A stretch of DNA of 64,000 bases. Source: Winogradskyella pelagia (GTDB lineage Bacteria; Bacteroidota; Bacteroidia; Flavobacteriales; Flavobacteriaceae). Numbering within the stretch: the first letter of the stretch is position 1; each line of letters opens with the position of its first letter. Made by a program: the position numbers and the translations under genes. The notes beneath the pieces were generated by a model. It ran no database searches. It had not been told where the DNA came from and saw only the letters and a list, made by a program, of their open reading frames with translations. The DNA lies in assembly GCF_017581965.1 (NCBI RefSeq), contig NZ_JAGEVF010000005.1:124001-188000 (forward strand). The letters run 5' to 3'. Of the stretch, positions 1-64,000 are shown piece by piece.

Positions 1-201
1 AGCCGCTTGGGCCCTATTTTTTTGTAAAAGATTCCAGATATGACGTCCTAAGTCTTCAGAAGAGGAAATATCAACATCTTGCAATTTTGGACTATCTAAG
101 GACAAGTCCAATTCTATAAATTTAAAAGTTTTTGATTGAGGACCTAATATAGGAAAGACCTCAAAGCCAGAAAGCACCTTATAAAACTGATTATTGGACA
201 T
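1..201 (-). CDS. N-terminal fragment of a protein cut by the window edge
   Basis: A minus-strand frame opens with ATG at 199-201 and stays open for 67 codons to the window edge. The residues begin MSNNQFYKVLSGFEVFPILG and run on to a segment ending NLLQKNRAQAA. There is no signal peptide. The layout (a hydrophilic start, an LDLSLD stretch, then a helix ending in alanines) recalls the N-terminus of flavobacterial cytosolic M23-type peptidases, but the catalytic region lies outside the window, so that assignment is a guess. The gene is upstream-most of the minus-strand genes here and is separated from the next gene by 83 bp. The start was chosen because it is the first ATG after an AT-rich gap. 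Confidence 0.55.
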   Translation of the reverse strand, partial: MSNNQFYKVLSGFEVFPILGPQSKTFKFIELDLSLDSPKLQDVDISSSEDLGRHIWNLLQKNRAQAA

Positions 202-284
202 AAAAAATTTCCACAAAAATAGGAATCTATTTAATGGAAACTACAATAGAATGTCACTAAGACAGTGATATATTAAAATTACAA

Positions 285-1892
285 TTAATTCATAATAACA
301 CTGCTGAATTTAGCATTGACCATAATAGTACGTTCTGAGTATTTATCTTCAGGGTAATTTCTTATTGTTTTTTGAGATGTTGGCTTATTGTTCAACTTTG
401 AGCGCGTCCCCTTAAAATAAACGTTATAATCTGAATTTTTTGGCAAGTTAATTAAGGCATCACTATTTTCTAATACTAGATTTAGCGTTTTGAAGGTTTG
501 AGCAAGATTAGATATTGTTAAATCTCCAAAACTACCATCTATTATCCCAGTATTTTTTAGAGTTTCTACGAGTATATTAGATGATTTTGAATTTAGAACT
601 AAATTCGATGCATTCTTTATTTGAGCCTTTTCAACAAAGTTCAAATTTAAAGTACCCAAGCTCCATGTATCTATAACTAGGGGTGAGTAGGATACATTGA
701 TGGAGGTATCGCCTCCATCAATGTGTTCTGCTACTAAAAATGAATGTGAGATGTCTCCTGTGGCATTATATAGCACAGATGAAATCTTTAGCTCACCATG
801 CCTAACATTCATATTTAGTTTAGCTTTTTTTGGAATCTTTAATTTAATGACCTTTTTCACTTTTTCAGAATTCCCAGATCTATATCCCCTTACCCTAACC
901 GCATCACGTCGTTCTCTGAGGTTTTTATTTCGTTTTTCATATCCTTCTGCGCGCTCAGCTTCACGTGCAGCCCTCATTGCTTCGCGTTCTGCCATCTTTG
1001 CTTGTTGTTGAGCCATCTGGGCTGCTGACTGCTCCCATTGTGCGGATTGTTTTTCCATCCGTTTAGCTAAATCCTCACCCCAAACTTCCATTTTTTCGGC
1101 CCATTCTTCTCCAAACTTCTCACCCCAAGCTTCCATTTTCTTGGCGTAATCTTCTCCAAATTTTTCACCCCATACTTCCATCTCTTTAGCCCATTCTCCT
1201 TCAAAGCGCTTGGCATATTCATCTCCCCACTTTTCCATTTTCTTTTGATAATCTGACTCTCCAAATCGTCGCGCCCAAGCCTCCATTTGTTTTTGAAGTT
1301 TTTCTCCACCTTCCTTCTCATAGCGTTTACTCCATTCAGCCAGATACTTTTCCCCCTCTTTTTGATATTTATCATAGTCAAAAGTAATTGTAGTAATACC
1401 ACTTGGTAGTTCTGGTAGCTTTGGAAATTCTGGCATCTCGGGAACTTCTGGTAGTGTTGGGAATTCAGGCATTTCTGGAATATTTGGGATGCTTGCCATA
1501 TTTGGTACCTCAGGAATATCTGCCAATTTAAATTCTAAGTCCCTTAAAAGGTCATCATAATCGGAATCAGAAAAACGTCCTATGCTACTTCCTCCTCGAG
1601 TTGAAATTATTACTTTATCATTAGAGGCATCCACATCTAATTGCCAAGCTTCTAGTGCACGTTGTAATTCTTCCTTGGATAATTCGTCACTTTCTATGTA
1701 AGCCTCTACCTCAATGACATCTCTATTCCATGTTCCAATTTCGATTTCTACATAACTAGTGTTTAAATCTATTTTAACCTCTTTGTTCACCTTTATAGAC
1801 TGCGAGGTTTTACTTAACTTCTGCTGTGCATAACCTAATGTGGTGCAAAAGCATAATACTAAAATTCTAATCGTTTTCATTGTTGTTTTCAT
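285..1892 (-). CDS. Exported repeat protein of the sigma/anti-sigma operon
   Basis: 535 residues. An N-terminal signal peptide (about 1-22, ending GYAQQ) points to export. Residues about 126-163 are proline-rich with repeated PEMPEFP-like units. Residues about 175-335 are highly charged and helical, with repeats built around MEVWGEKFGE (five copies, spacing 15-19). From about 345 to the end the sequence turns into beta-type repeats resembling the DUF4097/DUF2807 adhesin-like fold. It is the last gene of an operon with an ECF sigma factor and a membrane anti-sigma-like protein, 37 bp downstream of the latter. I infer a cell-envelope role, possibly as target or sensor of that sigma pathway. A second in-frame ATG lies four codons in. 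Function unknown. Confidence 0.8.
   Translation of the reverse strand: MKTTMKTIRILVLCFCTTLGYAQQKLSKTSQSIKVNKEVKIDLNTSYVEIEIGTWNRDVIEVEAYIESDELSKEELQRALEAWQLDVDASNDKVIISTRGGSSIGRFSDSDYDDLLRDLEFKLADIPEVPNMASIPNIPEMPEFPTLPEVPEMPEFPKLPELPSGITTITFDYDKYQKEGEKYLAEWSKRYEKEGGEKLQKQMEAWARRFGESDYQKKMEKWGDEYAKRFEGEWAKEMEVWGEKFGEDYAKKMEAWGEKFGEEWAEKMEVWGEDLAKRMEKQSAQWEQSAAQMAQQQAKMAEREAMRAAREAERAEGYEKRNKNLRERRDAVRVRGYRSGNSEKVKKVIKLKIPKKAKLNMNVRHGELKISSVLYNATGDISHSFLVAEHIDGGDTSINVSYSPLVIDTWSLGTLNLNFVEKAQIKNASNLVLNSKSSNILVETLKNTGIIDGSFGDLTISNLAQTFKTLNLVLENSDALINLPKNSDYNVYFKGTRSKLNNKPTSQKTIRNYPEDKYSERTIMVNAKFSSVIMN
1053..1286 (-). repeat. Tandem 45-57 bp coding repeats
   Basis: Within the exported protein above, residues about 203-280 are an internal tandem repeat with Met-Glu-x-Trp-Gly units at residues 203, 219, 238, 253 and 268. 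The last three copies are exactly 15 residues (45 bp) apart and nearly identical in DNA, suggesting recent slippage-type expansion. The pattern predicts a long amphipathic helix or coiled coil with regularly placed tryptophans. Confidence 0.75.
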
Positions 1893-1929
1893 TTAACTGT
1901 TCGTTTTTTGATTGATGATTGTGATGTAT

Positions 1930-2493
1930 TTATATAGATTCTTCTCTGAAGGCATCTTCATTAAATTCTTGCAGTTGATTCTTTAACCTCATAATGAGAT
2001 TAAGTCTAAATTTTAAGTTGTCAATGAGTGCATCTAAGGTTTTCTCATTGAGTCCGTTATCATTCCATTCTAAAGTGAGTCGGTCATACTCATCATTTAA
2101 CTCTTTCAATCTCACCATGTATCCATCTATTAGGTCTTTATTTTCAGGCGTAAGCTCCAATTTTGAAAGTTCTAGGTTAATACTAGCTAAATAATAATCC
2201 TCCACTTTTTTTAAATCTGGTGATACATCACCAAGAGATTTTAATGTGGTACCATTACCCATCTTAGTATCAGGGTTGGTGCCTGGAAACATAGTAAACG
2301 CACCGTAAGCTAAACCAAGTAATACTATAACACTTGCAGCAATACTAAATAAATTAAAACTTGGTCTTCGCATATCATTGGGTAATTCACTCTCTAACCG
2401 CTTTAAAAATCGGTCTTCATGACCCTGTGACATAGGTGGCATAGGTTTAACCATATCCTTGTTATCAAAAAGGTCTCTAAGATCTTGTGCCAT
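1930..2493 (-). CDS. Anti-sigma-factor-like single-pass membrane protein
   Basis: 187 residues. A soluble N-terminus of about 45 residues (with DRFLKRLESELP, typical of Bacteroidetes anti-sigma-like proteins) precedes one membrane segment (about residues 49-68, ASVIVLLGLAYGAFTMF) and a C-terminal region of about 115 residues predicted as coiled helices, which would face the periplasm. Its start codon lies inside the upstream sigma gene (17-bp overlap), so translation is probably coupled. By position and topology it should hold the ECF sigma factor at the membrane until a signal arrives. It lacks an obvious zinc-type HxxxCxxC anti-sigma motif, so the mechanism is inferred only from context. 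Confidence 0.75.
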   Translation of the reverse strand: MAQDLRDLFDNKDMVKPMPPMSQGHEDRFLKRLESELPNDMRRPSFNLFSIAASVIVLLGLAYGAFTMFPGTNPDTKMGNGTTLKSLGDVSPDLKKVEDYYLASINLELSKLELTPENKDLIDGYMVRLKELNDEYDRLTLEWNDNGLNEKTLDALIDNLKFRLNLIMRLKNQLQEFNEDAFREESI

Positions 2494-2974
2494 TTCTATT
2501 TACTTTTAAAAGGGTTTGTAATTTTTGTTTTGCTCTAGAAAGCTGAGTTCTAGAAGCGATTTCTGTAATATTTAAAATTTCAGAAATTTCGTTATGATCG
2601 TAGCCCTCAATTAAATACAGCATTACCACATATTTATATTTCTCCGGTAACTGCTCTATCGCCATTTTTACATCTTCGATAGTTACTGTATCATCAACTT
2701 GCCAAGAATCCTCATAGACTGCATCTACAACATTGAGGTGATGCTCCTCTAGCTCAATCATCCTTTGGTGTTTTGATTTTAAAACATCTATACATCTATT
2801 AACAACAATACGTTTTAACCATGCTCCAAAACTCACTTCAGCCCTATATTGATCGAGCTTCATAAAGGCTTTAATAAAGGCCTCTTGAACAATATCCTCA
2901 GCCTCCATTGTGTCATTGACAAATCTAAGAGCGACCACATACATACCATCGCAATATTGTTTATAGAGCTGCAT
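2477..2974 (-). CDS. ECF-family RNA polymerase sigma factor
   Basis: 165 residues from the first ATG. Region 2 is clear (EAEDIVQEAFIKAF, then FGAWLKRIVVNRCID) and region 4 carries the HTH (LPEKYKYVVMLYLIEGYDHN, then EISEILNI). It directs RNA polymerase to a dedicated promoter set, probably under control of the membrane protein encoded next. The frame remains open upstream of this ATG back to a stop at 3059-3061, and the extra codons read IIEKCKRNDRKAQ, which is the usual N-terminal helix of this sigma subgroup. No ATG, GTG or TTG occurs in that stretch, so the protein either starts at the given ATG or uses a rare start codon further upstream (see findings). Confidence 0.9.
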   Translation of the reverse strand: MQLYKQYCDGMYVVALRFVNDTMEAEDIVQEAFIKAFMKLDQYRAEVSFGAWLKRIVVNRCIDVLKSKHQRMIELEEHHLNVVDAVYEDSWQVDDTVTIEDVKMAIEQLPEKYKYVVMLYLIEGYDHNEISEILNITEIASRTQLSRAKQKLQTLLKVNRNGTRS

Positions 2975-3144
2975 TTGCGCTTTTCTATCATTTCGTTTAC
3001 ATTTCTCTATGATATGAACTCGAAGCGTATTGATGTTATTAACGGTTTTTGGTTGATTCTACTATAAAGACGACAGATAATTTATGATGTTGCAAAAAAT
3101 CACAAAAAAATTTCATTTTTTACAATTAAGATAAAATTAGGTAT

Positions 3145-3172
3145 TTGAATTCCCTAAATTTAGGGAATTCAA
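3145..3172. promoter_or_regulatory. Perfect 28-bp palindrome, candidate operator
   Basis: TTGAATTCCCTAAA is followed directly by its exact reverse complement, giving a 28-bp perfect palindrome with no loop. It sits between the divergent ECF sigma gene and the DUF2911 gene, where no transcript should end, so a terminator is unlikely. A dimeric repressor or activator site serving one or both directions is the simplest reading. Confidence 0.5.
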
Positions 3173-3241
3173 CTATCTTTAAATTCCTTTTTTGGCGACT
3201 GCCAATAAGGTGTTTTGTATTTAATTGTCTTTATTATACCT

Positions 3242-3808
3242 ATGTTAAAACGCTTATTGATTTTTTTATTTATAGTTGCAGTTTGTTTATTCCTCTATTC
3301 TGTATTTGTTGAAAATATTTTTTCGTCTAGATTAAGCCCTAAGGATAGTGCCAAAATAGAGCTTAACGATTTAAAGCTAAAGGTAGAATACAACAGACCG
3401 TCGAAGCGCGAACGACAGATATTTGGAGCCTTGGTCCCTTTTAATAAGGTATGGCGTACTGGAGCTAATGAAGCGACAACTTTCGAGACTAATAAAGACC
3501 TTTTGGTAAACGACCTATTGTTAAACAAGGGAAAATATACAATATGGACCGTACCAATGGAAAATACTTGGAAGGTGATGTTTAACTCGAGGCAATATGC
3601 TTGGGGCGTAAACGAGAAAATGGAGCCCATGTGGGATCCTAATTTTGATGTGATAGAAACCGAAGTTCCTATTGAAAAACTTGAAACCGTAGTTGAAAAA
3701 TTCACCATTGCCTTTGATAATAAAACGGGAGATCTTAAATTAACAATGGCTTGGGATAATACGCTCATAGAAATACCTCTTAAAGAGGTTGCCAGCGAAA
3801 AGCCTTAA
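3242..3808 (+). CDS. DUF2911 family membrane-anchored protein
   Basis: 188 residues from ATG at 3242. The start was placed at MLKRLLIF, because the TTG possibility nine codons upstream would add residues before the hydrophobic anchor. One N-terminal membrane segment or uncleaved signal (about residues 3-24) is followed by the DUF2911 domain: KVEYNRPSKRERQIFGALVP, then VWRTGANEATTFET, then GKYTIWTVP. DUF2911 proteins are common in Bacteroidetes and have no established function. The next gene (meaB) starts 8 bp downstream, so the two are probably co-transcribed. A small hairpin (TTGGC/GCCAA at 3192-3205) lies in its leader. Confidence 0.88.
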   Translation: MLKRLLIFLFIVAVCLFLYSVFVENIFSSRLSPKDSAKIELNDLKLKVEYNRPSKRERQIFGALVPFNKVWRTGANEATTFETNKDLLVNDLLLNKGKYTIWTVPMENTWKVMFNSRQYAWGVNEKMEPMWDPNFDVIETEVPIEKLETVVEKFTIAFDNKTGDLKLTMAWDNTLIEIPLKEVASEKP

Positions 3809-3816
3809 GTGTAATA

Positions 3817-4896
3817 ATGGCAAAAGACAACATATCTCGAAAATCTGCACTTGAAGAAAAAGAAGGGATTACATCTCCAGAAACAACGAGTTCTGCTTCG
3901 GCTAACCGCATTAAAACTAATCGCAAAAGACAACCTTCAGTCCAAGAGTTAGTTAAGGGTATTATTAATGGAGACATAACAGCTTTAAGCAGAGCCATAA
4001 CACTAGTAGAAAGTACAAACCAGCGACACACTGAAAAAGCTAATGCTATTATAACAGCTTGTCTACCTCATTCTAACACCTCTAAACGTATTGGAATTAC
4101 AGGAGTTCCAGGAGTTGGCAAAAGTACTTTTATTGAAGCCCTAGGAGTTTACCTTACCAAAAAAGAACATAAAGTAGCCGTACTTGCTGTTGACCCAAGC
4201 AGTACATTAAGTAAAGGCAGTATTCTTGGTGATAAAACAAGAATGGAAGATTTAGTTAAGGATAAAGCGGCTTTTATAAGACCTTCTCCTTCTGGAAACT
4301 CTCTAGGAGGTGTTGCAAGAAAAACTAGGGAAACCATTATCTTATGTGAGGCCGCTGGTTTCGATACAATTATCATTGAAACCGTTGGCGTTGGCCAAAG
4401 CGAGACCGCTGTACATAGTATGGTAGATTTCTTTCTTTTGTTGAAATTAGCTGGTGCTGGCGATGAGCTTCAGGGTATAAAAAGAGGTATTATAGAAATG
4501 GCTGATGCCATAGTTATCAATAAAGCAGACGGTGAAAATTTAAAGGCTGCCAAATCGGCTAAATTAGAGTTTAACAGAGCCTTGCACCTGTATCCTATTA
4601 AAGATTCTGGCTGGACACCAAAAGTGAGCTTATGTAGTGCGCTAGAAAAGGAAGGTATCGCAGAGGTCTGGGATATGATTACAGACTATATTGATCACAC
4701 TAAAAATAATGGCTATCTTGAAAAAAATAGAAGTAATCAAAATTTATTTTGGCTACTTCAAACTATTGACGAGCGCCTTAAGTCTAATTTTTACAATTCT
4801 CCAAAAATAAAAATCGAATTAAAAAATCAAATGCAATTAATTGAAGAAGGTAAAACTACTCCATTTGCAGCCGCGGAATATCTTTTAAACCTTTAA
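3817..4896 (+). CDS. meaB: Methylmalonyl-CoA mutase-associated GTPase MeaB
   Basis: 359 residues, a usual length for MeaB/ArgK G3E P-loop GTPases. Visible motifs are the Walker A GVPGVGKST (about residue 94), the switch region around LAVDPSSTLSKGSILGDKTR, the ETVGVGQSE segment and the base-recognition NKAD. MeaB protects and loads the adenosylcobalamin-dependent methylmalonyl-CoA mutase in the cytoplasm. The mutase subunits themselves are not in this window. It follows the DUF2911 gene by 8 bp and converges with the epimerase gene, overlapping its 3' end by 4 bp. Confidence 0.93.
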   Translation: MAKDNISRKSALEEKEGITSPETTSSASANRIKTNRKRQPSVQELVKGIINGDITALSRAITLVESTNQRHTEKANAIITACLPHSNTSKRIGITGVPGVGKSTFIEALGVYLTKKEHKVAVLAVDPSSTLSKGSILGDKTRMEDLVKDKAAFIRPSPSGNSLGGVARKTRETIILCEAAGFDTIIIETVGVGQSETAVHSMVDFFLLLKLAGAGDELQGIKRGIIEMADAIVINKADGENLKAAKSAKLEFNRALHLYPIKDSGWTPKVSLCSALEKEGIAEVWDMITDYIDHTKNNGYLEKNRSNQNLFWLLQTIDERLKSNFYNSPKIKIELKNQMQLIEEGKTTPFAAAEYLLNL

Positions 4897-5831
4897 AAAT
4901 TCGCTTTAAACCATTCTACTTGAGCACGAACACTATCCAAAAGTGTTGTTTGTGGATTGTAATTTAGCAATCGCCTTGCTTTATCTATATTAGCTTTAGT
5001 TCGCAGCTGGTCGCCAGCCCTTTTAGGTTTAATTTCTATTTTAATCTCTTCACCTATAACTTCTGCAACGGCATCAATACCGTCTTGGGTTGTATGCTCA
5101 ACCTCAGTTCCTAAATTAAAGATTTCACCATCAACCTTACCCTCATTACCAATGACACTAACAATACCATCTACAATATCGCCAACGTAGGTAAAACTCC
5201 TTAGGTGTTTATCGCTACCTTCAAATAGAGGAAATGCTTCACCTTTTAATCCTAAATCAATGAGCTTGGTATACATTTTTTCAGGTCTTTCCCTTGGACC
5301 TATTACAGAATACAATCTCAAACTACAAGAATTCATTTGTTTCTCGCGGCTTTTTTGTAGTACTAATTGCTCAGCCGCTAACTTCGTAACACCATAATGT
5401 GATGCTGGCTTGGGGGCAATGTCTTCTGGGTAGGTTGCTTCTAAACCATAAATTGAAGACGTACCTATATTCACAAATAGTTTGAGATTAGAGCAATCCA
5501 AAGCAAAATCAATGAGCAATTTGGTCGCCAAGACATTATTGGTAAAGTAATCTTCAAAAGTTGAAGTTTGAGATATTCCTGGCTGGGCTGCAAAATGAAA
5601 GATATAATCGAAATCTTTCGGTAATGCGCTATATGCCTCAGGTACTCTCAAATCCATTTTAATGATTTTAGCCCCTTTACTTTCAACAGCCTTAGCGTTC
5701 AACTGTTTTAATTTTAAGCTGTAATAGTCGCAAAAGTTATCTACACCAACAACTTCATGTCCTAAACTAAGTAAGCGCTCTGCGGTGTGAGAACCAATAA
5801 ACCCTGCAATTCCAGTAACTAAAATCTTCAT
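4893..5831 (-). CDS. NAD-dependent nucleotide-sugar epimerase (UDP-glucuronate 4-epimerase type)
   Basis: 312 residues, extended short-chain dehydrogenase fold. The NAD-binding motif is at the very start (VTGIAGFIGSH, a GxxGxxG pattern), followed by VDNFCDYYS, the TSSIYG serine region and the catalytic YGVTK (YxxxK). The wording around DNFCDYY and the IGPRERP segment is most like UDP-glucuronate or UDP-galacturonate 4-epimerases that supply sugars for surface polysaccharide. It runs opposite to a glycosyltransferase gene that starts 95 bp away, which fits a role in envelope glycan synthesis. Exact substrate is not determined by sequence alone. Confidence 0.88.
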   Translation of the reverse strand: MKILVTGIAGFIGSHTAERLLSLGHEVVGVDNFCDYYSLKLKQLNAKAVESKGAKIIKMDLRVPEAYSALPKDFDYIFHFAAQPGISQTSTFEDYFTNNVLATKLLIDFALDCSNLKLFVNIGTSSIYGLEATYPEDIAPKPASHYGVTKLAAEQLVLQKSREKQMNSCSLRLYSVIGPRERPEKMYTKLIDLGLKGEAFPLFEGSDKHLRSFTYVGDIVDGIVSVIGNEGKVDGEIFNLGTEVEHTTQDGIDAVAEVIGEEIKIEIKPKRAGDQLRTKANIDKARRLLNYNPQTTLLDSVRAQVEWFKANF

Positions 5832-5926
5832 AATATCCTATTTGTTAGACACAAATTAAACCCTTTTTTAGCTTTAAATCAAAAGGCTTTCGGTGTAATG
5901 CAAAAAAAGGATATTTTTATGCTTAC

Positions 5927-6667
5927 ATGGATTTTAACGGCAGAAAATATCGTTTAACTATCATAGTTCCTGTTAACAATGAGGAAGAAAATTTACCTCG
6001 ACTAGCAACAGAACTGTTTAATTATTTAAAAATAGCAGTTGTCCCAACGCAGGTTCTTTTTGTAAATGATGGCTCAACGGATAATAGCGAAGCCTTGATT
6101 GCCTCAATATGCAAGAATAATAACAGTTTTAATTATATCTCCTTAAGAACCAACGGAGGATTAAGCACCGCACTAAAAGCTGGTTTTGACATTATAGAAA
6201 CCGAACTTACAGGTTATATTGATGCCGATTTACAAACCTTACCCAGAGATTTCAATATCTTATTAAAGCACATTGATTCTAATGATTTAGTCATGGGTTT
6301 TCGGCAAAAAAGAAAGGATGCCTTTTTAAAATATCTTTCTTCAATACTTGCCAATAAGTTTAGGCGTATTTTTACTAGAGACGGTATTAATGATACAGGC
6401 TGCCCTTTAAAAATTATAAAAACAGACTTCGCTAAACAACTTCCTCTATTTAAAGGAATGCATCGGTTTTTACCTGCGCTAATCCAACTGCAAAAAGGTA
6501 GGGTTATGCAAGTACCTATAGAGCATTATCCTAGAGTCTTTGGCAAATCGCACTTCAATTTACCTAATAGAGTATTGGGCACGTTTATAGATTGTTTCAT
6601 TTTTCTTTGGATAAAGAAACGCTTCATTACATATGACATCTCAAATTCAAACACAAAACCTGAGTAA
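5927..6667 (+). CDS. Family 2 glycosyltransferase (dolichyl-phosphate-mannose-synthase-like)
   Basis: 246 residues. A GT-A fold is shown by TIIVPVNNEEENLPRLATEL at the start, FVNDGSTDNSE, and the metal-binding YIDADLQTLP (DxD-type). The C-terminus has no pair of membrane helices, unlike some DPM1-like enzymes of the DPMS/GtrB group, only a short hydrophobic stretch (VLGTFIDCFIFLWI). It likely transfers a sugar to a lipid carrier at the inner face of the cytoplasmic membrane. It lies between a nucleotide-sugar epimerase and a PAP2 lipid phosphatase, a setting that suggests lipid-linked sugar metabolism. Confidence 0.85.
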   Translation: MDFNGRKYRLTIIVPVNNEEENLPRLATELFNYLKIAVVPTQVLFVNDGSTDNSEALIASICKNNNSFNYISLRTNGGLSTALKAGFDIIETELTGYIDADLQTLPRDFNILLKHIDSNDLVMGFRQKRKDAFLKYLSSILANKFRRIFTRDGINDTGCPLKIIKTDFAKQLPLFKGMHRFLPALIQLQKGRVMQVPIEHYPRVFGKSHFNLPNRVLGTFIDCFIFLWIKKRFITYDISNSNTKPE

Positions 6668-6669
6668 CA

Positions 6670-7245
6670 TCATGATGTCTTTATAAAACGCTGAGACAAA
6701 TAATTATTGAGTTTAAAAAATACAAATCCGGAGAGGGCACCGAATGCCATACCACAGACGACATCTAGAGGGTAATGCACACCAATATAAATTCTACTAT
6801 AAGCCATTGCTGCGGCCCACACCAAAAGAAGAAAAATTAAATTTTTATATGTATTGCGTAAAATTAAACCCACAAAAACAGCCACTGCCATTGAATTGGA
6901 AGCATGGCCTGAGAAAAAACCAAATCGTCCGCCACAGCCTTCTTTGACAATTCGCATAATGCTTTGTAAATCTTCCTGATGGCAAGGTCTATAACGCTCA
7001 AATCCGTATTTAAAAAGGTTAGTTATTTGGTCTGTAAACGTTATCAAGGCCACAACAACCAATATAAGCATTAATATGCGTTGCTTACCAAGATGCTTGT
7101 AGAGTAAAAACAAAAGCAGGGCATAAAATGGAATCCAATTAAATTTGTGGGTATAGAACATCCAAAACCCGTCCCACTGCTCTGTTCCTAGATTATTAAG
7201 GAATAGAAACAGTTCTTTGTCATACGTTAACAGTTGGTCTAACAT
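6670..7245 (-). CDS. PAP2-family membrane phosphatase
   Basis: 191 residues with about five membrane segments. The three phosphatase signatures are visible: KYGFERYRP (KxxxxxxRP), FSGHASNS (SGH) and SRIYIGVHYPLDV (SRxxxxxHxxxD). These enzymes dephosphorylate lipid phosphates such as undecaprenyl diphosphate or phosphatidylglycerol phosphate at the outer face of the inner membrane. It overlaps the start region of the small acidic gene upstream by one base and is the last gene of the minus-strand run that begins at mnmA. It converges with the glycosyltransferase gene with a 2-bp gap. Substrate not resolvable. Confidence 0.9.
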   Translation of the reverse strand: MLDQLLTYDKELFLFLNNLGTEQWDGFWMFYTHKFNWIPFYALLLFLLYKHLGKQRILMLILVVVALITFTDQITNLFKYGFERYRPCHQEDLQSIMRIVKEGCGGRFGFFSGHASNSMAVAVFVGLILRNTYKNLIFLLLVWAAAMAYSRIYIGVHYPLDVVCGMAFGALSGFVFFKLNNYLSQRFIKTS

Positions 7246-7472
7246 CAGTCTTCGTATCGTTCTATTTCCCTATCATAAAACTCGGTTGCCATTCGGATGC
7301 AATTCTCAGTTTCTCCTTCGAGCTCCTTTTGGTCTTGGTCGTCGAACTCCTCTAGCCACTCTACCTCATCATTTTCAAGATTAATAATAAACCTTGGAAA
7401 CTCGGTATGTATAATATAAATAGCTTCAGGATAGTCTGAATTGTCACCTAGGATAAACTTTGGTATTTCCAT
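7245..7472 (-). CDS. Small acidic protein of unknown function
   Basis: 75 residues, very rich in Asp and Glu, with no signal peptide or membrane segment. It reads MEIPKFILGDNSDYPEAIYI and ends in DREIERYED. Its gene is packed between the MATE exporter (2-bp gap upstream) and the PAP2 phosphatase (1-bp overlap), so it is translated as part of that operon. I recall similar short proteins in other flavobacteria next to PAP2 genes but know of no function. Confidence 0.8.
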   Translation of the reverse strand: MEIPKFILGDNSDYPEAIYIIHTEFPRFIINLENDEVEWLEEFDDQDQKELEGETENCIRMATEFYDREIERYED

Positions 7473-7474
7473 CT

Positions 7475-8857
7475 TTACATCTTTTGTTCCTGCAAAATTA
7501 AACGCTTTGTGAGATAATGAAACCTAATGTATAATAAAATTGCTGCGGAGGTTAAACCTGCTACTAAGCCTATCCAAATCCCAAGACTACCATAAGCCTG
7601 TTCCTTACCTAAGAAATAACTTATAGGGAAACCTATGAGCCAATAGGCAATAAAGGTGATAAGGGTCGGCATCTTTACATCTTGTAAACCTCTTAAGGCA
7701 CCCAACACAATAACCTGTAAACTATCACTAATCTGAAATACGGCTGCGGCTAACAACAAGGTAGAAGCAATCTCAATTACTTCTTTAATATCACCTAGTT
7801 CTGTAATATCATCTAAGTTGACATAAAGATGTGGTAGATATTTATGAAAAAGCACAAAGAACAAAGCAAAAATGACTGCAAAGATGGTCCCAACAAAAAA
7901 GATGGACTCTGCAACACGCCTGAGGTTTACAAAATCCCTAAGTCCTTTTTGATTTCCCACACGAATCATAGAAGCCACACTTAAGCCCATGGCTACCATA
8001 AAGGTCATGGACGCTAAATTGAGCGCAATTTGATTGGCCGCTTGTGCGTTTTTACCCAAAATACCAGAAAGCCAAATTGCCACAGTAAAAACAGCTACTT
8101 CGAAGAACATCTGCATGGCAGATGGTAATCCCAAATTGACTAATTTCTTCATCGGCTGTGCATTGAGTTGAAAGAATTTAATGTTGGTTACATAGGCACT
8201 AGACTTATCGCGTTTAGCAAGTAACCACCATAAAAAGAAGAGCATTACTACCCTAGACACTAAAGTACCCACTGCCGCACCCACAATACCGAGTTGCGGA
8301 AAACCAAACTTACCAAAGATGAGGACATAGTTAATCACCACATTAAGAACATTAGCCAACAATGTGGCATACATTGGATATTTGGTTAGGGACAACCCAT
8401 CACTAAACTGTTTGAATGCCTGAAACACAATTAAAGGTACCAACGAAAAGGCCACAAGATCTAAATATGGAACAGCAAGAGCTACTACCTCCTCAGGTTG
8501 TTCCATACTGGTCATTAAAGGTTTAGCCAATAAAAGCAAAAGAAATAAAATAAGCCCCATAACCGTACATAGAAAAAACCCATGTTTAAAAACGGACTTG
8601 CCCTTACTGAAATTCTTTTCAGAGTCTGCTTCTGCAACTAATGGTGTTATGGCTGTAGAAAAGCCAATACCCAAGGACATGGCAATAAAAATAAAACTGT
8701 TACCCAAAGACACGGCTGCGAGTTCTGCCGCACCGAGTTGCCCTACCATTACGTTATCTATAAAACTAACGAAGGTATGCCCAAGCATCCCTAAAATAAC
8801 TGGTGAGGCTAACCTAAGGTTGTATTTAAACTCTTTAGTGTACTGCTGCATTAACAT
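7475..8857 (-). CDS. MATE-family multidrug/Na+ antiporter
   Basis: About 460 residues from ATG at 8857 (a second ATG is at 8851). An upstream TTG would add MYCYYFYG, which is not typical of the family. Twelve membrane segments are evident, with two internally related halves; FVSFIDNVMVGQLGAAELAA in the first half is the usual MATE signature. The family exports cationic drugs or metabolites using Na+ or H+ gradients. It follows nitronate monooxygenase by 65 bp in the mnmA-led minus-strand run, and the small acidic gene follows after 2 bp. The transported substrate cannot be predicted. Confidence 0.93.
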   Translation of the reverse strand: MLMQQYTKEFKYNLRLASPVILGMLGHTFVSFIDNVMVGQLGAAELAAVSLGNSFIFIAMSLGIGFSTAITPLVAEADSEKNFSKGKSVFKHGFFLCTVMGLILFLLLLLAKPLMTSMEQPEEVVALAVPYLDLVAFSLVPLIVFQAFKQFSDGLSLTKYPMYATLLANVLNVVINYVLIFGKFGFPQLGIVGAAVGTLVSRVVMLFFLWWLLAKRDKSSAYVTNIKFFQLNAQPMKKLVNLGLPSAMQMFFEVAVFTVAIWLSGILGKNAQAANQIALNLASMTFMVAMGLSVASMIRVGNQKGLRDFVNLRRVAESIFFVGTIFAVIFALFFVLFHKYLPHLYVNLDDITELGDIKEVIEIASTLLLAAAVFQISDSLQVIVLGALRGLQDVKMPTLITFIAYWLIGFPISYFLGKEQAYGSLGIWIGLVAGLTSAAILLYIRFHYLTKRLILQEQKM

Positions 8858-8922
8858 GCCGTAAAAGTAATAACAATACACTAACGTTGTAGTAAGATTT
8901 TAGAATACCTTATAACAGTTTA

Positions 8923-9867
8923 CTAGAAGTAATCCTTCACTTGTTCTTTGGCCTTTTCGTACTCAGCTACCATATCAGCAATAATTTCAGAAACAGGTTT
9001 GATATCGTGTATAAGTCCTGATATTTGGCCAATTTCTAATTCGCCTTCGTCCATGTCACCTTCAAACATACCTCGCTTAGCTCTTGCCCTACCTAGCAAG
9101 GATTTAAGTTCATCTAAGGTTGGGCCTTTTTTATATAAGTTTTGAACGTCTTCATAAAACTTATTTTTTATCAATCTCACTGGTGCCAATTCTTTTAAGG
9201 TAAGTTGTGTATCGCCTTCCTTAGCATCTACCACAGCGTGTTTAAAGTCAGCATGAGCTGAAGATTCTACACTCGCTACAAACCTACTCCCAACTTGCAC
9301 ACCATCTGCTCCTAAGACCATACAGGCTAGCATGGCTTTACCTGTTGCAATACCACCAGCGGCTATTAATGGAATCTGCAGCTGCTGCTTAACCATGGGA
9401 ATTAGTGTTAGTGTGGTAGTCTCATCCCGTCCGTTATGACCACCAGCTTCAAAACCTTCAGCTACGACCGCATCAACTCCAGCTTCTTGAGCTTTTAAAG
9501 CAAACTTTACACTACTTACAACATGAACTACAGTAACTCCTTTACCTTGGAGCCAACTTGTCCAGGTCTTTGGATTTCCTGCAGAAGTGAAAACAATCTT
9601 TACATCTTCTTGAACAATAATATCCATGATTTCCTGAATATTAGGATACAACATAGGAACATTAACACCAAATGGCTTATCCGTTGCAGCTTTGCACTTT
9701 TGGATATGCTCGCGCAGCACTTCAGGATACATGGAGCCTGCACCTATTAATCCTAAAATACCCGAGTTACTCGCTGCAGAAGCAAGTCTCCAGCCGCTAT
9801 TCCATATCATACCAGCTTGAATGATGGGATATTTTATTTCAAATAGTTCTGTGATTCTATTAGCCAT
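8923..9867 (-). CDS. Nitronate monooxygenase / 2-nitropropane dioxygenase family
   Basis: 314 residues, FMN-dependent TIM barrel. It begins NRITELFEIKYPIIQAGM, with VVAEGFEAGGHNG (phosphate/flavin-binding and catalytic His region), IPLIAAGGIATG and LGADGVQVGSRF. Members oxidise alkyl nitronates and detoxify propionate-3-nitronate. Some related enzymes are enoyl-ACP reductases (FabK), which share the same fold, so the exact reaction is not certain. Its ATG abuts the stop codon of the S8 protease with no gap, indicating coupled translation. Confidence 0.88.
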   Translation of the reverse strand: MANRITELFEIKYPIIQAGMIWNSGWRLASAASNSGILGLIGAGSMYPEVLREHIQKCKAATDKPFGVNVPMLYPNIQEIMDIIVQEDVKIVFTSAGNPKTWTSWLQGKGVTVVHVVSSVKFALKAQEAGVDAVVAEGFEAGGHNGRDETTTLTLIPMVKQQLQIPLIAAGGIATGKAMLACMVLGADGVQVGSRFVASVESSAHADFKHAVVDAKEGDTQLTLKELAPVRLIKNKFYEDVQNLYKKGPTLDELKSLLGRARAKRGMFEGDMDEGELEIGQISGLIHDIKPVSEIIADMVAEYEKAKEQVKDYF

Positions 9868-11484
9868 TTATTGAATTATAAATTTAAAGGTCGAATTAAA
9901 TTGAGAATTCTTAAGAGTAAGCAAGTATAATCCTGGAGCGTACCTAGATACATCTATTTGGTTTGAAACACCAGTTAAAGATTTAGAATAAAGGGTTTTA
10001 CCTAAATAATTCATTACACTTACATCATAAGGTTCGGATACATTATTAACTTTTAGTTGGAGCTCATCTTCTACGGGATTCGGATAAATACTGACTTCTA
10101 CTTTATCAAATTCAGACAGGTTTAACGCTTCGTTTCTTGCCGACCATAAATTTGGTATGCCGTGGCCTAGAAAATCATCTGGCGTGCTAAACTGAGATCC
10201 AGATTGTACAACCGCTTCTCTTATTTCTATTGGTGTTAAATGTGTAACGTCTTGCCAAAGGGAGGCTATCCCACCACATAAAATTGGCGCGCTAAATGAG
10301 GTACCATTGTTTTGAACAATACTATTGTCAGATTCTATAACAAACGATAATCCTGCACGAGCCACTACATCTGGCTTTTGATATCCGATTTGTGCAGCAC
10401 CTCCTCTTGAACTAAAAGCAACATAATCTCCATTTTCGTCTACACCACCAACAGAAAGGACATTTGGAGAATCGGCTGGCGCGCCAACAGTTTGCCAAGC
10501 TGTAGCTCCTGCATTTCCTGCACTGACAACAACTAGAATACCTTTTTCAGCCGCAATAGAAGCTCCTTTGGAGATAAATGCGACCTGCCCATTCATGTCT
10601 GACGGTGTGTAATTGTAATTAGGGTTATCAAAAAACCTGTAGCCCAAAGAGGTATTTATCATATCTACACCCAAACTATCCGCGCGTTCTGCGGCTTCAA
10701 CCCAATACGACTCCTCAACAGGATTCTCACTTCCGACATCTTCTGTTAGAAATAAATAATACGAGGCATCTGGTGCTGTACCTACATAATCATCAGGAAT
10801 AAACGCTGCCATACAACTTAATACACGTGTACCATGTGAGCTGGCAGTATTGGCGTAAACGTTTTGAGTTCTATTCACAAAGTCATATCCTCCTAAAAGG
10901 TTGCCGTTATCACGTAACCGCTGAAATGCATCCATAGTATTTACATTTGGAAACCCTGAATCCATCACGGCAATTGTAATGCCTTCACCTGTAAATCCGC
11001 TTACATGTAGTTGGTCAACATTAATCATCTCCACCTGATTTTGGGTATTACCATAATTAAAGCTAACGGCTTGATTTTCTATCGCCATCTTATCTTCGAG
11101 TTGACTTAATCTAGAATTAGAACCCAAATTAGTATTGGCAAAATCTACGTAATCTACATATACTAGATTTTCAAGAGACTCGATATCTGTTTGTAAACCT
11201 CTTACATGGACCGCATTAAACCACTTTGATTTAGCTAAAACGGTAATTCCAGATTGCAATTTTAAATCTGAAACGTAAATCTCATTTACTGGAACATCAC
11301 GGTAGTCAATAGAAATACCATGAGCTTCTTTACGATCAATGGCCTTTTGAGTAAGAATAGACGTTGGATTGGCAAGTGCATCTGCCACGTTGGCTTTATC
11401 TGTTAGAAAAACCCAGGCATCTTCTTGTGTTTGACCTTGCCAAGACAAACAGTAAATAATGATGACGAATAGATATCGTAGCAT
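9868..11484 (-). CDS. Secreted subtilisin-like (S8) serine protease with T9SS sorting tail
   Basis: 538 residues. A signal peptide (about 1-19, ending GQTQ) is followed by a propeptide-like region, then the S8 triad: IAVMDSGFP (Asp), SSHGTRVLS (His) and NGTSFSAPI (Ser). The oxyanion Asn is probably in VVVSAGNAGAT. The last ~80 residues are a type A T9SS sorting domain starting IYPNPVEDELQL and ending in FKFIIQ, which directs export across the outer membrane through PorU/PorV-type machinery. The gene lies 20 bp downstream of mnmA and abuts nitronate monooxygenase. Probably an extracellular or surface-attached protease. Confidence 0.93.
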   Translation of the reverse strand: MLRYLFVIIIYCLSWQGQTQEDAWVFLTDKANVADALANPTSILTQKAIDRKEAHGISIDYRDVPVNEIYVSDLKLQSGITVLAKSKWFNAVHVRGLQTDIESLENLVYVDYVDFANTNLGSNSRLSQLEDKMAIENQAVSFNYGNTQNQVEMINVDQLHVSGFTGEGITIAVMDSGFPNVNTMDAFQRLRDNGNLLGGYDFVNRTQNVYANTASSHGTRVLSCMAAFIPDDYVGTAPDASYYLFLTEDVGSENPVEESYWVEAAERADSLGVDMINTSLGYRFFDNPNYNYTPSDMNGQVAFISKGASIAAEKGILVVVSAGNAGATAWQTVGAPADSPNVLSVGGVDENGDYVAFSSRGGAAQIGYQKPDVVARAGLSFVIESDNSIVQNNGTSFSAPILCGGIASLWQDVTHLTPIEIREAVVQSGSQFSTPDDFLGHGIPNLWSARNEALNLSEFDKVEVSIYPNPVEDELQLKVNNVSEPYDVSVMNYLGKTLYSKSLTGVSNQIDVSRYAPGLYLLTLKNSQFNSTFKFIIQ

Positions 11485-11504
11485 TTAATGCAGTTTCTTG
11501 CAAG

Positions 11505-12692
11505 TTAAGAAATTACACCAGAACCTAATAATTCATCACCGGTATACCATGCAACAAATTGACCTTCAGTAATGGCAGATTGTTTGTTTTCAAATTCTAC
11601 ATAAAGACCAGAATCTACTTTGTGAAGTACTGCTTTTTCAAGCGGCTGCCTGTAACGAATTCGAGCTACAACATTCATTGTTTGACCATTGGCCAAGGCC
11701 AAATCTTCACGTAACCAATGCAATTCACTATTGGTAACAAAAAGTGCTTTGCGGTATAACCCTGGATGATTTTTTCCCTGCCCTGTATAAATAACATTCT
11801 CCTCTACATCTGTTTCAATAACAAAAAGAGGTTCTTTAGTTCCACCTACGGCGAGTCCTTTGCGTTGACCCTTTGTAAAATAATGAGCCCCTTGATGTTG
11901 TCCGACAACTTTACCATCATTGAGGGAATATTGAATTTTATTTGATAAATACTCGAGTTCCGCTTGTTTTACCTGAAATACAGGATGCTCAGTATTGTAT
12001 TTTGAAAAGGCACTATCAACCTCAACAATTACTCCCTCTTTTGGTTTTAATTGTTGCTGTAAAAACTCTGGCAACCTTACCTTACCAATAAAACAAAGAC
12101 CTTGTGAATCCTTTTTTTCTGCGGTAACTAAGTTCTGTGATTTTGCGATTTCCCTAACTTCTGGTTTGGTCAATTCTCCGATAGGAAATAAGGCTTTGGC
12201 TAGCTGTGCTTGGGATAGTTGGCATAGAAAATAGGATTGATCTTTATTAGCGTCAACACCAGCTAACAATTGATGAATCTGCTTTCCGTTTTTTTCAATT
12301 GTTCCTTTTCTGCAATAATGCCCTGTTGCAACAAAATCTGCGCCAAGCTCTAGAGCAATATCCATAAACACATCGAACTTAATTTCTCTATTACAAAGCA
12401 CATCTGGATTAGGCGTCCTTCCCTTTTCATATTCATTGAACATATAATCTACAATGCGCTCTTTGTATTGGGCACTCAAATCTACCGTTTGAAAAGGAAT
12501 TCCCAACTTCTCAGCTACAAGCATGGCATCATTACTATCGTCTAGCCAAGGACACTCATCTGAAATAGTCACTGAGTCATCATGCCAATTCTTCATAAAC
12601 AGACCTATAACTTCATAGCCTTGCTTCTTAAGTAAAAAAGCAGCAACACTAGAATCCACACCTCCAGAAAGTCCTACAACAACGCGTTTCAT
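11505..12692 (-). CDS. mnmA: tRNA-specific 2-thiouridylase MnmA
   Basis: 395 residues. The PP-loop [13 protein letters not shown] at the N-terminus, FMKNW, the first catalytic cysteine in [11 protein letters not shown] and the second in SQGLCFIGK are all present, with the ATGHYCR segment between them. It thiolates uridine 34 of tRNAs for Lys, Glu and Gln, taking sulfur from a relay. A TAAATTTG promoter element lies 41 bp upstream, making this the likely head of a minus-strand run that also contains a secreted protease, a flavoenzyme and an exporter, an unusual mixture. Confidence 0.96.
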
Positions 12693-12732
12693 GAGTTTGT
12701 TTTATCAATCAAATAGGTCGAAAAAATTTGTG

Positions 12733-12740
12733 CAAATTTA
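12733..12740 (-). promoter_or_regulatory. Putative -7 promoter element for mnmA
   Basis: Minus strand reads TAAATTTGCAC, an exact match to the Bacteroidetes -7 consensus TAnnTTTG, 41 bp before the mnmA ATG. The same 11 bases recur upstream of rpmB. Confidence 0.5.
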
Positions 12741-12799
12741 CAAAATAAAAAAGGCTAAAGCGCAACCTTCTTTATTCAAGATGGGAAAAGATTATTCTT

Positions 12800-13510
12800 T
12801 TAGTCGTAACGTTTTAAGATTTTTTGATTGGTGTGATCAATTTCCTTTTTGAGTTCACCGTTTTCATAGTATTTCCAAATACCAGATTTGGTATCATTAG
12901 TATATGGACCTTCAGATAGTTTTTTGCCCTCACCATCGTAATTTATGGTAAGACCATTTAATTGACCATTCTTATACATGGACTGCTTAAGCAAAACGCC
13001 ATCTTCGGCAAACCATTTATACAGACCTTCAAGCTTACCATTGGCATAAAAGGACTCTTCCGCAAGATCTCCGTTTTTAAAGAAAACTGTTTTTTCACCC
13101 TCTAATTCACCTTCTGAATTATAATTTTCAATAGTCATAACTTGGTTTGAGTTTTTGTGATAAAACAACCATTTACCAATAAAGCGCTTCCCATTCATTT
13201 GCCCCTTACTTATCACTTTTTTGTTTGAAGCATAGAATACAACATCTGAGATACTATCTTTTTCATTGAATACCTTAATAGCACTTAATACACTTAGCCC
13301 TTTGTTTAATCTGTAATATTTAAAGGTATCTATTTCCTTACCGTGTTTAAAAACACCTTCATATCGCTTTTGGTCGGTCTGGTAGTAGTTTTTAGTCCAG
13401 AAACCCTGACGTTTACCGTCTTTATCGAACCTATTAACCAAGTTTTGGGCATCTACTAGTGTTAAACTTATTGTAAATATTAATAGAAGAAAGATATTTT
13501 GTTTGATCAT
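12800..13510 (-). CDS. MORN-like repeat protein (YwqK type), exported
   Basis: 236 residues. A signal peptide (about 1-21, ending LVDAQ) is followed by repeats of the form GxFKHGKE..., such as GQMNGKRFIGKW, NGKLEGLYKWF, NGQLNGLTINY, TNDTKSGIWKYYENGELK, which match the MORN_2/YwqK pattern. Such proteins are frequent in Bacteroidetes and are often labelled toxin-antitoxin YwqK-like, though no toxin gene is seen here. It is divergent from the first fasciclin gene with 68 bp between the start codons. Function unknown. Confidence 0.82.
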   Translation of the reverse strand: MIKQNIFLLLIFTISLTLVDAQNLVNRFDKDGKRQGFWTKNYYQTDQKRYEGVFKHGKEIDTFKYYRLNKGLSVLSAIKVFNEKDSISDVVFYASNKKVISKGQMNGKRFIGKWLFYHKNSNQVMTIENYNSEGELEGEKTVFFKNGDLAEESFYANGKLEGLYKWFAEDGVLLKQSMYKNGQLNGLTINYDGEGKKLSEGPYTNDTKSGIWKYYENGELKKEIDHTNQKILKRYD

Positions 13511-13514
13511 TAGT

Positions 13515-13522
13515 TAAATTTG
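13515..13522 (+). promoter_or_regulatory. Putative -7 promoter element for the first fasciclin gene
   Basis: TAAATTTG, an exact TAnnTTTG match, 57 bp before the ATG at 13579. No convincing -33 TTG at usual spacing was found. Confidence 0.4.
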
Positions 13523-13578
13523 CTTAAACAAACATAGATTAGTTTGTGCAATGTTGAACAATTAAAAAACTCAAAAAA

Positions 13579-14973
13579 ATGAAAATTATTTCAAAAACAC
13601 TTAAAGTACTTACAGTTTTCGTATTCGTACTTGGTTTTACTGGGTGTAGTGATGATGATGATGGTGTCACCGCTGTACCGCAACCAAACATGTTGGAAAC
13701 AATTCAAAGCGATCCTCAATTGACTTCGTTAGCAGCAGCTTTAGAAGCTACTGGTCTAACTGGAGCTATTGAAACATTAGATGATATTACCGTACTTGCA
13801 CCTACAAATGCAGCTTTTGCTACATTTTTAAACGGTGCTGATTTAGGTTCGGTAGATGTAGACGATTTAGCTGCTATTTTATTAAATCACGTTCTAGTTG
13901 GAGAATTCAGAGCTGCTGATTTACTACAACTTGGTTCAGGTTATGCTGAAGGTTCTTCACCAAACGACCAAGGACTTAACATTAGTGTATATTTCAATAC
14001 ATCCAACGGTGTACGATTTAACAATGCAGGAGCTGTTATCGATGGTGGTGCTGACATAGGTGCATCTAACGGTACTTTACACAAAATTGATGGTGTTTTA
14101 GACTTGCCTTCTTTACTGAACCATGTTGAAAATAATAATGATTTTGATACGTTAAATGTTGCTTTAACTGCAACTGGATTAGCTGGTGCAGTTGACACAG
14201 AAAATTTCACAATTTTAGCGCCAGACAACGCAGCATTCACTGAATTCAATCCAGATTTAAATGATATCCCTGGAGTAACTCAGGTGCTTTTAAACCACGT
14301 GTTAGAAGGTTCAATAACTTCAACGATGTTGGCGGATATGGGAGCTGGTTACAGTGAGACCTTAGCTTCAGGACCAACCGATTTTGACGGAGAAGACACT
14401 GTTTTAAATATATATTTTGAAGTAGGAGACAATGTTGTTTTCAACGGGATCTCAACTGTTGCCGCGGCAGATGTTGTTGGCACAAATGGTGTAATACATG
14501 GTGTAGACACTGTGATAGACTTACCTACTCTATTGACTTTCGCTGGATCTAACAATGCGCTTAGCGGATTAGTTTCAGCTGTAGGTAGAGCAGATGAAGG
14601 AAATAATACGATTAATTGGGGAGCTGCTCTAGCCGATACAAGTTTAACCTTAACTGTATTTGCTCCAGCTGACCCAGCTTTCGATGTTCTATTAGACGAC
14701 TTAATGTTAGGTGATATTTCAGAGGCACCGACTGATGCTGTTAATGGTTTATTAGAGTTACATGTTGTAAATGGTGAAAACGTAAGATCTACAAATCTTG
14801 GATCACTTGGAGGAACTATTCCAACAATAGGTGGAAACTTAAGCTTAAATGGGTTAGAAATTACTGATGGTGATGGAAATGTTATCAACATATTAGCTCC
14901 AGATTTAGTTGATATCCAGGCTGTAAATGGTGTTGCACATGCTGTTGACTTTGTAATCCGTGCAGCCAACTAA
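13579..14973 (+). CDS. Surface lipoprotein with three fasciclin (FAS1) domains
   Basis: 464 residues. A lipoprotein signal with lipobox LGFTGCSDDDD (Cys about 23) is followed by an acidic linker and three FAS1 domains at about 37-175, 183-312 and 320-462. Each contains the typical TVLAPTNAAF or TILAPDNAAF element and the NHVL/LHVV plus IHGVDTVIDLP segments. FAS1 domains mediate adhesion or ligand binding. The acidic residues after Cys match the flavobacterial surface-export signal. Leader and terminator are near copies of those around the adjacent paralogue, so the pair arose by tandem duplication. Confidence 0.93.
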   Translation: MKIISKTLKVLTVFVFVLGFTGCSDDDDGVTAVPQPNMLETIQSDPQLTSLAAALEATGLTGAIETLDDITVLAPTNAAFATFLNGADLGSVDVDDLAAILLNHVLVGEFRAADLLQLGSGYAEGSSPNDQGLNISVYFNTSNGVRFNNAGAVIDGGADIGASNGTLHKIDGVLDLPSLLNHVENNNDFDTLNVALTATGLAGAVDTENFTILAPDNAAFTEFNPDLNDIPGVTQVLLNHVLEGSITSTMLADMGAGYSETLASGPTDFDGEDTVLNIYFEVGDNVVFNGISTVAAADVVGTNGVIHGVDTVIDLPTLLTFAGSNNALSGLVSAVGRADEGNNTINWGAALADTSLTLTVFAPADPAFDVLLDDLMLGDISEAPTDAVNGLLELHVVNGENVRSTNLGSLGGTIPTIGGNLSLNGLEITDGDGNVINILAPDLVDIQAVNGVAHAVDFVIRAAN

Positions 14974-14979
14974 AAGTGA

Positions 14980-15057
14980 AAAGTCGAGGCTGATTACCTC
15001 ATTTTTATATTGATTGATTTAGTTAGTAAAAACCCAGACGCTCGTCTGGGTTTTTTT
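14980..15057 (+). repeat. Copy 1 of a ~78-bp 3' module
   Basis: Begins AAAGTCGAGGCTGATTACCT and runs through a GAGG/CCTC hairpin to the terminator. A copy identical over its first 50 bases lies at 16541-16620; only the A-run before the terminator stem differs slightly. Confidence 0.85.
15029..15057 (+). terminator. Intrinsic terminator after first fasciclin gene
   Basis: AAACCCAGACG is followed by a two-base turn and CGTCTGGGTTT, then a run of T. Strong stem of at least nine pairs, 55 bp after the stop codon. Confidence 0.85.
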
Positions 15058-15141
15058 ATAATGCGGAGGTAAAACCAGTTGCACTTAGTTAAAAAAATGG
15101 TAAATACTGAGCAGTAAAAATGTGATGACTTAACATCTGTT

Positions 15142-15149
15142 TAAATTTG
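15142..15149 (+). promoter_or_regulatory. Putative -7 promoter element for the second fasciclin gene
   Basis: TAAATTTG, an exact TAnnTTTG match, 60 bp before the ATG at 15210, nearly the same distance as at the first fasciclin gene. Confidence 0.4.
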
Positions 15150-15209
15150 TGTTTGTTACACTTGAAAAAGTAAAATAGAATGTTGAACAATTGAAAAACT
15201 CAAAAAAAA

Positions 15210-16217
15210 ATGAAAATTATTGCAAAAACTTTTAAATTATTGACGGTAGCCTTTTTGGTTTTAGGCCTTACTGGTTGTAGTGATGATGATGACTTAACTG
15301 TTATTCCATTAGAAAATATTATTGATATAGCTTTGGGCGATGACGATTTGTCTGATTTAGTTACAGCACTTTCTAGAGCAAATTTAGTAGATGCTGTTAG
15401 AAACAGTAATGATATAACTGTTTTAGCTCCAACGAACGAGGCTTTTGATGATTTTTTCTTGGCATTAGATCCTACAGGAAATACAACCGTGGATAACGTT
15501 GATGTCAATGCGCTAACACCTATTCTCTTAAACCACGTTATTACAACACGGTTGCCATCAGTAACGATTTCGTCTGAAGGGGCAGGCTACAGAAATACAT
15601 TAGCAACGGGACCAAACGATGAGAATTTGAGTATTTTCTTTGAATTGGATGATACTAACGTATTTTTCAATGGAGATGTTTTAGTAGAAAATGCAGACAT
15701 ATTTGCTACTAATGGAATTGTACATAAAATTGATCTTGTAGTGGAACTTCCTACTATAGGAACATTCGCAACGACCAATCCAGCACTTGAAGACTTAGTT
15801 GCTGCTTTAGGTTTAGCTGATACCGCACCTAACCCTTCAGCAGAATGGATTAACACAGTACTTAACCCAGAAGCAGGTCCATTTACCGTATTTGCACCTA
15901 CCAATGAAGCTTTTGATAGTTTGCTATTAGAATTAGATCCAGAAGGAAACACGGAGCTAGGTGACTTAGACCCACAGTTAGTAGATACTGTATTAACCTT
16001 GCACGTTGTTGATCAGAATGTCCAATCGGATCAGTTAGAATCTTTAGACGGTGTTATTCCTACTCTTGGAGGTAATTTAACACTGAATGGTACTGTCATT
16101 ACAGATGGTCTTGACAGAGATAGTAATATTTTAGCTGCAAATGGATTAATAGATATCCAAGCAGTAAATGGAGTAGTACACGTTATTGACAAGGTCGTTA
16201 GAGCTCCTGTGGAATAA
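15210..16217 (+). CDS. Surface lipoprotein with two fasciclin (FAS1) domains
   Basis: 335 residues. The lipobox is LGLTGCSDDDD (Cys about 22). Two FAS1 domains follow, at about 38-180 and 188-333, with TVLAPTNEAF, TVFAPTNEAF and the VVHVIDKVV ending. The signal peptide and the bases before the ATG (AATGTTGAACAATT, then an A-rich stretch) closely match those of the preceding three-domain paralogue, showing tandem duplication followed by loss or gain of one domain. Expected to be an outer-membrane, surface-exposed adhesion-type lipoprotein. Confidence 0.93.
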   Translation: MKIIAKTFKLLTVAFLVLGLTGCSDDDDLTVIPLENIIDIALGDDDLSDLVTALSRANLVDAVRNSNDITVLAPTNEAFDDFFLALDPTGNTTVDNVDVNALTPILLNHVITTRLPSVTISSEGAGYRNTLATGPNDENLSIFFELDDTNVFFNGDVLVENADIFATNGIVHKIDLVVELPTIGTFATTNPALEDLVAALGLADTAPNPSAEWINTVLNPEAGPFTVFAPTNEAFDSLLLELDPEGNTELGDLDPQLVDTVLTLHVVDQNVQSDQLESLDGVIPTLGGNLTLNGTVITDGLDRDSNILAANGLIDIQAVNGVVHVIDKVVRAPVE

Positions 16218-16237
16218 AAAAATTGATTTCGTTAGTG

Positions 16238-16266
16238 AAAACCCAGACTTTTCGTCTGGGTTTTTT
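16238..16266 (+). terminator. Intrinsic terminator after second fasciclin gene
   Basis: AAAACCCAGAC, a TTTTC loop and GTCTGGGTTTT followed by T residues, 20 bp after the stop codon. Related to, but distinct from, the terminators at 15029 and 16592. Confidence 0.85.
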
Positions 16267-16330
16267 ATTCATTAGATGTTAAAAATTCGATAAATGTTAA
16301 TACTACGTATATTTTGTTTAACCTTTTATA

Positions 16331-16338
16331 TATATTTG
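16331..16338 (+). promoter_or_regulatory. Putative -7 promoter element for the structured transcript
   Basis: TATATTTG, an exact TAnnTTTG match, about 80 bp before the first long inverted repeat. A TTTG at 16313-16316 lies upstream, slightly closer than usual for a -33 element. Confidence 0.35.
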
Positions 16339-16540
16339 TTAAACAATAATTAAGAGTATAACATCACAACTTTTATTAAAGTTGGTAATTTAAGATTTAA
16401 GCTCTTGTTATTACAAAGCTTGCAGTAGTTGTGAGAGCACCACTGTGGATGAATTGTGAAACACAGCAATCGTCACAGTATAATCAAAAATTATGGTTTG
16501 CACTTTTGATAAAAGTATACTGCAAGCAGAATAAATTAGG

Positions 16541-16620
16541 AAAGTCGAGGCTGATTACCTCATTTTTATATTGATTGATTTAGTTAGTAAGAAACCCAGA
16601 CGCTCGTCTGGGTTTTTTTT
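16541..16620 (+). repeat. Copy 2 of the ~78-bp 3' module
   Basis: Same 50-base stretch as at 14980, including the GAGG-CTGATTA-CCTC hairpin, followed by the same terminator stem. The two copies flank the second fasciclin gene as direct repeats. Confidence 0.85.
16592..16620 (+). terminator. Intrinsic terminator upstream of the small membrane protein gene
   Basis: AAACCCAGACG, two-base turn, CGTCTGGGTTT and eight T residues. Same stem as at 15029. The next ATG is only 23 bases past the end of the T run. Confidence 0.85.
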
Positions 16621-16642
16621 ATTTATTGAGTATGTTACTGTT

Positions 16643-16870
16643 ATGGCAAAAAACAATAATTCCAACAATGATACTCTTAAACCTGGTGACAAAATAATCA
16701 TTTTCTTCGGTGGTGTTTTTATAGTGTTGTTTGCTGGATATCATACTCTTTTCAATTATCACGGAAAAGCGGAAACTGATAAAGTACTTATAATTAAATT
16801 ATATTATGGAGGTATCCTCTTTTGGATTCTTCTTATTACAAGCCTTTATTATCTGTCTTTATCCAACTAA
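16643..16870 (+). CDS. Small two-pass membrane protein
   Basis: 75 residues from ATG at 16643. An upstream TTG in the same frame lies inside the terminator and was rejected. After a hydrophilic, Asn-rich start (MAKNNNSNNDTLKPGD) there are two membrane segments, about residues 18-37 (IIIFFGGVFIVLFAGYHTLF) and 54-72 (YGGILFWILLITSLYYLSL). No family recognised. With no room for a promoter between the preceding terminator and its start, it probably depends on read-through of that terminator. It converges with yidC. Confidence 0.65.
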   Translation: MAKNNNSNNDTLKPGDKIIIFFGGVFIVLFAGYHTLFNYHGKAETDKVLIIKLYYGGILFWILLITSLYYLSLSN

Positions 16871-16926
16871 ACTGCTAAGAATAAATAACTCTCTTTTCCT
16901 TTAAAAAAACAAACCACAAAAACAGA

Positions 16927-16955
16927 AAACCCTCGGTAATGCCAAGGGTTTTTAA
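16927..16955. terminator. Bidirectional terminator between small membrane gene and yidC
   Basis: ACCCTCGG and CCAAGGGT pair around TAATG with one mismatch, flanked by A-run and T-run, so it can serve both converging genes. Confidence 0.6.
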
Positions 16956-16975
16956 TTCTATTCTATCTACTGTTA

Positions 16976-18892
16976 TTATTTCTTTCGTTTGTTCTGTGCT
17001 TGCTTTTGTTGTTCTGCTTGCTCCATCATCTCCTTCATTTTTCGCTGAAACCTATTCTCTTTTTTAGGCTTACTCTTGCTCACCTCTATTTTGGCTAAGA
17101 CCTTATCTTCGTCAATAATATAGTTTTTAATAACTAGCATTATACCAATACTAATAAGGTTAGAGATAAAATAATACAGACTCAATCCAGAAGCATAATT
17201 GTTAAAGAATACCAACATTAATAATGGTGAGAAGTAAATCATGTACTTCATCATTTTACTCATGTCTGGCATACCTTCTTGTGTTGGTTGCTGTGCCGCC
17301 ATTTGTTGACCAGTAGTCATTTTCATGTAGAAGAAAATAGCTATTGCCGCCAAAATTGGAAACAAACTCACATGATCACCATAGAATGGAATGCTGAACC
17401 CAGAAGGAAAATCATAAATGGAATCAAATGAACTTAAGTCATCTGCCCAAAGGAAACTTTTCTGCCTTAGATCAAAGGCTGTTGGGAAGAACATAAACAA
17501 GGCATAAAATACGGGAATCTGCATCAATCCTGGCAAACAACCACTGAGAGGGCTTGCTCCTGCCTTACTTTGCAAGGCCATTGTTTCTTGCTGCGCCTTT
17601 AATTTGTTGTCTTTGTACTTCTCTCTTAAAGCATCTAATTCTGGTTTAAGAATTTTCATTTTAGCTTGAGACAAAAACTGCTTGTACTGCACAAAAGACA
17701 ATAATATCTTAACTAGAATTGTCATTACAATAATTGCAATACCATAAGGGAAAATACCACTTAACCAAGCGAATAAGGGAATGAAAATGGCTTTGTTAAT
17801 CCAGCCAAAAATGCCCCAACCAAATGGGATACTCTCTTCTAATTTTTTATCGTAGGTCTTTAATATCTTACTATCTGTGGGACCATAATAAAGTCCAAGT
17901 TTTTTGGAAAATTCCCCACCGTTAAATGCTAATGGAATTTTAGATGTATAAAGTTTAGTAAATAAGGTATCTACTTCTTCATCTTCTACCAAATCTAAAG
18001 ACGTCATCTCTACCTTCTTAAAGGGTTGGTCATTGGTTACGAGAATAGAACTGAAAAAGTGCTGCCTGTAAGACAACCATTCCACATCTTCCGCAACATC
18101 ATCATCGTCGCTCATTTGTGCCAACTTATCTACCTTGTCCTCGTCGTACATATAGGTTAGCCGCGTATATCTATTTTCGTAACTGATACTTTTAGCATGA
18201 CTCAAGCCCTTCATTTGCCAATCCATGGTAATAGGCTGTGATGTATTAAATACACCTGTCAATCCCTGTGAGCGGATTGAAAAATCAATCATATAATCCT
18301 TAGGCTTAAGCTCGTAGCGATACTCTAAAAACTCCGAAGGTGAGACCTTAAGTTTCATAGAAACAACGGTATTGTCACCGCTTTTGGATACGGAAGGTTC
18401 AAAAGGGAAATCCCTCGTATTTAAAATCCTATTATCCGAAGTCCCAAAGTTGATATTAAAGGCATTGTTGTCATCCTTAACTAGATAAATAGGCTCCGCA
18501 TTATAGTCAACAAAGTCTTTAAGTTTCACCTCTTTAAGGTGGCCACCTTTAGTACTAAATTTTAATTCAAATACATCCGTATTTACTGTGGTGTACTCTT
18601 TTTGATTGGCATTTAAAGTTAAGGCATAAGCAAATGAACCTACTTTATCTTTAAGGGCTACTTGTCCGGCAGAGTCTAAAACCTTGGTATTTCCGTAATC
18701 CTCTGAGTCGGTTACTAAAGTTTGAGTTTGTTCACTAGATGGCTCCTCTTGCTGGACTTGCTCTTGCTCTGCTTGTTTTTGAGCTTCAATTTCTTCGGGA
18801 GTTGGCTGATTTTGGTACATAATGTACAACAGAATACCAAAAATGAGCACAAAGCCAATGATTGAATTAATGTCTAATTTCTTTTCTTCCAT
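16976..18892 (-). CDS. yidC: Membrane protein insertase YidC
   Basis: 638 residues, with the full Gram-negative layout: N-terminal membrane anchor (SIIGFVLIFGILLYIMY), a Glu/Gln-rich linker, a large periplasmic beta domain (about 85-350) and the conserved C-terminal insertase core with membrane segments around FPYGIAIIVMTILVKILLSF, SPLSGCLPGLMQIPVFYALF and the later helices, ending in a basic tail rich in Lys and Gln. It inserts and folds inner-membrane proteins, with SecYEG or alone. It lies 91 bp downstream of pyrG, an arrangement common in Bacteroidetes. Confidence 0.96.
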   Translation of the reverse strand: MEEKKLDINSIIGFVLIFGILLYIMYQNQPTPEEIEAQKQAEQEQVQQEEPSSEQTQTLVTDSEDYGNTKVLDSAGQVALKDKVGSFAYALTLNANQKEYTTVNTDVFELKFSTKGGHLKEVKLKDFVDYNAEPIYLVKDDNNAFNINFGTSDNRILNTRDFPFEPSVSKSGDNTVVSMKLKVSPSEFLEYRYELKPKDYMIDFSIRSQGLTGVFNTSQPITMDWQMKGLSHAKSISYENRYTRLTYMYDEDKVDKLAQMSDDDDVAEDVEWLSYRQHFFSSILVTNDQPFKKVEMTSLDLVEDEEVDTLFTKLYTSKIPLAFNGGEFSKKLGLYYGPTDSKILKTYDKKLEESIPFGWGIFGWINKAIFIPLFAWLSGIFPYGIAIIVMTILVKILLSFVQYKQFLSQAKMKILKPELDALREKYKDNKLKAQQETMALQSKAGASPLSGCLPGLMQIPVFYALFMFFPTAFDLRQKSFLWADDLSSFDSIYDFPSGFSIPFYGDHVSLFPILAAIAIFFYMKMTTGQQMAAQQPTQEGMPDMSKMMKYMIYFSPLLMLVFFNNYASGLSLYYFISNLISIGIMLVIKNYIIDEDKVLAKIEVSKSKPKKENRFQRKMKEMMEQAEQQKQAQNKRKK

Positions 18893-18983
18893 ATATTCTA
18901 TGCACCACTTTTGATGCTTGTATTTGTTGCAAATGGATATCCCAAAAAGCTATCCAAAGTTATAACTACGCCAAAGTGGCATA

Positions 18984-20606
<1,623 letters not shown>

Positions 20607-20620
20607 TTATTAAACGCAGG

Positions 20621-20628
20621 CAAATTTA
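20621..20628 (-). promoter_or_regulatory. Putative -7 promoter element for pyrG
   Basis: Minus strand TAAATTTGC, an exact TAnnTTTG match 20 bp before the pyrG ATG. Confidence 0.45.
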
Positions 20629-20736
20629 CAAAATAAAACGAGTTAAATGGGTATTGTTTAAGGTTTGTTGATATGTTAATAAAATCAATACCTTTTTAAT
20701 TAAAACCCTTCAATATAGTGATGCGATTAACTAGAT

Positions 20737-20964
20737 TTAAAATTTTTTTCTAATGGTGTGGATTATAGATTCCAAACCATTGATTTTAATTTCGTGCATT
20801 TGCTGCATCATAAAACCTAATTTACCTTCGGGAAATCCTTTTTGGTTAAACCAAGTGTAGTAGTACTCTGGGATATCAATAAGATATTCGCCCTTGTATT
20901 TTCCAAAAGGCATTTTGTAATTGGCCAATTCTACTAAGGCCTTTTTGTTATCACTAAAACTCAT
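20737..20964 (-). CDS. DUF3820 family small protein
   Basis: 75 residues, cytosolic. The KMPFGKYKGEYLIDIPEYYY stretch, followed by FNQKGFPEGKLG, is the DUF3820 signature. The same domain recurs at the C-terminus of the exonuclease encoded at 56432-57208 (SFGKHKGKRVIDVLEKEPGY), suggesting a nucleic-acid-related role for this short form. It overlaps the end of the DUF922 gene by 4 bp and is the last gene of the guaA-led run. Confidence 0.85.
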   Translation of the reverse strand: MSFSDNKKALVELANYKMPFGKYKGEYLIDIPEYYYTWFNQKGFPEGKLGFMMQQMHEIKINGLESIIHTIRKKF

Positions 20965-21512
20965 TTTGAGCTAAATTCTTGTAAACGTTCTAATTCCTTT
21001 GCAATTGTGCTTTGCCAAATCTTTTGAGCCTCCCTGTTTATAGAGTGATTGGTTTCTGCATCATAACGTTTTTGGGTTTTATTTACGGCTTTATTAATAT
21101 CGTTTTGGAGATTGGCCAATTGCTGTCTTAAATTTTGGTTAACCCGAATACTTTTTAATCGCTTCCTAAAATGTCGCGCATAGAGTTCGGTAATGTCAAA
21201 ATGCAACTGCTCGTGTTTGAGGATATAACCATCGGCTTTATCTTTTAGGTACCAGGATTTATTAGGATAAAAATGGGCTTGCACATTAGTATTATAATCT
21301 ACAATTCTGCCATCCCTAGTTTTAAGAGAATACCCAAACGATATGCCAGATGAGGTTTGCGCTAAAGCAGACGAATTAGATTGTGGTCTTGCTTTAAAAT
21401 CCGCCCAAGTTAATGGTCTATTATCCTTCCAACTTAAAGCCTCATCATTGGCTTTTGGCTGACTGAATACTAACAGTAAGAATAGAATAATCCCAAAAAA
21501 ATTTAAGTGCAT
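20961..21512 (-). CDS. DUF922 family exported putative zinc peptidase
   Basis: 183 residues with an N-terminal signal or anchor (FFGIILFLLLVFSQ). LSWKDNRPLTWADFKARP opens the DUF922 domain, and KHEQLHFDITELYARHFRKR holds an HExxH motif with a following Glu, the usual metallopeptidase zinc site. The family has no proven substrate. Its ATG directly follows the OsmC stop codon. The C-terminus is helical and positively charged. Confidence 0.8.
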   Translation of the reverse strand: MHLNFFGIILFLLLVFSQPKANDEALSWKDNRPLTWADFKARPQSNSSALAQTSSGISFGYSLKTRDGRIVDYNTNVQAHFYPNKSWYLKDKADGYILKHEQLHFDITELYARHFRKRLKSIRVNQNLRQQLANLQNDINKAVNKTQKRYDAETNHSINREAQKIWQSTIAKELERLQEFSSK

Positions 21513-21914
21513 TTATTTCCAATTAAAGGTTACATCCTTTTCTATTTCTGGATGTAAACTGTAATGCACAGGACAGGTATTTGCAGTACGCTCTAAGATT
21601 TTTTTTGCTTTATCATCTGGACTGCACGAAAAATTTAGCACAACGATTATTTTTGAAATCCGTCTTGGCGAACTTGCCATAATCTTAGTCACTTCTGCGG
21701 TACTGCCAGATAAGTCCACATCTAAATCCCTCGCCTTTATACCCATTACTGTGAGCATACAACTTGCTAAACCTGTGGCTACAGTATCTGTAGGAGAAAA
21801 CGCTTCACCTTTACCATTATTGTCTAAAGGGGCATCTGTAATAAATGAATTGCCAGACTTTAAATGAACACTTTCTGTTCTTAGATTACCTAAATAGGTG
21901 ACTTTTGAGGTCAT
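21513..21914 (-). CDS. OsmC-family peroxiredoxin
   Basis: 133 residues, the usual length of OsmC/Ohr proteins. The first redox cysteine lies in VATGLASCMLTVMGIKA and the second in ERTANTCPVHYSLHPE, with the supporting Glu and Arg of the family. They reduce organic hydroperoxides, using a thiol partner. Bacillithiol is a plausible reductant here because bshC is nearby, but that link is inference. The gene is tightly packed, 1 bp after the LysM protein gene and abutting DUF922. Confidence 0.9.
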   Translation of the reverse strand: MTSKVTYLGNLRTESVHLKSGNSFITDAPLDNNGKGEAFSPTDTVATGLASCMLTVMGIKARDLDVDLSGSTAEVTKIMASSPRRISKIIVVLNFSCSPDDKAKKILERTANTCPVHYSLHPEIEKDVTFNWK

Positions 21915-21915
21915 G

Positions 21916-23829
21916 TTAGTTGGCTTTTACAATTTTTAAGTCGTCATACTTTACAATATAAAGTGCTTCATTCGTATAACCACCAAATAAGGACTTGTTA
22001 TATCTAAATTTATTCTCTATGTGCTCTGTAGCAATATCTGAAGTTGATGCCTCATACAAATCTTCGCCTGCTGCCAATCTCATGAGGACATCTAGCGTCA
22101 CATCAAAACCTCTACAGGCATATTTACTTGGAGATACTCTATACATTTTGCGATAGGCCTTCTCGAATGATTTTGAAGTCGATTCTTCAAAATCCCTGTT
22201 AACCGATGCGTAATGAAATTTTAAGTTAGACAAATGGTTGTTATCAATATTTTTACCTTCAAAGGCTTTGTTCTTATCCAAGGTCACCAATACAATCTCT
22301 ATATCTTCTATTACAAGACCATTTAGCATACTAATAACACTAGACGCTAGAGCGTTACTGTCAGTTTCTAGAAATACAATTGTTTTGCCTGGAGCAAAGA
22401 CATTTTCTAAATCTACGGGATATATAAAGAAGCCATCTTTGTCTGACTTTTTAGCTTTACGTGAGAATATTTGTTTGGCCGCTGGAAATTCAGCTTTTAG
22501 TTGATTACTAATTGGCCTGTGCTTTAAATCAGAAATAATCACCACTTTATTTTTGGTACTATCGGCTTTGACAAAATCTAACATGGCCTTTTCTAATAAC
22601 TTATTCTCTGGTATGGTTTGAAACACGTTAGAATAGACTTCCTTTGGCTTTGTCAATGCTGCTATGACAGGTATTCTATCTTCTTTTAATCCTTTGGCAA
22701 CTCTATCAAAAGCATCGTTATTCATTGGGCCAATTACAGCATCATATTCCGAAAAATCATTTTCTTCTAGCAATTCTCTTGTTCTTGCGGTTTGATAACG
22801 TGTATCCATAACCTTTAGATCAGTTGAAATTCCAAGACGCTTAGCCGAATCTATAGCCATCAATGCTCCAGCATGAAAATCCAAAACTACAGAGAGCAGG
22901 CGTTTATCTCTAATCATCTCTTTTGTTTCTTGCACAGAGTCCGTGTCTATTCTATTTAACTGAAAGGGCAGCATTATCGCAATTTTCTTAGTGCTAAAAT
23001 TATTGAGTTTACCGACCAAAGATGCACTTTCAATGGCTTCTCCAAGTGCCTCGGATTCGGCATCAGCTGGTAACTTTAAAACCATACCTGCTTTTAAACC
23101 ACTTTCTTTTAGCTGAGGATTTAAAGTCTCTAACTCTTCTTGAGTCAACCCTAATTTTACTTTCAATCTATAAAAGCCTTCCTTAGGTAACACCTCATAG
23201 TATTGATAGGTAGTATCAATTGCCTTTTCTTCCGTTACCTTAATATTAGGAACGTTCAATTGGTCACCTGGCTGAATGACATCATTCATACCAGGATTTA
23301 AACTTTCGAGCTCTTCTGCGGTAATACCAAACTTATAAGCGATACGCCATTTCCCTTCTTTAGGTAAAACGGTATATTTTCTTACCGTATTGGATAAGGT
23401 TTGCTTATTGATTATGGTTCTATACTTTGGAATTCTTAAGCGATTTCCCTTTTTAAGGTTCTCTGAATATAAAAAGCGATTGGCCTTTTTGATTTCATCT
23501 TCAGTAACGCCATATTTTTTTGAGAGACTGTAGAGCGTTTCCTTACGCTTAACTTTATGATTCTTATAGCCAATAAGATCCCTAAATTCATCTGGAATAG
23601 GCTCATTTTTTACTTTAGAGTTAGGTATGATTAAAGTAGAGCCAGGTTGCAATTTAGATTTCGCATCTGGATTTAGAGCAAATATATCGAAAGGTGTTAC
23701 TAAATATTGCTTGGCAATTGCTTCGATAGTCTCTCCTTCCTTAACGGTATGCGTTTTATAGTTTTGCGCATTGAGATGAAAGGTCAATACAATGAATAAA
23801 ATGCCTAAAATCGTTCTCATATATGTCAT
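21916..23829 (-). CDS. LysM-repeat protein fused to a periplasmic-binding-protein-like domain
   Basis: 637 residues; an ATG three codons in would also keep the signal peptide (about 5-21, ending LNAQ). Four or so LysM units occupy about 22-255, for example YKTHTVKEGETIEAIAKQYL, then HKVKRKETLYSLSKKYGVTE, then two more degenerate ones. From about 275 on, the sequence (KIAIMLPFQLN..., DFHAGALMAIDSAKRLG) is like the type I ligand-binding fold of amino-acid ABC receptors (Peripla_BP_6). The product should sit in the periplasm and bind peptidoglycan. It is the second gene after guaA, a pairing I recall from other flavobacteria. Confidence 0.88.
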   Translation of the reverse strand: MTYMRTILGILFIVLTFHLNAQNYKTHTVKEGETIEAIAKQYLVTPFDIFALNPDAKSKLQPGSTLIIPNSKVKNEPIPDEFRDLIGYKNHKVKRKETLYSLSKKYGVTEDEIKKANRFLYSENLKKGNRLRIPKYRTIINKQTLSNTVRKYTVLPKEGKWRIAYKFGITAEELESLNPGMNDVIQPGDQLNVPNIKVTEEKAIDTTYQYYEVLPKEGFYRLKVKLGLTQEELETLNPQLKESGLKAGMVLKLPADAESEALGEAIESASLVGKLNNFSTKKIAIMLPFQLNRIDTDSVQETKEMIRDKRLLSVVLDFHAGALMAIDSAKRLGISTDLKVMDTRYQTARTRELLEENDFSEYDAVIGPMNNDAFDRVAKGLKEDRIPVIAALTKPKEVYSNVFQTIPENKLLEKAMLDFVKADSTKNKVVIISDLKHRPISNQLKAEFPAAKQIFSRKAKKSDKDGFFIYPVDLENVFAPGKTIVFLETDSNALASSVISMLNGLVIEDIEIVLVTLDKNKAFEGKNIDNNHLSNLKFHYASVNRDFEESTSKSFEKAYRKMYRVSPSKYACRGFDVTLDVLMRLAAGEDLYEASTSDIATEHIENKFRYNKSLFGGYTNEALYIVKYDDLKIVKAN

Positions 23830-23872
23830 TAATTCTTTTTAGTTGGAAACAAACTAGACATTATTGTCACTT

Positions 23873-25408
23873 TTATTCCCATTCAATCGTGGCAGGTGGT
23901 TTAGAACTGATGTCATATACCACTCTATTAACGCCTTTTACCCTATTTATTATTTCATTTGAGGTTTTCTGTAAAAATTCGTAGGGCAGATTTACCCAAT
24001 CTGCCGTCATACCGTCTGTACTTTCTACAGCTCTAAGCGCCACACATTTTTCGTAAGTTCGCTCATCACCCATTACGCCCACACTATTAACAGGTAGTAA
24101 CATCGCACCAGCCTGCCAAACTTTATCATAGAGATTCCAAGATTTCAAATTATTGATAAAAATGGCATCGACCTCTTGTAATATACGTACTTTCTCACGA
24201 GTTAGATCTCCAAGGATACGAATTGCTAGGCCTGGCCCAGGAAAAGGATGTCGTCCCAGCAATTGACTATCCATATTCATAGATGCGCCTACACGTCTTA
24301 CCTCATCTTTAAATAAGGATTTTAAAGGCTCAACCACTTTTAACTTCATAAAGTCTGGCAACCCACCAACATTGTGATGACTTTTTATAGTTGCACTCGG
24401 TCCACCTGTTGCTGAGACACTTTCTATTACATCTGGATAAATAGTGCCTTGGGCCAACCATTTTACATCTTGTATGCTATGGGCTTCATCATCAAAAACC
24501 TCAATAAAAACTCGACCAATAATTTTTCGTTTTTCTTCTGGTTCGCTCTTACCTGCTAAGGCGTCCAAAAAACGTGCCGAAGCATCAACGCCTTTTACAT
24601 TGAGCCCCATTCCTTCGTATTGGTGCAATACGTCTTCAAACTCATTTTTTCTAAGGAGTCCGTTGTTGACAAAAATGCAATACAGGTTTTTACCTATAGC
24701 TTTGTGCAAAAGCATTGCCGCTACAGATGAGTCCACACCTCCAGATAAGCCTAAGACAACTTTATCATTTCCTAATTTTGCTTTAAGGTCATCTACAGTT
24801 TCCTCTACAAAAGACTGTGGTGTCCAATCTTGATTGACTCGTGCAATTTTTATTAAAAAATTATGAAGCAATTGATGTCCATCCGTTGAGTGGTATACCT
24901 CTGGATGAAATTGAATAGCATAGGTTTGCTCGTTTTCTATTTTAAATGCTGCATTTTCAACATCTTCGGTACTTGCTAATAACACACCACCTTCTGGAAG
25001 TTGCTTTATGGTATCGCTATGACTCATCCAAACTTGGCTGCCCTTGTGAATATTCTCAAAGAAATCCTCTTCCTCTTTAATATAAGCCAAATTGGCTCTA
25101 CCATATTCTCGCGTGTTAGATTCCGATACTTCTCCACCAGAGAAATGTGCCAAATACTGGGCGCCATAACAGACGGCCAAAATTGGTTTCTTACCTCTAA
25201 TGTTGCTCAAATCTGGATGAAGCGCTTCATCTGACCGGACAGAAACCGGACTACCTGATAAAATGACGGCATTATAGCTCTCTAATTGATCTGGAATTTT
25301 GTTGTAAGGATAAATTTCTGAGTAGATATTTAACTCTCTTACACGGCGCGCAATTAACTGGGTATATTGCGAACCAAAATCTAAAATAAGTACCTTATTG
25401 TGTTGCAT
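23873..25408 (-). CDS. guaA: GMP synthase (glutamine-hydrolysing)
   Basis: 511 residues from ATG at 25408; a TTG two codons earlier was not preferred. The amidotransferase domain has [18 protein letters not shown] and nucleophile Cys in [11 protein letters not shown], with QFHPEVYHS. The ATP-pyrophosphatase domain follows with [18 protein letters not shown], and the C-terminal dimerisation domain ends in KPPATIEWE, as in nearly all GuaA. It converts XMP to GMP. The -7 element at 25412-25419 is so close to the ATG that the mRNA may be almost leaderless. Confidence 0.97.
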
Positions 25409-25411
25409 GTG

Positions 25412-25419
25412 CAAAAATA
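25412..25419 (-). promoter_or_regulatory. Putative -7 promoter element for guaA
   Basis: Minus strand TATTTTTGCAC, an exact TAnnTTTG match immediately before the ATG at 25408. If used, transcription would begin within a few bases of the start codon. Confidence 0.35.
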
Positions 25420-25526
25420 ATAATTGATTTCAGATTGTTGATTTACCAATGGCGATTTTTTAAATAGTTTTTAACAGAAAACAACAATTAAACTTAGCTA
25501 TTGAAAAAACTACAAATAGCTATTTT

Positions 25527-27134
25527 TTAAAATTGTAAAATTGAGAATTCTGGTTTTAAAGGCTCTAGATTGTCTAACAGACTAGGAATGAGATCCTCGC
25601 CATACTCTAAATACAATTCAGAAAAGTTAGAGTTACGCTCTTGTAAACTTTCATTAGGAAACAACTGCTCTTGTAGGCCAGTAGAGCGCTCTATTTGGTC
25701 TTTTAATTTTCTTTTTTGAGCCTTTAAAAGTCGTTTCTCCAAATGCTTTAGCCCCTTAATTTGCTTAACTTCTTGAGCTTTTACAGCTCCAAGAAATGAT
25801 TTATCCGTTTGTTCGGCCAATCGGTGTAAGTTCTGGAATTGTTTTTCTAGATGACTTATTTGCTCAGAAAAATCAATATCAATATTGGAGATTTTTCTAA
25901 CGTGCTTATTGATAAATGTATTTCGTTTTAAAAATAAGTCGGCATTAGATATATCTAATTTTTCCAGCTTGACAGCTTGTTTTTTAGATTTTATTAAAGC
26001 TGAATTTCTGAGTAAAAGGATAGGAAACGTCACCTTTTGGGCTTCAAAGCTAGACTTTAATTGCAGCCAATAAATCATTTCGCCACCACCACCAATGTAA
26101 CAAAGGTTAGGCAATAGTACTTCTTGATATAATGGCCTTATAATAACATTAGGTGAGAAACGTTCTGGATGCTCGTAAAGCTCTTGTTTAAGCTCCACTT
26201 TATTCCAAGATATTTCTGAATCTGCGACAGAAAACCGACCATCATTAAAAATAATACGTCCACGTAAACCTTCGGTAAGATAAAACAAATTAATCTCCCT
26301 AGGATTTACCTGAATTTTTAAACCCAACTGCTCTAAATGGCTATTGGTTTCTGAGACTTTATTAAATGCAATTTGATCGAACAGTTCTTTTTCTAGTTGC
26401 GGTAGTAACAATTGTTTTAGTTCTTTGGCATTTGCATCAATGACTACCAAACCGTGTTCTCCAAATAAAGCATTAGCAAGATATCGTGTGGCATCAGCTA
26501 GAGTTTCATGTTTGAGATAGGCTTCTTTAAACCAAGTCTTCAATTGTTCTGCGTTTTTACCTGGACCAAATTCGGCAGAAACAATTTCTAAAACATCTTC
26601 TAGACCACTTGTACTAAAAGGGCCAACGGCTCCAGACTGATTAGAATTCCACTGTATCTTTTTGCCTTTAAAGTTAAAATAATTGATTTCCTCAAAATCG
26701 TGATCTTCAGAGGCCATCCAATATATCGGAACAAAATTATAACTCGGATAAGTTTGTTTTAATTGCCTGGCAAGATTAATGGTTGATACTATTTTGTACA
26801 AAAAGTATAAAGGCCCTGTAAAAAGATTCAATTGGTGCCCTGTAGTGATAGTAAAGGTTTTGCTATTTTTTAAGGCGCTGATATTATTTAAGGTCAATTT
26901 TGAGAGTTGAAGTCCTTCATATTGATCAGAAATGATCTCTGAAAGTATGGCTCTCGAACTATGGTTATACGCCTTTTCCTTTTCAAGGATTTGATGCTCG
27001 AAATTTTCTAAACATGGAAACCTGTTATAAAGCCTTTTTAATTCTGAATCTTCAGCAACATAACGGCAAATAAAATCAGAAAAATATCCCGTTTCCTTAT
27101 AGGGAATAAAATCGGTGGTTAGGTTTTTACTCAT
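25527..27134 (-). CDS. bshC: Bacillithiol biosynthesis cysteine-adding enzyme BshC
   Basis: 535 residues from ATG at 27134; six codons further upstream are in frame but would precede the conserved start. Family features are FIPYKETGYFSDF at the start, TGHQLNLFTGPLYFLYKI, FVPIYWMASEDHDFEEINYF and YIGGGGEMIYWLQLK. A coiled coil lies at about 380-460. BshC joins cysteine to glucosaminyl-malate in the last step of bacillithiol synthesis. bshA and bshB are not in this window. It lies upstream of guaA and divergent from the M14 peptidase gene. Confidence 0.95.
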   Translation of the reverse strand: MSKNLTTDFIPYKETGYFSDFICRYVAEDSELKRLYNRFPCLENFEHQILEKEKAYNHSSRAILSEIISDQYEGLQLSKLTLNNISALKNSKTFTITTGHQLNLFTGPLYFLYKIVSTINLARQLKQTYPSYNFVPIYWMASEDHDFEEINYFNFKGKKIQWNSNQSGAVGPFSTSGLEDVLEIVSAEFGPGKNAEQLKTWFKEAYLKHETLADATRYLANALFGEHGLVVIDANAKELKQLLLPQLEKELFDQIAFNKVSETNSHLEQLGLKIQVNPREINLFYLTEGLRGRIIFNDGRFSVADSEISWNKVELKQELYEHPERFSPNVIIRPLYQEVLLPNLCYIGGGGEMIYWLQLKSSFEAQKVTFPILLLRNSALIKSKKQAVKLEKLDISNADLFLKRNTFINKHVRKISNIDIDFSEQISHLEKQFQNLHRLAEQTDKSFLGAVKAQEVKQIKGLKHLEKRLLKAQKRKLKDQIERSTGLQEQLFPNESLQERNSNFSELYLEYGEDLIPSLLDNLEPLKPEFSILQF

Positions 27135-27279
27135 TAATTGTTGCAGAATCAACCTTTGACAAGGTTTTCATAGATGTTAACAAAGGCATAAATATAAGGT
27201 ACATCATTTTTTTAACTGCTAATTTTTAGTTAATTCGCATGGACTATACGTCTTGGTACAATCAACTAACTCTTTTTCA

Positions 27280-29760
27280 ATGCGACAAATTTTTCTTCTA
27301 TTGGTTTTAAGTCTCGGACTACAAAGCATCATCTGTGCTCAAATAATACCAACCCCTACCGATGTTTTAGGCTATGAATTAGGTGAGCATTTCAGCAGGC
27401 ATCATCAAGTAGTAGACTATTTTAAGACCGTTTCAAAAATTAGACCTAAACAGGTAGTTCTAGAACAGTACGGCCTAACGAATGAAAGACGACCACTTTA
27501 TCTGGCTTTTATTTCTAGCGAAGAAAATATTGCCAACCTAGATAACATTAGGCGTAATCATCTAAAAAATGCTGGAATTTTAAAAGGTGAATCCTCTAAC
27601 CCGGAAATTGCCGTGGTTTGGTTAAGTTACAACGTTCATGGAAATGAAGCCTCTAGCACAGAAGCCTCTATGCTTACCTTATATAACCTTTTAACCGAGC
27701 AACAAGACCTTTTAAAAAATACGGTTGTAATTATAGACCCTTGTATTAACCCAGATGGTAGAGATCGCTATGTCAATTGGTATAACGAAACTTCTAGTCA
27801 GCCAAACGATATTGACCCTCAAGCTAGCGAACATAACGAGCCTTGGCCAGGTGGAAGACCTAATCACTACTTGTTTGACCTCAATAGGGATTGGGCTTGG
27901 GCAACCCAAATTGAAACGCAATCACGACTAAAAGTATATAACACTTGGATGCCTCATATCCATGTAGATTTTCATGAGCAAGGAATTAATGAACCGTATT
28001 ATTTTGCTCCTGCAGCAGAACCTTTCCACGAGATTATTTCAGATTTTCAACGTGACTTTCAAACTCAATTAGGTAAAAACCATGCCAAATATTTTGATGA
28101 AAATGGATGGTTATTCTTTACGAGAGAACGCTTTGACTTACTGTATCCAAGCTACGGTGACACCTACCCTACTTTTATGGGAGCTATTGGTATGACCTAT
28201 GAACAGGCTGGACATGGCAGGGCTGGTCTTGGAATTATTAACGACGAAGGAACGCTTCTTACGCTTAAGGACCGACTATTGCACCATACAACAACTGGAA
28301 TTTCTACAGTTGAAATGGCCTCAAAAGAAGCGAAAAAACTGAATTTTGAGTTCTCTAAGTTTTTTGATAATTCTGATTTAGAGTATAAGAGTTTTGTACT
28401 TAGTGGAAATAGTGATAAAATCAATGCCGTAAAGCGCTTATTAGACAAACACGACATAGGGTATGAGAATCCTAATAGAGGTAAGGTTTCAGGATACGAC
28501 TACGGCAATGCTAAACAAGGTAGTTTACAGGTTACAGAAAAAGACCTTGTTATACATACCAATCAACCTAAGGGTAAAATGGTAAAAGCACTATTTGAGC
28601 CTAATGCTAAACTTTCAGATTCGTTAACCTACGATATCACCGCATGGAGTATTCCTTATGCTTATGGATTGGAGGCTGTAGCCAGTAAATCTAAAGTTTC
28701 AAGTTCAGAATTATCAGCTATTAAAACCCTACCAACCATTTCTGAGGCATATGGCTATGCTTTTCATTGGGATACTCTTAATGATGGTAAATTTTTAGCA
28801 GAATTACTCCAAAACGATTTTAGAGTCCGTTTCACGGAAAAACCATTTACCTCAAATGGTGTTAGTTTTGACCGTGGGTCATTAATAATTACTAAAGGAG
28901 ACAATACGCATTTAGACAACTTCTTATCAGATTTAAAAACTATTATTCAAAATCATGAGCAAGAAGTATTTTCAATAGCGACTGGTTTTTCGGATAAAGC
29001 TCCAGATATAGGGTCGCCAGACATTAAGTTAATCAATAGACAGAAAGTTGCTATCCTTTCAGGCAATGGTACTTCGTCTTTGAGTTATGGTGAGCTTTGG
29101 CACTTTTTTGAAAAGCAATTACGGTATCCATTGACTTCGATTAATACGGATAACCTAAACCGTACAAATCTAGATAACTACAACGTGTTGATTATACCAA
29201 ATGGGTATTACGGTTCTGTAATTAACAAAAACGGTCTCAGTAAAATCAAAGATTGGGTAAGGCAAGGTGGAAAAATAATTGCAATCGGTAATGCCTTACG
29301 AAGTTTTGCAGGTAAAGAAGGTTTTGGCTTAACCGAAAAAAAATCAGAAACAAAAGAAGGGTCTACTAACCTAATGGCGTTTGCAGATAGAGAACGTGCC
29401 TCAACTAACGATATGATAACTGGTGCTATATTTAAAACCAAAGTGGACAATACACACCCTATGGCTTACGGTTATCCGTCGGACTATTTCACCTTAAAAT
29501 TGGGAACCACTAGCTATGACCTATTGAGTAGTGGATACAATGTTGGGTATATCGCAGCACCAAACGTATATTCTGGATTTGCGGGTAAAGCTACCTTAAG
29601 CAAACTAGAAAATTCAATGATTTTTGGTGAAGAACGTATGGGGAGTGGAAGTTTTATTTATATGGTTGACAATATTCTCTTTAGAAGTTTCTGGGAGAAT
29701 GGAAAGTTATTTCTGGTCAATTCTATTTTCTTCGTAAATAATAACGCCTTTGAGCTTTAA
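27280..29760 (+). CDS. Secreted M14-family zinc carboxypeptidase
   Basis: 826 residues from ATG at 27280, chosen because it gives a clean signal peptide (MRQIFLLLVLSLGL...CAQ); a TTG nine codons earlier is in frame. The M14 zinc ligands are in NVHGNEASSTE (HxxE) and VDFHEQGIN (His), and the general base Glu is probably in MTYEQAGHGR. The C-terminal ~250 residues form an extra domain resembling a class I glutamine-amidotransferase-like fold (VAILSGNGTSSLSYGELWHF...). The M16 gene starts 13 bp downstream, so the two peptidases are likely co-expressed. Confidence 0.9.
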   Translation: MRQIFLLLVLSLGLQSIICAQIIPTPTDVLGYELGEHFSRHHQVVDYFKTVSKIRPKQVVLEQYGLTNERRPLYLAFISSEENIANLDNIRRNHLKNAGILKGESSNPEIAVVWLSYNVHGNEASSTEASMLTLYNLLTEQQDLLKNTVVIIDPCINPDGRDRYVNWYNETSSQPNDIDPQASEHNEPWPGGRPNHYLFDLNRDWAWATQIETQSRLKVYNTWMPHIHVDFHEQGINEPYYFAPAAEPFHEIISDFQRDFQTQLGKNHAKYFDENGWLFFTRERFDLLYPSYGDTYPTFMGAIGMTYEQAGHGRAGLGIINDEGTLLTLKDRLLHHTTTGISTVEMASKEAKKLNFEFSKFFDNSDLEYKSFVLSGNSDKINAVKRLLDKHDIGYENPNRGKVSGYDYGNAKQGSLQVTEKDLVIHTNQPKGKMVKALFEPNAKLSDSLTYDITAWSIPYAYGLEAVASKSKVSSSELSAIKTLPTISEAYGYAFHWDTLNDGKFLAELLQNDFRVRFTEKPFTSNGVSFDRGSLIITKGDNTHLDNFLSDLKTIIQNHEQEVFSIATGFSDKAPDIGSPDIKLINRQKVAILSGNGTSSLSYGELWHFFEKQLRYPLTSINTDNLNRTNLDNYNVLIIPNGYYGSVINKNGLSKIKDWVRQGGKIIAIGNALRSFAGKEGFGLTEKKSETKEGSTNLMAFADRERASTNDMITGAIFKTKVDNTHPMAYGYPSDYFTLKLGTTSYDLLSSGYNVGYIAAPNVYSGFAGKATLSKLENSMIFGEERMGSGSFIYMVDNILFRSFWENGKLFLVNSIFFVNNNAFEL

Positions 29761-29773
29761 AACAAATTTTATA

Positions 29774-32599
29774 ATGAAACAAATTACAAGTACCATATTA
29801 ATTCTATTTTGTTTAGTTTTTATTTTCGGTTGTGAAGGCGAGAAAATAAATACATCCAAAAGTGAACTCAATGTAGATTTTGAAAAATTCACTTTAGATA
29901 ATGGATTAACCGTTATTCTCCATGTTGACCGATCAGACCCAGTTGCAGCTGTAGCTTTAACAGCTCACGTAGGTTCAGCGCGCGAAAAAGAAGGCAGAAC
30001 TGGCTTTGCACATCTCTTTGAACATTTGTTGTTTTTAGAATCTGAAAATTTAGGAAAGGGAGGTTTAGATAAAATGAGTGCGAGAATTGGTGGCTCTGGT
30101 GCAAATGGCTCTACAAGTAGAGACCGCACTAATTATTTCCAAACCGTTCCCAAGGATGCTTTAGAAAAAATGATTTGGGCAGAAGCCGATAAACTAGGTT
30201 TTTTTATTAATACAGTGACTGAGCCAGTATTAGCTAAAGAAAAACAAGTAGTCAAAAATGAAAAACGCCAGCGTGTAGACAACCAGCCTTATGGCCATAA
30301 TTCGGCTGTAATCAACAGTAATCTATATCCTAAAGGGCATCCCTATAGTTGGGAAGTTATAGGCTCCTTAGAAGATTTACAAAATGCTACGCTCCTCGAT
30401 GTTAAGGAATTCTACAAGCGTTGGTACGTTCCTAATAACGTTATTCTTACAATTGCTGGAGATATAGATGTAGAGCAAACAAAGGATTGGGTAAAAAAAT
30501 ACTTTGATGAAATTCCACGAGGTGAGGATATTCCAGAAATCAAGAAACAACCCGTCAATCTAAAAGACTCTAAGCGCTTATACTACGAAGACAATTTCGC
30601 AAGACTGCCTAGACTTACAATGGCATGGCCTGGAGTGCCACAATACCATGAAGATTCCTATGCACTTAGTGTATTATTGGATTATTTGTCAAATGGAAAA
30701 AATGCACCATTACATAAAGTATTAATCGATTCTGAAAAGCTTACCGACAATGTGCGATTTAGACAAAATAACTCAGAAATAGCCGGACAAATAATGCTTT
30801 CCGTTACAGCATTTAACCAAATAGACCTTAATACTGTAGCCAAAGCTATCCAAGATGGGTTTAAGGATTTTGAGAATAATGGTATTTCAGAAAAAGATTT
30901 AGACCGCATTAAAGCTAAACAAGAAACCAATTTCTATAGAGGTTTATCAAGTGTACTGGGGAAAGGGTTTCAACTAGCCCAATACCAAATATTTGCGGGC
31001 GATGCCAACTACATCAATGAAGATATTAAGCGTATTTTGGCAATAACTCCTGCAGATGTTAAACGTGTATATAATACATATCTAAAAGACCGTCCTTTCG
31101 TAGCAACAAGTTTTGTGCCTAAAAACCAAAGTGATTTGGTGTTACGTAACTCTCAACTTGCCAATGTTGTTGAAGAACAAATTGTAGATGGTGCTGAAGA
31201 ATCCTTCGACCCTAAACTTATGGCTAACTACGAAAAAACACCTAGCAGCTTTGACAGAAGTATTGAGCCACCGTATGGAGAGCGACCTGAATTAAAAATT
31301 CCTGAAGTTTGGAAAGAAGAATTAGAATCTGGATTAAAGGTTTATGGCATTGAATATTCTGAAGTGCCCTTAGTTCAATTTCAACTGCAATTAGAAGGTG
31401 GATTGCTTTTAGAACAAAAAGACAAAATCGGTGTTTCTAATCTTTTGGCCGCTTTAATGACAAAAGGTACAGCCAATAAAACCGCTGAAGAATTAGAAAT
31501 AGCGATAGAAAGTATAGGGGCTACAATAAATGCTTATGCTACAGACACTAATATTACAATTTCTGGGACTACGCTTTCTAAGCACTACGATGCTACAATG
31601 GAGCTGCTCACTGAGATTTTGCTATATCCGCGCTGGGATATGGAAGAATTTGAACTTTTAAAACAAAGTACTTTAAATGGTATACAACGACAAAAGGCAA
31701 ACCCTAACAGTATTGCTTCTAATGAATTTGCAAAGCTTCTTTATGGTGATAATAATGTGTTGTCATACAATAACAACGGTACAGAAATCTCCGTAAAAAG
31801 TATTTCTATAGCAGATTTACAAGAGTACTACAGTTCTAACCTTACACCGCAAAATGCTAAACTCCATATTGTTGGTGACATTTCTTCGGAGGAGGTAGCA
31901 AAAGCCCTACAAGAAATTAATACCAACTGGCAATCTAAGTTTGTTGAAATACCGGAGCTGCCAATTGCCAATTCAATAGATGCTTCTAAAATATACTTTT
32001 ATGATGTTCCAGGAGCTAAGCAATCCGTACTTAGAATTGGCCGTTCAGCCCTTAAGGCAACCGATGATGATTACTACGTTTCTACAGTGATGAATTATCG
32101 CTTAGGTGGTGGCGGGTTTGCCTCTCAACTTACTCAAGAGTTGAGAGAAACCAAAGGTTATACTTATGGCATAGGCTCTAGATTTAGCGGTAATAATTAT
32201 ACAGGGACATTCTCTATAAGTAGTGGCGTTAGATCAAATGTAACTCTAGAATCTACGCAATTGATTATTTCCATTCTAGAGAACTATGGCGAAAATTTTA
32301 GTGCCAGCGACCTAGAGGTCACAAAAGGATTTACAATAAAAAGCCAAGCTAGATCCTTTGAGACATTAAATGCAAAACTCAACATGCTTAGTGATATTAG
32401 TAATTATGGTTTTTCTGATGATTATGCGATTAAAAGACAAAACAAGGTGAATGATATGACATTGGATGAAATTAAATCACTTATAAATAAGTATATCACC
32501 CCGAACCAAATGATATATTTAGTCGTAGGAGATGCTAAGACCCAGTTTGATAAACTAGAAGCTCTTGGATTTGGCAAGCCAATTTTACTCAATGAGTAA
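29774..32599 (+). CDS. M16 (pitrilysin/insulinase) family peptidase, lipoprotein
   Basis: 941 residues from ATG at 29774. This start was chosen because it opens a lipoprotein signal (ILILFCLVFIFGCEGE, Cys about 20) and avoids overlapping the previous gene. The inverted zinc motif HLFEH (in GFAHLFEHLLFLES) with the distal Glu in KEKQVVKNEKRQRVD marks an active N-terminal half. The second half is a catalytically silent M16 repeat with the usual RETKGYTYGIGSRF segment. It would degrade peptides in the periplasm. Operon partner of the M14 peptidase. Confidence 0.93.
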   Translation: MKQITSTILILFCLVFIFGCEGEKINTSKSELNVDFEKFTLDNGLTVILHVDRSDPVAAVALTAHVGSAREKEGRTGFAHLFEHLLFLESENLGKGGLDKMSARIGGSGANGSTSRDRTNYFQTVPKDALEKMIWAEADKLGFFINTVTEPVLAKEKQVVKNEKRQRVDNQPYGHNSAVINSNLYPKGHPYSWEVIGSLEDLQNATLLDVKEFYKRWYVPNNVILTIAGDIDVEQTKDWVKKYFDEIPRGEDIPEIKKQPVNLKDSKRLYYEDNFARLPRLTMAWPGVPQYHEDSYALSVLLDYLSNGKNAPLHKVLIDSEKLTDNVRFRQNNSEIAGQIMLSVTAFNQIDLNTVAKAIQDGFKDFENNGISEKDLDRIKAKQETNFYRGLSSVLGKGFQLAQYQIFAGDANYINEDIKRILAITPADVKRVYNTYLKDRPFVATSFVPKNQSDLVLRNSQLANVVEEQIVDGAEESFDPKLMANYEKTPSSFDRSIEPPYGERPELKIPEVWKEELESGLKVYGIEYSEVPLVQFQLQLEGGLLLEQKDKIGVSNLLAALMTKGTANKTAEELEIAIESIGATINAYATDTNITISGTTLSKHYDATMELLTEILLYPRWDMEEFELLKQSTLNGIQRQKANPNSIASNEFAKLLYGDNNVLSYNNNGTEISVKSISIADLQEYYSSNLTPQNAKLHIVGDISSEEVAKALQEINTNWQSKFVEIPELPIANSIDASKIYFYDVPGAKQSVLRIGRSALKATDDDYYVSTVMNYRLGGGGFASQLTQELRETKGYTYGIGSRFSGNNYTGTFSISSGVRSNVTLESTQLIISILENYGENFSASDLEVTKGFTIKSQARSFETLNAKLNMLSDISNYGFSDDYAIKRQNKVNDMTLDEIKSLINKYITPNQMIYLVVGDAKTQFDKLEALGFGKPILLNE

Positions 32600-32670
32600 T
32601 CGCTAATTTCGTTGGTATCAGCTTCTCAAGAATTGATTATCTTTAGAGTACTAATAAAAAACAATTCAAA

Positions 32671-33042
32671 ATGAAACTAGGTGCATTTTCAATAAGTCTA
32701 GCAGTTAAGGATTTGAGTACATCTAAAGCCTTCTATGAGAAGTTAGGATTCGAAGTTTTTGGAGGAGCAATGGACAAAAACTACATTATTATGAAAAATG
32801 AGTCCACTTTAATTGGCCTATTTCAGGGTATGTTTGAAAACAATATTCTTACTTTTAATCCAGGCTGGGACGAAAATACTCATACTCTAGAGCATTTTGA
32901 TGATGTCCGAGATATCCAGAAGGATTTAAATTCTAAAGGGATAACATTTGTTCAAAAAGCGGATGAAACTACTACGGGTCCGGCCAGCTTTGTTATTTTA
33001 GATCCCGATGGTAATGCCATTTTGGTGGATCAGCATGTCTAG
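32671..33042 (+). CDS. Glyoxalase/VOC superfamily protein
   Basis: 123 residues in two beta-alpha-beta-beta-beta modules. It begins LGAFSISLAVKDLSTSKAFY and ends with FVILDPDGNAILVDQH, the usual VOC start and finish. Members include glyoxalase I, dioxygenases and antibiotic-binding proteins; the metal ligands of glyoxalase I are not obvious, so the reaction is unknown. It stands alone, 71 bp after the M16 gene. Confidence 0.85.
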   Translation: MKLGAFSISLAVKDLSTSKAFYEKLGFEVFGGAMDKNYIIMKNESTLIGLFQGMFENNILTFNPGWDENTHTLEHFDDVRDIQKDLNSKGITFVQKADETTTGPASFVILDPDGNAILVDQHV

Positions 33043-33122
33043 GCTATTCTATTTGTCTTAACATAAGATCAAGAAATATCCAGAATATTGCGCGTATCTT
33101 CGTTAAAAATTGTTGGATAAAC

Positions 33123-33812
33123 GTGTCTCAAACCACTATTCTTTCATTATTCCAATATAAAGGATTTAAACCAAAATGGCATGCGCTTGGCCGTATGGGA
33201 CGTCCACCGTTACGCAATCAAAACTTCCAAGGATTAAGCTTTTGGAAACCCTTTGGTACTGGCAGTGGTAATGGTTTTTCTATTTGGCCAGACTTTTCAA
33301 CGTTTGGGCTACTTACTGTATTTGACTCCGAGGACAATGCCAAAAAATTTCTTAAAAACAAATCACTTAAGGAATATGAAGCGCCTTCCATAAAGCATTC
33401 TCACGTTTTAATGCACTCTATAAAAGCCCACGGTCAATGGAGTAAGCAAGAACCTTTTGTGTCGTCAGTGGGCCACGACCCGTCAAAACCACTTGCCGTT
33501 ATTACAAGAGCTACAATTAAACCTAAACTTGCACATAAATTTTGGTGGCATGTGCCGTCCGTATCAAAATCTATGGATGGCCACAAAGGGTTGATTTTCT
33601 CCAAAGGTATTGGCGAGTGGCCTATTTTTATGCAAGCTACATTTTCATTTTGGGAAACTGGGGAGGATATGATGGCATATGCCTATAAAAATCAAAAGCA
33701 TGCGGAAATGGTAAAAAAAACACGAGAACTAGGATGGTACTCCGAAGAGTTGTTTTCGCGCTTTCATCCTTTTGAAGTTAGAGGCCATCTCATTGATTTT
33801 AAATTAAAGTAA
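33123..33812 (+). CDS. Spheroidene monooxygenase (CrtA)-like protein
   Basis: 229 residues starting at GTG. It has the family segments ALGRMGRPPL, FWKPFGTGSGNGFSIWPDFS and, near the end, GIGEWPIFMQATFSFWET followed by GWYSEELFSRFHPF, all close to CrtA-type haem monooxygenases that add keto groups to carotenoids. No other carotenoid gene is present here, and many non-phototrophic bacteria carry such homologues with unknown roles. It converges with the lipoprotein gene at 33824 with an 11-bp gap. Confidence 0.82.
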   Translation: MSQTTILSLFQYKGFKPKWHALGRMGRPPLRNQNFQGLSFWKPFGTGSGNGFSIWPDFSTFGLLTVFDSEDNAKKFLKNKSLKEYEAPSIKHSHVLMHSIKAHGQWSKQEPFVSSVGHDPSKPLAVITRATIKPKLAHKFWWHVPSVSKSMDGHKGLIFSKGIGEWPIFMQATFSFWETGEDMMAYAYKNQKHAEMVKKTRELGWYSEELFSRFHPFEVRGHLIDFKLK

Positions 33813-33823
33813 TCCCTTTCCGC

Positions 33824-34528
33824 CTAATTCGATATGCTAAACTGATAGACACCAGATTCTGAAGAATTTCCTGCAGCATCCTTCGTTACCACGTACCAAT
33901 AATAAATAGTTCCTGGAGTTACAGAAACCGTGAGTTGATTAACATTAACATCTGTTGCATTAACACTAGGTGGATTCTCTATCCCTAAATACACATCGTA
34001 ATTTACAATATCGTCATCAAGATCACTCCCATTCCATTCTAAGGTTAGACTATTGGTAGATGGAATTGTTTGTGCCATTGCGGGAGATACAATTTCTGCC
34101 GGAAAAGGCGTGTAATTTTGAATACCTAGACCAGCATTATAAAAATTCCATAGGGCGCTTTGTTTTGTCTCTCCTTGGTGGTTATATTCTACAGACCATC
34201 GGTATGGTGCGGCACGATTTATAACGACAGGAAAAATAAAATCTACAGTATCAAATTGCGAAATGGAGTTAGTTGCTAGATTTTCTACCGTGAGCGTATA
34301 AACATCTGCATTGGTATTTGGTTCCCATTCAAATAATACAGTACTTTCTGTTGGTGTTAAATTTATTCCCTCATTACACAATGAATTTTCAAATGGAAAC
34401 ACTAGTTGTACACCGTTGGGTGCGTCTTGTCCATTCCCATTACCGTTCTGATTCTCATCACCATCAGAAGATTTACTACAAGCAAAAAGCAAAGAAATTA
34501 TTATAATTAAAGTACCTAATCGTCTCAT
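33824..34528 (-). CDS. Lipoprotein with fibronectin-type III-like domains
   Basis: 234 residues. The lipobox is ISLLFACSKSSDG (Cys about 17), followed by a Gly/Asn-rich linker and two Ig/Fn3-like segments (TVLFEWEPNTNADVYTLTV and NSLTLEWNGSDLDDDIVNYD, ending GTIYYWYVVTKDAAGNSSES). Likely exposed on the outer membrane, possibly a binding module. Its ATG overlaps the stop of the giant LRR gene by 4 bp, so it is the final gene of the four-gene surface operon and translationally coupled to the LRR protein. Confidence 0.85.
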   Translation of the reverse strand: MRRLGTLIIIISLLFACSKSSDGDENQNGNGNGQDAPNGVQLVFPFENSLCNEGINLTPTESTVLFEWEPNTNADVYTLTVENLATNSISQFDTVDFIFPVVINRAAPYRWSVEYNHQGETKQSALWNFYNAGLGIQNYTPFPAEIVSPAMAQTIPSTNSLTLEWNGSDLDDDIVNYDVYLGIENPPSVNATDVNVNQLTVSVTPGTIYYWYVVTKDAAGNSSESGVYQFSISN

Positions 34529-37500
34529 TCCTTAATAATTTTTTGGGTTGATATCATGGATTTAGATTGAACGGATATTACGTAAATTCCTGATGCGTAA
34601 GGGCTCATATCAAAATATACTTCGGAGCCTATGTTTTTTATTGTTTTTGACCGGAGTAATTGACCATATGGAGAATAGATATAGAGTTGTATATCTTCAT
34701 CTTCAGCAGGGTAATAAATAGTAAGTATGTCCTTAACCGGATTAGGATAAAACAATGCGTCTTGAGACACAAGAATTCTTTCTTCATAGATTCCTTGGCA
34801 ATCCAAATCTGTTTTTACCTTTAAATCATTAATTCCGTTTTGTAGTTGAAGAACTAATGCAGGGTTGTATGTGGTAAAGGTTTCGCCATTTAGTTCTATA
34901 TGATATTTAGAACTACCTGATAGGGCTAGGGAAATTTCATCTCCAGAAGCCATCCTATTCGAAAAAACCTCCAATGGCTCTGGTTGAGTAATTACAATGG
35001 TATAGCAAATTTCATAGTCTGGCCATTCCTCTATAGTAATACATAAACTATAGGTACCAGCCAATAGATTGAATATATCAATGTCATTTGTGAAATTATA
35101 TTCCTGATAGAAATCGTCACTTATTAAAGTTGCCGTGTAGGCATAAAGCTCTTGTCCAATTATAGTAATTTGGCCGTTATTGCTATTTAGACAGGTTTCA
35201 CTGGTTACCGAAACCGTAAAATTATCTGAAGGTAAATCAGGAATTGCACATCCAAATAAGTCTACTGCTGCACCAAATGGTGTATTCGGACATTGGTCGT
35301 CTTCATTAGGGATGCCATCATTATCTGCATCGGCACATATGGTCTGGTAGCTTGATGTTTCATCTTTAAACCAATTATCGTAAAAACCATCAACATTATT
35401 AATTACAGCAACAGGATCATCAACTAAAATGCAACTTAAGCTTGGATTATTAGTGGCATTGAAAAGTTGTAAATTTTCATTGTTTCCGTTCTGAAGGTTC
35501 AATTGATCGGCAATTAGTTGATTAGACTGACAGAACAATAATCTAAGACTAGTGTTCTGTGTTACATCTAAGGCTGATAATTGGTTAGAAGCACATATTA
35601 GCTCTTCTAAATTAATAAGAGCATCAACATTTAATTGCGTCAATGCATTATTTGAGATATCTACATCGATAAGATTGAAATTATTATTAAGATTAATCTG
35701 AGAGATTTGATTACTGCCTAAATCTAAGTCTGTTAATTCTGTGAGAATAGACACATCAATATTCGTAAGCATATTCTCCGAGGCGTTAAGGTTATTGAGT
35801 AACAAATTGTTACTTAAATCTAAGGTTGATAAAGCATTGTTTTGAATATTAAGTGTGGTAAGGTTCAAAAACGCCTCAATACCTGTTAAGTCTGAAATCT
35901 CACGTCCGCTGACATCTAAAAATACCAAATCTTCAATTTGTCCCGTAAATACGTAGTCGTCTAAAGGGCCAGAGTCATAGCCCAAATCAATTAAGGCCTG
36001 TTCAAAATTATCATCGGGCACAAACGTTTGGCCAAAGAAACATTCTGTTGACAATTGTGCCGTTGAATCGATAAGCCAATTTGAACCATTTGGTACTGTG
36101 CCATTATCCGATTCTATGCATAATAAATTGGGGTTGTTTTGAGCATTTAGATTTGCTAGAATAGCATTCTGCCCATTTCTGATATTCAAAATTTCTAACA
36201 TATTAAAGCTACAATCAATACTTATAATAGCTTGATTTTCTTGAAAATTTAACTCTGTAATCTCATTGTTTTCACAAGCAAACACTTCTAAAGACAAAAC
36301 ATCTGCAGGGATAAATGCAGTAAATGCATTGTCTGCAATATTTAGGTCTAAAAGATTTTGGTTTTGAGACAAGTCTAAAGCACTGAGAGCGTTTCCTGAG
36401 GTGTTTAAGGCAGTAATTTGTGTATTATTTTCTAGCTGTAATTCGGTTAACTGATTCCCTGAAATATTTAAGTTGAGCAAAGCTATATTATTACTTAAAT
36501 CAACGTCGATAAGATTGTTGTTAGAAACATTGAGAGTTTCTAAATTCTCAAAATCCTCTATACCTGCTAAGTCAGCAATACCATTACCACTAATATCTAG
36601 ATTAGTTAAGCCTTGAATATTTGAGGTAAGTACAAAATCATTTAATGGCGCAGTATCTAATCCTAAATCTATAAGGGCTTGTTCAAAATTATCATCAGGC
36701 ACAAAGGTTTCACCAAAATTACAATCTACGCTGTAAGATGTATCCTCGTCCTTTAACCAACCAGCTCCAATACTATTTTCGTCATCAACCTGAATACATT
36801 CTAAATTTGGATTACCTGTAGTATTTAAACTTGCAATATCAGGGTTAATACCATTTTGGAGATTTACAAAATCAAATAGGTTGTTCGACAAGTTTATGGA
36901 TATCGTCTCTGGGCAAAATTCGTTCTGGCCAGGCTGAAAAGTACAAGCAGACAATGCCATGGTTGTAAGGTCTAACGGACCTTCAATCTGATTATTACTA
37001 ACATTTAACACCTTCAATACACTGAGATCGTTTGATAAGGTGAATTGCGTTATTTGATTTGAACTCACATCCAAATCTATAAGACTGGCGTTGGCACTTA
37101 AATCCGCTTCGTTTAGTTGATTGGAGGACGCATATAAACGCGTTAAAACCGTATTTGTATTAAGTTCTAGTGCAGATATAGCATTAAAACTGCAATTGAG
37201 ATGATTTAGAACAGTATTAGAAGTCACATCTAAAGTGGATAGCTCATTCTGTGACAATAAGGCTGTATCTAAATCTAAATTGGCAGACAAATCAATATTA
37301 GTAATTTGATTGTTCGTTAGAGATAAAAAGGTTAACCCAGGATTTGCTGATACATTAAGTGCAGTTAATTCATTTGAGCTACAATTAAGTGTCTCAAGAC
37401 CTTGATAATTATTAACCAAAATAGTAGACAATTCATTATTGGCACAACTCAATTCAGTTAAGCTGGTATTTGGTATAGTAGCTGTGGTAAGGGCTGTTAA

Positions 37501-40173
37501 TCGATTGCTGTCTGCATTGAGTTCTTTTAAAACCAAATTATTACTGATATCTAGAGCGTCTAAATCATTATTTGAGCAATTTAAACGTCGAAGAAGTGCA
37601 TTGTTATCTATTTGGAGTTGTGCTAAATTATTGTTAGCGCAATCTAGTATTTCTAAATTAAGATTTTGAGAAGTATCGAGGTCATTCAAGTTGTTATCAG
37701 CGCAAAATAATTCTCTAAGACTAGGAGTTCCGACTGAATTAAAAACGCCATCAACTCCATTGATATCGTTAGTTTGAAGAAAATTTGAGCTACAATTAAG
37801 CCGCTCCAAAAACAACATATTACTTATATCCAAAGCTTCTAAAAAATTACTGCTGCAATCTAATTCTACTAAAAGCCTAAAATCTTGGATACCTGTTAAA
37901 TCCTGAATGCTTTTATTACCAACCTCAAGGATTTGGAGCGTTTCAATAGCTGAAGTTAAAACAAGTCCATCAATAACATCATCATGCCCTAAGTCAATGA
38001 GTGCTTGCTCAAAAAACGGGTCTGGTATGGCAGTAAACCTGTTATTTTCGCAGTCATCATTATAATCAGCAATTCCGTCTATTTGCCATGTTGCCGGTAT
38101 ATTACCCAAAACAGCATTATCAACTGTAATACAAAACAGTGTTGGATTATTCTGAGCATTAAAATCGGCCAAATTATTGTTGTTACCACTGGCAATATTT
38201 AAACGCGATAGATTACTAGTGTTGCATGTTAGTGAAATTAAGGCAGCGTTAGCAGTAAGGTCGAGTTGTTCAATATTATTACTTGAGCAATTTAAGGTTT
38301 GAAGCGAGACGTTAGAACTAAGGTTTAAACTCGTAAGCGCATTGTTAGAGACATTTAAATCTTCTAAGGCGGTAAAATCTTCTATACCTGTTAAATCAGC
38401 TATTGCAAGATTTGGGATATTTAGGATGTCTATTCCGACGATATCTGCAGTAGACACAAAATTATTGAGTGTGCCATCAGAATCTATATTTTGATCAATT
38501 AAATATTGCTCAAAATTATCATCTGGAATATAGGTGCCACAATTTAGATTATAGTCAGCCATGGCATCTTTTTGCCAACCCGCAGCGCCATTTGCATAAG
38601 CCGCATCATCTACTTCTATACAAAACAGACTATTATTATTTGTAGCATCGAAGGTGGTAATAATTGTATTATTTCCATTAGCCATGTTTATGGCAAACAA
38701 ATTATTATCATTAGCTAAAAAACTCACCATGCTAGTTAATGCAGAAACATCTAATTGTTCAATTTGATTGAATGATGCATCTAAATCAGCCAACAGTGTA
38801 TTGCCACTTACATCTAAACTAGATAGTATGTTGTTAGAACAATTAAGAATAGTTAAAGCTATATTATTAGTAAGGTTTAAACTTTCAATAAAATTATTCC
38901 CACAATACAGTTCGAGTAATTGTGTATTTGAGGATAGGTCTAAATTTTCAAGGTCGTTATTGGTAATATCTAACTGCACTAATTGAACATTATTAGAAAG
39001 ATCGACATTCTCTATACTGTTGGTGCTACAGTTTAGGTTCTGTAATTGTATAAAATCTTGAATTCCTAAAAGGCTTGTAATATTGGAATTTGCAATATCT
39101 AAATCAGTTATAACATTAATATTCTCTGTTAAAACTAAGTTATCCAATGTATCATCCAAACCAGCATCTATTAGCGCTTGTTCAAAATTGTCATCTGGTA
39201 CATAGGTGAAAATATCTACGCAAGCGGCATCGCTAAAATATGTCCAATCGTCCTTGACCCAACCTTCGGGTGTAAAGCCGTTATCGATTTGAATACAAAA
39301 TAAATCTGGATTATCGGAGGCATCGAATAGTGATACCAAATCATTAAATCCATTGTTTACATTTAAAGACACTAAATTATTACGAGAAACATTAATTTGA
39401 GAAGCACTCTGACAGTCAGTCTCTGGATCAGTTTGCGGATCTGGACATATTATGGAATTAATTGAAGTTAAATCTAAATTAGTTAAAATATTATTGGAGA
39501 CATCCAAATTATTGATTAAGGAATTGGCATTAAGGTCTAATGTATCAATCTGATTTGAAGAACAAAACAAACCTTTTAAATTTGCATTATTTACAACTAC
39601 CAATTCTCCAACAATTCTATTATCGGAAATATTCAATTGCCTTAATTCTGTATTATTTGATAAATCAATTTGTGCTAATTGATTGTCTGAAGCCGATATA
39701 CTGCGTAAAGCTGTATTATTGATTACATCCAAATTTTGAATTTGATTATTAGAACAATCCAAGGTCTCTAAATTTGAATTGTTGCTAATATCTAATACTG
39801 TTAGGCTATTAGATCCACACACTAATGAAATTAGGTTGGTATTGTTTGAAATATTGAGCACAGTAAGATTATTCTCGCTACAAAACAATATTTCCAAAGC
39901 TGTAAAATCCTCAATTCCGGTGAGGTCATCGATACCCAAGTTTGAAACATCTAATAATACCACAGCATTAATCCTTTCGGTCAACACCAAACCATTGTTG
40001 GTAATACCATCACCCATACTTTCGGCATCGCCTACATTAACAATGCTTCCATCTTCAGAGTGGGTTTCAAGATAATCCTCAAAATTGGCGTCTGGTATTG
40101 CAGTGGTTTGTGCTTTTGCCAAAATAGCAAAGGACATAGCTGTTAGTAACGAAATAAGAACTTTAGTTTTCAC
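34525..40173 (-). CDS. Giant T9SS-exported leucine-rich-repeat protein
   Basis: 1882 residues. Signal peptide (about 1-21, ending LAKAQ). Six modules, starting at about residues 24, 320, 546, 713, 1155 and 1383, each open with a capping segment of type IPDDNFEQALIDLG, then TGIEDF, and continue with 21-22-residue leucine-rich repeats of pattern LxxLNCSxNxLxxLDLSxN, many bearing Cys as in cysteine-ladder LRRs. A calcium-binding thrombospondin-3 type segment (DADNDGIPNEDDQCPNTP, about 1615) and a SprB-like domain follow. The end is a T9SS type A tail (FYPNPVKDILTIYY). It is 24 bp downstream of the tail-fibre-like gene and is an expected surface adhesin or recognition protein. Confidence 0.93.
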   Translation of the reverse strand: MKTKVLISLLTAMSFAILAKAQTTAIPDANFEDYLETHSEDGSIVNVGDAESMGDGITNNGLVLTERINAVVLLDVSNLGIDDLTGIEDFTALEILFCSENNLTVLNISNNTNLISLVCGSNSLTVLDISNNSNLETLDCSNNQIQNLDVINNTALRSISASDNQLAQIDLSNNTELRQLNISDNRIVGELVVVNNANLKGLFCSSNQIDTLDLNANSLINNLDVSNNILTNLDLTSINSIICPDPQTDPETDCQSASQINVSRNNLVSLNVNNGFNDLVSLFDASDNPDLFCIQIDNGFTPEGWVKDDWTYFSDAACVDIFTYVPDDNFEQALIDAGLDDTLDNLVLTENINVITDLDIANSNITSLLGIQDFIQLQNLNCSTNSIENVDLSNNVQLVQLDITNNDLENLDLSSNTQLLELYCGNNFIESLNLTNNIALTILNCSNNILSSLDVSGNTLLADLDASFNQIEQLDVSALTSMVSFLANDNNLFAINMANGNNTIITTFDATNNNSLFCIEVDDAAYANGAAGWQKDAMADYNLNCGTYIPDDNFEQYLIDQNIDSDGTLNNFVSTADIVGIDILNIPNLAIADLTGIEDFTALEDLNVSNNALTSLNLSSNVSLQTLNCSSNNIEQLDLTANAALISLTCNTSNLSRLNIASGNNNNLADFNAQNNPTLFCITVDNAVLGNIPATWQIDGIADYNDDCENNRFTAIPDPFFEQALIDLGHDDVIDGLVLTSAIETLQILEVGNKSIQDLTGIQDFRLLVELDCSSNFLEALDISNMLFLERLNCSSNFLQTNDINGVDGVFNSVGTPSLRELFCADNNLNDLDTSQNLNLEILDCANNNLAQLQIDNNALLRRLNCSNNDLDALDISNNLVLKELNADSNRLTALTTATIPNTSLTELSCANNELSTILVNNYQGLETLNCSSNELTALNVSANPGLTFLSLTNNQITNIDLSANLDLDTALLSQNELSTLDVTSNTVLNHLNCSFNAISALELNTNTVLTRLYASSNQLNEADLSANASLIDLDVSSNQITQFTLSNDLSVLKVLNVSNNQIEGPLDLTTMALSACTFQPGQNEFCPETISINLSNNLFDFVNLQNGINPDIASLNTTGNPNLECIQVDDENSIGAGWLKDEDTSYSVDCNFGETFVPDDNFEQALIDLGLDTAPLNDFVLTSNIQGLTNLDISGNGIADLAGIEDFENLETLNVSNNNLIDVDLSNNIALLNLNISGNQLTELQLENNTQITALNTSGNALSALDLSQNQNLLDLNIADNAFTAFIPADVLSLEVFACENNEITELNFQENQAIISIDCSFNMLEILNIRNGQNAILANLNAQNNPNLLCIESDNGTVPNGSNWLIDSTAQLSTECFFGQTFVPDDNFEQALIDLGYDSGPLDDYVFTGQIEDLVFLDVSGREISDLTGIEAFLNLTTLNIQNNALSTLDLSNNLLLNNLNASENMLTNIDVSILTELTDLDLGSNQISQINLNNNFNLIDVDISNNALTQLNVDALINLEELICASNQLSALDVTQNTSLRLLFCQSNQLIADQLNLQNGNNENLQLFNATNNPSLSCILVDDPVAVINNVDGFYDNWFKDETSSYQTICADADNDGIPNEDDQCPNTPFGAAVDLFGCAIPDLPSDNFTVSVTSETCLNSNNGQITIIGQELYAYTATLISDDFYQEYNFTNDIDIFNLLAGTYSLCITIEEWPDYEICYTIVITQPEPLEVFSNRMASGDEISLALSGSSKYHIELNGETFTTYNPALVLQLQNGINDLKVKTDLDCQGIYEERILVSQDALFYPNPVKDILTIYYPAEDEDIQLYIYSPYGQLLRSKTIKNIGSEVYFDMSPYASGIYVISVQSKSMISTQKIIKE

Positions 40174-40197
40174 AATAGATTGGTTTTGTTTCTTTTT

Positions 40198-42369
40198 TTA
40201 GTGTTTAGAACTTTGATCTATTTCTTTGTGATAATGCAACTGTTTTTGGAGCTTACCGTGTAGTTCAGTGATAAAATCTTGTCTAAAACCACCGTCAGTT
40301 TGTAATTTTTCCCAAACCTCTTTATTAGCGTCGTATAATCCTGACTCTTTCATAGACTCCTCTGCCGCAACTATGGCCTTTTCGATATCTGTTTTTGTTA
40401 TTTCAAAATAAATAACATCTGTTTCCTCCAACTCAACAATTTCATATTTCCTTTGGTTGTGCGCAGTACCTGAAACGGTAGTTTGGGATTGATCTAACTG
40501 TGTCAATCTCTGAGTTTCTCCTTTAGCCAATGCATCTAATATTTCATTCATTTTATTTTTGAGGGCATCAATCTCCAATTGTTGCGTAGTGATTTTTGCT
40601 TCAAGCCTTTCAACAATGTGGTTATTGTCGTTTGTATTTGTGCCAACAACAACATTGATTAAATTAAAAGCTGAGGCTTCATTATTCTCTTCCCAAGCAA
40701 CACCCACGATATTATTTATGTCTTTTAATGTGATTTTTTCTGGTGACACTGCAAGTCCAATGCCATCATTTCTTCCACTTGGTATAATGTAATCACCCTT
40801 ATTGACCTTCCCATACACTTTAACTGGCACTTGTCCCATAAAGGCAACCTTTTCATACTCCTTCTCTCGGTTTTTTTGCGGCATATTACCTAATACTATA
40901 GGTTTACGAGACACTACCATTGCACGCTCAGCATTCTCTGTATTCTTTGATATTTTTCCGCCTTTTACTCCAACAATATCTCCAAAAATCATTTCTTCAT
41001 TTATATTTTCCCGCAACAAATATTCCGCATAGTCACCAGCTCCAGAGGCATAGGTTACGCCTTGTAAGCTTACCCTATTGTCTAGAAATAGGTTTTTATT
41101 ATCGATGGCATTAAAGATTGCAACACCTGTTGTAATTGCCTGAATAGTTACCACTACAGATTCCGTAGTATATTTAAATATCATCGATGGAATTGGCGCA
41201 GTAACGCAAGCGCCTATGCCTGCACAGCCTGTTGATGAGGAAAATGCCATGGCTGTACCGGTTACAGCTGCATATACGTCAGCTCCTGCAAACAAACCAC
41301 TTAAACCTGCATCATAAATAGCCCAATCCAAACCTCTTACATTGAAATTATGGTCTGCATTATTTTCAAACTCATTTTCTTTTTCTCCTTCTATTCTTCC
41401 CCATGAAATATTTGAGCTATCATTTTCATCATCGTAAAAAGTGATAAAGTTGGTACTATTGTTACGACTTCCATTAACCTTTATGGCCAGACCATTATTA
41501 CCGCCGTCTATAAGCACTGGATGATTTGACATTTCGGTCCCTGTATTCGGTAAATTGGAAGTCAATCTAATTTGATTTCCCATGCCATCAATACGAGTTA
41601 CACCATTTAAAGTCGTACTTTGATTAACCACCAAATTATCAGCGGTTAAGTCTCCAAAGCTAGCCTCACCATTTACTGTTAAATCGTTTAAAGTGGTTAA
41701 ACCAATTACATCTAAAGTGCCATCTAAAGCCGTATTACCATTCACTCCTAAATCACCTGTTAATTCGGATGGACTACCATTATTTACAGTGAATGCTTCA
41801 TTAAGGTTTGTTTCGCCATCTACGGTTAATGTTCCCGTAAGATTGGTTGCATTACCGTTATTGACGTCTAAAGAACTATTTAAATTGGTTGGGCCTTCTA
41901 CTTGTAATTCACCGTTTAAGAAGGTACGGTCGTCAACGGTCAATGTTCCTGTCGCCGTTATATTTCTATGATAGGCATAAGGCAAAAAAGTGAGTCGTTC
42001 CCTACTCATTACCTCAAAATTACTACCAGCATCAAAGTCAATTTCAACCCTAAGGTCTTTTGGTGTACCATCCCAGCTTATTTCTTTAAAATAATCGTGA
42101 TCAGCATCTCCAATTAACAGATTGATGCGCCCAAATTCGTCCGTATCTGTTACTTGAACTTCTTGAAATTCTATTTGGTTTGTGCTATCAAAAATAGTAA
42201 AGCGCACGGCAATTGTGGCATTGGGCAGATAGTTACCCTCACTGTCTACACCTGGTAATTCTAAATCATCAGGACCAATTATAACCGCTTGGTAGGTAAT
42301 ACCGTCTGTTTGGCCAAAGGATTTCAGGGCCATGCCTAGAAATAGTGTTAATATTAAAATTCGTTTCAT
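40198..42369 (-). CDS. Exported tail-fibre-like protein with peptidase-G2-like segment
   Basis: 723 residues. Signal peptide (about 1-19, ending KSFGQ). The first domain (GITYQAVIIGPDD... to LTFLPYAYHRN, about 20-135) is a module seen ahead of fibre-like proteins in Bacteroidetes. Residues about 136-275 are short beta repeats (GTLTVDGETNLN, GDLGVNGNTALD) that look like a fibre shaft. Around 450-580, ASGAGDYAEYLLREN followed by GDIVGVKGGKI resembles the self-cleaving peptidase-G2 domain of phage appendage proteins. A coiled coil follows (VERLEAKITTQQLEIDALKN). No T9SS tail is seen. It sits second in the four-gene operon. Cleavage activity is inference. Confidence 0.75.
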   Translation of the reverse strand: MKRILILTLFLGMALKSFGQTDGITYQAVIIGPDDLELPGVDSEGNYLPNATIAVRFTIFDSTNQIEFQEVQVTDTDEFGRINLLIGDADHDYFKEISWDGTPKDLRVEIDFDAGSNFEVMSRERLTFLPYAYHRNITATGTLTVDDRTFLNGELQVEGPTNLNSSLDVNNGNATNLTGTLTVDGETNLNEAFTVNNGSPSELTGDLGVNGNTALDGTLDVIGLTTLNDLTVNGEASFGDLTADNLVVNQSTTLNGVTRIDGMGNQIRLTSNLPNTGTEMSNHPVLIDGGNNGLAIKVNGSRNNSTNFITFYDDENDSSNISWGRIEGEKENEFENNADHNFNVRGLDWAIYDAGLSGLFAGADVYAAVTGTAMAFSSSTGCAGIGACVTAPIPSMIFKYTTESVVVTIQAITTGVAIFNAIDNKNLFLDNRVSLQGVTYASGAGDYAEYLLRENINEEMIFGDIVGVKGGKISKNTENAERAMVVSRKPIVLGNMPQKNREKEYEKVAFMGQVPVKVYGKVNKGDYIIPSGRNDGIGLAVSPEKITLKDINNIVGVAWEENNEASAFNLINVVVGTNTNDNNHIVERLEAKITTQQLEIDALKNKMNEILDALAKGETQRLTQLDQSQTTVSGTAHNQRKYEIVELEETDVIYFEITKTDIEKAIVAAEESMKESGLYDANKEVWEKLQTDGGFRQDFITELHGKLQKQLHYHKEIDQSSKH

Positions 42370-42397
42370 AATAGCTGATTTTTGAGAGGTTATTTTT

Positions 42398-42922
42398 TTA
42401 AATTTTTATAAGTTTTTCGTCTAGTCGTTTTGTTCCAGACATTACCCTAAGCACATAAGTTCCTATGGCAAGATCTGTGAGTTGCAGTTCAATTTCTTGG
42501 GAAGGCAAGGCCTTTTGTTTGCGGATGACCCTTCCATTGATATCTATTAATAGAATAGAAATTTCATCTCGTATTACTGTATTAAATGCTATGGTAACTT
42601 TATGGCGAAAGGGATTTGGATGTATTTTGGCCACAAGTTCAACATCTAATTCTTTGATAATTTCTATTTTGGATAATGGCTGTTGATAGCCTTGCCTTAG
42701 ATAATAACCGTTATTAAAATAAGTCCCTATAACACTTGCTTGACCTATACTATGACTAATTTTATACGTACCAGATGGTGTAGTTATAGTTTGAGAAGAA
42801 CCGCTGCTGGCCAAATTGGAGCTTACAATCCGATAATTTGATTCTTCTTGTCCGAAGCTGTTGCTTATAAAACCATTGAGAACCAATAAACCCAATACAA
42901 TTTTTAAAAATTCGTGTTTCAT
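42398..42922 (-). CDS. Small T9SS-exported protein, first gene of the surface operon
   Basis: 174 residues. Signal peptide (about 1-24, ending SNSFGQ), then a domain of about 65 residues of the SHSIGQASVIGTYFNNGYYL type, ending RQGYQQP, which I recognise from many Bacteroidetes secreted proteins but which has no known role. The rest is a T9SS type A sorting domain (IHPNPFRHKVTIAF to KRLDEKLIKI). It is 28 bp upstream of the tail-fibre-like gene and about 75 bp downstream of a paired GTGGACA site. Confidence 0.85.
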   Translation of the reverse strand: MKHEFLKIVLGLLVLNGFISNSFGQEESNYRIVSSNLASSGSSQTITTPSGTYKISHSIGQASVIGTYFNNGYYLRQGYQQPLSKIEIIKELDVELVAKIHPNPFRHKVTIAFNTVIRDEISILLIDINGRVIRKQKALPSQEIELQLTDLAIGTYVLRVMSGTKRLDEKLIKI

Positions 42923-42994
42923 TTTAATTTTTTTTATCCCTTTTAAATTCTAAGTTAAGACTATATTAATGTTAAATCCTAGGGAGTTACAGTA

Positions 42995-43012
42995 TGTCCA
43001 CCTTTTGTCCAC
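42995..43012 (-). promoter_or_regulatory. Paired GTGGACA direct repeat, operator candidate A
   Basis: Minus strand reads GTGGACAAAAGGTGGACA, two identical heptamers 11 bp apart. It lies about 73 bp before the first gene of the four-gene surface operon and 11 bp before a CCTAGGATTT element. Same arrangement as at 43739 and 45734. Confidence 0.6.
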
Positions 43013-43026
43013 ATGGTTGTACCAGC

Positions 43027-43674
43027 TTAAAAATCGCAGTAACATTTGGGAAGATTTATGATAAATCCGATACCAAATTGGTGTGCATTTAGATTAAGCT
43101 TCTCGTTACTATCACCACTATTTGCCAAAACAGACTGCCCATAGGTATAACCCACAAACAAGGCTGTACTTCTTGATATCGGATACTGCATTTCCACACC
43201 ACCACGAAAAAACAAAATGGTGTTATTGAACTCTGGCTCCCCAACAAGGTTAAACACTTCGTTGTTTATGGTTTGTGTACCACGTATTAAAAATTCAGAG
43301 GCCACTGAAGCATTGAACATAAATGTTAAATCTCGAAGTCTAAACATCTGAATACCAATTCCGCCTTCCAAACCGAGATAACTCACATCCCATTCAAAGA
43401 AATTATCTACGCTAACCTCGCTGCCTATAGCACCATAATTATTGAAACTAGCACCCAAGGTCAAAAACAATGTTCTCCGGTCATTGATACTTTGCCTATA
43501 GCCCATACCATAATAGGCCTTGGATGTTGATAGTAAATTATCCAATGGTCGACCTTGAGAATTTTCATAAGCAAAAGAAGACACATTGGTTCCTAATTCA
43601 ATATAAAGTTGTTGTCCTTGGCATGTTAATGTTACTAATACAACAATCCATAAAAATGGACGAAAAGACATCAT
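43027..43674 (-). CDS. Outer-membrane beta-barrel-like protein
   Basis: 215 residues from ATG at 43674 (a second ATG follows at once); the earlier in-frame start would precede the signal peptide (FLWIVVLVTLTCQGQ). The mature part consists of alternating amphipathic beta strands (LYIELGTNVSSFAY, RTLFLTLGASFNNYG, YLGLEGGIGIQMF, QFGIGFIINLP) and ends in Phe, all typical of a small outer-membrane barrel of 8-10 strands. No specific family recognised. A paired GTGGACA site lies about 65 bp upstream, so it probably shares control with the surface operon. Confidence 0.72.
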   Translation of the reverse strand: MMSFRPFLWIVVLVTLTCQGQQLYIELGTNVSSFAYENSQGRPLDNLLSTSKAYYGMGYRQSINDRRTLFLTLGASFNNYGAIGSEVSVDNFFEWDVSYLGLEGGIGIQMFRLRDLTFMFNASVASEFLIRGTQTINNEVFNLVGEPEFNNTILFFRGGVEMQYPISRSTALFVGYTYGQSVLANSGDSNEKLNLNAHQFGIGFIINLPKCYCDF

Positions 43675-43738
43675 GGCATTCAGTTTTGTTACAGCTAATG
43701 TAGACGTCAAAACCGAGGTAGAAAAGGAAAAAAAGCCA

Positions 43739-43756
43739 TGTCCACACTTTGTCCAC
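43739..43756 (-). promoter_or_regulatory. Paired GTGGACA direct repeat, operator candidate B
   Basis: Minus strand reads GTGGACAAAGTGTGGACA, two identical heptamers 11 bp apart, about 65 bp before the beta-barrel gene and 20 bp before a CCTCGGTTTTG element. Confidence 0.6.
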
Positions 43757-43802
43757 CACCAAACATACGTCTGTTTTAAAATTTTTTTGACCTTTAATAT
43801 AG

Positions 43803-43811
43803 GTGGACAAA
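43803..43811 (+). promoter_or_regulatory. Single GTGGACAAA half-site upstream of the regulator gene
   Basis: One copy of the heptamer plus AA, in the same orientation relative to its gene as sites A and B, about 100 bp before the TPR-HTH regulator. A second single copy (43971-43979) falls inside the start of that gene. Lacking a partner, either could be chance. Confidence 0.35.
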
Positions 43812-43904
43812 CACTAACTCTTTATTATTTATAGTGTTGATTTTCAATATTTTATAAATATTTTTAAAGTGTATTGAGGTTTAATTCAAACAACAAAATT
43901 CGGT

Positions 43905-45713
43905 ATGAAAACGTATAAGTTTCTAAAAGATGTCCAATTTTTAGCCAAAAGGAACTATGTCACCCTAAAGGTGGACAAAATTTGGTTCGTCTTTATTCTC
44001 GGTGCTTTAGTAGTTCAGGGCATACAAGGTCAAAATCAGAAAAAAATCGATAGTATTTTGTCAATTGCCAAAACTCAAACAGATACTACTCAAATTATGT
44101 CCTATGCAGAAATCTGGGCTGAATATATTTTTAAAGATCCCTTAGCTTCAAAACCCTATTTGGACAGCACTCTTGTATTGGCAGACCGCTTGGGCAACAA
44201 ATCCTTTATCGCTCGCACAAAAAATTATCTTGGTGTATATTACAATATGACCTCCCAATATGAAAAATCTGATTCAGTATATGATAAGGTCATAGAGCTC
44301 TACGCTAAACTTGGTGATAGTGTTATGATGTCCTATGCCTTAAATAATAAGGCAAATAGCCTTCGGTCCCTTGGGAGACTATATGAGTGTCTCGAAGTTC
44401 ATATGCAAACCTTAAAATTAAAGGAAGCTATTAACGATACAGAAGAAAGTATTGCAGCAAGTTATTGGAATATTGGGAATATTCAGGGTGATATTGAAAA
44501 CTATGACATTTCCAATGAATACTATTTAAAGGCTAAAACCATATATGAGACCCTAGGCAATAAAGATGATTTAGCAAGTGTTAATACCAACATAGCCATA
44601 AATCTTAAAGGCCAAAAACAATATGAAGAAGCTAAACACCTACTCATTGATGTTGTACCTTACTATAAAATCAATAATTACTACAACGATTTGGCTGGCG
44701 CCTTCGATAATATTGGTTGGATATATGCTCAACAGGATAGTTTAGATATCGCTGAAAACTATTATTATAAAGCACTTGAGATAAGCAGAAATTATGGCGA
44801 AAAGTCCTTGGTTGGTTTAAACCTAAGACACCTTGGTGAATTATATAATATAAAGGGTGAATATCGACAGGCACTACGTTATATGAAACAAGCCCTTGAA
44901 ATTAGTGAAGAAACGAGTACTAATAAAAAGAAGATTGGCGACCTTCTTGAAATATCCAAAGCTTATGCAGGACTAGGTCGTTACAAAAAAGCTTATGAGT
45001 ATCATACCTCTTATCATAAACTTCATGATGAAATTCTAGGCAAGGAAAGTGTTAATCGTATGAACGAAATAGAAGTACTATATCAAACTGAAAAAAAAGA
45101 AAAAGAACTGATCATTAAAAATAACAGAATTAAACTGCTTGAAGAGCGTAAACAGAAAGCCGAAAACGAGAAACTATTTTTATTAATCTCCCTCTTAGGA
45201 ACTATAGCTCTAGCATTTGCCATATTTTATGGATTTAGGCAAAGAGCAAAACGCAATACAATTGAACGCGAAAAATTAAACAATAATTTAAGATTTAAGG
45301 AAAAGGAACTCACCACACACGCCTTGCACTTGGCTCACAAGAATGAAGTTTTATTAGATTTAAAAGAACAGCTCAAGGAATTAAAGGCAGACTCTAAAAA
45401 TGCACGTCAGTACCAGAGCATCATCAATAACATTAATTTAGACATTAATAATGATACTAATTGGGAACAGTTTAGAAGTTATTTTGAAGACGTTCACAGA
45501 GACTTTAATTCTAAAGTGATGAACACTTACCCTGAGGTTAGCAATAACGATTTAAGATTAATGGCTTTGCTAAAAATGAATTTATCAAGCAAAGAAATTG
45601 CCAATATCTTAAATATTTCTGTCGAAGGTGTCAAAAAAGCCCGATATCGTCTACGTAAAAAATTGAAACTATCTACTGAAGACTCTTTACAAGAATTGGT
45701 TATTGATTTATAA
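43905..45713 (+). CDS. TPR / transmembrane / HTH transcriptional regulator
   Basis: 602 residues. After an N-terminal signal-like stretch (about 24-43, FVFILGALVVQGIQGQ) come tandem TPR units from about 60 to 390 (SYALNNKANSLRSLGRLYEC, then ASVNTNIAINLKGQKQYEEA, and others). One membrane segment at about 424-444 (FLLISLLGTIALAFAIFYGF) and a coiled coil lead to a C-terminal LuxR/GerE-like HTH (LSSKEIANILNISVEGVKKA at about 559-578). The TPRs would lie in the periplasm and the HTH in the cytoplasm, so it can sense an envelope signal and regulate directly. Its neighbours carry paired GTGGACA sites, making it the likely regulator of the adjoining surface genes. Confidence 0.9.
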   Translation: MKTYKFLKDVQFLAKRNYVTLKVDKIWFVFILGALVVQGIQGQNQKKIDSILSIAKTQTDTTQIMSYAEIWAEYIFKDPLASKPYLDSTLVLADRLGNKSFIARTKNYLGVYYNMTSQYEKSDSVYDKVIELYAKLGDSVMMSYALNNKANSLRSLGRLYECLEVHMQTLKLKEAINDTEESIAASYWNIGNIQGDIENYDISNEYYLKAKTIYETLGNKDDLASVNTNIAINLKGQKQYEEAKHLLIDVVPYYKINNYYNDLAGAFDNIGWIYAQQDSLDIAENYYYKALEISRNYGEKSLVGLNLRHLGELYNIKGEYRQALRYMKQALEISEETSTNKKKIGDLLEISKAYAGLGRYKKAYEYHTSYHKLHDEILGKESVNRMNEIEVLYQTEKKEKELIIKNNRIKLLEERKQKAENEKLFLLISLLGTIALAFAIFYGFRQRAKRNTIEREKLNNNLRFKEKELTTHALHLAHKNEVLLDLKEQLKELKADSKNARQYQSIINNINLDINNDTNWEQFRSYFEDVHRDFNSKVMNTYPEVSNNDLRLMALLKMNLSSKEIANILNISVEGVKKARYRLRKKLKLSTEDSLQELVIDL

Positions 45714-45733
45714 ATCAGCTATTTACAAAAAAA

Positions 45734-45784
45734 CGTCCACGATTTGTCCACTATGTATTAGGTTACTGTCCACCGATTGTCTAT
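45734..45784. promoter_or_regulatory. Two paired TGTCCAC repeats, operator candidate E
   Basis: On the plus strand CGTCCAC and TGTCCAC are 11 bp apart (45734 and 45745), and TGTCCAC and TGTCTAT are again 11 bp apart (45767 and 45778). They start 21 bp after the regulator's stop codon and lie upstream of the TAGGTTTG element at 45817, a position usual for activator sites. Confidence 0.55.
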
Positions 45785-45816
45785 CCTTATTTTTTTTATT
45801 CATCTCTCTCTCAACC

Positions 45817-45824
45817 TAGGTTTG
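45817..45824 (+). promoter_or_regulatory. Putative -7 promoter element for the cadherin-like lipoprotein gene
   Basis: TAGGTTTG within CCTAGGTTTG, an exact TAnnTTTG match. The expected -33 region contains only T-rich sequence with no TTG, consistent with dependence on an activator. Confidence 0.5.
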
Positions 45825-45829
45825 TAGTG

Positions 45830-45939
45830 TCATTAAATAATGGCAAACAGTTTTGTGGTGCCTTGCGCTGGTTTAGGCTGCAGACGACCAGTAGCAAGTC
45901 GCTACAAAAACTAAAGTAAAACCACAAAACACAAGTCTT
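45830..45939 (+). promoter_or_regulatory. Strongly folding 5' leader
   Basis: GTTTTGTGGT (45850-45859) is the exact reverse complement of ACCACAAAAC (45921-45930), which ends nine bases before the ATG. Inside, CTTGC/GCAAG (45862/45894) and CTGGT/ACCAG (45868/45887) continue the helix, while GTAGC/GCTAC (45891/45901) can pair instead of GCAAG. Two mutually exclusive folds next to a start codon suggest a regulated leader. It does not match a riboswitch class I know. Confidence 0.5.
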
Positions 45940-46875
45940 ATGAAAACACAATTCAAAATTTACAGCCTTTTTATGGTATTCTTACTCATTGCTATGTCAT
46001 GCAGTGATGACGGTGATAGCTTTACACCGAGCGCTTCGGATATCATGGTTAACATTGACGAAAACCCCAATAATGGTCAGTCTATTGGTACGGTAGCTAC
46101 TAATTTAACCGGCACCTTAGTCTATAGCATTTCATCTCAAAATCCAGCAAATGCATTTGCCATTAATAGTAGCACAGGTGAAATCACTATTAATGACTCC
46201 TCAAAATTTAACTACGAGGAGACCGTCACATTAGAAGCTATTATATCAGTTACCAATTCAGAACAAAATGCCACATCAACGGTAAGTGTTACTTTGAATG
46301 ATATAGATGATATATGGTATTTCCTTAGTTCATCGCGAGATGCTTATTTGACTGCAGAAAATGATACCTGGATAACAGTTACAGAAAACGAGTACAACCA
46401 ACTATCAGAAAATTTGATGCAAATCACCAAGAACGGGACATCTGATGACGAATTTAACACCAATTCTACGTTTTCTAACGGTAGTGGTAATTACACATGG
46501 TTTAACGACAATGGTAGAACCATACCCTCAAGCAGTTATCTCATTGCGTTTAAGCTAAATTCATGGAGTAATAACGCTGCGAGTACGCAAGTAAAGATTT
46601 CTACTAGTGAATCTACTGGTCCTTACATGGCTATGGGTTCGGTCTTACCCGAATACAATTCTGGCAACCGCTACTTCGTGTATAAAGGTGCCAATTCAGC
46701 TACTCCAAATGAATCGTATATAAGTGTATTTGCATCAGTTGCTATAGGTGCTAAATCACTCTCAAGCTCTATATATAGGTACGCCAATGGAAATTCGGAT
46801 GTTTTGACCAATGCTGATGGTGGCTTTGTAATTCTTTATCAAGGCTTAAGCACAACAGTAAAACAATGGGACTAA
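45940..46875 (+). CDS. Cadherin-like-domain lipoprotein
   Basis: 311 residues. The lipobox is LIAMSCSDDGD (Cys about 21), and the acidic residues after it fit surface export. A cadherin-like repeat spans about 32-125 (NIDENPNNGQSIGTVATNL, then FAINSSTGEITIND and VSVTLNDIDD). The remainder (about 126-311) is a beta-rich domain with many Asn, Ser and aromatic residues and no recognised family. It follows the TPR-HTH regulator by 226 bp that hold paired operator-like repeats, a -7 element and a folded leader, so it is probably a regulated surface protein. Confidence 0.85.
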   Translation: MKTQFKIYSLFMVFLLIAMSCSDDGDSFTPSASDIMVNIDENPNNGQSIGTVATNLTGTLVYSISSQNPANAFAINSSTGEITINDSSKFNYEETVTLEAIISVTNSEQNATSTVSVTLNDIDDIWYFLSSSRDAYLTAENDTWITVTENEYNQLSENLMQITKNGTSDDEFNTNSTFSNGSGNYTWFNDNGRTIPSSSYLIAFKLNSWSNNAASTQVKISTSESTGPYMAMGSVLPEYNSGNRYFVYKGANSATPNESYISVFASVAIGAKSLSSSIYRYANGNSDVLTNADGGFVILYQGLSTTVKQWD

Positions 46876-46910
46876 TTTTAATTATTAAGTTATGCAGTTG
46901 GTTAATTAAG

Positions 46911-46935
46911 AGCAGGCGAAAGCCTGCTTTTTTTT
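46911..46935 (+). terminator. Intrinsic terminator after the cadherin-like lipoprotein gene
   Basis: AGCAGGC-GAAA-GCCTGCT followed by a long T run. It lies at the very end of rimO as well, which reads in from the other strand. Confidence 0.85.
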
Positions 46936-48238
46936 AAGATACTACCTCGCCATAAAGGTCAAAATCCTCAGCCTCTATTATTTTAACTGTGGTAAACTCA
47001 CCAGTTTTTACATAGGTTTGACTAGCATCGATTAAAACCTCATTATCCACATCTGGGGAATCAAACTCCGTACGCCCTACAAAATAATTACCCTCTTTTC
47101 GGTCTATTACTACCTTAAAGGTCTGCCCTATTTTTTGTTGATTCAATTCCCACGAAATCTGTGACTGAATTTCCATAATTTCATTCGCGCGCTGCATTTT
47201 TACATCTTCAGGAACATCGTCTTCTAGGTTGTAGGCATGTGTGTTTTCCTCATGTGAATATGTAAAGCAACCCAAACGTTCGAAGCGCATGTCCTTTACC
47301 CAATTTTTAAGAATTTGGAAATCTTCTTCCGTCTCGCCAGGATACCCAACAATAAGTGTTGTCCTGATAGTCATTTCCGGGACTTTTGCTCTAAAATCTT
47401 TAAGTAATTTTGTGGTTTTTTCTTTTGTGGTTCCACGACGCATACTTTTTAAAATAGCGTCAGAGATATGTTGCAATGGTATATCTAAATAATTGCAAAC
47501 CTTTGGCTCGCGTTTCATCACATCCAAAACATCCATTGGAAAACCTGTTGGGAAGGCATAATGCAAACGAATCCATTCAATGCCATCAACTTTCACTAAA
47601 TGCTCCAGAAGTTCAGCAAGGTTTCGTTTTTTATACAGATCTAAACCATAATAGGTCAAATCTTGGGCTATAAGAATCAATTCCTTAACACCATTAACTG
47701 CTAAGTTCTTAGCCTCAGTGACAATGTCTTCTATAGGTGTACTCTTATGTTTGCCACGCATTAAGGGTATAGCACAAAAACTGCATGGTCTATCACAACC
47801 TTCAGCTATCTTTAAATAGGCATAGTTTTTTGGTGTTGTCGTTAAGCGTTCTCCAATTAACTCATGCTTATAATCAGCACCTAGTGCCTTTAACAAACTT
47901 GGGAGCTCAGTAGTACCAAAGTACTGATCAACGTTCGGAATTTCTTTTTGTAAATCTGGTTTATACCTTTCACTAAGACACCCTGTAACAAAAACTTTAT
48001 CGACCTCGCCATCTTCCTTTTTTTGCATGTAATGCAAAATGGTGTTCACACTTTCTTCTTTGGCATTATTAATAAATCCACAGGTATTGATAACCACAAC
48101 ATTACCTTCTTGCTCATGTACGACGTCTTTTCCACTGGCCTTGAGTTGACCCATTAACACTTCACTATCGTAAACGTTCTTACTACATCCTAGGGTTACG
48201 ACGTTAATCCTGTTCTTCTTAAGTGTTTTTGTTCTCAT
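46934..48238 (-). CDS. rimO: Ribosomal protein S12 methylthiotransferase RimO
   Basis: 434 residues from ATG at 48238, chosen because NVVTLGCSKNVYDSE should start near the N-terminus; an in-frame upstream start adds ten atypical residues. The UPF0004 domain has its three Cys, the radical-SAM cluster is in EGCDRPCSFCAIPLMRG (CxxxCxxC), and a TRAM domain closes the protein (LIDASQTYVKTGEFTTVKII). It methylthiolates an Asp of ribosomal protein S12. In many Bacteroidetes it follows ftsY directly. Here an amidase and a hydrolase gene intervene. Confidence 0.95.
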   Translation of the reverse strand: MRTKTLKKNRINVVTLGCSKNVYDSEVLMGQLKASGKDVVHEQEGNVVVINTCGFINNAKEESVNTILHYMQKKEDGEVDKVFVTGCLSERYKPDLQKEIPNVDQYFGTTELPSLLKALGADYKHELIGERLTTTPKNYAYLKIAEGCDRPCSFCAIPLMRGKHKSTPIEDIVTEAKNLAVNGVKELILIAQDLTYYGLDLYKKRNLAELLEHLVKVDGIEWIRLHYAFPTGFPMDVLDVMKREPKVCNYLDIPLQHISDAILKSMRRGTTKEKTTKLLKDFRAKVPEMTIRTTLIVGYPGETEEDFQILKNWVKDMRFERLGCFTYSHEENTHAYNLEDDVPEDVKMQRANEIMEIQSQISWELNQQKIGQTFKVVIDRKEGNYFVGRTEFDSPDVDNEVLIDASQTYVKTGEFTTVKIIEAEDFDLYGEVVS

Positions 48239-48257
48239 GCTTCTTTCGGTCAGTTGG

Positions 48258-48265
48258 CAAAGATA
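48258..48265 (-). promoter_or_regulatory. Putative -7 promoter element for rimO
   Basis: Minus strand TATCTTTGCC, an exact TAnnTTTG match 20 bp before the rimO ATG. Confidence 0.4.
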
Positions 48266-48361
48266 CACAATGAATAATGATTTACGATTGTAGTTTTACA
48301 ATTGCTATATTCAGGTTTTAAACCTTTCATATATTTATGTGTCTAAAGTTAAATACTGTTT

Positions 48362-49450
48362 ATGAAGTTTATTAGATATACATTCATCATTTTATTTGTG
48401 GGTTTTATAATTGCATGTTCAAATTCCGACGATTCTTCAGATGGTGAAAACCCTCAAAATGAAGAGCTATACTTTCCGCCTTTAAATTCTGATATGTGGG
48501 AAACCAAAGCGATTTCTGATCTCAATTGGAATGCAGCTGCTTTACAACCTCTTTTAGATTTTCTTGAGGATAGCAATACTAAATCCTTCATCATTTTACA
48601 TAATGGTAGAATTATAAATGAATCCTACTTTAATGGCACAACTGCATCTTCTAATAATCCATGGTTTTCAGCTGGAAAAACGTTGACGGCATTTATGGTT
48701 GGGGTGGCTCAAGAAGATGGTTTATTAGATATTAATGATTCGTCTTCAAATTATTTAGGAAATGGCTGGACGAATTTAACCTCTGAGCAAGAAAATGCTA
48801 TTACAGTGAGAAATCACATAACTATGACTACAGGATTAGACTATAATGTTGACTTTACATGCACAGATGCTAACTGCCTTAGCTACTTAAACGAACCTAG
48901 CACATATTGGTACTATCATAACGCACCTTATACACTAACACAATCCATTATTTCTGGTGCATTAAATTCTGATTTCAATTCTTATTTCAATTTAAAGCTT
49001 AAAGACAAAATAGGCATGCAAGGGTCATGGGTTTCTGTTGGGTATAATAAATTCTATTTCAGTAACGCTCGTAGCATGGCTCGTTTTGGATTGCTTTGTC
49101 TTAATAGAGGAATTTGGAATGAAGACATCGTTCTTGGCGACACCAACTATTTTGAAGACATGACAAAAACCTCGCAGAACTTAAATCTTGCCTATGGCTA
49201 TTTATGGTGGTTAAACGGAAAATCTTCATACAAATTACCATCATCAGAAGATGTATTTACAGGAAAACTAATACCTAATGCTCCTGATGATTTAATCGCT
49301 GGCTTAGGTGCGATTGATCAAAAATTATATGTTATACCAAGCAAAAAGTTGGTGGTCATACGCATGGGAAATGATGGTGGATCCGGTGAATTAGGACCGT
49401 CTGGTTACGATAATTTACTTTGGGAAAAAATAAACTCCCTAATCAATTAA
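48362..49450 (+). CDS. Serine hydrolase of the beta-lactamase/PBP superfamily, lipoprotein
   Basis: 362 residues. The lipobox is FIIACSNSDDSSD (Cys about 19). The catalytic SxxK is in NPWFSAGKTLTAFMVG, and YNK near residue 220 (SVGYNKFYFSNARSMARFG) fits the YxN region. Proteins of this type include class C beta-lactamases, esterases and peptidases; the actual substrate is unknown. The 3' end overlaps that of the amidase gene by 4 bp (convergent). Confidence 0.86.
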   Translation: MKFIRYTFIILFVGFIIACSNSDDSSDGENPQNEELYFPPLNSDMWETKAISDLNWNAAALQPLLDFLEDSNTKSFIILHNGRIINESYFNGTTASSNNPWFSAGKTLTAFMVGVAQEDGLLDINDSSSNYLGNGWTNLTSEQENAITVRNHITMTTGLDYNVDFTCTDANCLSYLNEPSTYWYYHNAPYTLTQSIISGALNSDFNSYFNLKLKDKIGMQGSWVSVGYNKFYFSNARSMARFGLLCLNRGIWNEDIVLGDTNYFEDMTKTSQNLNLAYGYLWWLNGKSSYKLPSSEDVFTGKLIPNAPDDLIAGLGAIDQKLYVIPSKKLVVIRMGNDGGSGELGPSGYDNLLWEKINSLIN

Positions 49451-51153
49451 TTATAGCCCTTCGGAGGAACTCGCATTTTTGAAGCTTGTTCATAAACATA
49501 AGCCCATTCTAAAAGTTGTTTTTCTTGGAGACGCCTACCTATAAAAGTTAAACCTTTCGGTATGCCCTCCTTGGTGTATCCCATTGGAACAGTAAGTGCT
49601 GGATATTCCGCTACGGCAGCTTGGCCCGCATGATAATTATTAATAGATAAAAAGCCATCTATTTTTTGAGCATCAAATGGTGTATCGAAATAGAGCTTTC
49701 CATTAGTCTTAAGTGTATCTTTAATACGCTCTAAAAAAGTATCATCTCCTTTATCGTCAACAATACCTTTAAAAAGGGCCTGCCCATATGGCATTGCTAA
49801 AGCAGAGTCTGCTTCATTAAAGGCCATTACATCGGCAACTGTCCTTAGTTCAATTGTTTTATCAGCATAGTTTTCCATATATAATGGCAAATCTTTACGC
49901 ATATCTAAATTCAAAAGATTTATAAAATTCGGCAGGCTAACGCGCTCATCTTCAATTTCTACAATTTCAGCACCTTGTTGTTTTAAGACTTCGAGTGCAT
50001 TTACAAACAAGCTATCCTCCAAGAAACGTTTAGGAGCACCGAAGCGTTTACCTTCCAAACTAGCCATTTTTATTTTTTTTGTGTAAAAGCCAGATTCCCA
50101 AATAACCATAAAGGCCTTACTATCTGTTGTATCCTCGCCAAAAATAGCATCTAGCACTATAGCATTATCTATGACGGTACGAGTAATAGGACCAGCTGTA
50201 TCGAGTGTTGATGAAATAGGAACAATACCGCTCCGACTCACTAAACCAATGGTTGGTTTAAGTCCCACTACCGAATTTTGGCTTGCAGGCGATAGAATAG
50301 AACCAGATGTTTCACTTCCAATGGTAGCTGCAGCAAAATTAGCTGCAGCAGAAACGCCACTACCAGAACTAGAGCCACCTGTATCTATAGTTCTGCGACC
50401 ATACGGATTCAAAGTTTGCCCTCCAATAGCAGAATAGCCACTTGGACACTCACCGCAAAAGAAATAAGCCCATTCGCTTAAATTAGCCTTACCTAAGATT
50501 AAGGCTCCCTTTGATCTTAATTGATTAACAATAAAGGCGTCTTCAGTTTTATTGTCTTTTAAAGCTAAAGCTCCTGCCGTTGTGGGTAAATCTTCCGTGT
50601 TAATATTATCCTTTAATAAAATTGGCATCCCATAAACCGTATAAGCTAAGCTATCCACATCAGCACCTTCATTGAACGCTAAAGCTTTATCCCTTGCCCG
50701 AGCTTCTTTAATTACGTTCGGATTAACTGATATCACAGAATTAAGTGATAGGTCGTTTTCTCTATCATACTTACGTATGCGATAGAGATAAAACTTGGTC
50801 AATTCTTCATAAGAAAATTTACCATCTGTAATGTTACTCTGTATTGTTGGAATATCTTGTTCAAGAACCATCGGTGCTATTCGACTATAATCCGCATCTG
50901 AGAAATCTTCCATTTGAGGACTTACATCGGCCCAAAGTTCTGCCTTAGTGATAACCTTTGAATCTAATACTAAGAATTCTCTAAAATCTTTTGCAGAGAT
51001 AGCTTCAAGGTCATCGTCGTCCGAAGAAACTTCAACTTCTGTATTGTCAATTTCAATTTTTTGGGTTTCAGTAGGAGTTTCTGTTGTAGTTTGTTTGTCG
51101 TTTTTACATGAAAAGATTAAAAGGAAGACTAGAAAAAAGAAAGTATAGCGCAT
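49447..51153 (-). CDS. Amidase-signature family enzyme, lipoprotein
   Basis: 568 residues. The signal ends in a lipobox (LVFLLIFSCKNDKQ, Cys about 16). The amidase signature is clear: the catalytic Lys in GMPILLKDNINTED, the first Ser in GGSSSGSGVSAAANFA and the nucleophile Ser in GSETSGSILSPA. Similar secreted amidases act on amides or peptide-like compounds, whereas GatA homologues lack the lipoprotein signal. The long acidic linker after Cys (about 17-55) fits surface or periplasmic anchoring. Confidence 0.92.
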   Translation of the reverse strand: MRYTFFFLVFLLIFSCKNDKQTTTETPTETQKIEIDNTEVEVSSDDDDLEAISAKDFREFLVLDSKVITKAELWADVSPQMEDFSDADYSRIAPMVLEQDIPTIQSNITDGKFSYEELTKFYLYRIRKYDRENDLSLNSVISVNPNVIKEARARDKALAFNEGADVDSLAYTVYGMPILLKDNINTEDLPTTAGALALKDNKTEDAFIVNQLRSKGALILGKANLSEWAYFFCGECPSGYSAIGGQTLNPYGRRTIDTGGSSSGSGVSAAANFAAATIGSETSGSILSPASQNSVVGLKPTIGLVSRSGIVPISSTLDTAGPITRTVIDNAIVLDAIFGEDTTDSKAFMVIWESGFYTKKIKMASLEGKRFGAPKRFLEDSLFVNALEVLKQQGAEIVEIEDERVSLPNFINLLNLDMRKDLPLYMENYADKTIELRTVADVMAFNEADSALAMPYGQALFKGIVDDKGDDTFLERIKDTLKTNGKLYFDTPFDAQKIDGFLSINNYHAGQAAVAEYPALTVPMGYTKEGIPKGLTFIGRRLQEKQLLEWAYVYEQASKMRVPPKGYN

Positions 51154-51246
51154 GGTTAGTATTTTGCATAAAAATACAAAATGCGACTAGTTAATTAAAA
51201 ATAGACCTTGAAGAAATTAATATAATTCTGAGAGAAAGGCTTGTAA

Positions 51247-52200
51247 TTACTTAAAAAAGGAATCTACAAACTCGTATTTATTAAAGACTTGTAAATCTTC
51301 AATACCTTCACCTACCCCGATATATTTAACAGGAATTTGAAACTGATCACTAATACCAATGACAACACCTCCTTTGGCAGTACCATCGAGCTTTGTTACC
51401 GCTAAAGATGAAACCTCTGTGGCAGCAGTAAATTGCTTGGCCTGCTCAAATGCATTTTGACCAGTTGAACCATCTAAGACTAAAAGTACGTCGTGCGGCG
51501 CATCTTCAACTACTTTTTGCATCACTCGTTTAACCTTGGTTAACTCATTCATTAAGTTGACCTTATTATGTAACCTCCCTGCAGTATCGATGATAACAAC
51601 ATCAGCATTTTGGGTAACTGCACTCTGCAAGGTGTCATAAGCTACGGAAGCTGGATCGCTACCCATACTTTGCTTTACAATTGGCACATCAACGCGGTCT
51701 GCCCATACCTGTAACTGGTCTATTGCAGCAGCCCTAAACGTATCAGCTGCACCAAGTACAACTTTGAGTCCTCGTTTTTTAAATTGATAGGCCAGTTTCC
51801 CAATAGTAGTTGTTTTCCCAACACCATTTACACCTACAACCATCATTACATAAGGTTTATTGCCATCTGGAATATTAAACTCTGTAGCTTCGCCAGAATT
51901 AGTCTCTGAGAGCAATGCCGCTATCTCTTCCCTTAAAATTTGATTTAACTCGGATGTGCCCAAATACTTATCTCTTGACACCCGTTCTTCAATGCGCTCA
52001 ATTACTTTTAAAGTTGTATTGACGCCAACATCACTTGTAACTAAAACCTCTTCTAGATTATCTAAGACATCATCATCTACTTTAGACTTCCCAGCAACCG
52101 CTTTGTTAAGTTTTGTAAAAAAGGAGGTTTTTGATTTCTCTAAGCCTTTATCTAAGGTCTCTTTCTTTTCTGAGGTGAATATTTTCTTAAAAAAACTCAT
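51247..52200 (-). CDS. ftsY: Signal recognition particle receptor FtsY
   Basis: 317 residues from ATG at 52200. The start was chosen because MSFFKKIFTSEKKE is the usual short N-terminus; an in-frame upstream start would prefix 13 basic residues. The NG domain shows GVNGVGKTTTIGKLA (G1), DTFRAAA, DTAGR and TKLDGTAKGG. It docks SRP-ribosome complexes at the membrane. The terminator at 52284 separates it from the DUF4295 gene, and it has its own -7 element just downstream of that terminator. Confidence 0.96.
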   Translation of the reverse strand: MSFFKKIFTSEKKETLDKGLEKSKTSFFTKLNKAVAGKSKVDDDVLDNLEEVLVTSDVGVNTTLKVIERIEERVSRDKYLGTSELNQILREEIAALLSETNSGEATEFNIPDGNKPYVMMVVGVNGVGKTTTIGKLAYQFKKRGLKVVLGAADTFRAAAIDQLQVWADRVDVPIVKQSMGSDPASVAYDTLQSAVTQNADVVIIDTAGRLHNKVNLMNELTKVKRVMQKVVEDAPHDVLLVLDGSTGQNAFEQAKQFTAATEVSSLAVTKLDGTAKGGVVIGISDQFQIPVKYIGVGEGIEDLQVFNKYEFVDSFFK

Positions 52201-52270
52201 GTATTTCTTTTTCTTTAAGTGAGCAATAACCTTGCCCAACAGAGAACCTGCTACGTTGTCAGGTTGAAGT

Positions 52271-52278
52271 CAAAAATA
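52271..52278 (-). promoter_or_regulatory. Putative -7 promoter element for ftsY
   Basis: Minus strand TATTTTTG, an exact TAnnTTTG match, placed right after the terminator of the preceding ribosomal genes and about 70 bp before the ftsY ATG. Confidence 0.4.
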
Positions 52279-52283
52279 AGCAT

Positions 52284-52312
52284 AAAAAAACTGCTTTCAA
52301 ACGAAAGCAGTT
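52284..52312 (-). terminator. Intrinsic terminator after the rpmB-rpmG-DUF4295 operon
   Basis: On the minus strand AACTGCTTTC, a four-base loop and GAAAGCAGTT, then a run of T. Ten-pair perfect stem. Confidence 0.8.
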
Positions 52313-52339
52313 GATATCACTTTTACCTCTGTTCCGAGT

Positions 52340-52492
52340 TTATTTCTTACTTAACCAATCATTCACAAATTCAGGTGCCATAACTGATTCAACGAACATA
52401 TACGCTCCTGTCTTAGGAGATTTCACCATCTTAATGGCTTTAGTCAAACGCTTAGAGCCTGTCTGTAATGATGCTACTGATTTCTTTGCCAT
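52340..52492 (-). CDS. DUF4295 family small basic protein
   Basis: 50 residues, MAKKSVASLQTGSKRLTKAI and so on to VNDWLSKK. Too short for many gene finders. The sequence, size and place directly after rpmG match the DUF4295 family, which is restricted to Bacteroidetes and always seen with ribosomal protein genes. It is very basic in its first half, so a ribosome-associated or RNA-binding role is likely (inference). The gap to rpmG is 50 bp. Confidence 0.92.
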   Translation of the reverse strand: MAKKSVASLQTGSKRLTKAIKMVKSPKTGAYMFVESVMAPEFVNDWLSKK

Positions 52493-52542
52493 ACCTCTTT
52501 AGAGTTATTTGACATTTTCACTTCTGTGAAAATCTCTTATTA

Positions 52543-52725
52543 TTATTTGATTTCTTTATGAACCGTCATACGCTTAAGAATGGGATTAAATTTCTTAATC
52601 TCCATACGGTCTGGCGTGTTCTTTTTGTTTTTGGTTGTAATATATCTTGATGTTCCTGGCATACCTGACGCCTTGTGCTCGGTACACTCTAAGATTACTT
52701 GAATTCTATTTCCTTTCTTTGCCAT
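52543..52725 (-). CDS. rpmG: 50S ribosomal protein L33
   Basis: 60 residues. [20 protein letters not shown], then [20 protein letters not shown] and [15 protein letters not shown] are typical of L33. The zinc-binding Cys pairs of some bacterial L33 proteins are absent, so this is the non-zinc type. It lies 23 bp after rpmB. Confidence 0.96.
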
Positions 52726-52748
52726 TGTTATTTGACTTTAGCGTATTT

Positions 52749-52985
52749 TTATTTGTAAAATCCTTTAGCCCTTGCCGTTTTCAATGCAGCAGCGATACCA
52801 ATTTTGTTAATTGTTTTTAATGCAGCCGCAGAAACCTTCAATGTTACCCACTTATCTTCCTCAGGGATGTAGAAACGCTTTTTAATCAAATTCGCATTAA
52901 ACTTGCGTTTTGTTTTATTCATGGCGTGAGATACGTTGTTCCCTACCATTGCTTTTTTCCCTGTAAGTTCACAAACTCTAGACAT
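52749..52985 (-). CDS. rpmB: 50S ribosomal protein L28
   Basis: 78 residues. [20 protein letters not shown], then [20 protein letters not shown] and the [10 protein letters not shown] segment are the standard L28 features. Head of the rpmB-rpmG-DUF4295 operon, with a TAAATTTGCAC element 40 bp upstream. Confidence 0.97.
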
Positions 52986-53024
52986 TCTTCTTAATCTTTA
53001 GGTACGTTATTCAAAAACCGGGTG

Positions 53025-53032
53025 CAAATTTA
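53025..53032 (-). promoter_or_regulatory. Putative -7 promoter element for rpmB
   Basis: Minus strand TAAATTTGCAC, an exact TAnnTTTG match with the same three following bases as at mnmA, 40 bp before the rpmB ATG. Confidence 0.5.
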
Positions 53033-53064
53033 GTAAATCTTTATCTTTCAACAAACTTAAAGTC

Positions 53065-54312
53065 TTACTTTTTTGAAATTTCTTTAAGCAGCATTTCAAA
53101 GGCCTTGTTTGTCGCTTTCATAATGACCTTCTCCCTATGATTACTAAAATTAAATACTTCAGAATATACTCCTTGTTCAGAAGCAATTGCTATCCATACC
53201 GTTCCTACTTCTGCATCTGAATCTCCCTTATCCGGACCAGCATTCCCAGTTGTACTTATAGCATAATCTGTTTTAAAAAGGCTTCTGGCATTTGAAGCCA
53301 TAGCCTCAGCGACAGCTTTACTGACTACAGAATGCTCTTGGATTAAAGATTTTGAAATGGAAAGCACATTTATTTTGGCCTCCGTGGCATAAGACACTAT
53401 ACTACCTTTAAAATACTTAGAAGCTCCAGGTATAGACGTAAATGCCTGTGCTATTCGTCCTCCCGTACAACTCTCTGCAATAGATAAAGTCTTCCCCTTT
53501 TCTGTTAACAACAACCCTATTATACCCTCAATTGGATTATCCTCTTCAAAACCAACAAAAATATCTTCGACAAATGGTAGCAAACTATTCACTTTCTCAA
53601 TTATCGTGCTTTCCACCAAGGTTTTATCTTGGTGCTTAGCCGATAGTCTTAAACGAACTCGACCTAAACTGGGCAAGTATGCAAGCTTAACAAATGAAGG
53701 GAGGTTATCTTCAAATTCTTCTATACGGCCAGCAATTGCACTTTCTCCCAAACCATAGGTCAAAAGTGTTTTATGCTTTATATATGGGAAACGATACTTT
53801 TCTCGAAGTCTAGGAAACACCTCGTCCTTAATTAGGGCCTTCATCTCGTATGGGACACCAGGAAGGGATATAAATGTCTTTCCATTCTTCTCCATCCACA
53901 TTCCAGGTGCAGTACCATATTTATTCTTTAAAACAGTAGATTTAGAAGGCACTAAGGCTTGATGCCTGTTAATATCTGAAATTGGTGTTTTTATGTATTT
54001 ATCGAACAAAAATTCTACATGGGCCAAAACATTTTTGTCCTCTACCAATTCATCATCAAAATATTCGCAAAGTGTATTTTTTGTGATATCGTCTTTAGTC
54101 GGCCCTAAACCACCTGTAAGAACAATAATATCTGCATTGTCCTCAGCCTCTTTAAGGGCTTTAAGGATGTGTTCTTTATCATCTTGAACAGAGGTGATTT
54201 GATAAACCGAAATCCCAATTTTATTGAATTGCTTACTTAAAAACGCCGAATTTGTATCTACAATTTGGCCAATAAGAATCTCATCGCCAATGGTTATGAT
54301 TTCTGCTGTCAA
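53065..54312 (-). CDS. cinA: CinA family nicotinamide-nucleotide amidohydrolase / competence-damage protein
   Basis: 415 residues, the full two-domain form. The N-terminal molybdopterin-binding-like (COG1058) domain shows IITIGDEILIGQIVDTNSAF and VLTGGLGPTKDD. The C-terminal CinA domain (about 255-412) contains IAESCTGGRIAQAFTSIPGA and STTGNAGPDKGD. The C-terminal part deamidates NMN in other bacteria, and the N-terminal part hydrolyses ADP-ribose. The TAnnTTTG element lies 27 bp upstream. Confidence 0.94.
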   Translation of the reverse strand: MTAEIITIGDEILIGQIVDTNSAFLSKQFNKIGISVYQITSVQDDKEHILKALKEAEDNADIIVLTGGLGPTKDDITKNTLCEYFDDELVEDKNVLAHVEFLFDKYIKTPISDINRHQALVPSKSTVLKNKYGTAPGMWMEKNGKTFISLPGVPYEMKALIKDEVFPRLREKYRFPYIKHKTLLTYGLGESAIAGRIEEFEDNLPSFVKLAYLPSLGRVRLRLSAKHQDKTLVESTIIEKVNSLLPFVEDIFVGFEEDNPIEGIIGLLLTEKGKTLSIAESCTGGRIAQAFTSIPGASKYFKGSIVSYATEAKINVLSISKSLIQEHSVVSKAVAEAMASNARSLFKTDYAISTTGNAGPDKGDSDAEVGTVWIAIASEQGVYSEVFNFSNHREKVIMKATNKAFEMLLKEISKK

Positions 54313-54338
54313 AATATAAATTGATTAAGTTTTCAGAA

Positions 54339-54346
54339 CAAAAGTA
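54339..54346 (-). promoter_or_regulatory. Putative -7 promoter element for cinA
   Basis: Minus strand TACTTTTG, an exact TAnnTTTG match 27 bp before the cinA ATG. Confidence 0.4.
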
Positions 54347-54405
54347 AAGCTATTTGGGGGTAAATTGATTAATTTTAAAAAACCTTTAAAAGAATTAAAT
54401 CATCT

Positions 54406-55437
54406 ATGAAACAGAATAGAGTTTTAGAGTCATTATTAATTGGTGCGTTGTGCCTTGGATTATCCTACCAATGTAAAGAAAAAAAAGACGTGCAAACCCT
54501 ATCAAAACAAGCAGTAACGGCTAAAATTGTACCCCAGTATACCCTTACAAAAGATCAAACACACAATAAGTTTAGTAATTCTATTACACCAATACTCACT
54601 GTTGATTCTGGAACCATAATTGAGGCTTACACTGAAGATGCTAGTGACGAACAGTTTAATTTGGATTCCGGCATAGAAGATCTTAAGACACTAGATTTTG
54701 AGCCTATACATCCGTTAACAGGACCAGTTTTTGTAAAAGATGCAAAGCCTGGAGATGTACTCAAGGTAACGCTTCATGAAATAGAAATCGGAGATTGGGG
54801 TTGGAATGCCATATATCCCGGATTTAGTTTTGTGTCAGACTCTATTAAAGGTGAGTACTTAAGAATTTACAATTTAAAAAGTAATAAATCTACCGTTAAC
54901 TTCAATGATTCAATTCAATTGAAATTGAATCCTTTTCCAGGGGTTATGGGTGTTGCTCCTGCAACCTCTGACCTTTTGAATACCATTCCCCCAAGGGCAA
55001 ATGGCGGAAATATGGATGATCCCAATATGACTGTTGGTACATCAGTTTATTTCCCTATTTTTATTGAAGGAGGCTTATTCTCAATTGGTGACGGACATGC
55101 CGTGCAAGGTTTAGGTGAAGTCTGTGGCACTGCGATTGAAGTACCGCTAAGAGTTGTCTACGAAATTGAACTCATAAAAGATAAATCCATTAAAGAACCT
55201 CAATATGAAACTAAAGATTATTATGCTACAACAGGTTTTGGGACAACCCTGGATATTGCAGCAAAAAAAGCGACACTTTACATGGTAGATTACTTAATGA
55301 AAGAGCATCAACTCAGTGAAATGGAGGCATATGCATTATGCTCTCTTGCAGGTAATTTAAAAATAGCAGAAACAGTAGATTTACCGCACATGCTAGTAAC
55401 AATGCACATGTCAAAAGAGGTACTGGGAATTAATTAG
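54406..55437 (+). CDS. Acetamidase/formamidase family protein, exported
   Basis: 343 residues. An N-terminal signal with a possible lipobox (LCLGLSYQCKEKKD, Cys about 23) is followed by the FmdA/AmdA beta-fold: HNKFSNSITPILTVDSGTII, GPVFVKDAKPGDVLKVTLHE, PFPGVMGVAP, PPRANGGNMD and SIGDGHAVQGLGEVCGTAIE. Family members hydrolyse short amides to ammonia. An exported lipoprotein form is less usual than the cytosolic enzyme. Ends flush against the HPt gene on the other strand. Confidence 0.9.
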   Translation: MKQNRVLESLLIGALCLGLSYQCKEKKDVQTLSKQAVTAKIVPQYTLTKDQTHNKFSNSITPILTVDSGTIIEAYTEDASDEQFNLDSGIEDLKTLDFEPIHPLTGPVFVKDAKPGDVLKVTLHEIEIGDWGWNAIYPGFSFVSDSIKGEYLRIYNLKSNKSTVNFNDSIQLKLNPFPGVMGVAPATSDLLNTIPPRANGGNMDDPNMTVGTSVYFPIFIEGGLFSIGDGHAVQGLGEVCGTAIEVPLRVVYEIELIKDKSIKEPQYETKDYYATTGFGTTLDIAAKKATLYMVDYLMKEHQLSEMEAYALCSLAGNLKIAETVDLPHMLVTMHMSKEVLGIN

Positions 55438-55779
55438 TTACAAATTAAAATCGGCTTTAATTTCGTTGGTTGCATTTTCAACAGCAGTAAGAACCGTCTG
55501 AAGTTGTTTATCTATATTCTTATCTCCTTGCTCAAACTTGCCCCAATCCTGTACTTCTATCAAAGTTTCTAAAATCCCTAACTCAAATAAATCAATCGTT
55601 GGCTTCATTTTATGAGCGGCTTGGTACGTTTCGTAATAGTCTTCTTCAGGCACTGCCTTTTTTAGACGCTCAGCGTCTTCAGGTACTTCTTCTATAAAAG
55701 CTGCTGCGAGAGCTGCAACAAAGTCTTCGTCACCGTCCGCCATTTCACGAACGCGTCCAAGTTTATAATACTGTGGCAT
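55438..55779 (-). CDS. Orphan HPt (histidine phosphotransfer) domain protein
   Basis: 113 residues, all helical. The phosphoacceptor His is in YQAAHKMKPTIDLF (compare the family pattern AHxLKxxxxxxG). MADGDEDFVAALAAAFIEEV at residues 13-32 supplies the first helix of the four-helix bundle. It passes phosphate between a hybrid sensor kinase and a response regulator, neither of which is encoded here. Its start codon follows the stop of the FAH-family gene with no gap. Confidence 0.85.
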   Translation of the reverse strand: MPQYYKLGRVREMADGDEDFVAALAAAFIEEVPEDAERLKKAVPEEDYYETYQAAHKMKPTIDLFELGILETLIEVQDWGKFEQGDKNIDKQLQTVLTAVENATNEIKADFNL

Positions 55780-56391
55780 TTATTTTATTTTAATGGAAAA
55801 TACTTCCTCGTTTTCAATGTAACCTTTGAGCTGATCGTCTGCAACAACCTTGCCAACGCCTGCTGGTGTGCCGGTAAAGATAATGTCTCCTATTTTTAAT
55901 GTAAAATATTTAGAGACATATTCTATTAATTCATCTATTTTCCAAAGCATCAATTCTGTGTTTCCGGACTGTACAAACTTATCATTTCGTTTTAAACTAA
56001 AGTTAATATTGTTGACGTCTTTAAATTGGGTTTTTGGCAACCAATTGCCAACAACAGCTGCACCGTCAAAGGCTTTGGCTTTCTCCCAAGGTAGACCTTT
56101 AGCCTTTAATTGTGCCTGCAGGTCCCTGGCTGTAAAGTCTATACCTAGTCCAATTTCATCATAATACTTATGGGCAAATTTGCGGTCGATGTATTTACCT
56201 ACCTTTTTAATTTTTATCAATAGTTCTACCTCATGATGCACATCATTTGAAAAATCCGGAATAAAAAACGGTTGTTTCTTAAGCAAGATGGCAGTATCTG
56301 GTTTTAAAAAAACTACTGGGTCTGAAGGACGTTCGTTTTCTAATTCCTTTATATGATCAACATAATTACGTCCGATACAGATAAGTTTCAT
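55780..56391 (-). CDS. Fumarylacetoacetate-hydrolase family protein
   Basis: 203 residues, the short FAH form. LICIGRNYVDHIKEL opens the fold, VVFLKPDTAIL and VHHEVELLIKIKKVGK carry the metal-binding Glu residues, LGIDFTARDLQ the next and FTGTPAGVGKV the last conserved loop. Members cleave or hydrate acylpyruvates and similar 2-oxo acids or decarboxylate oxaloacetate. Substrate not resolved. It lies 40 bp after the exonuclease gene. Confidence 0.92.
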   Translation of the reverse strand: MKLICIGRNYVDHIKELENERPSDPVVFLKPDTAILLKKQPFFIPDFSNDVHHEVELLIKIKKVGKYIDRKFAHKYYDEIGLGIDFTARDLQAQLKAKGLPWEKAKAFDGAAVVGNWLPKTQFKDVNNINFSLKRNDKFVQSGNTELMLWKIDELIEYVSKYFTLKIGDIIFTGTPAGVGKVVADDQLKGYIENEEVFSIKIK

Positions 56392-56431
56392 TTAAGTAAT
56401 AATTTTTTTAGTGAAAAATTTATAAAAAACT

Positions 56432-57208
56432 TTAATCGAGTTTGTTATTGAACTGCCTTAGCTTGACTGCTGTCAACACTTTTTTAGTATATAATGGAAA
56501 ATCGGCATTGAGCAACCAACCAAAATAACCTGGTTCTTTTTCTAATACATCTATAACGCGTTTGCCTTTATGCTTACCAAAAGAAAAGCATTCTTCTCCT
56601 TCTTTGTTAAAAGCTAAAAATCCAGCAAAATCGGCAAATTTTCGTCGCGAACTGAACTCTGCCAAAAATTTGGTGTCATTTTCTAAGACATCATATTTTT
56701 CCAACTGTGATTTGAGCACTTCATAGGTTGCCTTTGTATCGGCTTCTGCGCTATGAGCATCGTCCAAATTTTTATTGCAATAGAATTTATATGCTGCACT
56801 AAGTGTTCGCTGCTCCATTTTGTGGTAAATAGTCTGTACGTCGACAGCAACCCTATTTTTCATATCAAAATCTATATCAGCGCGAAGCATTTCTTCAGCA
56901 AGTAGTGGAATATCGAATCTATTGGAATTGAATCCGCCTAAATCGGCATCCTTAATTAAGGTGTGCACTTCTTTAGCAATATCCTTAAAAGTTGGTGCAT
57001 CCACAACATCAGTATCAGATATCCCATGGACTTTTGTTACCTCAGCGGGAATAGGTATTGTAGGATTCACTAGCTTTGTGTAAGTTTCTTCCTTACCATC
57101 TGGATATACTTTTAGAACAGAAATCTCTACTATTCTGTCCTTAGAAATATTTATTCCGGTTGTTTCTAAATCAAAAAAGCAAATGGGTTTATGTAAGTTG
57201 AGTTGCAT
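56432..57208 (-). CDS. DEDDh 3'-5' exonuclease with C-terminal DUF3820 domain
   Basis: 258 residues. The exonuclease fold has its acidic residues in ICFFDLETTGIN (DxE), GGFNSNRFDIPLL (Asp) and DDAHSAEADTKATYEVL (His and Asp), like the DnaQ proofreading subunit. Residues about 190-245 (CFSFGKHKGKRVIDVLEKEP, then LLNADFPLY) form a DUF3820 domain, the same family as the stand-alone protein at 20737-20964. Probably acts on DNA or RNA 3' ends in the cytoplasm. Head of the exonuclease-FAH-HPt operon. Confidence 0.92.
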   Translation of the reverse strand: MQLNLHKPICFFDLETTGINISKDRIVEISVLKVYPDGKEETYTKLVNPTIPIPAEVTKVHGISDTDVVDAPTFKDIAKEVHTLIKDADLGGFNSNRFDIPLLAEEMLRADIDFDMKNRVAVDVQTIYHKMEQRTLSAAYKFYCNKNLDDAHSAEADTKATYEVLKSQLEKYDVLENDTKFLAEFSSRRKFADFAGFLAFNKEGEECFSFGKHKGKRVIDVLEKEPGYFGWLLNADFPLYTKKVLTAVKLRQFNNKLD

Positions 57209-57225
57209 GCGCTATTAATTTGATG

Positions 57226-57233
57226 CAAATGTA
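57226..57233 (-). promoter_or_regulatory. Putative -7 promoter element for the exonuclease gene
   Basis: Minus strand TACATTTGC, an exact TAnnTTTG match 17 bp before the ATG. Confidence 0.4.
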
Positions 57234-57329
57234 ATTAGAAATGAGTAATTGATTAGAGGATGCCGCATATCATTTGACGATTCCATTAAATTATTCGAAA
57301 TTCGCCACTAATCCTTAATCTAAGTTTTA

Positions 57330-58409
57330 ATGTCAACTATTCTAAACTCACCTTTATCCTTTCAAAACGGTTCTACCATGAAAAATAGATTTATGCTAGC
57401 ACCGTTGACCAATCAGCAAAGTCATGAAGACGGTGTTTTGTCCGAAGACGAGTTCAATTGGTTAACCATGCGTGCTAAAGGTGGTTTTGGCTTAACCATG
57501 ACCTGTGCTTCCCACGTGCAAAAAATTGGTAAAGGATTCTCTGGGCAATTAGGCATTTTTTCAGACAACCACATTGAAGGTCATAAACGACTTGCAGAAA
57601 CCATTAAATCCAATAACAGTTTGGCAGTTGTGCAATTGCATCATGCTGGTATGCGTTCCCCTAAGGAGGTTATTGGTACAATGGCCGTGTGTCCATCGGC
57701 TAGTGAAAAACATAATGCTAGAGCACTAACCTTAACAGAAATCTACCAATTGCGGGAAGATTTTGTAAATGCGGCCTTAAGAGCAAAAAAAAGTGGCTAC
57801 GATGGTGTTGAAGTACATGGTGCCCATGGTTACATTTTATCTCAATTTCTGAGCTCGGATATAAATAAACGTCAAGACGATTATGGTGGGTCACTTGAAA
57901 ATAGAGTTCGTTTGTTAATTGAAATCATTTACGGTATTAGGTCTAAGTGCGGTAGTGATTTTTTATTAGGTGTGCGATTATCTCCAGAACGATTTGGTAT
58001 GAAATTGTCTGAGATAAAAACTGTGAGTCAAACATTAATTGATTCTAGACAAATAGATTTTTTGGACCTATCTTTATGGGATTACCAAAAAACTCCTGAA
58101 GACTATCCCAATAGCGACAAAACACTTTTAGAACATGTTTTAGAACTCGATTATAAATCCGTAAAACTTACTATTGCTGGAAACATTAGAACAGGAAAAG
58201 ATGTTAGTAAAGTTCTAGATTTTGGTGTTGATTTTGTAACCATTGGACGTTCTGCTATAATCCATTATGATTTCCCTAATAAAGTAATAAAAGACCCAAA
58301 TTTTAGACCCATCGATAATCCTGTCTCAGAAGCTTATTTATTCTCTCAAGGTCTCAGTCCTAAATTTGTTAACTATATGCGCAGATGGCCTGGGTTTGTG
58401 GAAGAATAA
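57330..58409 (+). CDS. NADH:flavin oxidoreductase / Old Yellow Enzyme family
   Basis: 359 residues, TIM-barrel flavoenzyme. MLAPLTNQQSHEDGVLSEDE near the start, VVQLHHAGMRSP, and VEVHGAHGYILSQFLSSDIN followed by RQDDYGGSLENRVRLLIEII are the standard OYE features. It reduces activated double bonds with NAD(P)H. The physiological substrate is unknown. Isolated gene: no partner within 100 bp. The 295 bp that follow hold no reading frame or clear signal. Confidence 0.93.
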   Translation: MSTILNSPLSFQNGSTMKNRFMLAPLTNQQSHEDGVLSEDEFNWLTMRAKGGFGLTMTCASHVQKIGKGFSGQLGIFSDNHIEGHKRLAETIKSNNSLAVVQLHHAGMRSPKEVIGTMAVCPSASEKHNARALTLTEIYQLREDFVNAALRAKKSGYDGVEVHGAHGYILSQFLSSDINKRQDDYGGSLENRVRLLIEIIYGIRSKCGSDFLLGVRLSPERFGMKLSEIKTVSQTLIDSRQIDFLDLSLWDYQKTPEDYPNSDKTLLEHVLELDYKSVKLTIAGNIRTGKDVSKVLDFGVDFVTIGRSAIIHYDFPNKVIKDPNFRPIDNPVSEAYLFSQGLSPKFVNYMRRWPGFVEE

Positions 58410-58704
58410 TATAAGTCCATCCCATTAAAAATTCTACAAGCAGGTTTATAAATTTCATAATTATTTGATATACAATTCGATAAACCCAACGATACAACCC
58501 ATTTAAAACACTTTACAACGGTAAAATTCAACAGAACTTTCCTACTTCTTTATCTTGTTCAACTGGAATTTGGATACGCTGTGGTTTAAAAAAAATAGCT
58601 CTTAATCAATTCGTTGGTTAAAAACAGCTAATTGAATAAAATAACAATACTGTTGCCTGTAAAAAGGATTTTCCTCAGTATTTACGTATCTCCAATTTAA
58701 AAAC

Positions 58705-59760
58705 ATGAAAGGTAAAATCACTTGGATTAATAGTTGGAAAGGAATTGGTATTTTATGTGTTGTTTTGGGCCATATTTTTATTGGTGAAACAAGCAGAACT
58801 ATCTATATATTCCATATGCCATTGTTCTTCTTTATTTCTGGTTTTCTATTTAAACCAACTCATAAATCTAAAAAGTACTTCACCAGAAAAGCCGTTAGTT
58901 TTCTTGTTCCCTACATTGCATTTCTAATTCCATTGTATTTTGTTTTTACGGATTTCAGCAATTTTGAATTAAAAGACTTAGCTTCTAATTTTATACCTCT
59001 CATTGTTGGAGGGCGAATGCTGCAAGGCCCCTTTGGTGTATTTTGGTTTATAACTTGTTTGTTTCTTACACAACAGGTGATGAACTTTTTATTCCTTAAA
59101 TTAAAATCTTCTGCTATCGCCATTACCATGTGCATAATGTTAGTATTGGCTTTTCTCAATTCTATATTTTTTCCTTCATTTTGGCTACCATGGAATGCCA
59201 ATGTTGTTTTAGCCGCAGCACCAATTTTTTACCTAGGGTATATTTATAAAAAAAGGGCACCAAAATTTAATATGAGCATAGTAATTATACTGGGCCTTTT
59301 TGTTGTGTTGTTGTCATTTGTATTTCCTAGTAATACTTACGACATGAAAAGTGCAAGCTATGGCATCCCTTTAATTACCATGGCATCTGCCATAATACTC
59401 GTACTTAGCTTAAAGTTTATTGCTGTAAGAATGTCCGCCAACCGTTATTTAAACACAATTTTTTCTGAATTGGGAAAAGCGTCCTTGACTATAATGTATT
59501 TGCACCTTCCAATAATTGTAATATTAGAGACTCAATTCCCTACTATCCACAAACTGTTCATCTTTATGGCTTCGGTAGTTTTATCTTACTTTACTTACGC
59601 TTTATTACTGAAATCCCAATTTACGCGAGGAATCTTTCTTGGCAAACCCAAGGCTTTGTCCAAAATTTTTAGAACGCCAAGTCTATACAATGCACCAGTT
59701 AAGACAATTGAAACCATAAAAGTGAAAGAGGCGACTACTGTTGCTTACAAGACTCTATAA
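58705..59760 (+). CDS. Acyltransferase-3 family membrane protein
   Basis: 351 residues with about ten membrane segments. The catalytic-type His lies in WKGIGILCVVLGHIFIGET and is followed by IYIFHMPLFFFISGFLF, the two signatures of the family that acetylates or acylates surface sugars. The C-terminus is soluble and short, without a hydrolase domain. It probably modifies a cell-surface polysaccharide or lipid. Confidence 0.9.
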   Translation: MKGKITWINSWKGIGILCVVLGHIFIGETSRTIYIFHMPLFFFISGFLFKPTHKSKKYFTRKAVSFLVPYIAFLIPLYFVFTDFSNFELKDLASNFIPLIVGGRMLQGPFGVFWFITCLFLTQQVMNFLFLKLKSSAIAITMCIMLVLAFLNSIFFPSFWLPWNANVVLAAAPIFYLGYIYKKRAPKFNMSIVIILGLFVVLLSFVFPSNTYDMKSASYGIPLITMASAIILVLSLKFIAVRMSANRYLNTIFSELGKASLTIMYLHLPIIVILETQFPTIHKLFIFMASVVLSYFTYALLLKSQFTRGIFLGKPKALSKIFRTPSLYNAPVKTIETIKVKEATTVAYKTL

Positions 59761-59775
59761 AATCTTTTAAAGAGT

Positions 59776-59817
59776 TTACCTCATTTAAAGAAAGGCTATT
59801 TTAAGCCTTTCAGGTAA
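59776..59817. terminator. Hairpin between the converging acyltransferase and E2 genes
   Basis: GAAAGGCT and AGCCTTTC pair around ATTTTA, enclosed by TTACCT/AGGTAA. It lacks a good T run in either direction, so termination by it is plausible but weakly supported. Confidence 0.4.
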
Positions 59818-59843
59818 GTCGTTAATAAAAGGTATTCTATTGG

Positions 59844-61193
59844 CTATACCTCTCTATCCATATCCCAGGCTTCGAGGTAATCTTTAACAGCTTTAACGAA
59901 TTGGCCGCCTAATGCGCCATTAACTACCCTGTGGTCGTAAGAATGCGATAGGAACATCTTATAGCGTATCCCTATAAAATCACCATCTGGAGTTTCTATA
60001 ACAGCAGGCACTTTTCTAATAGCACCTAAAGCTAAAATTCCTACTTGAGGTTGACTAATTATTGGCGTGCCCATTATACTTCCAAAGGTACCTACATTGG
60101 TTACTGTATAGGTTCCGTCTTGGATTTCATCTGGTTTTAACTGACCAATACGAGCTCTTCCCGCCAAGTCATTAACCTTTTTAGCCATGCCAAGTAAATT
60201 GAGCTGGTCTGCATCTCTAATTACAGGTACAATTAAATTACCGTCTGGTAAAGCAGCAGCCATACCGAGGTTAATGTGCTTTTTCTTAATGATATTATCA
60301 CCCTGAACGGAGATATTCATCATTGGAAAATCGCGTAATGCTTTTGCCACAGCCTCCATAAAGATTGGAGTGAAGGTGAGGTTTTCACCTTCTCTATTTT
60401 TAAAAGAATCTTTATGTTTCTTGCGCCAATTCCATATGTTGGTGACATCAGCTTCTATAAATGATTGCACATGAGCAGATGTTTGCACGGAATCAACCAT
60501 ATGCTTCGCAATAAGCTTACCCATTCTTGTCATTTCGATGATGTCATCATCACTATTGGAAATTACAGGAGCTGGGGCTTTCTTTATGTCTTTGGCAACT
60601 GACTTATCCTCTGACTGTTTTTGTTTTGGAGCTTCATCAACTTGCGGTTTATTCTCAGGTTCTTTTGTTGGAGTTGAACTTCTATTTTCTAAATAAGACT
60701 TAATATCATTCTTGGTCACTCTTCCATCTGCCCCAGTTCCAGGAACAGTATCTAACTCAGCTTGAGTTATCCCTTCTTTTTTTGCAATATTTCTTACTAA
60801 CGGAGAATAGAACCTATCACTATTGGAAATTACAGGTTCTACTGTCGCTTTTGCCGCAGTGACGGTTTGAGCAACTTCTGAAACGACCTTTGGCTCTTCT
60901 TTAATAGGCACTTCTTCAACCTTTGGAGCCACTGATTCTGACGAGACATCAGACTCTGTTTCTATAACAGCTATGGTTTGACCAACTTGCACAACATCGT
61001 CTACATCAAACAACTTCTCTACAAGAACACCATCCACTTCACTCGGTACTTCACTATCAACTTTGTCTGTTGCGATTTCTAAAACTGCCTCATCTGCTTC
61101 GATAGTTTCACCAATATCCTTTAACCAAGATGTTATAGTTGCCTCGGCAACACTCTCTCCCATCTTAGGTAATTTAAGTTCAAACTTTGCCAT
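59844..61193 (-). CDS. Dihydrolipoamide acyltransferase (E2) of a 2-oxo acid dehydrogenase
   Basis: 449 residues. The N-terminal lipoyl domain has its Lys in EIATDKVDSEVPSEVDG. After a linker rich in Glu, Val and Pro comes the peripheral-subunit-binding domain (PLVRNIAKKEGITQAELDTV, then GRVTKNDIKSYL, about 133-170). The C-terminal catalytic domain ends in SHSYDHRVVNGALGGQFVKA. The His is kept, but the following HxxxDG Asp is Asn here. The lipoyl domain type and wording fit a branched-chain 2-oxo acid complex rather than pyruvate. No E1 or E3 gene is adjacent. Confidence 0.92.
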   Translation of the reverse strand: MAKFELKLPKMGESVAEATITSWLKDIGETIEADEAVLEIATDKVDSEVPSEVDGVLVEKLFDVDDVVQVGQTIAVIETESDVSSESVAPKVEEVPIKEEPKVVSEVAQTVTAAKATVEPVISNSDRFYSPLVRNIAKKEGITQAELDTVPGTGADGRVTKNDIKSYLENRSSTPTKEPENKPQVDEAPKQKQSEDKSVAKDIKKAPAPVISNSDDDIIEMTRMGKLIAKHMVDSVQTSAHVQSFIEADVTNIWNWRKKHKDSFKNREGENLTFTPIFMEAVAKALRDFPMMNISVQGDNIIKKKHINLGMAAALPDGNLIVPVIRDADQLNLLGMAKKVNDLAGRARIGQLKPDEIQDGTYTVTNVGTFGSIMGTPIISQPQVGILALGAIRKVPAVIETPDGDFIGIRYKMFLSHSYDHRVVNGALGGQFVKAVKDYLEAWDMDREV

Positions 61194-61230
61194 ATATATA
61201 ATTTGAAGGTCTTTCTTAGCTAATTGACTG

Positions 61231-61238
61231 CAAAATTA
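61231..61238 (-). promoter_or_regulatory. Putative -7 promoter element for the E2 gene
   Basis: Minus strand TAATTTTGCAG, an exact TAnnTTTG match, about 38 bp before the ATG. Confidence 0.4.
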
Positions 61239-61284
61239 ATAAAAAAACCGATTTTTTATTGATTTAAATTCAATTTAAACACAG

Positions 61285-62385
61285 TTATAACATTTTAATT
61301 TCACCACGGTCCGTAGCGCTATCGCTACCTAAAATAAAGGTACTAGTTTTAGATAAAAATCTGTAATACACATTAGAATTAATTGAATTCTTTTTCATGT
61401 GGCTGATAATAGCTTTAATATTTAGGCTATTGACGTCGTAAACTATGAGGGTGTCACTATCTGCCAAAGGGCTTAATTGAGATGTGTAGATTATATTATT
61501 GCCATAAATAGACTTTAAATCTAAATCTTGAGACCTAGAGTAAACAATTACTCTCTTGTATCTAGGCAACTCTGTTTTTGATACATGCCTCACCCTTAGT
61601 GCTAATTGAGTCCCTACCGACACCAAAATGTCAAAAAGTATATTTCGCTTAAAATGCTTTTTATAAAAAATCTGCATGGCGCCATAAAACCGTTTGGCAT
61701 ATTTTAAGTCTTTTAAAGTGCTTTCACCTTTGAAGTGAACAACCTTGGCCTTACCAAAATAGTAGTTTTTATAGCCTGCTTTAAACACCTTATAAGACAA
61801 GTCAATATCCTCGCCATACATAAAGTAATCCTCATCAAAACCGCCAACCTTATTATAAACCGCTCTTCTAAGAACCATAAAAGCCCCCACCAAAACATCT
61901 ACTTTTCCAACCTCATTAGGCTTAAGATGTTTCGCGTAATAATCAGAATCAAAACCAAAAAGCTTTTTAAGGGCTATTGACGGAAATGGAATATTCCGTT
62001 TGCTTTCTGGTAAAAAATCACCTCGACCGTCTATTAGCTGGCAACCAACCAATCCTAACTCCTTTTGTTCATCAGCAAATTGCAATAGTGTTGAAAAACA
62101 ATCTTCAGGCACGATAGTATCTGGATTAAGAATACAGACATACTCGCCTTTAGCAATCTTTACACCTATATTATTACCTTTACTAAAGCCATCATTATTT
62201 TGGTTTTCTATAAGTATAACCTTAGGAAACAAAGATTTTACCATAGCACAGCTATCGTCATTGGAATTGTTGTCAACTACAATAACCTCTGCGTCGATAC
62301 TATTAATAGCTCTAACTACGCTTTCAAGACATAGTTCTAAAAAATAGCGAACATTATAATTAAGTATGACAACCGATAGCTTCAA
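61285..62385 (-). CDS. Family 2 glycosyltransferase (rhamnosyltransferase type)
   Basis: 366 residues. The GT-A domain (about 1-250) begins LSVVILNYNVRYFLELCLES and shows VVDNNSNDDS, CILNPDTIVP (the DxD equivalent) and GGFDEDYFMYGEDIDLSYK, which is typical of rhamnosyl or galactofuranosyl transferases. The last ~110 residues are an added C-terminal domain (about 280-366) of unknown fold. It lies 7 bp after recR and 91 bp before the E2 gene, an order I recall from other flavobacteria. Confidence 0.9.
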   Translation of the reverse strand: MKLSVVILNYNVRYFLELCLESVVRAINSIDAEVIVVDNNSNDDSCAMVKSLFPKVILIENQNNDGFSKGNNIGVKIAKGEYVCILNPDTIVPEDCFSTLLQFADEQKELGLVGCQLIDGRGDFLPESKRNIPFPSIALKKLFGFDSDYYAKHLKPNEVGKVDVLVGAFMVLRRAVYNKVGGFDEDYFMYGEDIDLSYKVFKAGYKNYYFGKAKVVHFKGESTLKDLKYAKRFYGAMQIFYKKHFKRNILFDILVSVGTQLALRVRHVSKTELPRYKRVIVYSRSQDLDLKSIYGNNIIYTSQLSPLADSDTLIVYDVNSLNIKAIISHMKKNSINSNVYYRFLSKTSTFILGSDSATDRGEIKML

Positions 62386-62392
62386 TGGACTT

Positions 62393-63010
62393 TTAGGACT
62401 TTAATGAGGTCTCAAATGGAATACGGTCTTGTATGCTTCTACCCAATGTAATTTCATCTGTATATTCCAATTCATTTCCGGCTGCAACACCACGCGCAAT
62501 TGTTGAAACCGCAACATCGTAATCTTGTATTTGCCTGAATATATAAAAATTGGTAGTGTCGCCTTCCATAGTTGGACTCATTGCAAATATGAGTTCCTTT
62601 ACTTCCCCAGATTTAACTTTATTGACCAACGACTGGATTTTTAAGTCTTGAGGCCCAATACCGTCAATTGGAGAAATTTTGCCACCTAAAACATGATACA
62701 ATCCTTTAAAAGTACTTGTGTTTTCAATAGCCATAACATCTCTTATGTCTTCTACTACACAAATAAGTTCTCCAATTCTATTTGGGTTACTGCAGATTTC
62801 GCACACCTTCTTATCACTAATATTATAGCACGATTGGCAAAAATTAATTTCGGCCCTAACCTTGCTCAAAGATTGAGCTAATCCTATTGTTTGCTGCTCT
62901 GGTTGCCTTAACAAATGTAGAACTAAACGCAATGCTGTCCTTTTACCAATACCTGGTAACTGAGCCATTTCATTAACCGCGTCTTCTAATAATTTTGACG
63001 AAAATTGCAT
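62393..63010 (-). CDS. recR: Recombination mediator protein RecR
   Basis: 205 residues. Helix-hairpin-helix at [19 protein letters not shown], a four-Cys zinc finger ([17 protein letters not shown]), then the Toprim domain with [14 protein letters not shown]. It works with RecO (and RecF) in recombinational repair of gaps. The glycosyltransferase gene follows after 7 bp. Confidence 0.96.
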
Positions 63011-63036
63011 AATTGCGAAGGTACTATTTTTAGAAG

Positions 63037-63072
63037 TAAAAAAGCCTAACTCAGTTTAAATTAAGTTAGGCT
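63037..63072 (-). terminator. Terminator after the truncated T9SS gene
   Basis: On the minus strand AGCCTAACT and AGTTAGGCT form a nine-pair stem, followed by a run of T. It lies 22 bp past the stop codon of the gene at 63094. Confidence 0.8.
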
Positions 63073-63093
63073 CAAAATGATTTCATGGATGCC

Positions 63094-64000
63094 CTATTCT
63101 ATTATTACTTTTTTTGTGATTTCACCTATTGAGGTATTCAGTTTTACAAAGTATAGGCCTTCAGCAAAGGCACTTGTGTCCATACGGAGCGTTTTACTAA
63201 GGTCTTTATTCTTGGCATAGTATACCAAGTCACCTAAGACATTATAGAGCCTTACGTTCACGCCTTCCGAACGATTCCATTTTAAATTGATAAAATCTTT
63301 AGCTGGATTTGGATATACTGACAAATTATCAATATTAAAATCCGAAATACTTAAAGCTTCATCATATAGGTCCGTTCGCCAAAGACCACGTCCATATGTT
63401 GCAGCATACAATTTATTTTCTGCCGTATTTATTTCCAATTCGTTTATTCTAACGTTGGGCAAGCCATTATTGAAGGGTATCCAGGTATTACCTAGGCTGT
63501 TGTCGGTATAATAAACACCATAGTTCATCCCAACATATAAACCATCCTCTCCATTATCCTGCCATGCCAAGGCCTGAGGCACAAAGTTAGGCAAGTCCCA
63601 AGCTATAGAATTCCACGTTACACCATTGTTATTACTAACATAAACCTTACCACTATCTGTGGTAGCAATGGCTACTTTTGCAGGATTCGTTGGATGAATA
63701 GCAATTTCATTTATTCGTCCACCATTTAAATTTAGAGAGGCCGCTGTCCAATTTGTATTGTTCCCTATACTTATATAGAAACTGCCGTTAATCGCTAAAT
63801 ATTTTACAGTATTATCTGAGGGAGCAACTTTAAAATGATCTATATTACTACCAAAATTTTGTGAAATGGACGTCCAAGAGTTTCCGCCATTATTGGATTG
63901 ATAAACCTCATCAAAAGCGGAATAAATTCGGTTATTCACTAAAGGGTCTTGTCCATAAGGTACAATCCAATTCCAGTTAAAATTTCCTCCCTTCCCATCT
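63094..64000 (-). CDS. C-terminal part of a secreted BNR-repeat protein with T9SS tail
   Basis: About 302 residues are visible and the frame runs off the right edge (a GTG at 63939 is internal, not a start). Repeats such as VYQSNNGGNSWTSISQNFGS and VYVSNNNGVTWNSIAWDLP are BNR/sortilin-like Asp-box blades of a beta-propeller, and TAENKLYAATYGRGLWRTDL is the typical last blade. The end is a T9SS type A sorting domain (VYPNPAKDFINLKW to ITKKVIIE). Family members are large extracellular propeller proteins, often called glycosyl hydrolase BNR repeat proteins, with activity rarely shown. Confidence 0.9.
   Translation of the reverse strand, partial: DGKGGNFNWNWIVPYGQDPLVNNRIYSAFDEVYQSNNGGNSWTSISQNFGSNIDHFKVAPSDNTVKYLAINGSFYISIGNNTNWTAASLNLNGGRINEIAIHPTNPAKVAIATTDSGKVYVSNNNGVTWNSIAWDLPNFVPQALAWQDNGEDGLYVGMNYGVYYTDNSLGNTWIPFNNGLPNVRINELEINTAENKLYAATYGRGLWRTDLYDEALSISDFNIDNLSVYPNPAKDFINLKWNRSEGVNVRLYNVLGDLVYYAKNKDLSKTLRMDTSAFAEGLYFVKLNTSIGEITKKVIIE

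What the first reader, a model, noticed from the sequence alone, without database searches (positions are those of the whole stretch)
42995..45784. Recurrent paired GTGGACA direct repeats: a local regulon around a TPR-HTH regulator
The motif GTGGACAAAnnGTGGACA (two heptamers 11 bp apart) occurs exactly or nearly so at 42995, 43739 and twice at 45734-45784, all in non-coding DNA upstream of, respectively, the four-gene surface operon, the beta-barrel gene and the cadherin-like lipoprotein gene. A single copy lies upstream of the regulator gene and another within its start. Elsewhere in the window I noticed the heptamer only as an isolated coding match. An 11-bp period places both half-sites on one face of the helix, as expected for a cooperative dimer. 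The TPR/TM/HTH protein at 43905 is the only dedicated regulator in the cluster, so it is the natural binder.
Basis: partly seen in the sequence, partly recalled or inferred. Interest (0 to 1): 0.75.

Follow-up and report, generated by a model that had tools for sequence, protein, structure and literature searches.

The report
Regulator operator code plus RNA leader
The paired repeats are very probably docking sites for a membrane-spanning gene switch, and similar repeats, in several matching "dialects" and often followed by a folded RNA that matches no known family, recur in many members of one bacterial family in front of genes for surface proteins.

Summary
Observation confirmed. GTGGACA-N4-GTGGACA lies at the stated places; genome-wide, the three matches with at most one mismatch are all in this cluster. 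At two mismatches the count alone is not above the control (9 against 12).

In Winogradskyella 16 of 17 genomes with the regulator have an exact pair, 1 of 51 without. Across Flavobacteriaceae 57 of 80 homologous TPR-TM-HTH regulators, many only 25-45% identical, have 11-bp direct repeats beside the gene, against 2 of 269 control genes. The repeat's letters follow the recognition helix: KKAR-Y with xxGGACA or GTAGACA, -Q with GGGTACA, -N with GGTGACA. Sites end exactly 32 nt before a sigma-A -7 box in 37 of 42 promoters, suggesting an activator.

New: the promoter at 45734-45824 should make a conserved structured leader (45829-45939) without Rfam match, whose 5' arm can pair in two ways, one just before the start codon. 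Targets look like lipoproteins, some CDC-like.

Exceptions: G004 and G031 keep sites without the regulator; HTH and site may travel as one block; binding is untested.

The parts
43905..45713 (+). Regulator (REG), 602 aa: N-terminal hydrophobic segment, TPR superhelix (about 26-378), one TM segment in a long helix (about 424-445), C-terminal NarL/LuxR-type HTH (helices 547-557, 562-569, 573-586, 592-601; Y581 in the recognition helix)
   Evidence: translation; Pfam; AlphaFold2 (pLDDT 78.6); HTH fold hits; TM placed by eye
42995..43012 (-). Site A, GTGGACAAAAGGTGGACA, upstream of the four-gene surface operon
   Evidence: in relatives
43739..43756 (-). Site B, GTGGACAAAGTGTGGACA, upstream of the beta-barrel gene and between it and REG
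   Evidence: in relatives
45734..45751 (-). Site C distal, GTGGACAAATCGTGGACG, 20 bp after the REG stop
45767..45784 (-). Site C proximal, ATAGACAATCGGTGGACA, 33 bp from the distal pair; its edge is 32 nt before the -7 box (counted by hand)
   Evidence: geometry of relatives
43803..43809 (+). Single half-site GTGGACA upstream of REG; some xxxGACA at the same place in 12 of 15 sequences printed
43971..43977 (+). Single half-site GTGGACA inside the REG 5' coding part; at the same place in 14 of 15 sequences printed
45817..45824 (+). TAGGTTTG, sigma-A -7 box of the leader promoter; predicted start of transcription 45829
   Evidence: consensus and its place (-12 to -5) from passages of PMC9723704
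45829..45939 (+). Predicted structured 5' leader RNA: P0 hairpin about 45829-45844, P1/P2 hairpin 45849-45914
   Evidence: (35.7 bits); no Rfam match
45850..45859 (+). 5' arm GTTTTGTGGT, can pair with the 3' side of P1 or with 45921-45930
45921..45930 (+). ACCACAAAAC, alternative partner (ALT), 9 nt before the start codon
45940..46875 (+). Cadherin-domain lipoprotein (CAD), 311 aa, target of the leader promoter
43027..43674 (-). Outer-membrane beta-barrel-like protein (BBRL), 215 aa (Pfam match under its cut-off); its promoter has site B and TACATTAG at 43695-43702
42398..42922 (-). Operon gene 1: 174-aa T9SS sorting-domain protein; its promoter has site A and TAACTTAG at 42950-42957
40198..42369 (-). 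Operon gene 2: 723 aa with a borderline Peptidase_G2 (autoproteolytic chaperone) match
34525..40173 (-). Operon gene 3: 1882-aa leucine-rich-repeat protein with T9SS sorting domain
33824..34528 (-). Operon gene 4: 234-aa lipoprotein with an fn3 match under its cut-off

Best explanation
The repeats are operators of the neighbouring regulator, a one-component transmembrane switch. Its TPR domain, outside the cytoplasm, senses an envelope signal (inferred); its cytoplasmic NarL/LuxR-type HTH binds tandem 11-bp units, GTGGACA plus four bases, as a head-to-tail pair, two pairs at the third promoter. Bound at a fixed distance upstream of the primary-sigma -7 box it activates three transcription units: the four-gene T9SS/LRR surface operon, the beta-barrel gene, and a transcript that opens with a conserved structured leader before a surface lipoprotein gene. 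The leader can fold in two nearly equally stable ways, one of which covers the stretch just before the start codon, so it probably adds translational control (inferred). Shown: sites, their positions, conservation, geometry, co-variation with the HTH, RNA base-pair covariation. Inferred: binding, activation, signal, switching.
For: Near-exact sites confined to the cluster in the genome; regulator and exact site co-occur in 16 of 17 against 1 of 51 genus genomes. In 60 family loci picked by the regulator alone, exact 6-mer direct repeats peak at period 11 (169 hits in 48 loci; 0-21 hits at the other periods from 7 to 24); 57 of 80 regulators against 2 of 269 control genes have such a repeat in their flanks. 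Among classed repeats the class follows the recognition helix, apart from one odd repeat (L113): Q with GGGT 12 of 12, N with GGTG 4 of 4; 9 of 9 independent pairs for Q on a tree of the sensor part, p 0.004. Spacing to TAnnTTT is exactly 32 nt in 37 of 42 promoters and 65 in the other 5; promoters with the opposite site orientation have their box consensus at 36 = 32 + 4. Ten loci reached by the RNA model: repeats in 9, regulator next door in 7. Leader covariation: 24 both-side cells against 6.1 shuffled for P1/P2, 18 against 4.0 for P0 and ALT together. In G060 the CAD gene lies 9 kb from the regulator and has its own double site and leader.
Against: No binding or expression data. At two mismatches the genome count is not above the control. 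G004 keeps the operon and both sites but has no close regulator (best match 6.8e-40); G031 keeps a site and leader in a decayed cluster. 23 of 80 regulators have no such repeat within 400 bp, some of them the first of two in tandem, and five Q-type regulators are unclassed. On a tree of the HTH itself there are only 3, 2 and 1 independent pairs, so HTH and adjacent site may be inherited as a block and the code rests on few independent events. GTAG and GTGG repeats both go with Y, so residue 581 alone does not set the letters. Leaders L069 (18150), L070, L072, L075 and L088 lack the ALT copy, and it is weak in L079, L114 and L122. In the window the two promoters of opposite orientation have TAnnTTAG, a weak -7 box.
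Confidence: 0.86

Rival explanations
1. The repeats are bound by another, unlinked transcription factor, and the TPR-HTH protein is merely a member of the regulated cluster.
For: Sites persist without the regulator in G004 and G031; L165 has site and leader with no regulator next door.
Against: Repeat letters differ between paralogous regulators even within one genome and match the HTH type (L103: Q with GGGT and Y with GTGG; L145 against L146 in G171); repeats stand beside homologs at 25-45% identity with different target families; the orphan site of L165 has the class of another regulator of its own genome.
Confidence: 0.08
2. The regulator represses rather than activates these promoters, being released by a signal.
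For: The sign of regulation cannot be read from sequence; site B also lies 148 nt before the regulator's own start codon and could serve autorepression.
Against: Leader-promoter sites end 32 nt before the -7 box, at about -45, upstream of the core elements and at a fixed phase, the usual place of an activator.
Confidence: 0.2
3. The conserved hairpin after 45829 is a stand-alone small RNA or a DNA recombination site rather than a leader with translational control.
For: It persists where the lipoprotein gene is missing and only short ORFs follow (L072, L075, L088); the hairpin is partly palindromic, so the model also matches the other strand.
Against: It sits between a -7 box and a start codon at near-constant distances (core 32-36 nt after the box in most, 45-47 in five; ATG mostly 87-93 nt after the core); covariation of ALT just before the ATG; a single copy in the window's genome.
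Confidence: 0.25
4. Chance or low-complexity repeats.
For: At 2 mismatches the genome count does not exceed the control.
Against: Spacing and period controls and conservation across the family.
Confidence: 0.01

Closest known systems
NarL/FixJ (LuxR, GerE) family DNA-binding domains
   Same: The HTH model matches NarL, DosR, LiaR and VraR DNA-binding domains (Foldseek probability 1.00, TM by target 0.71-0.77 for isolated domains, E-values 0.1 or worse); Pfam GerE just under its cut-off (23.3 of 23.5). By hand alignment Y581 falls on NarL Lys192, a base-contacting residue (recalled, from no call).
   Different: No receiver domain; joined to a TM helix and a TPR sensor; tandem head-to-tail 11-bp units, whereas NarL's best known sites are inverted heptamers (recalled).
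FimS of Porphyromonas gingivalis (periplasmic-TPR sensor kinase)
   Same: TPR sensor plus TM; the NCBIfam FimS model matches residues 267-452 (E 8.1e-23, far under its cut-off); FimS has eight TPR motifs in its periplasmic domain and acts on fimbriae (passages of PMC11053733).
   Different: FimS is a histidine kinase of the FimS-FimR system; here the DNA-binding domain is in the same chain.
BT3442 family (NCBIfam), Bacteroides
   Same: Match over TPR and HTH, residues 267-600, E 1.8e-14; BT_3442 has TPR motifs and lies in a putative operon with a MACPF protein (passages of PMC2954219).
   Different: Far under the equivalog cut-off (53.4 of 940 bits); the passages seen describe no operator or leader.
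PhoB-type pho boxes (recalled)
   Same: Tandem 11-bp direct repeats, 7 conserved plus 4 A/T-rich bases.
   Different: Winged-helix fold and other sequence; only an analogy.
CDC-like proteins of Bacteroidota
   Same: Four of nine leader targets scanned have Thiol_cytolysin, related to the CDC-like proteins of Bacteroidota that kill related bacteria (passages of PMC11169675).
   Different: The window's own target is a cadherin-domain lipoprotein without that match.

Membership tests
NarL/LuxR (GerE) HTH family | Four-helix HTH fold of the GerE kind | tested here: met
   AlphaFold2 of the C-terminal 103 aa (pLDDT 81.7); the 50 Foldseek hits listed are mostly NarL/FixJ/LuxR-family chains, but E-values are 0.08 or worse
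NarL/LuxR (GerE) HTH family | Pfam GerE above its gathering score | tested here: inconclusive
   23.3 against 23.5 bits; Sigma70_r4_2 23.8 against 25.7
NarL-type response regulators | N-terminal receiver domain | tested here: not met
   Only TPR and HTH-type matches at E <= 0.001
Transmembrane one-component regulators (ToxR/CadC-like architecture) | Sensor, single TM and DNA-binding domain in one chain, sensor outside | tested here: inconclusive
   Domains and TM segment seen in sequence and model; topology not measured
FimS-type sensor kinases | Kinase domains | tested here: not met
   No kinase-domain match in Pfam; FimS model matched only over residues 267-452
BT3442 family (NCBIfam equivalog) | Score above 940 bits | tested here: not met
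   53.4 bits
Known Rfam RNA families | Match at gathering score, or at E up to 5 for 45700-46000 | tested here: not met
   0 matches
Riboswitch | Ligand-dependent switch between structures | not testable with these tools
   Two alternative helices with covariation, median difference 2.0 kcal/mol over 36 leaders, range 0 to 15.5; ligand unknown

The most novel reading that the evidence does not exclude
A family-wide, two-layer control system of Flavobacteriaceae: envelope-sensing TPR-TM-LuxR regulators, each with its own dialect of an 11-bp tandem operator set by its recognition helix, drive promoters whose transcripts open with a new class of bistable leader RNA that gates translation of surface lipoproteins, among them CDC-like pore formers; sensors are swapped between regulators while HTH, operator and leader stay together.
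Probability: 0.45. Interest if true: 0.88.

Novelty: new variant of a known kind. Interest (0 to 1): 0.8.

Why it matters
It would give a group of Bacteroidota regulators a readable DNA-recognition code, so that targets can be predicted from the protein sequence, and it would add a structured leader RNA that matches no family in Rfam 15. It links a putative envelope-sensing switch to surface lipoproteins, some of a pore-forming family used in fights between bacteria. Each step can be tested with short DNA and RNA pieces.

Tried and rejected
Rejected: chance (controls). Rejected: a known RNA family. RNAalifold on the 42-row MAFFT alignment A1 gave only 4 pairs, because MAFFT misaligned the 3' side of P1; a 20-row alignment of one subgroup, A2, was used instead. 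Considered: attC-like recombination site, set aside for the reasons under rivals. L172 was an RNA-model hit in or near coding DNA (26.8 bits) without the leader's marks and is counted as a miss. Unclassed: four regulators with IPG or VPG before KKARQ share TATACC-N4-GTC[TG]CCCC, not two like halves. Literature: ten searches (the lists of 89 and 112 were cut short) over open-licence PMC papers; no title or abstract start in those lists describes this regulator-operator-leader combination; subscription papers are not held. The 104-RNA survey was seen in passages only (PMC2864571); its motif drawings were not compared. PDB sequence search: in the 60 rows shown of 130 the best stretch lies in the TPR part.

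Limits and rows dropped before counts: one search scored only 3 candidates a genome, so 50 of 397 is a lower bound; one listed place (G141, inner stop) was not fetched. Searches used filters that lose weak matches: the leaders of L070 (G008) and L080 (G037), seen by eye, were missed. One search's 113 matches include both strands of the same hairpin. A1 left out leaders of loci that lack the ALT copy (L069 18150, L070, L072, L075, L088) and near duplicates, so its 95.5% ALT pairing is for leaders that mostly have the copy; regulators under 480 aa dropped; 34 of 116 unclassed; rows under 570 aa dropped (114 kept), then 78 with a class and a parsed residue; the trees are quick ones; 47 rows with a box, 5 without a detected site; one of the 5 is the window's own, because ATAG failed the G+C rule (by hand its distance is 32 nt), one is a reverse-strand artefact (L074 +); some rows are near-duplicate species. 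One search sorted promoters by a rough pattern that put several beta-barrel promoters in the operon group; both groups show the box at 36; 39 proteins = leaders with a box and an ORF of 100 aa or more, plus six picked from the RNA-first loci; 36 leaders with an ALT of 8 or more pairs.
Full report
The observation. In the window's genome (3.36 Mb, 58 contigs) GTGGACA-N4-GTGGACA with at most one mismatch occurs three times, all in this cluster; with two mismatches nine times against twelve for the reversed pattern, four of the nine in the cluster. So near-exact pairs are confined to the cluster, while loose pairs elsewhere are at chance level. The two pairs after the regulator start 33 bp apart, three 11-bp steps.

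Conservation in the genus. The genus is Winogradskyella by the named relatives. The regulator was found in 17 of 68 genus genomes at E <= 1e-60, an exact pair in 17 of 68; 16 have both, one each has only one, 50 neither. The 25 exact matches lie in this cluster or next to a paralogous regulator. Of 20 fetched regions, 15 show the plan surface operon, site, beta-barrel gene, site; 14 of these 15 have the regulator next (in one it is cut by the contig end), G004 does not; the named locus L046 (Paucihalobacter) shows the plan too. The remaining regions are a second contig of G043, two loci of other paralogs with or without the sites, and two second-site loci. After the regulator comes a pair or double pair, about 20 bp from the stop codon, in many but not all of them, then a lipoprotein gene, another gene or short ORFs. 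In G060 the cadherin gene lies 9 kb from the regulator and has its own double site. In G004 the regulator is missing while the operon, one exact and one single-mismatch site stand. The half-site inside the regulator gene is in 14 of 15 sequences printed; the one before it is GTGGACA in 5, another xxxGACA in 7, absent in 3.

Beyond the genus. Regulator homologs (E <= 1e-55) were found in 50 of 397 family genomes. Sixty regions around them were fetched without regard to sites, all the listed places outside the genus but one. In 400-bp flanks of their 80 regulators, GTGGACA pairs with up to two mismatches occur at 60 places with spacer 4, 14 with spacer 15 (period 22) and 0-3 with the other spacers from 0 to 14; exact 6-mer repeats of any sequence (three or more G or C) peak at period 11 (169 hits, 48 loci). 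By a set definition 57 of 80 regulators and 51 of 60 loci have a repeat, against 2 of 269 genes more than 1.5 kb away in the same loci.

The code. The repeats come in classes with a shared ACA: GTGG, GTAG, GCGG or CCGG, ATGG, GGGT and GGTG. Among classed repeats they follow the recognition helix: KKARQ with GGGT in 12 of 12, KKARN with GGTG in 4 of 4, KKARY with the GG and GTAG forms, SKY types with ATGG pairs; L113 is an odd one, and 34 of 116 regulators, five of them Q-type, have no classed repeat. On a tree of the sensor part, with the HTH removed, 9 of 9 independent pairs agree for Q (p 0.004) and 8 of 8 for SKY (p 0.008); on a tree of the HTH only 3 and 1 pairs exist. The reading is that sensors are exchanged while HTH and nearby site travel together. 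It makes the match of HTH and operator consistent but supplies few independent changes. G171 is a useful case: one regulator has GGGT, another GGTG, and a third place without a regulator has a GGGT pair before a leader and a lipoprotein.

Promoter geometry. In 37 of 42 leader promoters with a detected site the site ends exactly 32 nt before TAnnTTT, in the other five at 65; the window's own promoter also has 32 by hand. TAnnTTTG at -12 to -5 is the primary sigma consensus in Flavobacterium psychrophilum (passages of PMC9723704). Sites thus span about -45 to -62 and -78 to -95. At the surface operon and beta-barrel promoters the repeat points the other way and the box consensus begins at 36 nt, which is 32 if the unit is counted as 11 bp; the window's two boxes there read TAnnTTAG. 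A fixed phase on the upstream side suggests an activator.

The leader. From 45829 the predicted transcript begins with a short hairpin P0, then a longer one P1/P2 with a nearly invariant CTGCAGA loop, then AACCACAAAAC nine bases before the start codon. P1/P2: 94.0% of cells paired over 20 rows, 24 cells changed on both sides against 6.1 shuffled, slid controls 31-49% paired. P0 and ALT over 42 rows: 93.3% paired, 18 such cells against 4.0; ALT alone 95.5%, with both-side changes in three of ten pairs. P1 and ALT share the 5' arm and exclude each other; forcing ALT costs a median 2.0 kcal/mol in 36 leaders (0 to 15.5), 2.6 in the window. The single-sequence fold of the window leader is only moderately better than shuffles (z -1.70). 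Rfam gave no match. The covariance model finds the element in 20 of 199 family genomes (E <= 0.001), 6 of 296 in an order-wide draw, all of the own family (E <= 1e-4), and 19 of 68 in the genus (E <= 0.01). Ten hits of these scans did not belong to a regulator already known to me: nine have 11-bp repeats 80-95 bp upstream, seven a regulator next door, all seven with ATGG pairs; the tenth, L172, is a false hit.

Targets. The 39 leader-downstream proteins of 100 aa or more that were examined look like lipoproteins (34 by a simple pattern, 5 by eye), in four sequence families plus three singles. Four of nine scanned match Thiol_cytolysin; CDC-like Bacteroidota members of that kin kill related bacteria, and a word search of PMC11169675 finds no tetratricopeptide regulator mentioned. 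The window's target has a cadherin domain, so its function stays open.

The regulator. AlphaFold2 gives a TPR superhelix, a long helix through the membrane segment and a four-helix HTH; the isolated HTH matches NarL/FixJ-family domains, with poor E-values as expected of a small fold. Y581 aligns by hand with NarL Lys192, recalled as a base contact.

Verdict. The finding is right in observation and, very probably, in its main reading. Its wider meaning is a family of transmembrane regulators with a readable operator code, and a structured leader RNA that I could not find described in Rfam or in the ten paper searches.

Noticed in passing
window 45829-45939 and many loci: Conserved structured leader RNA without an Rfam match, with two alternative pairings of its 5' arm; it became part of the main account.
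   Followed up: yes
L124, L116, L123, L106: Leader-controlled lipoproteins with Thiol_cytolysin (CDC-like) domains; L114 looks aerolysin-like by eye but has no Pfam match.
   Followed up: partly
L088 3618-6535 and 6762-6941: In G032 a double site and a leader stand next to rimO, away from the main cluster; on the other side of the site a TPR protein and a gene that looks like a response regulator by eye read away from it.
   Followed up: partly
L069 (18150), L072, L075, L076, L078, L079, L081, L082, L088: Where no lipoprotein gene follows, the leader is followed by ORFs of 23-36 aa, several with a hydrophobic stretch.
   Followed up: no
L094, L126, L135, L161: Regulators with I/VPG before KKARQ share TATACC-N4-GTC[TG]CCCC downstream, a site with unlike halves.
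   Followed up: partly
L069, L072, L083, L092 beta-barrel promoters: Box reads TAnnTTGC, like the SM5 motif (TAnnTTGY) described in PMC9723704, so another sigma factor may serve this gene in some species.
   Followed up: no
REG family, sensor and HTH trees: Sensor and HTH parts need 21 and 5 changes of helix type, as if TPR sensors were swapped between regulators.
   Followed up: partly
L171: In G031 the surface operon looks like a remnant, but a site, the leader and a lipoprotein-type ORF remain.
   Followed up: no
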